From positions 1-34,847 of the forward strand of contig JALCBG010000016.1 of NCBI GenBank assembly GCA_028066695.1: DNA of 34,847 bases, read 5' to 3'. Origin of the DNA: Gammaproteobacteria bacterium. GTDB lineage: Bacteria; Pseudomonadota; Gammaproteobacteria; Arenicellales; Poriferihabitantaceae. Shown here one piece after another: positions 1-34,847 of the stretch. A program made the translations under genes and the position numbers. The notes below the pieces were generated by a model. The model saw only the letters and a list, made by a program, of their open reading frames with translations. It had not been told where the DNA came from and made no database searches. Each line of letters starts with the position of its first letter. Position 1 is the first letter of the stretch.

Positions 1-1468
1 CTTCCGGCCGCATGTGCGGGAACAGCAGCACATCGCGAATGGACGGGCTGTCGGTGAACAGCATGATCAGGCGGTCAATGCCGATGCCTTCGCCGGCGGC
101 CGGGGGCATGCCGTATTCCAGCGCGCGAATGTAGTCGGCGTCAAAATGCATCGCGTCCTTGTCGCCGCCGGTCGCGGCTTTTTGCTGCGCGCGAAAACGC
201 TCGGCTTGGTCGTCCGGGTCGTTGAGTTCGGAAAAGCCGTTGGCGATTTCGCGGCCGGCGATGAAGAGTTCAAAGCGGTCGCTGACTTCGGGGTTGTCGT
301 CGTTGCGGCGCGACAGCGGCGAGACTTCCACCGGGTATTCGGTGATGAAGGTCGGGTTTTGGAGTTTTTCCTCCACGGTTTTTTCAAAGATTTCCAGTTG
401 CAGTTTGCCGGCGCCGTCTTCGGGCTTGACTTCAACGCCGAGGTTTGCCGCGTATTTTGCGAGGAAGTTTTTGTCGGCGAGTTTTGCATCGTCCAATTCG
501 GCGTGCTCGCGCAACAGCGACTCGCGCAAAGTGATGCGTGCGAAAGGCGGGGCGAGGTCTATGCGTTTTTTCTGGTAGGTGAATTCGGGCGCGCCGTGCA
601 GTTCGGCGCAAAGTCCGCGCAGCATTTCTTCGCTCATGTCCATGAAGTCGCGGTAGTCGGCATACGCTTGGTAGAACTCCAGCATCGTGAATTCCGGGTT
701 GTGGCGCGTGCTGACGCCTTCGTTGCGGAAGATGCGGCCGAGTTCAAACACGCGCTCAAAACCGCCGACCACCAGCCGCTTCAAATACAACTCCGGCGCG
801 ATGCGCAGAAAAAGCTGCATGTCCAGCGCGTTGTGGTGGGTGATGAACGGGCGCGCCACCGCGCCGCCGGGAATCGGGTGCATCATCGGCGTTTCCACCT
901 CCAAAAAATTTCGCGCGCGCATGAAACCGCGCAAATACTCCACCGTTTTTGCGCGCATCACAAAAACCGCGCGCGCGTCTTCGCTCATTATCAGATCCAG
1001 ATAACGGCGGCGGTATTTCAATTCGGCGTCGCTGAGGCCGTGGGATTTCTCCGGCAGCGGACGCAGCGACTTGGTCAGCAAGCGCAATGCATCGGCGCGC
1101 ACGCTGAGTTCGCCGCTTTTGGTGTGGAACAATTCGCCCTCGGCGGCGAGAATGTCGCCGATGTCGTATTGCTTAAATTCGCCGTCATAAACGCCGGACG
1201 GCAGCGCGTCCCGCTGCAAAAAAAGTTGAATGCGCCCGCTCGCGTCGCGAATGTCGGCGAACGCGGCCTTGCCCATGACGCGCCGCGACATCATGCGCCC
1301 GGCGACTTTCACGCGGATTTTTTTGTCCGCGAGAAGTTCGGGATGCTCGCCGTATTTTTCGCGCAACTCGGCCGCGAACGCGCCGCGCCGAAAGTCATTC
1401 GGAAACGCGCCGCCTTTTTTTCGCAGCGACTCAAGTTTGCCGCGCCGCTGCCGTTCTTCGTCGCTCAT
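1..1468 (-). CDS. lysS: Lysyl-tRNA synthetase, class II (3' end cut by window edge)
   Basis: Charges tRNA-Lys with lysine in the cytoplasm. About 489 codons are present. The reading frame runs off the left edge at FPHMRPE, which in this family is only a few residues from the C-terminus (E. coli LysRS has 505). An N-terminal OB-fold anticodon-binding region comes first ([25 protein letters not shown]). The class II catalytic domain follows, with motif 2 ([18 protein letters not shown]) and motif 3 ([13 protein letters not shown]). The N-terminal domain shows this is LysS and not the short EF-P-modifying paralogue EpmA. The ATG lies 9 bases after the prfB stop, with an AGGGG Shine-Dalgarno-like stretch in the end of prfB. 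This suggests cotranscription and translational coupling, as for prfB-lysS in E. coli. Confidence 0.96.
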
Positions 1469-1477
1469 GCCGCGCCC

Positions 1478-2576
1478 CTACAAACCGGCCTTCAAACTCG
1501 CTTCAATAAACGGGCCGAGCGCGCCGTCCAGCACCGCCTGCGTGTTGCCGCTTTCCACGCCGGTGCGCAGGTCCTTGATGCGCGACTGGTCCAGGACATA
1601 CGAGCGGATCTGGCTGCCCCAGCCGATGCTCGCTTTGTTTTCCTCCTCGCTTTGCTGCTGTTCGCGGCGTTTTTGCATCTCGGCCTGAAACAGGCGCGAC
1701 TTCAGCATGGCCATCGCCTCGGCGCGGTTGCGGTGCTGCGAGCGGTCGTTCTGGCACTGCACCACGATTCCCGACGGCGCGTGCGTGATGCGCACCGCCG
1801 AGTCGGTGCGGTTGACATGCTGGCCGCCGGCGCCGCTGGCGCGGTAGGTATCCACGCGCAAATCGGCCGGGTTGATTTCCACATCAAAAGTCTCGTCAAT
1901 TTCCGGATAGACATACACCGAGGCGAACGAAGTGTGGCGGCGGTTGCCGGAGTCAAACGGGCTCTTTCGCACCAGGCGGTGCACGCCGGTCTCGGTGCGC
2001 AGGTAGCCGTAGGCGAATTCGCCGATCATTTTCAGCGTGGCGCTTTTTACGCCGGCGACATCGCCGTCGGATTTTTCCACCAGTTCGGTTTTGTAGTTCT
2101 GCTCGTCTCCCCAGCGCAAATACATGCGCAGCAGCATCTCGGCCCAGTCCTGCGCCTCGGTGCCGCCGGAGCCGGCCTGAATGTCCACGAAGGCGTTGTT
2201 GCCGTCGGCCTCGCCGGAAAACATCCGCGAAAACTCCATCTTGTCCAGCGCGGCCGCGGTCTTGGCGGCGTCGGCGGAAACGGCGGCGAGCGCGGCCGCG
2301 TCGTCTTCGGCGCGCGCCAATTCCAATAACTCGGAAGTGTCGTCAATGCCGCGCTGCAATTCGTCGAGCGATTCCACCGCGCGCTGCAGCCGCGCGCGCT
2401 CGCGGCCGAGCGCCTGCGCTTCGGACGGCGTGTCCCAGATGCCGGCGTCCTCCAGTTTTCCGGTTACCTGCGCGAGGCGCTCTTTTTTGCCGGCATAGTC
2501 AAAGCAACCTCCTGAGCGCGGCAAGCCGCTCGGTGGATGCGCGCAGCGATTCGGAAAGTTCGTTCGGCGTTTCCAT
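1478..2576 (-). CDS. prfB: Peptide chain release factor 2, expressed by programmed +1 frameshift
   Basis: RF2 recognises UGA and UAA stop codons and triggers peptidyl-tRNA hydrolysis. The gene is in two frames. ATG at 2576 opens 25 codons ending CTT, followed by an in-frame TGA (2501-2499). The ribosome must slip +1 to continue as GAC-TAT-GCC and so on (D-Y-A-G-K-K-E-R-L). Skipping one base gives 365 residues, the same as E. coli RF2. The stop-codon-recognition tripeptide SPF and the catalytic GGQ (residues 250-252, within SGAGGQHVN) are both present. An upstream -10-like TATAAT sits between dsbB and this gene. lysS follows after 9 bases. A reading that extends further upstream in the downstream frame runs through dsbB and is not real. 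Confidence 0.97.
2498..2513 (-). promoter_or_regulatory. prfB autoregulatory +1 frameshift site
   Basis: Read on the minus strand, an internal Shine-Dalgarno AGGAGG (2513-2508) is followed by TTG, then the slippery CTT (2504-2502), then TGA (2501-2499) and C. This has the same architecture and spacing as the E. coli site (AGG GGG TAT CTT TGA C), and the stop is also codon 26. When RF2 is scarce, termination at UGA is slow and +1 slippage yields full-length RF2. The internal anti-SD pairing stimulates the shift. Confidence 0.96.
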
Positions 2577-2602
2577 GTTCGTGTTCGGCGGGGCGGCGCG
2601 GG

Positions 2603-2608
2603 ATTATA
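2603..2608 (-). promoter_or_regulatory. Candidate -10 element for prfB-lysS
   Basis: A perfect TATAAT lies on the minus strand in the 43-base gap between the dsbB stop and the prfB ATG, 27 bases before the ATG. No good -35 hexamer is visible 16-18 bases upstream, so this is a tentative promoter. prfB may instead be read through from dsbB. Confidence 0.35.
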
Positions 2609-2619
2609 GCGCAGCGCCG

Positions 2620-3186
2620 CTACTTCGCGCGGCAGGCGGCGAAAAGCGCGCCCGCGGTGAGCAGCACAAGCCACACCAGACTCCACGCCGGCATGCTCAG
2701 CCCGATCAGTTTCCACTGCACTTCGGCGCATTCCCCCGAGCCGCGCAGCACCAGCGAGAGCGCGCGCTGCAGCGGGAACGCGTCCAGCAAATAGCCGAGC
2801 CCGGGTCCGCATTCCGGCACGCGCTCGGGCGGCAGACTCTGCAGCCACACATGCCGCGCGGCCACGGCCGCGCCGAGCGCCGCGGCGACGGCGGCGCATC
2901 CGGCGTAGATCCGCCGCCCGAGTCGGCGCGGGTTGTGCGCGGCCGCGGCGAGCAAAATCACCGCGACGGCGATGAAGGCGACGCGCTGAAAAATGCAAAG
3001 CGGGCACGGCTCCAATCCGTCCACATGCTGAAAATACAGCGCGATGGCGACCAGCGCGACGCAAAGCAGCGCGCCGCCGAGCGGCAATGCGCGCGGCGGC
3101 AGCGCGGAGACGGCGGCGATGGCTCCTTGAATTTTCATGGGAATTTTCATGGAAATTTTCGCGGAGATTTTGGCGGGCGGATTCAT
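2620..3186 (-). CDS. dsbB: Disulfide bond formation protein DsbB
   Basis: An inner-membrane quinone reductase that reoxidises the periplasmic thiol oxidase DsbA. Four hydrophobic segments are readable. The first periplasmic loop carries C61-P-L-C64. The second carries C126 (PEC) and C153 (GEC), matching the two catalytic cysteine pairs of DsbB. The conserved QR after the CxxC segment is also present (FQR). From the first ATG the protein has 188 residues, slightly long for the family. The extra N-terminus is a 12-base tandem repeat encoding A/M-K-I-S/P units, and ATGs at 3150 and 3138 are alternative starts. The one at 3138 gives a typical length of 172. No start has a clear Shine-Dalgarno. 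It lies between the DUF1820 gene and prfB on the same strand. Confidence 0.93.
3127..3174 (-). repeat. 12-bp imperfect tandem repeat, four units, in the dsbB 5' end
   Basis: On the minus strand the units are GCCAAAATCTCC, GCGAAAATTTCC, ATGAAAATTCCC and ATGAAAATTCAA. They encode [12 protein letters not shown] and MKIQ. The last two units each supply a potential ATG start. The unit length keeps the frame, so copy number change would only lengthen or shorten the N-terminus. Confidence 0.8.
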
Positions 3187-3195
3187 GGTTCGCGC

Positions 3196-3201
3196 ATTAT
3201 A
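3196..3201 (-). promoter_or_regulatory. Candidate -10 element upstream of dsbB
   Basis: The minus strand reads TATAAT 10 bases upstream of the first dsbB ATG. The sequence is locally palindromic (ATTATAAT), so the plus strand also reads TATAAT. Transcription from it would start almost at the first ATG, which would favour one of the downstream starts. No convincing -35 is visible. Confidence 0.25.
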
Positions 3202-3213
3202 ATGGGCGCGGCG

Positions 3214-3561
3214 TTATTCCCCTTTCATCGGGCCCAGCGGAAACGCCGCGACATTTCCGGCCGGCGCCGGCGCGCCGCCGCTTTCAATGATTTTATTCAC
3301 GCCTTCTTTTTCCACCTCGTCAATGCGCACCACCGCATGCAGCGGAATGTAAGTGCGGCTGACCTGGCTGAACTCGGCTTTGAGCCGCTCCTCGGACGGG
3401 TCCACCACCATCTTGGAGCGCTCGCCGAAAATGATGCCGGCGACTTCCACGAACGCGTACAACCCGCTCTGCGAAACTTCGCGCGCATACAATTCATACA
3501 ATTTCCCCCGGTTGTGGAACTGGATTTTATAGACGCGCTTTTGGGTTTTTCGCTTTGTCAT
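3214..3561 (-). CDS. DUF1820 family protein
   Basis: A small cytoplasmic protein of 115 residues, with no known biochemical function. It is recognised by the conserved core YKIQFHNRGKLYELYAR, then SGLYAFVEV, FGERSKMVVDPSEERLK and the RTYIPLHAVVRIDEVEKEG block, which is the DUF1820 family pattern common in Gammaproteobacteria. Start choice: the frame is open 21 codons further upstream to 3624, but the family begins near the ATG at 3561 (MTKRK). The longer form would also overlap the divergent dacB start. The C-terminal tail is rich in Ala, Pro and Gly and looks unstructured. It is followed by dsbB 27 bases later. Confidence 0.85.
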   Translation of the reverse strand: MTKRKTQKRVYKIQFHNRGKLYELYAREVSQSGLYAFVEVAGIIFGERSKMVVDPSEERLKAEFSQVSRTYIPLHAVVRIDEVEKEGVNKIIESGGAPAPAGNVAAFPLGPMKGE

Positions 3562-3593
3562 CGGGGCGTTGCGGGCGGTTTGGCCGGGCGGGG

Positions 3594-3599
3594 AGTATA
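3594..3599 (-). promoter_or_regulatory. Candidate -10 element for the DUF1820 gene
   Basis: TATACT on the minus strand, 32 bases upstream of the ATG at 3561, in the divergent gap shared with dacB. No consensus -35 is found at 16-18 bases, so confidence is low. Confidence 0.3.
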
Positions 3600-3618
3600 G
3601 CCGATTGGCGTATTTGAT

Positions 3619-5160
3619 ATGCACATATTAATGAACACATTAATCAGCCGCTTTCTCCGGCCGCTTGCGACCGCAATAATTTTGGCGGCGGCAACGACCA
3701 CGGGCGCGCATGCCGATTTGCCCGCGCCGATTGCGGCCGCGCTCGCCGAGCAGCGCATTCCGGCGTCCAAGGTGAGTTTGGTGGTGCGCGCGCTGGACGA
3801 CCGCGGGCGCGGCGCGGCCTTGCTGCGCCACAACGCGGCGACCGCGCGCAATCCGGCCTCGGTGATCAAACTCCTGACCACGCTGGCCGCGCTGGAAACG
3901 CTGGGGCCCGACTACCGCTGGGAGACCGACTACCTCGCCGACGGCGCGATCCGAAACGGAACTTTGCACGGCGATTTAATTTTGCGCGGCGGCGGCGACC
4001 CGTTCATCACCGTGGAGGATTTTCTCGGCCATTTATTGGCGCTGCGCCAGACCGGCCTGCGCCGCATCAACGGCGACCTGGTCATTGACAACTCGCGCTT
4101 TGCGCCGGCGCATCACGACCCGGCCGCCTTTGACCGCCAGCCGACGCGCTCCTACAACACCGCGCCCGACGCCGCGCTGATCAACCTGTCGGCGACGCGT
4201 TTCGTGGTGGAGCCGCGCGGCGGGCGCATCACCGCGCGCGCCGAGCCGCCGCTCGCCGGGCTGCGCATTGACAACCGCATCAAAGCGCTCGGCGGAACAT
4301 GCAAAGGCAAGGGCGGCAACTGGAGTTACCGCATCGCGCGCGACGACAGCGCGCGCGGCGCCGACCGCCGGCAAAGCGGCGCGCGCATTTCGCTGCGCCC
4401 GATTCGCGTCCGCCTGCAGGGCGCCTACCGCGCGCAATGCGGCGAAGACGAACTCATTCGCAGCATCGTGCCGAACGCCGAATACACCTGCCGCCTGTTC
4501 ACCTCGCTGTGGCGCGAGATGGGCGGCAAATCCGGCGGCTGCCGCCTCGGCGCCGCGCCGCCGCGCGCGCGCCGGTTGCTGGCGCGCGAAGGCGCGCCGC
4601 TCGCCGACATCATCACCGGCATCAACAAGTTCAGCAACAATGTAATGACGCGCCAATTGCTGCTGACCCTCGCCGCGCCGCGCGTTGACGCGGACGGCGA
4701 CGGCGAGCCGGACACCGCGCAACCCGCATCGCGCCCGGCAACCGCCGCCGCCGGCGTCGCCGCGATTCGCGCCTGGCTTGCCAAGTCCGGCGTCGCCATG
4801 CCGTCGCTGGTCATGGACAACGGCGCCGGCCTGTCGCGCACAAGCCGCGCCTCCGCGGCCGGCCTGTCGCGCCTGCTCGCGCATGCCTGGCGCGGCAGTT
4901 ACCGCCCCGAATTCCTCTCCTCGCTCCCCCTCGCCGCCACCGACGGCACCATGCGCAAGCGCCTTTCCGAAAGCGCGTTGCGCGGCCGCGCGCGCATCAA
5001 GACCGGCTTAATCGACAACATCCGCAGCATGGCCGGCTATGTCCACGCCCGCGACGGCCGCCACTACGCGGTCGCAATGATGATTGACTCGCGCCGCGTA
5101 AATTTCTGGAGCGGCAACGCGGTGCAGGACGCGGTGCTGGAGTGGGTGTTTGCGCGGTGA
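3619..5160 (+). CDS. dacB: D-alanyl-D-alanine carboxypeptidase/endopeptidase, PBP4 family
   Basis: A periplasmic serine enzyme of peptidase family S13 that trims D-Ala from peptidoglycan stem peptides or cleaves cross-links. It has 513 residues. An N-terminal signal peptide (hydrophobic stretch around residues 16-27, Ala-rich cleavage region near AHA) is followed by the three active-site motifs: S81-V-I-K84 (SxxK), S339-N-N (SxN) and K461-T-G (KTG). The large insert between the first two motifs is typical of PBP4. A second ATG at residue 5 is an alternative start. It is transcribed divergently from the DUF1820 gene and converges with the alpha/beta hydrolase, leaving only three bases between the two stop codons. 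No terminator is visible there. Confidence 0.93.
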   Translation: MHILMNTLISRFLRPLATAIILAAATTTGAHADLPAPIAAALAEQRIPASKVSLVVRALDDRGRGAALLRHNAATARNPASVIKLLTTLAALETLGPDYRWETDYLADGAIRNGTLHGDLILRGGGDPFITVEDFLGHLLALRQTGLRRINGDLVIDNSRFAPAHHDPAAFDRQPTRSYNTAPDAALINLSATRFVVEPRGGRITARAEPPLAGLRIDNRIKALGGTCKGKGGNWSYRIARDDSARGADRRQSGARISLRPIRVRLQGAYRAQCGEDELIRSIVPNAEYTCRLFTSLWREMGGKSGGCRLGAAPPRARRLLAREGAPLADIITGINKFSNNVMTRQLLLTLAAPRVDADGDGEPDTAQPASRPATAAAGVAAIRAWLAKSGVAMPSLVMDNGAGLSRTSRASAAGLSRLLAHAWRGSYRPEFLSSLPLAATDGTMRKRLSESALRGRARIKTGLIDNIRSMAGYVHARDGRHYAVAMMIDSRRVNFWSGNAVQDAVLEWVFAR

Positions 5161-5163
5161 GGT

Positions 5164-5925
5164 TCAGGCGCCGGGGCGGACAAAATCCAGCACCAATTTG
5201 TTGAAGGTTTTTTCGTCCTCAAGATGCGCGTTGTGCGCGCAGCCCTTCATAAAATGCAGTTGCGCGCCGGGAATTGCGCGGCGCATTTCCCGCAGGCGGC
5301 GCGGGGCGTAAGTCCGGTCGCGGCACGCGCCGATGACCAGCGTCGGCATGCTGATTTCGGCGAGCCGTTCAGTCAGGTTGAAATTTTCCATCGCGCGCAG
5401 CGCGGCCAGCGCGGCCGGCATGCCGACCCGGTCGCTGCATGCCAGGCAGTCGGCATAGCGCGGATGCGCGGCGCCGTCCACAAACCAAGTCGCGACAATT
5501 TCCTTTCGCGCGGATTCCATGCCGCGCGCCTGCAGCCGCGTTTTGCTCTCGGCGAAAGTCTCAAAGCGCTCGGGCAAATTTCCGTCGCTGTTGGTCGCGA
5601 AGAGAATTAATTTTCGCGCGCGCGCGGGCGCGTCCAGCGCGATTTGCAGCGCGACCATGCCGCCCATGGAATGGCCGAGCAAATCAAAGCGTTCGCAGCC
5701 GAGCGCGTCCAGCGCGCCGAGCGTCCGCGCCGCCATCTCGGAAACGGAGCCGGCGGCGCGCGCCGCAAAACTTTCGCCGAAGCCGGGCAGGTCTATGGTA
5801 ATGACATCGGCAAATTCGGAAATGACACGGATGTTTGGCGCAAAAAATTTTCCGCAGCACAAAAAGCCGTGGATCATCACCAGCGGAACGCCGCCGCGGC
5901 CGGAGTATTTCGCGTGCGCCAGCAT
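5164..5925 (-). CDS. Alpha/beta-fold hydrolase of the proXVW-type transporter operon
   Basis: A cytoplasmic alpha/beta hydrolase of 253 residues with no signal peptide. It has the oxyanion-hole region VMIHGFLCC, nucleophile elbow G-H-S86-M-G, likely acid D203 (GACRDRTY) and catalytic His in GCAHNAH (H231 or H234). This gives a complete triad. Substrate is not readable from sequence; the family includes esterases, C-C hydrolases and haloperoxidase-like enzymes. It is the last gene of the run proX-proV-proW-hydrolase, 12 bases after the proW stop. One possibility is that it acts on an imported ester such as a choline or carnitine ester. That is inference from position only. Confidence 0.85.
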   Translation of the reverse strand: MLAHAKYSGRGGVPLVMIHGFLCCGKFFAPNIRVISEFADVITIDLPGFGESFAARAAGSVSEMAARTLGALDALGCERFDLLGHSMGGMVALQIALDAPARARKLILFATNSDGNLPERFETFAESKTRLQARGMESARKEIVATWFVDGAAHPRYADCLACSDRVGMPAALAALRAMENFNLTERLAEISMPTLVIGACRDRTYAPRRLREMRRAIPGAQLHFMKGCAHNAHLEDEKTFNKLVLDFVRPGA

Positions 5926-5937
5926 GACGCGGCGCGC

Positions 5938-7455
5938 TCAGCGGTTTCCGCCCTGAATGATGCGGTTCAAAATCATCGCGCAAAAAAGAATGGCGAAGCC
6001 GGCGAGAATTCCCTGGCCGACATTGGCGTATTGCAGCGCCTCCAGCACGTCCTCGCCGAGCCCCTTTGCGCCGATTAGCGACGCGACCACCACCATCGCC
6101 AGACTGAGCATGATGGTTTGGTTGATACCGGCGAAAATGGACGGCGCGGCCAGCGGCAGATCCACCTTGGTCAGCAAATACCACTTGGACGCGCCGAAAG
6201 CGATCGCCGCCTCGCGCACCGGCTGCGGCACGCCGCGCAGGCCGAGCACGGTCAGGCGCACCACCGGAGTGCCGCCGAAGATCATGGTGATGATGATCGC
6301 GGCCGGCTTGCCCACGCTGAAAAGCGCGATGACCGGAATCATGAAGACAAACGACGGCATGGTCTGCATGAAATCCATGACCGGGCGGATGACGCCGTAG
6401 AGGCGCTCGCGCTTGGCGCAGAGCACGCCGAGCGGAATGCCGATGGTGATGCTGATGCAGGCCGCCGTGCCGAGCAGGGCGAGCGTGGTCATCGCTTTTT
6501 CCCAGAACTCCAGCGCGCCCATGAAGGCGAGCGAGCCGGCGGCGAACACCGCGCCGCGCGCGCCGGCGGTGAGCCCGGTCAGCAGGATGATGAAACTGGC
6601 GACTATCGGCCACGGCGTCCGCACAAACAGCACTTCCAGATAATCCAGAAAAACGCGGATGCCGTAGGAGATGAAATAAAACAGGCCGGAGCCGGCGCCG
6701 GTCAGCCAGGAAAAAAACTCCACGATCCAGTTAATCGCGGCCAGCCGGTAGCGCGGGTCGGTCGGAAAGTTTCCGAGGTGCCCGGTCGGGTCGTTGAAGC
6801 CGTAAAACAAAATGCCGATGCAGTAGACGAACACGACGAAAACGCCGCTGAGCGCGATCCGCGCCGGCGCCAGCCCGCTTTTTAAACTGCGGTCGGAAAG
6901 CCATTCGGAAAAGCGCTTTTCCAGGATTCGGTTCGCCAGCAGTCCCTGCGCGCATTTCACCGCGAGCAGGGCGCCCAGGCCGGCCGCGGCCACCCACACC
7001 GCCGACTCCTCCACCGCGCGCATCTCCAGCCGGATGTTGGCGATCTCGCGCTCCAGCGAGTCGATCCAGCCGCGAATCGCGCCGACTTTGTCGCTGTTGT
7101 CCTCCAGCGCGGCCTGCAGTTGGCGGCGCCGCAAATCCAGCGTGCCTTCTATCGCGCCGATGCGCGCGCGCGCCTCGCCGGACAGATCGCCGAACAAGCC
7201 GCGCATGATTTGCGTGAGCGCGAAAGTCTCGGCGACCACGAACAGCATCCCCCACTTCCACAGGCCGCGCAGCCCGAACCACACCGGGCCGAGCGCGGCG
7301 GCGGCCGCGTTGAAACTGAAAACGAAGGCGGTGGTCGCGCCGATTTTGTTGAACTCGCGCAGGTAGTAGCGCGGGCTGGAGGCGACGAATCGCTTCAGCA
7401 ATTCGGCGCGGTCTTCGGACGGCGCCGTATTTTTGGGAGATTGCTGTTGGCTCAT
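5938..7455 (-). CDS. proW: Glycine betaine/choline-type ABC transporter permease with long N-terminal extension
   Basis: Inner-membrane permease of an osmoprotectant (quaternary amine) ABC importer. The C-terminal part, about residues 240-505, is the BPD-type permease. It has multiple membrane segments and the coupling-loop region around GLRGVPQPVREAAIAFGASK that contacts the ATPase, then GLGEDVLEAL. Residues 1 to about 235 are an extension not present in short ProW/OpuAB proteins. It holds hydrophobic segments near 40-80 and 150-175, with a charged heptad-rich stretch between (about 93-150: EARARIGAIEGTLDLRR, then SLEREIANIRLEMRAVE) that looks like a coiled coil. It overlaps the proV stop by four bases (ATGA), so the two subunits are translationally coupled. 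Confidence 0.9.
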   Translation of the reverse strand: MSQQQSPKNTAPSEDRAELLKRFVASSPRYYLREFNKIGATTAFVFSFNAAAAALGPVWFGLRGLWKWGMLFVVAETFALTQIMRGLFGDLSGEARARIGAIEGTLDLRRRQLQAALEDNSDKVGAIRGWIDSLEREIANIRLEMRAVEESAVWVAAAGLGALLAVKCAQGLLANRILEKRFSEWLSDRSLKSGLAPARIALSGVFVVFVYCIGILFYGFNDPTGHLGNFPTDPRYRLAAINWIVEFFSWLTGAGSGLFYFISYGIRVFLDYLEVLFVRTPWPIVASFIILLTGLTAGARGAVFAAGSLAFMGALEFWEKAMTTLALLGTAACISITIGIPLGVLCAKRERLYGVIRPVMDFMQTMPSFVFMIPVIALFSVGKPAAIIITMIFGGTPVVRLTVLGLRGVPQPVREAAIAFGASKWYLLTKVDLPLAAPSIFAGINQTIMLSLAMVVVASLIGAKGLGEDVLEALQYANVGQGILAGFAILFCAMILNRIIQGGNR

Positions 7456-8531
7456 GTTTCCGCTCCTTCTATGACGGTTTGCAGTAAATCCGCGGTGGTG
7501 ACCACGCCGAGGCGCGCGCCCGAATGGTCGACCACGACCAGCGGTTTATCCTGCCCGATTGCCGCGCTGATCAGCGCGCTGAGCGCGTCGTCCTCGCGGC
7601 ATTGCGGGCAGTCGCCGCCGAGCGCGCCGTGCTCGCGCTCAAACTCCGCAATGCCGCGCATCACCGCATGCGCGCGCACCACTTTGAGGCGCGAAATGCC
7701 GGCGACAAAATCGGCGACATACGAATCGGCCGGGCGCATCACGATGTTCTCCGGCGTGTCTTCCTGAATCAGGCGGCCGTCGCGCATGATGGCGATGCGG
7801 TCGCCGATGCGAACCGCCTCGTCCAGGTCGTGGGTGATGAACACGGTGGTCTTGTGCATGCGCTCGGAAAGCGCCATGAATTGATTTTGCAGTTGCCGCC
7901 GAATCAGCGGGTCCAGCGCGCTGAACGGCTCGTCCATCAGCAGAATGTCCGGGTCGGAGGCGAGCGCGCGCGCAAGCCCGATGCGCTGCTGCATGCCGCC
8001 CGACAATTCATGCGCGAACTTGTTGCCCCAGCCGCTCAGGTCGACCATCTCCAGATTTTGCTCGGCGATTTGCAGGCGGCGGTTTTTGCTGACGCCGCGA
8101 ATTTCCAGGGGCATGGCGATATTGTCCAGCACCGAGCGGTGCGGCATCAGCGCGAAATTTTGGAACACCATGGCGATGTGGCGGTTGCGAAATTCCTGCA
8201 GCGCCTTCGGCTCCAGTTGCATCACATCCAGCCCGTTGACATGAATGCTTCCATCGGTCGGCTCGAGCAGGCGGTTGATGTGGCGCACCAGCGTGGATTT
8301 TCCGCTGCCGGACAGGCCCATCACGCAGTAGATTTGCCCGGGCAGCACTTCAAAACTGACATCGGCGACGCCGATTACGCAGTTGTATTTCTCAAGCGCC
8401 TCCTGCTTGGAAATGCCGCCGCTCCGGATGCGCGCGAACGCCTCGCGCTCGCGCGCGCCGAAAATTTTCCAGGCGTTGGCGACGCGAATCGCCGCTTCGT
8501 CCGTTTCCGGTTTGGCGCGGGAGGCGGGCAT
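7452..8531 (-). CDS. proV: Glycine betaine/choline-type ABC transporter ATP-binding protein
   Basis: ATPase subunit of the importer, 359 residues. It has Walker A GLSGSGKST (72-80), the Q-loop in VFQNFALMPH, signature LSGGM (176-180), Walker B ILLMDE (196-201) and the switch His in FITHDLDEA. The N-terminal region KIFG with an insert before the core, and the C-terminal part from about residue 275 (VVDHSGARLGVVTTADLL), match the ProV/OpuAA type. The last segment is CBS-like, which in this family is linked to osmotic or ionic sensing. The ATG lies 12 bases after the terminator-like hairpin that separates it from proX. No clear Shine-Dalgarno is visible. It overlaps proW by four bases. Confidence 0.93.
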   Translation of the reverse strand: MPASRAKPETDEAAIRVANAWKIFGAREREAFARIRSGGISKQEALEKYNCVIGVADVSFEVLPGQIYCVMGLSGSGKSTLVRHINRLLEPTDGSIHVNGLDVMQLEPKALQEFRNRHIAMVFQNFALMPHRSVLDNIAMPLEIRGVSKNRRLQIAEQNLEMVDLSGWGNKFAHELSGGMQQRIGLARALASDPDILLMDEPFSALDPLIRRQLQNQFMALSERMHKTTVFITHDLDEAVRIGDRIAIMRDGRLIQEDTPENIVMRPADSYVADFVAGISRLKVVRAHAVMRGIAEFEREHGALGGDCPQCREDDALSALISAAIGQDKPLVVVDHSGARLGVVTTADLLQTVIEGAET

Positions 8532-8543
8532 CGGGCGGCAAAC

Positions 8544-8582
8544 AAAAAACCGCCTTCCCGGTCATCGCCGGAAAGGCGGTTT
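8544..8582 (-). terminator. Intrinsic terminator between proX and proV
   Basis: On the minus strand, ten base pairs (AAACCGCCTT with AAGGCGGTTT) continue past one C/A mismatch into four more G/C pairs, with a six-base loop. A run of six T follows directly, then GTTTG. It lies 10 bases after the proX stop and 12 bases before the proV ATG. Partial termination here would give more binding protein than membrane components from one promoter. Confidence 0.85.
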
Positions 8583-8592
8583 GCGCGGGCGG

Positions 8593-9561
8593 TCAGATGC
8601 CGAGCCAGGCGTCAACGCGCGCCGAGTTTTTCGCGATCCACTCGTTCACCACTTCGTCCGGGTCGCGTTTCTTCCCGGCGATTTGAAAGGCGAAGTAACT
8701 GACATCGTCGGCGCGCAGCGAAAAGTTCTGCAGGAACTCGTAGATCACCGGCGAGCGCTTTTTCAGCGACTTGGAATACGCGATTTGCACTTTCTTCAGC
8801 GCGTCCTCGCTCGCCACCTTGGAGTTCTCATACCAGTTCGGGTCGTCGCTCGGCTGGTACATGATGTATTTCGCCGGGTCATACGGCGGCTCCTTGAGCC
8901 GCACGATGTCGTGCAGGAACCAAATCGCGTGCGGCGAGTAGCAGTAAAACGCGTAGCCGCGGCCCTTGGCGATGGTGTCGCCGACGGTCGCCTGCATCAC
9001 GCTCTGCTCGGCGCGAATCGGATCCATGAACGGCAGCAGGCCGTAGTCGCGCACTTTCACTTCGTTGACATTGGCCGAAGCCCAGCCCGGCGCGCCGACC
9101 CAAATCTCGCCCTTGCCGTTGCCGTCGCTGTCCATCAACTTCGCGATTTCCGGGCGCGCCAGGTCAAAGATGGATTCCACGCCGTGCTTCTTGGAGAAGG
9201 CCTTGGACACGCAGAAACTCTGCTTGCCTTCGTAACTGTTGCGGCTCAGTTCCACCGTGCCTTCTCCGTCCACATATTTCTTGGTGAAACTTTCCTGGTT
9301 CGGCAGCCATACATCCGGATGCACGTCGATGTCGCCCTTGCCCGCGTTCATCGCCTGAAAGATCGCGGCGTTGTTGCCCGGCACCAGTTCGGCTTTGCCG
9401 CCGATGCGCTCGGTGACGACGTTTTTGATCAGATACGCGATGCTTTTCGCGCCGACCCAGCTGGGCTCGCCGATCTTGACGCTTTCGGCGGAATGCGCGG
9501 CGAACGCGAAAGACAGCAGCAGAGAGGCGCAAAGCGCGCGCGCGGTTGCGGTGGTTTTCAT
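8593..9561 (-). CDS. proX: Glycine betaine/choline-type ABC transporter substrate-binding protein
   Basis: Periplasmic binding protein of the OpuAC family, 322 residues, which captures a quaternary amine and delivers it to ProW. The start is the ATG at 9561, preceded by GGAG at seven bases. It opens a clear signal peptide (MKTTATARALCASLLLSFAF, cleavage near AHSA). The frame is open for 91 more codons upstream, but that part is non-conserved and crosses the promoter region. Aromatic residues in EPSWVGAK, HPDVWLPN, GAPGWAS and SPHAIWF could form the aromatic cage that binds trimethylammonium groups. Ligand choice (betaine, choline, carnitine or a related compound) cannot be read directly. It is the first gene of the operon, divergent from gltA. 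Confidence 0.92.
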   Translation of the reverse strand: MKTTATARALCASLLLSFAFAAHSAESVKIGEPSWVGAKSIAYLIKNVVTERIGGKAELVPGNNAAIFQAMNAGKGDIDVHPDVWLPNQESFTKKYVDGEGTVELSRNSYEGKQSFCVSKAFSKKHGVESIFDLARPEIAKLMDSDGNGKGEIWVGAPGWASANVNEVKVRDYGLLPFMDPIRAEQSVMQATVGDTIAKGRGYAFYCYSPHAIWFLHDIVRLKEPPYDPAKYIMYQPSDDPNWYENSKVASEDALKKVQIAYSKSLKKRSPVIYEFLQNFSLRADDVSYFAFQIAGKKRDPDEVVNEWIAKNSARVDAWLGI

Positions 9562-9591
9562 GAAAAATCTCCGGGTGGTGATGGACGGCGG

Positions 9592-9597
9592 AGCATA
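9592..9597 (-). promoter_or_regulatory. Candidate -10 element for proX
   Basis: TATGCT on the minus strand, 30 bases upstream of the proX ATG. The -35 position is GC-rich without a consensus. A GC-rich inverted repeat (GCCGCGCGGC) lies just upstream and could be an operator, but this is speculative. Confidence 0.3.
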
Positions 9598-9702
9598 GCA
9601 CACGGCCGCGCCGCGCGGCGATTTCGGCATCGGGCGCGGCGAGCGGCATCGCGCGGTTTTGCCGGAAAATTCGCGCCGCAATCCCCCCGCCCCCGCCGCC
9701 CC

Positions 9703-9731
9703 TTGCGCCGCCGCGCGGTTTCGGGTATTCT
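9703..9731 (+). promoter_or_regulatory. Candidate sigma-70 promoter of gltA
   Basis: TTGCGC (9703-9708) and TATTCT (9726-9731) are separated by 17 bases and end 30 bases before the gltA ATG. Together with the proX -10 element they fill the 200-base divergent gap 9562-9761. The rest of that gap is GC-rich and shows no other feature. Confidence 0.45.
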
Positions 9732-9761
9732 CCCCCTCCCGTTGCAACCCGCGTTTCTCCA

Positions 9762-11171
9762 ATGACCCAGAAAACCGCCGCGGCGAAAGCGCCGCCGAAA
9801 CCCGAGACGAAAGCCCCGGCGAAAACGCCGGCAAAACCCGCGGACTCGTTCACCCTGACCGACAACGCCAGCGGCAAGTCGTGGCAGTTGCCGGCGCGCA
9901 CCAGCGTCATGGGCGGGCGGCTGATCGACATCAAGCGGCTCTACGGCGACACCGGGGTTTTGACCTACGACCCGGGCTACACCTCCACCGCGTCCTGCAA
10001 ATCGGACATCACCTACATTGACGGCGAGAAAGGCGTGCTGCTGCACCGCGGCTATTCCATAGACGAACTCGCCGAGAAGAGCGACTTCATGGAAGTCTGC
10101 TACCTGCTGCTCTACGGCGAACTGCCGACGCCGGAGCAGAAGACTTCGTTTGAGTCGGACATCCGCATCCACACGCTGCTGCACGAGCAGTTGATTTCGT
10201 TTTACAACGGCTTCATTCGCAACGCCCACCCGATGTCCATCATGGTCGGCGTGGTCGGCGCGCTTTCGTCGTTCTACCACGACAGCACCGACATCACCGA
10301 CATCGGCGCGCGGCGGCTCGCGGCGCACCGGCTGATCGCGAAGATGCCGACCATCGGCGCGTATGCCTACAAGTACTCGCTCGGCATGTCCTTCCCGACG
10401 CCGCACAACGACTGCAGTTATTCGGAAAACCTGCTGCAGATGATGTTCTCCAACCCGGCCGAGAAATACAAAATTGATCCGGTGCTGGCGCAGGCGATCG
10501 ACCGCATTTTGATTCTGCACGCCGACCACGAGCAAAACGCGTCCACTTCCACGGTGCGCCTCGCCGGATCAAGCGGAGCCAACCCGTATGCATGCATCGC
10601 CGCCGGCATCGCCTCGCTGTGGGGGCCGGCGCACGGCGGCGCGAACGAGGCGGTGCTGAAAATGCTGGACGAAATCGGCTCGGCCGACCGCATCGGCGCT
10701 TACATCAAAAAAGCGCAGGACAAAAACGACAAGTTCCGGCTGATGGGCTTCGGCCACCGCGTCTACAAAAACTACGACCCGCGCGCGCGCGTGATGCGCG
10801 ACACCTGCCACGAAGTGCTGGAGGTGCTCGGCGTGGAGGACCCGAAACTCAAACTGGCGATGGAACTCGAGCGCATCGCGCTGGAGGACGACTACTTCAT
10901 CAAAAAGAAACTCTACCCGAATGTGGATTTTTATTCGGGCATCATCATGAAAGCCATGGGCTTTCCGACTTCCATGTTCACGGTGATGTTCGCCATCGGC
11001 CGCACCGCCGGCTGGATCTCGCACTGGAAGGAGATGCTGCGCGACGAAGACAGCAAGATCGGGCGGCCGCGGCAGTTGTATCTCGGCGCGAAGGCGCGCG
11101 AATACCTGCCGCTGGACCGGCGCGGGCACACCGACAAAAAGGTCAGTTGGGCCTGGCTGTGGGGCGGATGA
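9762..11171 (+). CDS. gltA: Citrate synthase with Lys/Ala/Pro-rich N-terminal extension
   Basis: Condenses acetyl-CoA with oxaloacetate in the TCA cycle. The enzyme has 469 residues, longer than E. coli GltA (427). The catalytic residues are in place: H291 (GPAHGG, equivalent to H264), H332 (GFGHRVYK, equivalent to H305) and D389 (VDFYSG, equivalent to D362). The region before the first conserved block is longer than usual: residues 1-28 are a Lys/Ala/Pro tract ([16 protein letters not shown]) with no hydrophobic core, so it is not a secretion signal. The C-terminus ends VSWAWLWGG. No Shine-Dalgarno is evident before the ATG. It is divergent from proX. A GC hairpin 5 bases after the stop may act as a terminator. 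Confidence 0.96.
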
Positions 11172-11175
11172 GTTC

Positions 11176-11211
11176 GCGCGCCGCATGGCGCGCGCCCGCT
11201 TCCGCTTTTTG
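11176..11211 (+). terminator. Possible gltA terminator hairpin
   Basis: A perfect stem GCGCGCC / GGCGCGC with loop GCAT (11176-11193) lies just after the gltA stop. The T5 run follows only 12 bases later (11206-11210). The spacing is not that of a classical intrinsic terminator, so termination may be weak or absent, with read-through into the downstream run. Confidence 0.3.
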
Positions 11212-11252
11212 TTGACGGCGTCGCGCGCCGCCTTTCCCCGCAACAACAAACG

Positions 11253-11378
11253 ATGCTCGGCAAAATCCTGTTCACCGTCGCGGTCATCGTCGTAGTCGTG
11301 GCTTTCTTTCGCATGCGCGCGCGCGCGGTGGCCGCGGCTGAAGCCGACACCGAAACGCACCGCGGGAAGCGAAGTTGA
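11253..11378 (+). CDS. Small single-pass membrane protein
   Basis: A 41-codon frame, MLGKILFTVAVIVVVVAFF followed by RMRARAVAAA and a polar tail. It has one strongly hydrophobic helix from about residue 5 to 19, then a positively charged stretch, consistent with an N-out or signal-anchor membrane peptide. Its TGA overlaps the rhomboid ATG by one base (TGATG), which strongly suggests it is translated and coupled to that gene. I do not recognise a family. It could be a partner or substrate of the rhomboid protease, but this is inference from adjacency alone. Confidence 0.6.
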   Translation: MLGKILFTVAVIVVVVAFFRMRARAVAAAEADTETHRGKRS

Positions 11379-11974
11379 TGCCGCGCCCGCGCGCCACGCT
11401 CGCGCTGGTCGGCGCGTCTTTGCTGGTGTTTGCGGCCATGCATCTGCTCGCGCGCGAGGCGGTGGTTCGCCCGCTGTTGATTTCGGAATACACCTCGCCG
11501 ATACTGCCGGAAATCCGCGGCGGCGAGTGGTGGCGGCTGCTGACGCCGGTGTTCCTGCACTTTTCGCTGTTCCATCTGGTTTTCAATTTGCTGTGGGTGT
11601 GGGAATTGGGGCGGCTGATTGAGGCGCGCCACGGCGCGTTCGCGCTGCTCGCCGTCACCGCGGCGCTCGGCGCGTCCTCCAACCTCGCGCAATATTTCGC
11701 CTCCGGCCCCGGGTTCGGCGGCATGTCCGGCGTGCTCTACGGCTACTTCGGCTATCTGTGGGTGCAGGGGCGCTTCAACCCGGCATTCGGCATCCGCCTG
11801 GCGCCGCCGGTGGTGGCGCTGTTGTTCGGCTGGTTCGCGCTGTGCTGGTCGGGCGTTTTAAAACTCTTCGGCCTGCACATCGCCAACAGCGCGCACACCG
11901 GCGGACTGCTCGGCGGCGCCGCGCTCGCCTTCCTGGCCATGGCCGCGCCGCGCATGCGCGGGAGGCCGACATGA
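11378..11974 (+). CDS. Rhomboid-family intramembrane serine protease (GlpG-like)
   Basis: Cleaves membrane proteins within the lipid bilayer. It has 198 residues and corresponds to the membrane core of E. coli GlpG without GlpG's cytoplasmic N-terminal domain. The catalytic Ser is S117 in G-M-S-G-V-L-Y-G and the catalytic His is H173 in NSAHTGG. The oxyanion-side residues H66 and N70 (HFSLFHLVFN) match GlpG H150 and N154. The WR motif of loop 1 is present (EWWRLL). The ATG at 11378 overlaps the stop of the small membrane protein. A TTG one codon earlier is less likely. Its TGA overlaps the ileS ATG by four bases. Confidence 0.92.
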   Translation: MPRPRATLALVGASLLVFAAMHLLAREAVVRPLLISEYTSPILPEIRGGEWWRLLTPVFLHFSLFHLVFNLLWVWELGRLIEARHGAFALLAVTAALGASSNLAQYFASGPGFGGMSGVLYGYFGYLWVQGRFNPAFGIRLAPPVVALLFGWFALCWSGVLKLFGLHIANSAHTGGLLGGAALAFLAMAAPRMRGRPT

Positions 11975-14900
11975 AATTTCGCGAGGTCGGCGGCCGCTAC
12001 GACGGCCCCGCATTGGAAAAAGAAGTGCTGGAGTTTTGGGAGGCGCGCGGAATTTTTGAAAAGAGTTTGAAACAGAGCGAGGGGCGCCCGCGCTTCAGTT
12101 TCAACGAGGGCCCGCCGACCGCCAACGGCCGCCCCGGCATCCACCATGTGCTGGCGCGCTCTTTCAAGGACATCTACCCGCGCTACAAAACCATGCGCGG
12201 TTTCCACGCGCCGCGCAAGGGCGGCTGGGACACGCACGGCCTGCCGGTGGAGCATGAAATTGAAAAGCAACTCGGCATCTTTGACAAAAAAGAAATTGAG
12301 GCGAAAGTCGGCGTCGCCGAATTCAACCGCCGCTGCCGCGAGTCGGTGATGGCCTACATCTCCGACTGGGAGCGGATGACGCGGCGCATGGGCTACTGGG
12401 TCAATCTGGACGAGGCGTATTACACGCTGAACAACGACTACATTGAGTCGGTCTGGAACCTGCTAAAAACCATCTGGGACAAGGGCCTGATCTACCAGGG
12501 CTACAAAGTCGTCCCCTACGACCCGCGCATCGGCGCGACCCTGTCGTCGCACGAAGTCGCGCAGGGCTACCGCGAAGTGGACGACCCGTCGGTGACGGTG
12601 CGCTTTCGTTTGGAGGGGAAAGACGACGCGTCTTTTTTGGTGTGGACGACCACGCCGTGGACCTTGCCGGCGAATTTGCTGCTGGCGGTCGGCGCCGACA
12701 TTGATTACGCGCGCGTCTCCTGCGACGGCGAGGAATTCATTCTCGCGAAGGCGCGCGTGGACGCGCTTTTCGGCGAGCGCGAATACAAGGTGCTCGGCGT
12801 GCAAAAGGGAAGCGAGTTGGCCGGCATGCGCTACCGCCGCCCGTTTGATTATTTGCAGGTGGAGCAAGCCGAAAAGGCCGACGCATTTCGCGTGGTCACC
12901 GCGGATTTCGTGGATGTGGAAGACGGCAGCGGCATCGTCCATGTCGCGCCGGCCTACGGCGTGGACGACCTCGCGCTCGGCAAGCGCGAGGGCATGCCGG
13001 TGATGCACGCGGTCGGCCTGGACGGCTGCTTCACCGACGAAGTCCCGCCGGTCGCCGGCAAGTTTTTTAAGGAGGCAGACGCGCCGCTTACCAAAATCCT
13101 GAAGGAGCGCGGCCTGCTGTTCGCGAATGAAACCATCCGCCACAACTACCCGTTCGGCTGGCGCACCGGCGACCCGCTGATCTATTACGCCAAGGAGGCC
13201 TGGTACATCCGCACCACCGAAATCAAGGAGCGCCTGGTGGAACTCAACCGCACCATCAACTGGGTGCCGCCGGGGATTCGCGACGGACGCTTCGGCAACT
13301 GGCTGGAAAACAACATTGACTGGGCGCTGTCGCGCGAGCGTTTTTGGGGAACGCCGCTGCCGGTGTGGCGTAGCGACGACGGCGACTGCATTTGCATCGG
13401 CTCGCTCGGCGAACTGGAGGAACTCGCGTCGCGCAAGTTGCGCGATGTGGACCTGCACCGCCCACAAATAGACGAAATCACCTTCGTCAAAGACGGCAAG
13501 ACCTACCGCCGCGTCCCCGAGGTCATTGACTGCTGGTTTGACTCGGGCGCGATGACCTACGCGCAGTGGCACTACCCGTTTGAAAACCGCGAAACTTTTG
13601 AGCGGCACTTTCCGGCCGACTACATCTGCGAGGCGATAGATCAAACGCGCGGCTGGTTCTACACGCTGCACGCCATCGCCGCGCTGGTGTCGGACAGCGT
13701 CGCCTACAAAAACTGCGTCTGCCTGAGCCACATCGTGGACGCGCACGGAAAAAAAATGTCCAAGTCGCAGGGAAATATCGTGGATCCCGACGAGGTGTTT
13801 GATTCCATCGGCGCCGACCCGCTGCGCTGGCTGTTTCTCGCGCGCACCGCGCCCGACGCGCAAAAGCGCATTTCCACCGGCATCGTGCGCGAAGTCGCGG
13901 CGTCTTTCGTCAATACTTTCTGGAACACCTACGCGTTTTTTGTTTTATACGCGCGGCTGGATGAAGTGGATCTCGGCCGCGAAATCGCGCCGGAAAAGCG
14001 CCCGGAAATTGACCGCTGGGCGCTGGCGCTCGCGCATCAAACCGTGAAAGACGCGACCGATGCGCTGGACTGCTACGACGCGCGCGGCGCCGGCCTCGCC
14101 ATTGAAAAACTGGTGGACCAACTGAGCAACTGGTATGTGCGCCGCAACCGCCGCCGCTTTTGGAAAAGCGAGCGCGGAGACGACAAACAGGCGGCCTACC
14201 TGACGCTGTTTGAATGCATAGACCTGTGCGCCCGGCTGATGGCGCCGTTCATGCCGTTTTTGTCGGATGCGGTGTATCGCAATTTGCACGGCGCGGACAA
14301 GGGCGCGCCGGAGAGCGTGCACCTGACCGAATGGCCGCGCTTTGATGAGGCGCGCCTTAACGCGCAATTGGTTTTTGAAATGGACATGGTGCAGCGCGCC
14401 GTCGGCCTCGGCCGCTCGGCGCGCGAGGAAAGCCGGGTGCGCGTGCGCCAGCCGCTGCCGCGAATGCGAATCGGCGCGGCCGACGCCGGCGCGCGCGCCG
14501 CGCTGAAAAAACACGAGGCGCAAATCCGCGAGGAATTAAACATCAAGCGCGTGGAATTCATCGGCGCGGGCGCCGACGCGGAAATCGTCCGCTACGCGGT
14601 GGAGCCCAATTTTTCCGCGCTCGGCAAACGCCACGGCAAACGCATGCCGGCGATTAAAGCCGCGCTGGCAAAAGCCGACGGCGCGCGCATCAAAGCGCAA
14701 CTGGACGCGGGCGAAAATTTCGCGGTGAAAATCGGCGGCGAGAAAATTGAATTCGCGCCGGAAGACATTAAAGTGCGCACCACTTCCGCGCCCGGCTACG
14801 CATGCGCGCGCGACGAAACCCTGCTGGTCGCGCTTGACACCGAAATCAGCGAAGAATTGCGCGTGGAAGGCATCGCGCGCGAATTGGTGCGCGCGGTGCA

Positions 14901-15135
14901 GGACGCGCGCAAATCGGCCGGCTTGGAAGTCTCCGACCGCATAGACCTCGCGGTCACCGGCTCGGCGCGCGTTGAAGCCGCGCTGCGCGAACACCGCGGG
15001 CACATCATGAGCGAGACGCTGTCGGAATCGCTGTCGCCGGATATCACCCGCGGCGGTTTTGAAGCGGAGCGCAAACTGGGGGAGGACGAATGGCGAATCG
15101 TGCTGGCAAAAACGCAGGCGGCCCCGCCTCAATGA
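11971..15135 (+). CDS. ileS: Isoleucyl-tRNA synthetase, type 2 (IleS2-like)
   Basis: Charges tRNA-Ile. It has 1054 residues from the ATG that overlaps the rhomboid stop (ATGA); the frame is open further upstream only inside the rhomboid gene. The HIGH-type motif is GIHH (56-59), followed by GGWDTHGLPVE, which marks the long eukaryote-like type 2 enzymes; the usual bacterial type 1 reads GWDCHGLP. KMSKS is at 595-599. The editing domain shows WTTTPWTLPAN and GIVHVAPAYGVDD. Where many type 2 enzymes carry a CxxC (PYCPRC), this one reads PYDPRIG, so that zinc site appears absent. Type 2 IleRS are generally much less sensitive to mupirocin. No T-box leader is visible. It is coupled to the epimerase by another four-base overlap. 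Confidence 0.95.
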   Translation: MKFREVGGRYDGPALEKEVLEFWEARGIFEKSLKQSEGRPRFSFNEGPPTANGRPGIHHVLARSFKDIYPRYKTMRGFHAPRKGGWDTHGLPVEHEIEKQLGIFDKKEIEAKVGVAEFNRRCRESVMAYISDWERMTRRMGYWVNLDEAYYTLNNDYIESVWNLLKTIWDKGLIYQGYKVVPYDPRIGATLSSHEVAQGYREVDDPSVTVRFRLEGKDDASFLVWTTTPWTLPANLLLAVGADIDYARVSCDGEEFILAKARVDALFGEREYKVLGVQKGSELAGMRYRRPFDYLQVEQAEKADAFRVVTADFVDVEDGSGIVHVAPAYGVDDLALGKREGMPVMHAVGLDGCFTDEVPPVAGKFFKEADAPLTKILKERGLLFANETIRHNYPFGWRTGDPLIYYAKEAWYIRTTEIKERLVELNRTINWVPPGIRDGRFGNWLENNIDWALSRERFWGTPLPVWRSDDGDCICIGSLGELEELASRKLRDVDLHRPQIDEITFVKDGKTYRRVPEVIDCWFDSGAMTYAQWHYPFENRETFERHFPADYICEAIDQTRGWFYTLHAIAALVSDSVAYKNCVCLSHIVDAHGKKMSKSQGNIVDPDEVFDSIGADPLRWLFLARTAPDAQKRISTGIVREVAASFVNTFWNTYAFFVLYARLDEVDLGREIAPEKRPEIDRWALALAHQTVKDATDALDCYDARGAGLAIEKLVDQLSNWYVRRNRRRFWKSERGDDKQAAYLTLFECIDLCARLMAPFMPFLSDAVYRNLHGADKGAPESVHLTEWPRFDEARLNAQLVFEMDMVQRAVGLGRSAREESRVRVRQPLPRMRIGAADAGARAALKKHEAQIREELNIKRVEFIGAGADAEIVRYAVEPNFSALGKRHGKRMPAIKAALAKADGARIKAQLDAGENFAVKIGGEKIEFAPEDIKVRTTSAPGYACARDETLLVALDTEISEELRVEGIARELVRAVQDARKSAGLEVSDRIDLAVTGSARVEAALREHRGHIMSETLSESLSPDITRGGFEAERKLGEDEWRIVLAKTQAAPPQ

Positions 15136-16115
15136 ACACCCTGGTAACCGGCGCCGCCGGCTTCATCGGCGCGGCGTTTTGCGCGCGGTTGCTGGCGCGC
15201 GGCGGGCGCGTCACCGGCGTGGACAACTTCAGCGACTACTACGATGTCGACCTGAAGCGCGCGCGCCTCGCGCAATTTCAGGAGCACGAAAACTTCACCT
15301 TCCGCCAGGCCGACATCACCGACCGCGGCGCGATGGAAAAATTATTCGGCGGAAAGCGCTTTGACGCGGTCGCGCATTTCGCCGCGCAGGCCGGGGTGCG
15401 CTATTCGCTGGAAAATCCGGCCGCGTATGTGGACACCAACATCGCCGGCTTCGGCAACATCATTGAAAACTGCCGCCGCGCCGGCGTCGGCCACCTGCTG
15501 TTCGCATCCAGCAGTTCGGTCTACGGCGGCGGCGCCAAGTTGCCGTTTTCGGAAAGCGAGCCGGTCGACCGGCCGCTGTCGCCCTACGCCGCGAGCAAGC
15601 GCGCCAACGAATTGATGGCGCATTGCTACGCGCACCTTTACCGCCTGCCGTGCACCGGGCTGCGCTTTTTTACGGTGTACGGGCCGTGGGGCCGCCCCGA
15701 CATGGCGTTCTTCAAATTCGCCGACCTGATGCTGCGCGGCGAGCCGATACCGGTCTACCGGCGCGGCGAATTGACGCGCGACTTCACCTACATTGACGAC
15801 GCGGTGGAGGGCGCGCTGCGCGCGCTGGACGCGCCGCCCGCGGCGGACGATGCATCCGGCGGCGCGCCCTGCCGCGTCTACAACCTCGGCAACGGCCGCG
15901 AAGTGCGGCTGCGCGATTACATTCGCGCGCTGGAGAACGCGCTCGGCGTCAAGGCGAGTTGGAAGATGCTGCCGATGCAGCCCGGCGATGTCGCCGCGAC
16001 CCGCGCCGACATGCGCGCCTTTCGCGCCGCTTTCGGCTTCACGCCGGAGACTTCGGTGGAAGAGGGCCTGGCGAAATTCGCCGAGTGGTACCGCGCATAC
16101 CGCCAGCCGCAGTGA
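15132..16115 (+). CDS. NAD-dependent sugar-nucleotide epimerase (UDP-glucuronate 4-epimerase-like)
   Basis: Extended short-chain dehydrogenase, 327 residues, probably acting on a UDP-sugar or UDP-sugar acid in surface polysaccharide synthesis. It has the NAD-binding TGAAGFIG (6-13) and [16 protein letters not shown], which resembles UDP-glucuronate 4-epimerases. Other motifs are [11 protein letters not shown], the SSSVYG catalytic region, Y152-A-A-S-K156 (YxxxK) and [15 protein letters not shown]. The start is the ATG overlapping the ileS stop; a start 14 codons earlier would lie in ileS. It is followed by a sugar-nucleotide dehydrogenase with a four-base overlap. The two enzymes could act in sequence (oxidation at C6, then C4 epimerisation). 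The exact substrate is not resolved. Confidence 0.9.
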
Positions 16116-17455
16116 AAAACGCGCTGCTGGAAAAAATCCGCAGCCGCGACGCGCGCGTCGCTGTGTTCGGGCTCGGCTATGTCGGCCTGCCGCTCGCGCT
16201 GCGCTTCGCCGAGGCCGGCTTTGAAACCGCCGGCTTTGACATTGACGAGGACAAAGTGCGCGCGCTCAACGCCGGCAAGAGTTACATAGAGCGCATTTCC
16301 GGCGGCGAAATCCAACGCGCGCGCGATGCCGGCTTCACCGCCGCCTCCGACTTTTCCGAGTGCGCGCGCGCGCACGCGCTGATCATCTGCGTGCCGACGC
16401 CGCTCGGCGCGCACCGCGAGCCGGACCTGCGCTATGTGACCGCCACCATGGACGCGATCGCGCCGCACCTGCGCGCCGGAAGCGTGGTCGCGCTGGAGAG
16501 CACCACCTACCCCGGCACCACCGAGGAGGAATTGCTGCCGCGCATTGAAGCGCGCGGTTTCACCGCGGGCGAGGATGTGTTTCTGGTGTATTCGCCGGAG
16601 CGCGAAGACCCCGGCAACCGGGATTTTCCGCTGCGAAAAATTCCGAAACTCTGCGCCGGGCACACCGCGAACTGCCTGGAAGTCGGCGCCGCGCTCTACC
16701 GCGCCGCGGTCGACCGCGTGGTGCCGGTCAGTTCCACGCGCGCCGCCGAGATGACCAAGTTGGTGGAAAACATTCACCGCGCGGTCAACATCGGCCTGGT
16801 CAATGAACTGCGGCAGGTGTGCGACGCGATGGGGCTGGACATCTTTGAAATCATAGACGCGGCCTCCACCAAGCCGTTCGGCTACACGCCGTATTACCCG
16901 GGGCCCGGCCTCGGCGGCCACTGCCTGCCGATTGATCCGTTCTACCTCGCGTGGAAGGCGCGCGAATACGGCGTGCATTCCAAGTTCATTGAATTGGCCG
17001 GCGAAGTCAACGCCGGCATGCCGGCCTGGTTCGCGGCCAAAGCCGCGGACGCGCTCAACCGCGCCGGCAAGGCGGTGCGCGGCGCGGCCGTGCTGGTGCT
17101 CGGCGTCGCCTACAAAAAAAATGTCGGCGACATGCGCGAATCGCCGGCGCTGAAAATCATGCAGATCCTGCGCGAACAGGGCGCGAACATTTCCTACGCC
17201 GACCCGCATGTGCCGAAGATTGAAAAGTTGCGCGGCTATGACTTTAATATGGCCGCCGAGAAACTTTCCGCGGAACTTTTGGCGCAAAGCGACCTGGTCA
17301 TCCTGTGCGCCGACCACGCGCGTTTTGATTACGCGATGATCAAACGGCACAGCGCGCTTTTGCTGGATACGCGCGGCGCGATGCGCGAGCAAGACGAAAA
17401 AAATCCGCCTATTCGTGCAGTTCGCGGTAAATCCGCCGCGCCAACTGCGCGCTGA
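16112..17455 (+). CDS. Nucleotide-sugar 6-dehydrogenase, WbpA/TviB type
   Basis: NAD-dependent oxidation of a UDP-hexose(amine) to the uronic acid. It has 447 residues from a GTG start whose TGA overlap (GTGA) couples it to the epimerase. Longer in-frame starts lie inside the epimerase gene. The Rossmann motif is GLGYVG (20-25), with VPTPLG and [12 protein letters not shown]. The catalytic C271 is in [14 protein letters not shown], a form typical of the WbpA (UDP-GlcNAc dehydrogenase) branch; UDP-glucose dehydrogenases differ here. The C-terminal NAD/substrate domain contains [15 protein letters not shown]. The last 15 or so codons overlap the 3' end of uvrC on the other strand, so the terminal tail is probably not functionally important. 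Confidence 0.9.
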
Positions 17456-19229
17456 TGCCCGGCGCGCGCGCCAGATCCTCCACGCCGGCGCGCGCAATTT
17501 CGCGCATCCCGCCGAAATAGCGCAGCAAATTCCGCCGCCGTTTTTCGCCGACGCCTTCAATGCGCTGCAGCGGCGACTCGGCGCGCGCGGCCGCGCGGCG
17601 GCGGCGGTGGCCTGCGACTGCGAAACGGTGCGCCTCGTCGCGAACGCGCTGAATCAGGCGCAGCGCCTTGGAGCCGCGCGGCGGCCGCAGCGGCTTTGCC
17701 GCGCCAGCAAGATGTAATTGCTCGTCGCCGGCGCGCCGCGCCGCGCCTTTGGAAACGGCGAGCAGCGCGACCTGCCCGAGTTGCAGTTCCTCAAGAACTC
17801 CCGCGGCCGCGCGCAACTGCCCCTTGCCGCCGTCTATCACAATCAAATCCGGCAGCGCCGCGTCCTCGCGCAGCGCGCGCGTGTAGCGGCGCAGCAGGGT
17901 TTGCGCGAGCGCGGCGTAGTCGTCGCCGGGCGCGATGCCTTCAATGTTGAACCTGCGGTATTCGGCCTTCACCGGGCCGCGCCGGTCGGCGACCACGCAT
18001 GCGCCGACCGCGCGCTCGCCGCGCGTGTGGCTGATGTCAAAGCATTCAATCCGCGCCGGCAATTCGGGCAGCGACAGCAGCGAAACCAAATCGCGGAGTT
18101 GCTCCTCCACCTGGCTGCGCTGATCCAGATGCGCGCGCAGATGCTCGGCCGCGGCCGCGCGCGCCGATTCAATCCACTTCGCGCGGTGGCCGATGCAGCG
18201 GTGCTTGACCGCGACCGCGCGCTTGGACTCGGCGCGCAGCGCCTGCTGCAGCGCGGCGCGCCCGGAAATTTTTTCGCCCAGCAAGATTTCGGCGGGCGCG
18301 CCGCCGCCGAGATAGTGCTGCGGCAAAAACGCCTCCAATAATTCGCCGGCCGAAAGATCCAGCGGATTTTTGCGCACCTGAAAATTTCCGCCGAGGTTGC
18401 GCCCGCGCCGAATGGAAACCACGCCGAAGCACGCCAGCCCGGCCTCCAGCGCGACCGCGGCGACATCGGCGTCGCCGGCGCCGGCGGCGACATACTGGCT
18501 GCCGCGCGCGCGCTGCAAAAGCGCGATGCGGTCGCGGTAGGCCGCGGCGCTTTCGTAATCCTGCGAGTTTGACGCGCGCTCCATCTTTTCGGCGAGTTCC
18601 TCCAGCAGCGCGAAATCGCGCCCGTCCAGCATCGCCTTCGCCTGCCGCACATCTTCCATGTAATCTTCGCGCGAGATGCGCCCGACGCACGGCGCGCTGC
18701 AGCGGCGAATTTGATACTGCAGACACGGGCGCGAGCGGCTGCGAAAAAACGCGTCGTTGCACTGGCGCAGGCGAAAAATTTTGTGCAGACTGCCGAGCAT
18801 CTCGCGCACCGCGCCGGCATTCGGGTAGGGCCCGTAATAACGCTCGCCGCGCGCGCGGCGGCCGCGGTAAAAAGTGAACCGCGGAAACTCGGCGCGATCG
18901 GCGAGGCGAATATAGGGGAAACTTTTGTCGTCGCGAAGCGCGACGTTGTAGCGCGGCATTTTGTCCTTTATCAGGTGGTTTTCCAGCAGCAGCGCTTCCA
19001 CCTCGGTGCGCGCGCGGTGAATTTCGGCGCGGTGAATCTTTGACACCATCAGCCGCGTCTTCGGGCTCAGTCCGCTCGCGCGAAAGTAACTCGCCAAACG
19101 GTTTTTTAAATTCACCGCCTTGCCGACATACAGCGCGCCGCCGTCGCGCTGGTAGAACACATAGACGCCGGGATGCGCGCCGGCCGAGGCGAGAAAACGC
19201 GCCGCGTCAAATTTTTGCCGGGCGCTCAT
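17409..19229 (-). CDS. uvrC: Excinuclease ABC subunit C
   Basis: Makes both incisions in nucleotide excision repair with UvrA and UvrB. It has 606 residues, the usual length. The N-terminal GIY-YIG nuclease domain contains GVYVFYQ...ALYVGKA and about residues 20-98. The UVR domain that binds UvrB lies near 205-240. The RNase H-like second nuclease domain has [11 protein letters not shown] and VIDGGKGQL. The C-terminal helix-hairpin-helix pair starts at [10 protein letters not shown] and APGISAQLA. Its ATG overlaps the stop of the uracil-DNA glycosylase gene by four bases, forming a two-gene repair operon. Its 3' end overlaps the convergent dehydrogenase gene by 47 bases. Confidence 0.97.
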
Positions 19230-19906
19230 GCCGCGCCCGCCTTTTTCAAACGCGCCGCGACCTGCGCGAACACCCGCGCGAACATTTCCTCGGTCAGGCG
19301 GCGCGTGTTGGTGTTGTAGCGGCTGCAGTGGTAACTGTCAAACAGCGCCAGTCCGTTGCCGAGTTCGTGGCGCGCGGCATGCGCGAACGGATACGCGCTG
19401 AGTTTCAGGCCGAGCGCGCGCAGCACCGCGCGGTGCGCGACTCCGCCGAGCGCGAGCACCAGTTTGAGGTGCGGCTCGGCGAGTTCGGCCGCGAGGTAGC
19501 GGCTGCAGTTGGCGACTTCCGCGCCGAGCGGCTTGTTGCCCGGCGGCAGGCACTTGACCGCGTTGGTGACGCGGCAGTTGCGCAGCCGCAGCCCGTCGTC
19601 GCGCGCGCGCGAATGCGGCGCCGAGGCGAAGCCGAAGCGGTGCAGCATGCGGTAGAGCAAAATGCCGGCGTGGTCGCCGGTGAACGGCCGGCCGGTGGCG
19701 TTGGCGCCGCGCAGCCCCGGGGCGAGGCCGACCACCAGCAACTCGGCGCGGCGCGCGCCGAACGGCGGCACCGGTTTGCACATGTAGTCGGGGCGGGCGC
19801 GCTTGACCTCGGCGAGGAAGTCGCTAAGGCGCGCGCAGTCGGCGCAATTCGCGTCGTGCCAGGCTTGCCGCCCGCGCGCCGCGGTGTTGTTGCGGCCCGA
19901 AGTCAT
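19226..19906 (-). CDS. Uracil-DNA glycosylase, family 5 (UdgB-like)
   Basis: Removes uracil, and in family 5 also other deaminated bases, from DNA. Motif A is GLAPG (residues in VVGLAPGLRGAN) and the second motif is HCSRYNTNTRRLT, both matching the family 5 branch. Family 4 has GEAPG instead. An N-terminal CADC pair and later cysteines (NAVKCLPP, VANCSRYL) are consistent with the iron-sulfur cluster of families 4 and 5. I take the ATG at 19906 (226 residues). A GTG two codons upstream at 19912 is also possible. It shares a four-base overlap with uvrC, so both repair enzymes are probably made together. Divergent from efp. Confidence 0.88.
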   Translation of the reverse strand: MTSGRNNTAARGRQAWHDANCADCARLSDFLAEVKRARPDYMCKPVPPFGARRAELLVVGLAPGLRGANATGRPFTGDHAGILLYRMLHRFGFASAPHSRARDDGLRLRNCRVTNAVKCLPPGNKPLGAEVANCSRYLAAELAEPHLKLVLALGGVAHRAVLRALGLKLSAYPFAHAARHELGNGLALFDSYHCSRYNTNTRRLTEEMFARVFAQVAARLKKAGAA

Positions 19907-19918
19907 TCGCACTACAAT
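19890..19918 (+). promoter_or_regulatory. Candidate sigma-70 promoter of efp
   Basis: TTGCGG (19890-19895) and TACAAT (19913-19918) are separated by 17 bases, ending 35 bases before the efp ATG. The elements lie on top of the first codons of the divergent glycosylase gene. This would place the two transcription units in direct competition for polymerase. Confidence 0.4.
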
Positions 19919-19953
19919 GCGGCCCCCACCGCCCGTTCACCCGCATTCATCAA

Positions 19954-20514
19954 ATGAAAATTTCCGCTTTTGACGCGCGCGTCGGCAACCTGCTGGAATA
20001 CCGCGGCAAGTTGTGGCGCGTTCTTCGCAAAAATCATGTCAAGCCCGGCAAAGGCGGCGCCTTCGTCCAGCTGGAGATGAAGTGTATCAGCGATCAGACC
20101 AAACTCAACGAGCGGTTTCGCTCCGAGGACAAGATCGAGCGCGCGCAGGTGGAGGCGCGCCGCATGCAGTATCTCTACGCCGAGGGCGAGTCGCATGTAT
20201 TCATGGACGCGGAGAACTACGAGCAAATTCAACTCGCCGCCGGGGACTTTGAGGCGCAGGCGCGCTTTTTGTCGCCGGGCGCCGATGTGCAAATTAACTT
20301 TCACAACGGCCAGCCGATCGGCATGGAATTGCCGGCCGCGGTCGCGCTGGATGTGGTGGAGACCGAAGGCGCGACCAAAGGGCAGACGATGTCCGGCGCC
20401 GGCAAGCCGGCGACGCTGGAGACCGGGCTGAAAGTGAGCGTGCCGCTTTTCATTGAAGTCGGCGACAAAGTCCGGGTCAACACCGAAAGCGGCGAATACA
20501 TAGAACGCGCGTAG
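19954..20514 (+). CDS. efp: Elongation factor P
   Basis: Binds between the P and E sites of the ribosome and relieves stalling at polyproline stretches. It has 186 residues in three beta-barrel domains. The tip loop that reaches the peptidyl-transferase centre reads H-V-K-P-G-K33-G-G-A-F. K33 corresponds to E. coli K34, the residue that receives beta-lysine from EpmA. The loop ends GGAF where E. coli has GQAF, a form I associate with Alphaproteobacteria. TKLNERFRSEDKIER and the C-terminal KVRVNTESGEYIER block are conserved. No epmA or epmB gene is in the window. It stands alone between divergent and convergent neighbours, ending 10 bases from the DUF3726 stop. Confidence 0.96.
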   Translation: MKISAFDARVGNLLEYRGKLWRVLRKNHVKPGKGGAFVQLEMKCISDQTKLNERFRSEDKIERAQVEARRMQYLYAEGESHVFMDAENYEQIQLAAGDFEAQARFLSPGADVQINFHNGQPIGMELPAAVALDVVETEGATKGQTMSGAGKPATLETGLKVSVPLFIEVGDKVRVNTESGEYIERA

Positions 20515-20524
20515 TTCCGCCGGC

Positions 20525-21172
20525 TCAGTCGTTGTCGTGCAGCCCGGCGCCGGCGCCGGCCAGCCGCGAGGCCTCGCTCGCTTCCACATAAGTGCGCCGC
20601 GCATGGCGGTCCAAGCGCAGCCACACCGCGCGCGGCACCCTGCATTCGCCGAAGCGCGCCGCGCGGCGGCGCAGGCCCGCGGAGGTTCCCGGCGCGCGCG
20701 CCACACTGCATTTCAAATGCGCGGCGCGCGCGGCCTCAAACGCGGCGCGCGTTCCGCCGCGGCGCGCGCCGCCGCGCATGCATTGCAGCCGCGCGCCGGG
20801 CCACTGCAGTTCAATGACCAGTTCGTCAATGTGCGCGGCGTCTCCGAGGAAGCCGGCCGCGAGCAGCGGGTGCGCGATCGCGCCGGTTTCCACCGCGCCG
20901 GCCGATTCAATGCAGTCGCCGAGCGCGGCGCCGGTGCGCAGCGGATCCAGCGCGCCGCGCGGCGCGCGCCATACGCCGCCGAGCGAGCGCGGCGCGCCGC
21001 TGCTCTTAATGTCGCCGTCCAGCCAATCGGCCAATGCGGCCGCGCCGCGAAACCCGTTGGCATGCAGCCAGCGCACCGCGCGCCCGGTTTCATCGGCCAG
21101 CCCCCAGGCAAACCCGGCGCCGCGCGCGGCCTTGCGCGCGCTTTGCTCGATTTGATTGAGCGAGCAGATCAT
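20525..21172 (-). CDS. DUF3726 domain protein
   Basis: A 215-residue protein of unknown function. The N-terminal block SLNQIEQSARKAARGAGFAWGLADETGRAVRWL is split over residues 4-36 and matches my memory of the DUF3726 family. The rest is Ala/Arg/Gly-rich, with several cysteines (GDCIES, LQCMRG, LKCSVA, GECRVP) and no membrane segment. The ATG overlaps the stop of the 563-residue gene by four bases, so the two are made as a pair. It converges with efp. I do not assign a reaction. The conserved ARGAG/WGLA block near the N-terminus suggests a short helical binding domain. Confidence 0.65.
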   Translation of the reverse strand: MICSLNQIEQSARKAARGAGFAWGLADETGRAVRWLHANGFRGAAALADWLDGDIKSSGAPRSLGGVWRAPRGALDPLRTGAALGDCIESAGAVETGAIAHPLLAAGFLGDAAHIDELVIELQWPGARLQCMRGGARRGGTRAAFEAARAAHLKCSVARAPGTSAGLRRRAARFGECRVPRAVWLRLDRHARRTYVEASEASRLAGAGAGLHDND

Positions 21173-22860
21173 TCGCCATTTTCGCCGAGCGGCGGATAGG
21201 CCCAGTCGTCGGCGTCCATCGCCGAGAGTTCGTCGGGAAACGGCGCGTGCTGGTACATGGTGATGCGCACCCAGCGGTCGGATTTCGGGTCAAACCGCGT
21301 CGCGCCGAAGAACGACAACTTGCAGCGCAGCAAATCCACCGGGCGCAATTCTTTTGCGATGACATTGTCGCGAATCTCGGCGTAGGGGAGTTGCGCCGCC
21401 AGCTGCGCGCGGCGCACCGCGTGGCGGTGGCGCGGATGCGCGCGCAAAAATTCGGCGAGCGCTGCGTCCGCGTCAAACGCGCCGAGGCTTGCGCGCAGCG
21501 CGGCGATGTCGCGCGCCGCCGCGAGCGGCAATTCCTTTTCCGCGCCCGGCTCGTCAAAACGCTCGCCGAGGCGCGGCTCCAGTTTTTCCTCGGACACATA
21601 CCAAAAGCGCGCGCATCGCCGCGGCTCGGCGTAGTCGGCGCCGAGCGCCCAGCGGTAATTCGCGTCTATCGCGTCGCGCAATTCGCCGACGCGCCGGCCG
21701 GCGCGAATGCGCCAGTAACGCGATTCATCCACCGACATCTCATGCGCCAAGTCGTCCACCAATTCGCCGTGCGGCTCCAGCGCGAGCGACACCAGCAATT
21801 CCTGCCCCTCCATGGAAAGCGCGCGCCGCGACCAGCGAATCAACGCGTCCCACGGCGCCTCGCCCTGCAGCGCGCCGCCGCGGGTTTGCGCGGAGATTTT
21901 TTCCAGGTCGTTTTTTAATTCGCGCAGCCGCCCGAGTTGGCGGCGGTCTTCGGTGCGCCACTGCGAAAGGCCGGCGCGCATTCGCGCCAGCGCCCGGCAA
22001 AAATGCGCGCGCGTTTTTTTGCCGCTGCGCGAAATTCCGCGCACGCGCGAAAGCGCGGTTTCGCGCGCGCGCATCCAGCAATGCAGCAGCGCCGGATGCA
22101 GCAGCAAAAAAGGCGCCATGCCGAGGCCGGTAGCGTTGCCGATGCCGAGTTGCCGCGCCAGCGGGCGCGCCAGTTTCACCGCCTTGCGGCCGCCGGCGGC
22201 GCGCGCCAAATGCTCGGCGAGGTCAATGCTGAACCAGCGAATCAGCCAGACCGCGAGCATCTCGGCGCGAAACGGCGCGGCGAACATTTGGTCGTGACCG
22301 GCGCGCCCGGCAAAATTTTCGCGGTCGCACAGGCCGAACTTGCCGTTGGCATAGACCGCGGTGGTGCGCATCAGGTAGCCGCTCGCGTCCAGCAATTCGC
22401 GCGGCGGCTGCGCGCCGCGCGCGAGCGCGTCCACCACGCGCGAAAAAACGCGCACGCTGCGGTTCGCGCGCGACATCACCAATTCGCTTTGGCGGCATTG
22501 CCCGGCTTCCTGCAGCGGAACATTGGCGGCGAGGCGTTTGATGTCGGCCTCGTCCGGCGCGCCGTCAAACAGCGCGAAAGTCGCGTCCCAGGCGTTTGCG
22601 ATGACGCGGTCGGAGCGAAGTTTCGCCGGCAAATCGCGCGAGAAACACACCAGCGTGTAGGTGCGGCGCGGGCCGCGCGCCGAATACAGCGCGACTCCCT
22701 CGCCGCGCGCGTCCACCCGCCACGACTCGCGCGCAAACTTCCACCGCTCGCGCTTTAAGTCGCGCAACAGCGCGCGCATAAAACTCAGCCGCGTTTGGTG
22801 AAAGCAGCCCATGCGCGCCAGTCGCATCACCTGGCTCGGCGGACGCAGTGGAATTTGCAT
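21169..22860 (-). CDS. Uncharacterised conserved 563-residue protein, partner of DUF3726
   Basis: I do not recognise a named domain. It begins with a strongly patterned stretch, PPSQVMRLARMGCFHQTRLSFMR, read over residues 7-29. The middle (about 205-285) is rich in Trp, His and hydrophobic residues (MLAVWLIRWFSIDLAEHLAR, GMAPFLLLHPALLHCWMRAR), probably amphipathic or membrane-associated helices. The C-terminal part has aromatic and charged motifs (RFWYVSEEKLEPRLGERFDEPG, LRPVDLLRCKLSFFGATRFDPKSDRWVRI). No signal peptide is visible. The ATG is 24 bases beyond the end of rnpB on the same strand, so transcription could read through from the rnpB promoter. It is followed with a four-base overlap by the DUF3726 gene. 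Confidence 0.8.
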   Translation of the reverse strand: MQIPLRPPSQVMRLARMGCFHQTRLSFMRALLRDLKRERWKFARESWRVDARGEGVALYSARGPRRTYTLVCFSRDLPAKLRSDRVIANAWDATFALFDGAPDEADIKRLAANVPLQEAGQCRQSELVMSRANRSVRVFSRVVDALARGAQPPRELLDASGYLMRTTAVYANGKFGLCDRENFAGRAGHDQMFAAPFRAEMLAVWLIRWFSIDLAEHLARAAGGRKAVKLARPLARQLGIGNATGLGMAPFLLLHPALLHCWMRARETALSRVRGISRSGKKTRAHFCRALARMRAGLSQWRTEDRRQLGRLRELKNDLEKISAQTRGGALQGEAPWDALIRWSRRALSMEGQELLVSLALEPHGELVDDLAHEMSVDESRYWRIRAGRRVGELRDAIDANYRWALGADYAEPRRCARFWYVSEEKLEPRLGERFDEPGAEKELPLAAARDIAALRASLGAFDADAALAEFLRAHPRHRHAVRRAQLAAQLPYAEIRDNVIAKELRPVDLLRCKLSFFGATRFDPKSDRWVRITMYQHAPFPDELSAMDADDWAYPPLGENGE

Positions 22861-22884
22861 GGGCGGTTGCCGGAAGAAAAAAAA

Positions 22885-23224
22885 GTGGGAGCCGGCCGAT
22901 AAGCCGGGTTCTGTCGAGAACAGTCATTCATCTGGGACACCCGTCGCCGGGATGCCTCTAGCGACCTACCCGGGTCCGGCGTGGGCGCGCCATCGGACCC
23001 CTATTCGGTCTTGCTCCAGGCGGGGTTTGCCCTGCCGCCGCCGTTGCCGGCTGCGCGGTGCGCTCTTACCGCACCATTTCACCCTTACCCCCGAAGGGGC
23101 GGTGTATTTTCTGTGGCACTTTCCGTCGGCTCGCGCCGCCCGGGAATTACCCGGCGCCTTCGCCCAGTGGAGCCCGGACTTTCCTCCCCGCGCGAACGCG
23201 GAGCGACTGCCTGACCGACTCCCG
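22885..23224 (-). ncRNA. rnpB: RNase P RNA, class A
   Basis: Catalytic RNA that matures the 5' ends of tRNAs. Read on the minus strand, the conserved core is complete: GGAGGAAAGTCCGGGCTCC near the 5' end, AAGGGTGAAA, GAGCAAGACCGAATAGGGG, CCCGGGTAGG and ACAGAACCCGGCTTATCG near the 3' end. Helix P1 closes the molecule with nine pairs (GGGAGTCGG at 23223-23215 with CCGGCTCCC at 22895-22887, one G-T pair). Length is about 340 nt. Eight T residues follow directly (22884-22877), so P1/3'-end structure plus the T run probably terminates transcription. A good promoter lies just upstream (23231-23259). Confidence 0.97.
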
Positions 23225-23230
23225 GGTGCA

Positions 23231-23259
23231 ACGATACGCGATTTGCGCCGGGGATGCAA
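23231..23259 (-). promoter_or_regulatory. rnpB promoter
   Basis: On the minus strand TTGCAT (23259-23254) and TATCGT (23236-23231) are separated by 17 bases. The predicted start, about seven bases past the -10, coincides with the first base of rnpB helix P1 (about 23224). A series of A-tracts precedes the -35 and could serve as an UP element. Confidence 0.65.
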
Positions 23260-23329
23260 GCCGGGGGATTTTTCGCGGAGGTTTTTTTCAGGGGTTTTTC
23301 CGGCGAATTTTTGCGTTTCGCGGGTTTTT

Positions 23330-24700
23330 TCAGGAGCGCAATTGCAGCGCAGGCCGCGCGCGCGCCAATTCGGCCGCCAATTCCAGCGCGGCGCGCATGC
23401 TGGACGGATCGGCGGCGGCGCCCTCCTTTTGCGTTTTGCCGGCCAATTCGGCCGCGGTGCCGTGGTCCACCGAAGTGCGAATGATCGGCAGGCCCAATGT
23501 GATGTTGACCGCGCCGCCGAACGCGGCGTGCTTTACCACCGGCAGCGCCTGATCGTGATACATCGCCAGCACCGCGTCCAGCCCGGCGAGGCGGGCGCGG
23601 GTGAAGGCGGTGTCGGCAGGCAGCGGTCCCTTTATGTCAAAACCGCGCGCGCGAAGTTTTTGCAGCGCGGGCGCGATGATTTTGATTTCCTCGTCGCCGA
23701 GGCAGCCGTCTTCGCCGGCATGCGGATTTAATCCGCACACGCCGAGCACCGGCGACTCTATGCCGAACATGCCGCGCAAATCTTTGATGATCACTTCGGC
23801 GGCGCGTTCAATGCGCGCCGCGGTCACATGGCGGCGCACTTCGCGAAGCGGCAAATGCGCGGTCAGCAGGCAAACGCGCATGCCGCCGCCGGCGAGCATC
23901 ATCACCGGCGCGCGCGCGCCGCAGCGCGCGGCGATGCGCTCGGTGTGGCCGGTGAACGCAATGCCGGCGCGGTTGATGACCGCTTTGTTAACGGGCCCGG
24001 TGGTCATCGCGTCAAATTCGCCGGCGAGGCACATGTCGGTTGCGCGGTCCATGCACGCCACCGCATGCGCGGCCGCGGATTCGCGCAATTTGCCGGGGGT
24101 AACGCGCGCGCCGCAGCGCATGTGCAGTACGCGAAATTCCCGCGGTCCGCCGTCTTTTTCACTTTCGTTTTCTTTTTTGTAATCTGAAAATTCCGCGCGT
24201 ATGCCGAGCAGTTTGGCGCGCGCGGCGAGCACATTGCGGTCGCCGAGCAAAACAATGCGCGCGCGCTTCGCCATTTCCGGCGCGGCGCGCAGCGCGATGT
24301 CGGGCCCGATGCCGGCCGGGTCGCCGCAACAAACGATGATGCGCGGCGCGCCGCCGCCTCCCTCGCCGTGCGGCGGCGCGAACTCCTCCGCGCCCCAGCC
24401 AAAACGCGCGAAATCAACGCGCCCGTTGCGGTCGAACACCACGCCTTCGCGCAACAGTTTGTCGCGCTGCCGCGACTCGCCGCCGTTGCTTTCTTTGCGC
24501 GCGCTGATTTCGCCTTTGCTGTTGATCACGCGGTGCCAGGGAATGCGCGCGCCCGGCGGCGCCGCGGCCATCGCATACCCGACCTGGCGCGCGCCGCAGC
24601 CGGCCATGCGCGCGATGCGGCCGTAACTGGCGACGCGCCCGCGCGGAATGCGCATGACGATTTCGTAAATGCCGCGGTAGGTGGTTTTTTCCGGGGTCAT
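23330..24700 (-). CDS. pdxA: Fusion: alkyltransferase-like (ATL) domain + 4-hydroxythreonine-4-phosphate dehydrogenase (PdxA)
   Basis: Residues 1-102 form an MGMT-family alkyltransferase-like domain: helix-turn-helix around YGRIARMAGCGARQVGYAM and active-site loop P-W55-H-R-V, with Trp where true alkyltransferases have Cys. ATL proteins bind O6-alkylguanine and recruit nucleotide excision repair. After a Gly-rich linker (GEGGGGAP), residues 119-456 form a complete PdxA, an NAD enzyme of vitamin B6 synthesis. It shows GDPAGIGPD, TTGPVNKAVIN, the metal-binding His of GHTE, AHLPLR and MYHDQ, and NPHAGEDG. No ATG, GTG or TTG lies in frame near the junction; the closest are GTG codons 87-88. Separate translation of PdxA from a normal start is therefore unlikely. 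The ATG overlaps the glmS stop by four bases. Confidence 0.88.
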   Translation of the reverse strand: MTPEKTTYRGIYEIVMRIPRGRVASYGRIARMAGCGARQVGYAMAAAPPGARIPWHRVINSKGEISARKESNGGESRQRDKLLREGVVFDRNGRVDFARFGWGAEEFAPPHGEGGGGAPRIIVCCGDPAGIGPDIALRAAPEMAKRARIVLLGDRNVLAARAKLLGIRAEFSDYKKENESEKDGGPREFRVLHMRCGARVTPGKLRESAAAHAVACMDRATDMCLAGEFDAMTTGPVNKAVINRAGIAFTGHTERIAARCGARAPVMMLAGGGMRVCLLTAHLPLREVRRHVTAARIERAAEVIIKDLRGMFGIESPVLGVCGLNPHAGEDGCLGDEEIKIIAPALQKLRARGFDIKGPLPADTAFTRARLAGLDAVLAMYHDQALPVVKHAAFGGAVNITLGLPIIRTSVDHGTAAELAGKTQKEGAAADPSSMRAALELAAELARARPALQLRS

Positions 24701-26526
24701 TCCACCGTCACCGACTTCGCCAGATTGCGCGGCTTGTCCACGTCGGTCCCCTTGATCAGCGCGACATGATAGGCGAGCAACTGCAGCGGAATGGTGTAAA
24801 TGATCGGCGCGAGCGAATTGTCCACCGGCGCGATGTCCACCACCTCCAGATTGTCCTGCGAGCGAATTTCCGAGGCCGGGTCGGCGAACACGATCAACTT
24901 GGCGCCGCGCGCGCGCACTTCTTCAATGTTGGATTTGAGTTTCGCCAGCAGGCGGTTGTTGGGCGCGACCGAAATCACCGGCATGTCGGCGTCCACCAGC
25001 GCGAGCGGCCCGTGCTTCAACTCGCCGGCCGGGTAGGCCTCGGCGTGAATGTAGGAAATCTCCTTGAGTTTCAGCGCGCCTTCCAGCGCGATCGGGTAAT
25101 GCGCGCCGCGCCCGAGAAACAGCGCGTGGTGCTTGTCGGCGAAACGCCGGGCGATTTCGGCGATGACCGGCTCCAGTTGAATCGCCTTCTCCACCTTCGC
25201 CGGCAATTCGCGCAACTCACGCACCAGCCGCGCCTCCTCGTCTTCGGCCAGATTGAAGCGCCGCCCGAGCGCGATCGCCAGCAGGCGCAGCGCGACCAGT
25301 TGCGTGGTGAACGCCTTGGTGGAGGCGACGCCGATTTCGGGGCCGGCATGGGTGAGCAGCGCCAAATCGGATTCGCGCACCAGCGCGCTGTCGGGCGAAT
25401 TGCAAATGGTCAGCGCCGGCCCGAAGCCGTGCTCGCGCGCGACCTGCAGCGCGGCGAGCGTGTCTATGGTCTCGCCCGACTGCGACAGCGTCACCACCAG
25501 GCAGTCGCCGGGCGCGGCATGCGGGCGCGAGCGAAACTCGCTGGCGATTTCGGCGCGGCACGGAACGCCGCGCCGCTCCAGCCAGTAACTCGCGGCCAGG
25601 CCCGCGTGGTAACTGGTGCCGCAGGCGAGAATGCGCACCGACTTTGCGCGGTCAAAAATTTCCCCGGCGCCCGCGCCGAAACATTCCTCCAGCAGGCGCG
25701 AGCCGGTGATGCGCCCCTCCAATGTGCTGGCGATCGCCGCGCCCTGCTGGTAAATTTCCTTCAGCATGTAATGGCGGTGGCCGCCCTTGTCCATCTCCCC
25801 GGCCGACAGCGAAGTGGTGCGCGGCGCGCGCCGCTGTTTGCGGCCGGCGCGGTCGGTGATGGAAATTTTTCCGCCGTTGATGTCGGCGATGTCGCCGTCC
25901 TCCAGCACATAGAACTCGCGCGTGACCGAAACCAGCGCGGCCATGTCCGAGGCGATGAAGGCCTCGCCGTCGCCGATGCCGACCACCAGCGGCGAGCCGC
26001 GCCGCGCTGCGATCAGGCGGTTCGGCTGCTCGGCGCTGATCACGCAGATCGCATACGCGCCTTCCAGCGAAGCGAGCGCGGCTTTGACCGCCTCCAGCAG
26101 CCCGAGGCCGTTTTGCGCGTGCAGCGTGATTTCGTTGAGCGCGACTTCGGTGTCGGTTTCCGACGCGCATTTGACGCCGCGATCCAAGTGCGCGGCGCGC
26201 AGCGCTTCGTGGTTTTCAATGATGCCGTTGCAGACCAGCGCGATTTTTCCGGCGACATGCGGATGCGCGTTGATTTCGGTCGGCGGCCCGTGCGTCGCCC
26301 AGCGCGTGTGCGCGATGCCGGTGCGGCCGGACGGCGCGTCTCCGCCGGCAAGCGCGCGCTCCAAATCGGCGACGCGCCCGGCGCTGCGCGTGCGGCGCAG
26401 GCATTGCTCCTTGTCTATGACGGCGACGCCGGCCGAGTCGTAGCCGCGGTATTCCAAGCGCTTCAACCCGGCCAGCAGCAGCGGCAGAACGTCGCGCTTG
26501 GCGGCCGCGCCGACTATGCCGCACAT
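24697..26526 (-). CDS. glmS: Glutamine--fructose-6-phosphate aminotransferase (isomerizing)
   Basis: Makes glucosamine-6-phosphate from fructose-6-phosphate and glutamine, the first step towards UDP-GlcNAc for peptidoglycan and lipopolysaccharide. It has 609 residues. The N-terminal class II glutaminase begins MCGIVGA, with Cys as the nucleophile after Met removal, and has HTRWATHG. Two SIS sugar-binding domains follow (ACGTSYHAG, LSQSGETIDT, and LGRGAHYPIALEGALKLKE). The C-terminus is the canonical DKPRNLAKSVTVE. It lies 52 bases after glmU. That gap is too short for the long leader on which the GlmZ small RNA acts in E. coli. It overlaps the ATL-pdxA gene by four bases. Confidence 0.97.
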   Translation of the reverse strand: MCGIVGAAAKRDVLPLLLAGLKRLEYRGYDSAGVAVIDKEQCLRRTRSAGRVADLERALAGGDAPSGRTGIAHTRWATHGPPTEINAHPHVAGKIALVCNGIIENHEALRAAHLDRGVKCASETDTEVALNEITLHAQNGLGLLEAVKAALASLEGAYAICVISAEQPNRLIAARRGSPLVVGIGDGEAFIASDMAALVSVTREFYVLEDGDIADINGGKISITDRAGRKQRRAPRTTSLSAGEMDKGGHRHYMLKEIYQQGAAIASTLEGRITGSRLLEECFGAGAGEIFDRAKSVRILACGTSYHAGLAASYWLERRGVPCRAEIASEFRSRPHAAPGDCLVVTLSQSGETIDTLAALQVAREHGFGPALTICNSPDSALVRESDLALLTHAGPEIGVASTKAFTTQLVALRLLAIALGRRFNLAEDEEARLVRELRELPAKVEKAIQLEPVIAEIARRFADKHHALFLGRGAHYPIALEGALKLKEISYIHAEAYPAGELKHGPLALVDADMPVISVAPNNRLLAKLKSNIEEVRARGAKLIVFADPASEIRSQDNLEVVDIAPVDNSLAPIIYTIPLQLLAYHVALIKGTDVDKPRNLAKSVTVE

Positions 26527-26578
26527 GGCGCGCCGCGCATGTTCGCGTTCGTGTTCATGTTGATTGTGGAGGCGCTCA

Positions 26579-27979
26579 TTACTGCCCGGTTTTTTTCACC
26601 GGCCGCTTCCAGCCGCGCACCGCGCGCTGCCGCGCGCGCCCGACCGCGAGGTCGGCGGCCGCGACATCCTGGGTGATGGTGGAGCCGGCGCCGATGGTCG
26701 CGCCGTCGCCGATGCGAAGCGGCGCGACCAACGCGCTGTTGGAGCCGACAAACACATCCTCGCCGATGACGCTGCGGTGCTTGTTGGCGCCGTCGTAGTT
26801 GCAGGTGATCACGCCGGCGCCGATGTTTGCGCCGGCGCCGATTTCGCTGTCGCCGATGTAACTCAGGTGATTGGCCTTGGCGCCGCGCCCGACGCGGCTG
26901 TTTTTGATTTCCACGAAATTGCCGGCGCGCGCGCCGTCGGCGAGTTGCGCCCGCGGACGCAGCCGCGCGAAAGGCCCGATGACGCAGTTCGCGCCGACCA
27001 CCGCGCCGTCCAGCACGCAGTTGGCTTCTATGACGCTGTCGTCGCCGATGCTGCTGTTGCGGATGACGCTGTTCGCGCCGATGCGGCACCTCGCGCCGAG
27101 CGAAATCTCGCCCTCCAAAATGACATTAATGTCCAGCGCGCAGTCGCGCCCGAATTCAAAACGCCCGCGCAAATCAAAGCGCGCCGGGTCGCGCAGGCAC
27201 AGGCCGCGCGCCATCACTTCGCGCGCCTGCTCCAGTTGAAAGACGCGTTCGGCGCATGCCAAATCCGCTTGCGTGTTGACGCCGATGGTTTCCTCGATCG
27301 CGTCCGGATGGCAGGCGGTGATGCGCGCGCCGGCGGCCGCGGCCGCGGCGACCACGTCGGTCAGATAGAGTTCGCGCTGCGCGTTGTCGGGGCGGATGCC
27401 GCCGAGCGCATCAGCGATGACTTTCGCCGGCGCGGCCATGCAGCCGGCGTTGCATTCGCGGATTTTTTTTTGCGCGGCGTCGGCGTCCTTGTGTTCTATG
27501 ATGCGCTCAATTTCGCCGCCGGCGCCGCGCACGATGCGCCCGAAACCGTCGGGGTTTTCCAGTTCCGCGGTCAAAAGGGCGACGCCGTCCTTCACCGCGG
27601 CGAGGCGCGCCAGCGTGGACGCGCGCAACAGCGGCGTGTCGCCGTATAACACCAGCAGCGTGGATTCGCGCCCGACCGCCGGCATCGCCTGCATCACCGC
27701 GTGGCCGGTGCCGAGCGAGGATTCCTGCGTCGCCCAGCAAATTTTGCCGAGCAATTCTTCGGCGCGCCGCGCCGCCAGGCCGCGCTCCACCGCGTCCTTC
27801 ACCAGATCGCCGCCGCGCCGCGCGACCACCAAATGAATCTTCGCCGGGTTGAGCGCGCCGGCCGCTTTCAGGATGTGCGCGAGCATCGGCGCGCCGCCGA
27901 TTTGGTGCAGCGATTTCGGCAGCGCCGAGCGCATGCGCGTGCCTTCGCCGGCCGCCAGTATGACCGCCTCAAGCGTCAT
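26579..27979 (-). CDS. glmU: Bifunctional N-acetylglucosamine-1-phosphate uridyltransferase / glucosamine-1-phosphate acetyltransferase
   Basis: Makes UDP-GlcNAc from glucosamine-1-phosphate. It has 466 residues from the ATG at 27979; the frame is open further upstream, but conservation begins here. The N-terminal uridyltransferase domain has LAAGEGTRMRSALPKSLHQIGG over residues 8-29, YGDTPLL and QESSLGTGHA. The C-terminal left-handed beta helix shows many hexapeptide repeats (IGANSVIRNSSIGDDSVI and similar). Acetyltransferase residues include the His of HLSYIGDSEIG and CNYDGANKHRSVIG. Where E. coli has NTG, the uridyl site reads NAG (ECNAGCMAA), a minor variation. First gene of glmU-glmS-ATL/pdxA, divergent from the YkgJ gene. 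Confidence 0.96.
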   Translation of the reverse strand: MTLEAVILAAGEGTRMRSALPKSLHQIGGAPMLAHILKAAGALNPAKIHLVVARRGGDLVKDAVERGLAARRAEELLGKICWATQESSLGTGHAVMQAMPAVGRESTLLVLYGDTPLLRASTLARLAAVKDGVALLTAELENPDGFGRIVRGAGGEIERIIEHKDADAAQKKIRECNAGCMAAPAKVIADALGGIRPDNAQRELYLTDVVAAAAAAGARITACHPDAIEETIGVNTQADLACAERVFQLEQAREVMARGLCLRDPARFDLRGRFEFGRDCALDINVILEGEISLGARCRIGANSVIRNSSIGDDSVIEANCVLDGAVVGANCVIGPFARLRPRAQLADGARAGNFVEIKNSRVGRGAKANHLSYIGDSEIGAGANIGAGVITCNYDGANKHRSVIGEDVFVGSNSALVAPLRIGDGATIGAGSTITQDVAAADLAVGRARQRAVRGWKRPVKKTGQ

Positions 27980-28022
27980 CGCGGGGCTTGCCAGTTGACG
28001 GCGCGCGGGGTAGCATTCGGCG

Positions 28023-28028
28023 ATTGTA
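28023..28028 (-). promoter_or_regulatory. Candidate -10 element for glmU
   Basis: TACAAT on the minus strand, 43 bases upstream of the glmU ATG in the 97-base divergent gap with the YkgJ gene. No consensus -35 is visible at the right distance. The same gap has TTGACG on the plus strand, but no -10 at proper spacing follows it. Confidence 0.3.
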
Positions 28029-28076
28029 AACGCCCGGCGGCGCGCCCGCGCATGAACGCCGGCCGGTGAAATACGC

Positions 28077-28970
28077 ATGCAAAAAGACGACCCGCAAAAC
28101 GCCCCGGAAACCAAAAGCGCCGGAGAAACCTCCGAGGCCCCCCGGCCCAGCCCGGTGCGGCCGGTGCGGCTGCATGCCGGCAGCAAGTTTCGCTTTGACT
28201 GCCACCGCGGCGTGCCGTGCTTTAACGCGTGCTGCAAAAACATCGACATCACGCTGCTGCCCTACGACATCGCGCGCCTGAAACGGCGCGCCGGCATGAC
28301 TTCGGCGCGCTGGGTCGGCGCATACACCGTGCCGTATGCGATGGACGCGCACGATTTGCCCGGGCTGAAACTCGCAACCAAGCCCGGCACCGCCGAATGC
28401 GTGTTTCTCACCGAAGACGGCTGCGGCGTCTACGACGACCGCCCGAGCGCGTGCCGTTATTACGCGCTCGGCGCGATGGGCGTGCGCCGCACGGCGAGCG
28501 CCGAAGTGGAGGACATGTATTTCGTGGTGAAGGAGCCGCACTGCAAAGGGCACGACGAGCCGCGCACCACCACGGTCGCGCAATACCGCAAGGAGCAGGG
28601 GCTGGAGCAATACGACCGGATGAACCGCGAATGGCGCGACATCATTTTGAAAAAGCGCTCCGGCGGCCCCGGCGTCGGCCGGCCGAGCGCGCGCTCGCTG
28701 CAACTCTTTGACATGTGCAGTTACGACCTGGACAACTTCCGCGACTTCATCGCCAGCGACGGCTTCAACGAAGTGTTTGACCTTGGCGCGGATGAGCGCG
28801 CCGCGCTCGCCGAAGACGAGGACAAACTGCTGCTGTTCGCGTGCAAGTTTTTGAAGGAAGTTTTGTTCGGCGAGATGCGCATTCCGCGCAAGGCCGGCGC
28901 GCGCGAAAAGCGGATGGCGCGGCGTGTAAAATCCCCGACCGGCGCTCCCGATACTTCCGACACCCGCTAA
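28077..28970 (+). CDS. YkgJ-family cysteine cluster protein
   Basis: A 297-residue cytoplasmic protein. The cysteine cluster near the N-terminus is C42-x5-C48-x3-C52-C53 (CHRGVPCFNACC), followed by TLLPYDIARLKRRAG. Further cysteines lie in AECVFLTEDGCGVYDDRPSACRYYALG and PHCKGH. This is the YkgJ pattern, thought to bind zinc or an iron-sulfur cluster; the biochemical role is unknown. The first 30 residues are Pro/Glu-rich and probably disordered. GGTGA precedes the ATG at about eight bases. The downstream membrane hydroxylase gene begins six bases after the stop, so the two are probably cotranscribed. Confidence 0.88.
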   Translation: MQKDDPQNAPETKSAGETSEAPRPSPVRPVRLHAGSKFRFDCHRGVPCFNACCKNIDITLLPYDIARLKRRAGMTSARWVGAYTVPYAMDAHDLPGLKLATKPGTAECVFLTEDGCGVYDDRPSACRYYALGAMGVRRTASAEVEDMYFVVKEPHCKGHDEPRTTTVAQYRKEQGLEQYDRMNREWRDIILKKRSGGPGVGRPSARSLQLFDMCSYDLDNFRDFIASDGFNEVFDLGADERAALAEDEDKLLLFACKFLKEVLFGEMRIPRKAGAREKRMARRVKSPTGAPDTSDTR

Positions 28971-28976
28971 ACCCCC

Positions 28977-29954
28977 ATGTCCGCAACCGCCCCCGAAGAC
29001 TCCCGCTACCAGCCCGACGCGCCGATCAAGTTGCCGCCTTTGTATGCCTGGCCGCCGCGGCCGCGCGCCGCGTTGCGCTGGCTGTTTTCCAGCCTGCTGT
29101 TTCCGTGGGGCTTTTTTTTCATCGGCCTGTCGTTTGTCGCCTGGTATTTTTTGACGCCGCCGCTCGCCGAGATGGCCGAACTTCGCCCCGGCTGGGTCGC
29201 GCTGCTGTGGCTTCGCAACGCCGCGCTTTTGACGCTGGTCGCGGGCGGGCTGCATTGGCTGCTGTATATCCGGCGGCGGCAGGGGCGGCGCTGCAAATTT
29301 GACCGGCGCTGGCCGAACACCGGAAGCGAAATGTTTTTGTGGCGCGACCAGGTGCGCGACAACATGTTCTGGAGCATCGCCTCCGGCGTGACCATTTGGA
29401 CGCTCTACGAGGCGGTAACGCTGCGCCTGTACGCGGGCGGCGCGCTGCCGGTGCCGCCGCTGCACGAGTTCCCGCTGTATTGCGCGGTGATGATGATCGG
29501 CGTGTTCTTCTGGTCCACCGCGCATTTTTATTTCAACCACCGCCTGCTGCACTGGCAGCCGCTCTACCGCGCCGCGCACGAACTGCACCACCGCAATGTC
29601 AACATCGGGCCGTGGACCGGCATCTCCATGCACCCGCTGGAGCATGTCATTTATTTCAGTTTGTTCGCGCTGTGGTGGGTGGTGCCGGTGCATCCGCTGG
29701 TGGTCACGCTGACCGGGCTCTACCAGGGCGTGAGTCCGGCGGTGTCGCATTCGGGCTTTGATTTTGTGGAAGCCCGCGGCCGCCGCCTGAGCGCCGGCGA
29801 CTGGTTCCACCAACTGCACCACCAGCACTTCAATGTGAACTACGGCAACACGCCGACGCCGTTTGACAAGGTGTTCGGCAGCTGGCACGACGGCAGCGCC
29901 GAGTCGTTGCGCGCGCAGCGCGAGCGGCTGCGCAAACTGCATGCGCCGGGGTAA
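28977..29954 (+). CDS. Fatty acid hydroxylase / sterol desaturase family membrane protein
   Basis: A 325-residue integral membrane di-iron enzyme of the fatty acid hydroxylase superfamily. Hydrophobic segments lie near residues 33-60, 72-95, 133-150 and 160-185, with another pair after the first His boxes. The histidine clusters that bind iron are readable: HFYFNHRLLH, HELHHRN, HPLEH and HQLHHQHFN. It hydroxylates or desaturates a lipid; the substrate cannot be told from sequence. The N-terminus is Pro-rich. It lies six bases after the YkgJ gene. It converges with the tRNA-Lys/cpoB unit, ending 27 bases from the tRNA 3' end. Confidence 0.9.
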   Translation: MSATAPEDSRYQPDAPIKLPPLYAWPPRPRAALRWLFSSLLFPWGFFFIGLSFVAWYFLTPPLAEMAELRPGWVALLWLRNAALLTLVAGGLHWLLYIRRRQGRRCKFDRRWPNTGSEMFLWRDQVRDNMFWSIASGVTIWTLYEAVTLRLYAGGALPVPPLHEFPLYCAVMMIGVFFWSTAHFYFNHRLLHWQPLYRAAHELHHRNVNIGPWTGISMHPLEHVIYFSLFALWWVVPVHPLVVTLTGLYQGVSPAVSHSGFDFVEARGRRLSAGDWFHQLHHQHFNVNYGNTPTPFDKVFGSWHDGSAESLRAQRERLRKLHAPG

Positions 29955-29981
29955 TGCGCAACTTCCTGTGACCGGCGGGGA

Positions 29982-30057
29982 TGGTGGGGCGTGCAGGAAT
30001 CGAACCTGCGACCACCTGATTAAAAGTCAGATGCTCTACCGACTGAGCTAACGCCCC
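29982..30057 (-). tRNA. tRNA-Lys (anticodon TTT), CCA encoded
   Basis: On the minus strand the acceptor GGGGCGT pairs with ACGCCCC. The D arm AGCTCAGTCGGTAGAGC, the anticodon loop CTTTTAA (anticodon TTT), and the T arm GCAGGTTCGAATCCTGC follow. Discriminator A and a genomically encoded CCA end the gene. It starts only seven bases after the cpoB stop. It may therefore be cut from the tol-pal transcript or have a promoter inside cpoB. The same gene neighbourhood (ybgF then lysT) exists in E. coli. Confidence 0.98.
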
Positions 30058-30064
30058 TTACAAC

Positions 30065-30880
30065 TTATTGCGTCTGCTCGATATTTTGCGTGATGCGGCG
30101 CAGACGGGTTTCGGCCGAGGTCGCGACCTTGTGCACCGGGAAGCGGCGCAGCACTTCCCGGTAGATTTCGGCGGCGCGCGGATAGGCGCCGATGTCAAAG
30201 TGAATGTCGCCCATGCCGAGCAGCGCTTCCGGCGCGCGGTCGCTGTTCGGGTAGCGCGACACCACCCTCTCAAACGAGGCGAGCGCGTCGCGGTTTTCGC
30301 GGCTGAACTGGTGCGCTTTCGCCTTCATGAAAAACGCGTCGTCGGCCAGTTGCCCGGAGGGCCAGGCGTCGGCAAGTTTTTGAAACCCGGAGATGGCCTC
30401 GGCGAAGCGGCTTTGCTTCAGCAGCGCGAGCGCGCGGTCATAGGCCTGCTGCTCCTCCAGCGAGGTCAGCGCGGCATCCTCCGGCTCGGACTGCGCGTCG
30501 TCCGGCGCGGCCGCGGCTTGGTCTCTGCCGGCCGGGTCGGCGCCGGCGTCTTCGCCCTCCTCCGCCAACTCGCCGTCATCGCCGAGCACTTCGCCGCCGG
30601 CCAGGCGCTGCGCGCGCTCCAGCGCGAGCAGGCGGCGGTCCAAGTCGTCCAGCAAATTGCGCTCGCGGCGCAATGTGGTCTCGGCGTCATACTGCATCTC
30701 CTCCACCTGGTTGCGCAGCCGCTTCACCTCCTCCTTCAACTGCACCAAGTCTTTCAGCGCCTTGAGCGAGCCCTGCGGCGAGGTCGCCGAGGCGCAGCCG
30801 AGCGCGAGCAGCGGCAACAGCGCCGCGAGCAAGCGCCATTGAAAATTTGTTTTGGGCGTTTTGGTCATTTCAAATTTCAT
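30065..30880 (-). CDS. cpoB: Cell division coordinator CpoB (YbgF), possibly a lipoprotein here
   Basis: A periplasmic TPR protein that links outer-membrane constriction by Tol-Pal with peptidoglycan synthesis. It has 271 residues from the ATG at 30880; a second ATG lies four codons on. The signal segment LLAALLPLLALGCAS ends in a Cys at position 29 that fits a relaxed lipobox, whereas E. coli CpoB is soluble. A coiled-coil stretch (about 38-95: KDLVQLKEEVKRLRNQVEEM) is the trimerisation domain. An acidic low-complexity linker follows, then TPR repeats to the end (AFFMKAKAH, ALLGMGDIHFDIGAYPRAAEIY). It follows pal by 35 bases and precedes tRNA-Lys by seven. Confidence 0.9.
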   Translation of the reverse strand: MKFEMTKTPKTNFQWRLLAALLPLLALGCASATSPQGSLKALKDLVQLKEEVKRLRNQVEEMQYDAETTLRRERNLLDDLDRRLLALERAQRLAGGEVLGDDGELAEEGEDAGADPAGRDQAAAAPDDAQSEPEDAALTSLEEQQAYDRALALLKQSRFAEAISGFQKLADAWPSGQLADDAFFMKAKAHQFSRENRDALASFERVVSRYPNSDRAPEALLGMGDIHFDIGAYPRAAEIYREVLRRFPVHKVATSAETRLRRITQNIEQTQ

Positions 30881-30915
30881 GTCGTCTTCGGGGGGATTTG
30901 CAGAAGCGCGCCGCG

Positions 30916-31476
30916 TTACTGGTACAGAATTTCCACGCGGCGGTTTTGGCTCCACGCGGCTTCGTTGCTGCCGGCCGCGGCCGGGCGCTCTTCGCCGTAG
31001 GAAACCACCTCAATGCGCGCGCCATCGACGCCGAGCGCCTGCAGCACGTCGGCGACCGTCTTGGCGCGGTCTTCGGCCAGCGCCAGATTATATTCGCGCG
31101 TGCCGCGCTCGTCGGCGTGCCCCTCCAGAATCACCCGCGCATTGGCGTCTCCGCCGAGATTCCGCGCGTGCGCGTTGGAGACGGCTTCACCCAACTCGCT
31201 CAGAAAACTGCTGTCGTAGTCAAAATAGATCACGCGCTTTTCCAGCAACTCTTTCTCGGAAAGTCCGGACGCGTCGTCTTCATAGATGTAGGTGTCGGAG
31301 GGCTCAATGATGTCTTCGTCGGCCGCGCCGAGGTCGTCCAGCCCTTCCAGCGGAACTTCCACCACCACCGGGTCGGAATAGGGCGTGACCGTGGTGCACG
31401 CGGCGAGCAGCATGGCCGCAAACAGCGCAACCAGCGCCGCCGCGCGCCGCAGCAAAATATCCGGCAATTTGTGCAT
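30916..31476 (-). CDS. pal: Peptidoglycan-associated lipoprotein Pal
   Basis: Outer-membrane lipoprotein that binds peptidoglycan and TolB and helps the outer membrane invaginate at division. It has 186 residues from the ATG at 31476, preceded by a purine-rich AAGAAAG. A TTG 13 codons upstream is a less likely start. The signal peptide ends in lipobox L-A-A-C. The C-terminal OmpA-like domain contains YFDYDSSFL, ILEGHADERGTREYN and the peptidoglycan-binding region ALAEDRAKTV, then QNRRVEI. The segment between lipobox and OmpA domain is acidic and longer than in E. coli. Lies between tolB and cpoB. Confidence 0.95.
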   Translation of the reverse strand: MHKLPDILLRRAAALVALFAAMLLAACTTVTPYSDPVVVEVPLEGLDDLGAADEDIIEPSDTYIYEDDASGLSEKELLEKRVIYFDYDSSFLSELGEAVSNAHARNLGGDANARVILEGHADERGTREYNLALAEDRAKTVADVLQALGVDGARIEVVSYGEERPAAAGSNEAAWSQNRRVEILYQ

Positions 31477-31533
31477 GACTTTCTTTTTCGCTTTCGCTTT
31501 TAAAAATGTCTTCAAGTTTTTCGGCGGGCGGAA

Positions 31534-32829
31534 TTATTGCCCGCCATACGGCGACCAATCCACCTCGCGCACCGCGCCGGCGCGCGTGCGAATGACCTGC
31601 CGCACGCGCCCGTCCAGCGACAGCGCGGCAAGCACGCCGCGCCCGCCGGCCTGGCTCGCATACATGATCATGTCGCCATTCGGCGAAAATGACGGCGATT
31701 CATCGTGCCGGCCGCGGGTCAACTCGCGCACGCTGTGCTCGGCGAGCGAGTATAGCGCAACCCGGTAGCCGTTGCCTTGGTTGGTGATCAGCACCAGCGA
31801 TTTTCCGTCCGCGGCGTAACTCGCGCCGGCGTTGTATTTGCCGCCGAAAGTGACGCGCTCGGCCGCGCCGCCGCGCGCCGAAATGCGGTAGATCTGCGGC
31901 CGGCCGGAGCGGTTGGAGGTGAATATGACGCCGCCGCCGTCCGGCGACCAGGCCGGTTCGGTGTCAATGGCGGTGTGCCGCGTCAGGCGGCGCAGTTTGC
32001 CGCCGGCGAGTTCGTAGAGGTAGATCTCGGGGTTGCCCTCTTTTGACAGCGTCAGCGCGAGGCGCCGCCCGTCCGGCGACCAGGCCGGCGCGCCGTTGAT
32101 GCCGTCGTAGCCGGCGATGCGCTCGCGCTTGCCGCTCCACAAATCCTGGATGTACACCATGGAGCGGTTTTGTTCAAAGGACACATAGGCGAGGCGCCGC
32201 CCGTCCGGCGACCAGGCCGGCGACAGCACCGGCCGCGACGATTCCAGAATGGTTTTCGGCGAATGCCCGTCGGCGTCGGCGATTTGCAGCCGGTAACGGC
32301 GCGGCCGCCCGTCCACCGTGACGAAGGCGATGCGGGTGTCAAAGGCGCCGCGCCGGCCGAGCAATTTTTCGTAGATGATGTCGCTGATTTGGTGCGCGGT
32401 TTTTCGCAGGCGCGCGGCCGGCACCGTGAATTTTTGCCCGGCGATTTGCCGCTCGCGAAACACATCCAGCAGGCGAAATTGAATTTGAATGCGCCCGTCC
32501 TTCTGTTCCTTCAGGCGGCCGATGACCAGGTTCTCCACTTTCAGCAGCCGCCACGGCTTGTAGCGCACTTCCTCCGGCGTCTGCGGGCGCGCGGCGAAAT
32601 CTTCGCGCGCGAGCGGCGCAAAGCGGCCGCTGCGCGCCAAATTCGCCTCAATGATCGCGGCCGGCAGATTTTCGGCCGCGCCCGCGCCCTCAAACGCGAA
32701 CGGCACGACCGCGATAGGAATGCGCGATTCGGTGCCGCGGGTCACATCAATGGTCACCACCGCGGCCGCGGGCCGCGCCATGGCGGCCAGCGCCAGCGCA
32801 AAAAGGGCGATTCGGCTATGCGCGCTCAC
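31534..32829 (-). CDS. tolB: Tol-Pal system beta-propeller protein TolB
   Basis: Periplasmic protein that interacts with Pal and TolA. It has 431 residues from a GTG start overlapping the tolA stop (GTGA). The signal peptide ends near PAAA. The N-terminal domain is about residues 24-165 (IPIAVVPFAFEG, GRLKEQKDGRIQIQFRLLDVF). A six-bladed WD/PD40 propeller follows, with repeated AWSPDGRRLA and FTSNRSGRPQIYRI motifs. Two of the propeller repeats contain an identical 34-base DNA stretch. The C-terminus is REVDWSPYGGQ. Confidence 0.96.
   Translation of the reverse strand: MSAHSRIALFALALAAMARPAAAVVTIDVTRGTESRIPIAVVPFAFEGAGAAENLPAAIIEANLARSGRFAPLAREDFAARPQTPEEVRYKPWRLLKVENLVIGRLKEQKDGRIQIQFRLLDVFRERQIAGQKFTVPAARLRKTAHQISDIIYEKLLGRRGAFDTRIAFVTVDGRPRRYRLQIADADGHSPKTILESSRPVLSPAWSPDGRRLAYVSFEQNRSMVYIQDLWSGKRERIAGYDGINGAPAWSPDGRRLALTLSKEGNPEIYLYELAGGKLRRLTRHTAIDTEPAWSPDGGGVIFTSNRSGRPQIYRISARGGAAERVTFGGKYNAGASYAADGKSLVLITNQGNGYRVALYSLAEHSVRELTRGRHDESPSFSPNGDMIMYASQAGGRGVLAALSLDGRVRQVIRTRAGAVREVDWSPYGGQ
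32057..32090 (-). repeat. 34-bp direct repeat in tolB, copy 1
   Basis: Identical to 32189-32222. It encodes the APAWSPDGRRLA core of a propeller blade. The copies are 132 bases (44 codons) apart, one blade period. This fits blade duplication or gene conversion between blades. Confidence 0.85.
32189..32222 (-). repeat. 34-bp direct repeat in tolB, copy 2
   Basis: Identical to 32057-32090; encodes the same blade core in the preceding propeller repeat (SPAWSPDGRRLA region). Confidence 0.85.
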
Positions 32830-33545
32830 AATTCGTCCGGATGAAATTTGAAGTCAAAAGTATCTATGAATTCGTAGTATTGCGGATCTTTCGGAAACGG
32901 CAGCGGCGAGGCTTTCAGCACCGCGCGCTCGGCCGACTGGTCGAAGAGCGGATCGCCGCTGCTGCGCGTAACCCGCGCGCCGGTCACGCTTCCGTCGCGC
33001 GCGACGTTCACGCGAATGGTCGCGCGCAGGCCGGCGCGGCTGGTCTGCGGCCGCCGCCAGTTGCGCTCCACTTTTGCGGCGATGCGCCCGATCAGCGCGC
33101 TGAGCGCGTCTTCGGCCGCGCGCCGCCACACCGCATCCACCTTGCGTTTGTTTTCCGCTTCGCGCGCGGCCTGTTCGGCGCGTTCGGCCTGCTCGGCTTT
33201 GCGCCGCTCGGCGAGTTGTTTTTGCCGCTTCTTTTTTTCTTTTTCTTCGGCGCGTTTTTGCTGGGCCAATTTTTCGGCGGCGCGCCGCTCTTCCTTTTGC
33301 CGCGCCAGCGCCTCGCCCATTTGCCGCGCCGCGCGCGCCGCGCCCTCGCGCTTGCGCAGATCCTCGGCGCGCCAGTCGCCGATGTCGCGCGCGAAAACCA
33401 CGCTCGCCGAAATCGGCTCGCCGCCGCGCTTGGGGGGCGTGAACCAGGAGAAGCCCTGAATCAACACGATGAAAAGCGCGCTGTGCACCGCCGCGGTGAA
33501 CAGCACCGCCCGGGCGAAAAGTCCGGCGCGCAGCAGCCGGCTCAC
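32826..33545 (-). CDS. tolA: Tol-Pal energy-transducing protein TolA
   Basis: Links the TolQR proton channel in the inner membrane to TolB and Pal. It has 239 residues from a GTG that overlaps the tolR stop (GTGA). The frame stays open into tolR and tolQ, but those codons are not TolA-like. A single membrane helix lies near residues 9-28 (FARAVLFTAAVHSALFIVLI). A long charged helix runs from about 55 to 135 (EERRAAEKLAQQKRAEEKEK and similar). A TonB-like C-terminal domain follows (VERNWRRP, IRVNVARDGSVTGARV, AERAVLKASPLPFP). It is much shorter than E. coli TolA (421), mainly in the helix. Confidence 0.93.
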   Translation of the reverse strand: MSRLLRAGLFARAVLFTAAVHSALFIVLIQGFSWFTPPKRGGEPISASVVFARDIGDWRAEDLRKREGAARAARQMGEALARQKEERRAAEKLAQQKRAEEKEKKKRQKQLAERRKAEQAERAEQAAREAENKRKVDAVWRRAAEDALSALIGRIAAKVERNWRRPQTSRAGLRATIRVNVARDGSVTGARVTRSSGDPLFDQSAERAVLKASPLPFPKDPQYYEFIDTFDFKFHPDEL

Positions 33546-33955
33546 GGTTCGGTCACCAGTCCGATGGAGCCGACTCCGGCGGTCTGCAGCAGCACCATCG
33601 CGCGCACCACATCGGCATACGAGGCCGCGGCGTCGCCGCGCACCAAAAACGGCGTGCCGCCCGCGCGCCGCAGCACGGCCGCGGCCTGCGCGCGCACCTG
33701 CTCCTCGGAGGCCGGCTCGTCCGGTTCGTCCTGCAGGTAATAGTTGCCGCCGGCGTCCACCGTCAGCACGAACGGCTCCAGCGGATCTTCGCCGATGACC
33801 TCGGCCGCGGCGCGCGGCAGTTCCACCTTGACGCCCTGGTTCAAAAGCGGCGCGGTCACCATGAAGATGATCAGCAACACCAGCATCACATCTATGTAGG
33901 GCACCACGTTGATCTCGCCTATCAGGCGTTTTTTGCGCATGCGGCGGGCGCTCAT
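33542..33955 (-). CDS. tolR: Tol-Pal proton channel protein TolR
   Basis: ExbD/TolR family, 137 residues. It forms the proton channel with TolQ. The N-terminus is cytoplasmic and basic (RRMRKKR). One membrane helix carries the essential Asp, D22 (PYIDVMLVLLIIFMV), equivalent to E. coli D23. The periplasmic domain ends GVGSIGLVTEP. Overlaps both neighbours by four bases (ATGA with tolQ, GTGA with tolA). Confidence 0.96.
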   Translation of the reverse strand: MSARRMRKKRLIGEINVVPYIDVMLVLLIIFMVTAPLLNQGVKVELPRAAAEVIGEDPLEPFVLTVDAGGNYYLQDEPDEPASEEQVRAQAAAVLRRAGGTPFLVRGDAAASYADVVRAMVLLQTAGVGSIGLVTEP

Positions 33956-34677
33956 GCCGTCTCCTCCGCGCCGACATGCGCGGCGGCGGCATCTTGGCGG
34001 TTGACGATGCTCAAAAATTCCTCCACGAAAACCTCGTAGCGGCTGGTCAGCCGCTCGGCGGTGTGCGCGAAACTGTTGTAGGCGATGACCGCCGGAATCG
34101 CCGCGAACAGCCCCATCGCGGTCGCGATCAGCGCCTCGGAAATTCCCGGCGCGACGCTGGCGATGGTCACCTGCTGCAGCACGCCGATGGCGCGGAAGGA
34201 ATTCATGATGCCCCACACCGTGCCGAACAGGCCGATATACGGGCTGGTGGAGCCGAGCGTGGCGAGAAACGAGAGGTGCGTTTCCAGGCGGTCCACTTCG
34301 CGGCTGAGCGCGACCCGCATGGAGCGGTGCACGCCGTCCACGGTGTCGGCGCGGGTGACATTTTTCTTTTGGCGCAGGCGGTGGTATTCGCTGTAACCGG
34401 CGATGAAGATGTTGACGATGCCCTCGGTTTCGCGCGCGCCGCTCCACTCGCGGAAGATGCGGTTCATTTCGCCGCCCGACCAAAACTGCCCCTCAAATTC
34501 GTCGGCGATTCGCGTCAGGCGCTTGTAACTGCTGCGCTTGCGGTCGATCATGAACCACGACGCGCACGACGCCAGCAGCAGCAGTAACATGACCATCTGC
34601 ACCACGATGCCGGCGTTGGCGACCAGGTGGATGATGGACAGGCCGCCCGGCCCGGCGGAATTTTCAAAAGGCGTCAT
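33952..34677 (-). CDS. tolQ: Tol-Pal proton channel protein TolQ
   Basis: ExbB/TolQ family inner-membrane protein, 241 residues, that forms the pentameric part of the proton-driven TolQR motor. The first membrane helix is near residues 20-42 (VVQMVMLLLLLASCASWF). The two conserved pore helices lie in FLATLGSTSPYIGLFGTVWGIMNSF and ISEALIATAMGLFAAIPAVIAYN, both with the expected Gly, Thr and Pro residues. First of the five-gene tol-pal run; it begins 35 bases after the stop of the YbgC-like gene. No strong promoter is seen in that gap. Confidence 0.96.
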   Translation of the reverse strand: MTPFENSAGPGGLSIIHLVANAGIVVQMVMLLLLLASCASWFMIDRKRSSYKRLTRIADEFEGQFWSGGEMNRIFREWSGARETEGIVNIFIAGYSEYHRLRQKKNVTRADTVDGVHRSMRVALSREVDRLETHLSFLATLGSTSPYIGLFGTVWGIMNSFRAIGVLQQVTIASVAPGISEALIATAMGLFAAIPAVIAYNSFAHTAERLTSRYEVFVEEFLSIVNRQDAAAAHVGAEETA

Positions 34678-34712
34678 GAAGAAGAGCGTTCCGGAGCGTC
34701 ATTAATGAATGG

Positions 34713-34847
34713 TCAATGATTCGCGGCGCGCGCCGCTTGCGGCGCGTTTTTACCAGATAATTCGCCGCGTGATTCGCCGCATGACCAGCGCCGCAGCGCC
34801 TCGGCCAATTCGGCCGGCATGCGGCGCGGCCTGCCGTTTTTCACGCC
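34713..34847 (-). CDS. ybgC: C-terminal end of a YbgC-like acyl-CoA thioesterase (cut by window edge)
   Basis: Only the last 44 codons are in the window, ending in TGA at 34715-34713. The segment GVKNGRPRRMPAELAEALRRW resembles the end of YbgC-family thioesterases, where a basic RxP-E-L stretch follows the last strand. A divergent tail ends QAARAANH. Position also supports this: ybgC precedes tolQ in the tol-pal operon of E. coli and many relatives. With so little sequence the call rests largely on context. Confidence 0.5.
   Translation of the reverse strand, partial: GVKNGRPRRMPAELAEALRRWSCGESRGELSGKNAPQAARAANH

Follow-up and report, generated by a model that had tools for sequence, protein, structure and literature searches.

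A conserved gene pair encoding a large protein and a DUF3726 partner is linked to betaine-type catabolism, with homarine as its candidate substrate

The window, meaning the whole stretch of 34,847 nucleotides of gammaproteobacterial DNA analysed here, contains two ORFs that lie on its minus strand directly behind rnpB, from which the larger ORF is separated by a gap of 23 nt (Table 1). Four bases, ATGA, are common to the end of the large gene and to the start of the DUF3726 gene. An earlier note, made from the letters of the sequence alone, had described both this overlap and the location behind rnpB; the positions of the two coupled ORFs were borne out, and the RF00010 match places rnpB upstream of them on the same strand. 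A scan for promoters and terminators gave no sites above the level of shuffled sequence. On the far side of rnpB, a further ORF of the window joins in frame an alkyltransferase-like DNA-binding domain and PdxA, and carries PWHR at the position of the acceptor Cys of O6-methylguanine methyltransferases.

Table 1. Positions of the gene pair and of the other features discussed in the text.
Feature	Sequence	Position	Strand	Remarks
Large protein gene	window	22860..21169	-	563 aa, ATG start; no known domain; ORF call
DUF3726 protein gene	window	21172..20525	-	215 aa, ATG start; PF12525; ORF call
rnpB (RNase P RNA, class A)	window	22884..23222	-	RF00010, E = 1e-99, 306.8 bits
Alkyltransferase-like/PdxA fusion ORF	window	23330-24700	-	456 aa; PF01035 and PF04166
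chrB-a cis-regulatory RNA match	L044	8651-8723	+	RF03078, just over threshold
Distant module, S. meliloti pSymB	L147	11944-22744		
Distant module, Neorhizobium	L150	9198-17640		
McrC gene	L154 (own genome, contig 25)	8731-9990	-	PF10117
Glutamate-synthase-type and oxidase subunit genes	L169 (own genome, contig 17, G000:C17)	25-6595	+	

Relatives of the large protein were found in 37 of the 60 genomes, its own genome included, mostly at 45-71% identity and near full length, and the genome collection holds 364 of them. Their alignment has 127 near-invariant columns, at only one of which the protein of the window deviates. Judged by this sequence conservation, both ORFs are real genes that are conserved across Proteobacteria.

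The large protein gave no significant match in Pfam or NCBIfam, in agreement with the absence of a recognisable domain in the first description, nor did its comparison with PADLOC and with the sequences of the PDB return anything significant. The conserved motifs that had been proposed for it held in part: in an alignment of 55 sequences R16 and G18 of the PPSQVMRLARMG motif are invariant, and the central Trp residues W262, W301 and W337 are conserved, as is H255, among others, but the central helices had been overstated as 'His-rich'. The AlphaFold model of the protein (pLDDT = 86.7, pTM = 0.90) has no match in the PDB at E ≤ 0.001 according to Foldseek; the best E-value was 1.0, and the matches listed, with probabilities of at most 0.08, were treated as noise. 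Accordingly, the structural similarity to a known enzyme family that the earlier note had named as evidence against its proposal was not found in the PDB for the predicted model. No flavin, iron-sulphur, metal or oxygenase site or motif was recognised in either protein of the pair.

The first ~50 residues of the small protein match PF12525 well above the gathering cut-off (51.2 bits against 22.1, E = 1.2e-13), so the DUF3726-like N-terminus read from its translation is confirmed. PF12525 was the only family retrieved from Pfam, the cut-off of PF02615 not being reached. Its model, to which no function is attached, spans only about 73 N-terminal positions and does not reach a tail, SRxxGAGAGxxDND, that is conserved at the C-terminus (alignment of 36 sequences).

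Several comparisons nonetheless point from DUF3726 to PF02615, the Ldh_2 family of type 2 malate/lactate dehydrogenase and piperideine-2-carboxylate reductase. For a protein in which the large and the small part are naturally fused (L073; predicted model with pLDDT = 84.9 and pTM = 0.81), the top eleven Foldseek matches were all Ldh_2 structures, among them the piperideine-2-carboxylate reductase 1WTJ, with probabilities of 0.84-0.99 but E-values of 0.1-0.6. The output gives no aligned range for these matches; since the large part alone does not match Ldh_2, they most likely stem from the DUF3726 part. An hhalign comparison of DUF3726 with Ldh_2 gave E = 0.0012 at a probability of 19% over the N-terminal 55 columns, and the small protein found beside the S. 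meliloti large protein reached E = 0.025 against PF02615, which is below the cut-off, and E = 0.019 with hhalign. The two families differ in length (about 335 residues in Ldh_2 against about 215 in DUF3726) and in the SHG motif, which is present in the Ldh_2 protein of the operon described below and absent from the DUF3726 alignment. Taken together, these similarities lend modest support to DUF3726 being a probable shortened Ldh_2-like subunit.

The two genes are almost always found together. In 88 of the 91 loci examined, the large gene has DUF3726 as its neighbour, the exceptions being one locus at a contig edge and two distant relatives, in S. meliloti and Neorhizobium, where another small gene takes its place. 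In about ten loci (L073, L077, L081, L086, L088, L089, L096, L099, L113 and L121) the pair is fused into a single protein of about 760-800 residues, and none of the 60 genomes has DUF3726 without the large gene. This agrees with the joint travel of the two genes expected from the window, and the separate distribution across genomes that had been named as counter-evidence was not observed. The fusions and the near-constant adjacency favour a complex of the two proteins, whose stoichiometry may be fixed.

The adjacency to rnpB does not extend as far. It is highly improbable that the pair is tied to rnpB or to RNA processing and is read through from the rnpB transcript: rnpB lies close upstream in the window and precedes the pair in nine of the ten family loci scanned, but the spacing varies, exceeding 3 kb in one relative, rnpB is missing from the locus of one scanned relative (L046), and the neighbours outside the family are catabolic genes. 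We therefore rejected a functional tie, given the varying spacing and the confinement of this neighbour to part of the window's own family; from the loci compared, the adjacency is a lineage-specific position. A role in anti-phage defence was likewise rejected, because neither protein has a PADLOC match at E 0.1 and the context of the operon is catabolic.

This operon is a departure from the earlier note, which had taken the two genes for a self-contained system: in most lineages they are part of a larger catabolic operon. On annotated plasmids of Ruegeria TM1040, Phaeobacter, Sulfitobacter, Aliiroseovarius, Alisedimentitalea and Mesorhizobium, it comprises genes for a LysR regulator, an aldehyde dehydrogenase (ALDH), an M19 'dipeptidase', often a BCCT transporter, the large protein, DUF3726 and, mostly, an Ldh_2 enzyme. 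In Aminobacter and Roseateles, a ProXVW-type betaine ABC transporter replaces BCCT. Neither a Rieske demethylase nor a proline dehydrogenase was present in the operon core on the annotated plasmids, and the best scores of the ALDH were those with 2,5-dioxovalerate dehydrogenases, though below their cut-offs.

The same arrangement recurs in most of 80 unannotated loci. When the count was restricted to loci where 4 kb or more flank the pair on each side, the M19 gene was present in 46 of 60, ALDH in 37 and the BCCT gene in 25; the adjacent Ldh_2 gene is absent or divergent in many loci, and several have no M19 gene close by (e.g. L051-L053, L057, L061 and L062). Other members of the window's own family also have M19 and ALDH genes near the pair (G005, G013 and G018). 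At the level of whole genomes, 34 of the 60 related genomes have the M19 gene, and all 34 have the large gene, which occurs without M19 in the window's own genome, in one 72%-complete genome and in one genome with a fragment only (Fisher p = 1e-13, calculated as though the genomes were independent of each other, which is not the case). The gene pair is real and widespread, and its link to betaine-type catabolism is consistent. In one locus (L044), a match to a chrB-a cis-regulatory RNA lies about 0.2 kb downstream of the DUF3726 gene.

A distant version of the module, found on pSymB of S. meliloti and in Neorhizobium, consists of genes for IclR, the large protein (28-32% identical), another small protein, M19, an ABC transporter and RidA. 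In S. meliloti it adjoins genes for an aminotransferase and a succinate-semialdehyde dehydrogenase, and a GABA transaminase gene lies nearby in the Neorhizobium relative.

In TM1040, Phaeobacter, Aliiroseovarius and Roseateles, the operon is adjoined by an oxidase of four subunits that carries the annotation of a sarcosine oxidase. We placed its alpha subunits among references chosen by their own neighbours, namely alpha subunits beside gmaS-/mgs-type genes for N-methylglutamate (Aminobacter and two Rhizobium) and alpha subunits beside glyA and/or serine-deaminase genes for sarcosine (Mesorhizobium, Azoarcus and Paraburkholderia). The operon-adjacent subunits clustered with the N-methylglutamate dehydrogenase (Mgd) type (support 100/99), both in Rhodobacterales and, separately, in Roseateles, and the sarcosine-oxidase alpha subunits formed a clade of their own (support 100/100). 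The homarine catabolic pathway offers a parallel to this adjacency, as Mgd takes part in it according to PMC13390433, which cites a 2026 paper (Ferrer-Gonzalez et al., Nature Microbiology 11:1531).

We lean towards the view that the two proteins are the subunits of an enzyme that attacks the pyridine ring of an N-methylated betaine, for which homarine (N-methylpicolinate) is the most likely candidate; the betaine-type transporters of the operon (BCCT and ProXVW) were counted in its favour. What the comparisons show is the operon, the co-occurrence of its genes, the fusions, the Mgd type of the neighbouring oxidase and the lack of a PDB fold match for the large protein; the substrate, the order of the steps and the chemistry of the pair are what we infer. 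Several observations count against the proposal: no oxygenase, flavin or metal site was recognised in the two proteins, the adjacent Ldh_2 gene is absent or divergent in many loci, several loci have no M19 gene nearby, and the genome of the window, with neither M19 nor a close ALDH detected, need not run the full route. The proposed scheme follows from a carbon balance, in which the seven carbons of homarine equal the five of glutamate plus one from the N-methyl and one from a formyl group. The large protein, as the proposed ring-opening subunit, would together with DUF3726 dearomatise the ring and open it beside the nitrogen, so that ring carbon 6 remains as an N-formyl group, which the M19 metallo-hydrolase would then release as formate. 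The Ldh_2 enzyme, whose Pfam family also contains piperideine-2-carboxylate and N-methyl-amino-acid reductases, would reduce the C=N bond or the 2-oxo group, the 2,5-dioxovalerate-type aldehyde dehydrogenase would yield N-methylglutamate, and Mgd would finally convert this to glutamate and a C1 unit.

The transporters are, for all that, generic betaine types, M19 dipeptidase genes also accompany genes of dimethylglycine catabolism (PMC12093977), and the different gene set of S. meliloti indicates that substrates differ within the family. The operon might then degrade some other N-methylated betaine, such as trigonelline or a proline- or carnitine-type betaine, on which the pair would act, with Mgd only clearing the N-methylated product. 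We consider this unlikely, given that two separate lineages have an adjacent oxidase of the N-methylglutamate type, that PMC13390433 ties Mgd to homarine, and that the operon core is without the Rieske demethylase and proline dehydrogenase.

A broader version of the homarine proposal is decidedly more tentative. In it, the large protein would found a new fold family of pyridinium ring openers, working with a shortened Ldh_2 subunit and with M19 as N-formyl hydrolase, and a single module would serve different rings, one with a 2-carboxylate leading to N-methylglutamate and the S. meliloti version leading to a GABA-like product. The aminotransferase and succinate-semialdehyde dehydrogenase of S. 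meliloti would fit the same chemistry on a ring lacking the 2-carboxylate, which would give GABA.

The genome of the window itself departs from this picture. Its assembly, which is 92% complete, yielded no candidates for the M19 gene, and no closely related ALDH at E ≤ 1e-140, a threshold that leaves out weaker ALDH homologues. In three congeners, the M19 gene has an MFS gene beside it and lies close to either LpoA-DiaA-BON genes or an rfaE2-like gene. The DiaA-BON-rfaE2 flank is present in the window's genome and is followed, at the contig end, by a gene for McrC (without a match in PADLOC), which occupies the site of the M19 and MFS genes of the congeners; the MFS neighbour has only a 34% match in this genome. 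With no detectable M19 or close ALDH, the pathway in this genome is probably incomplete, rewired or decaying.

The pair could therefore be a remnant here, cut off from its pathway by the loss of M19 and heading for decay, which the missing M19 gene and the McrC gene at its expected site would suggest. A congener, G003 (L145), has a large gene disrupted by a frameshift around codon 278 and by internal stops, possibly through assembly error, which would also agree with such decay; its DUF3726 gene beside the broken one and its M19 gene elsewhere both persist. Against this stands the pair itself, which is intact and, by its substitution pattern, under purifying selection: dN/dS relative to a congener is 0.27 for the large gene, equal to that of the neighbouring udg, and 0.41 for DUF3726, in comparison to 0.18-0.27 for efp, uvrC and udg. 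The single changed column among the conserved ones argues in the same direction, and, at 92% completeness, the M19 gene could be absent from the assembly or relocated. The genome also has, on contig 17, a glutamate-synthase-type (mgs-type) gene with a DAO-type beta and a sarcosine-oxidase-like, Mgd-like alpha subunit. The latter sits on a long branch and falls outside the Mgd reference clade, and the genes are likely a cluster for N-methylglutamate synthase/dehydrogenase in which the alpha subunit has diverged to an unusual degree. We thus regard a remnant as a serious possibility, if the weaker one. The genes not found in this genome, its intact pair, the broken gene of G003 and the cluster on contig 17 together give the impression of a pathway in flux within the genus; other enzymes may have taken over as partners of the pair, or the pair may itself be disappearing.

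Marine phytoplankton and invertebrates contain homarine as an abundant solute. Should the pair prove to open the homarine ring, a family without Pfam model or PDB fold match would gain a testable activity, DUF3726 could be assigned a fold, and a likely role would emerge for hundreds of hypothetical genes of marine and rhizobial bacteria. The genome of the window would provide a natural case in which the pair persists without a detected counterpart of its usual hydrolase partner, and could help to separate the role of the pair from that of the pathway. The points of interest are the chemistry of the enzyme, the fold that has no match and the link between DUF3726 and Ldh_2.

The literature that we searched gave no mention of DUF3726 and no gene list for the homarine pathway. 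Ferrer-Gonzalez and colleagues are reported to have described, in 2026, a LysR-regulated operon of five structural genes leading to N-methylglutamate, reportedly named homABCDER, so that the function of the pair at the level of the pathway may already have been published in that year. In contrast to the homarine pathway, the pair of the window is not accompanied by the remaining genes of the operon, and the search of its genome found neither M19 nor a close ALDH. The degradation of trigonelline in Acinetobacter by the tgn genes provides the other comparison: an N-methylpyridinium carboxylate is opened to an N-methylformamide-type intermediate, which is then hydrolysed, and an aldehyde is oxidised. 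That route begins with an oxygenase and a reductase, whereas no such genes are present in the operon core described here. It resembles the route proposed for the pair in the opening of the ring, the N-formyl-type intermediate, its hydrolysis and the oxidation of an aldehyde.
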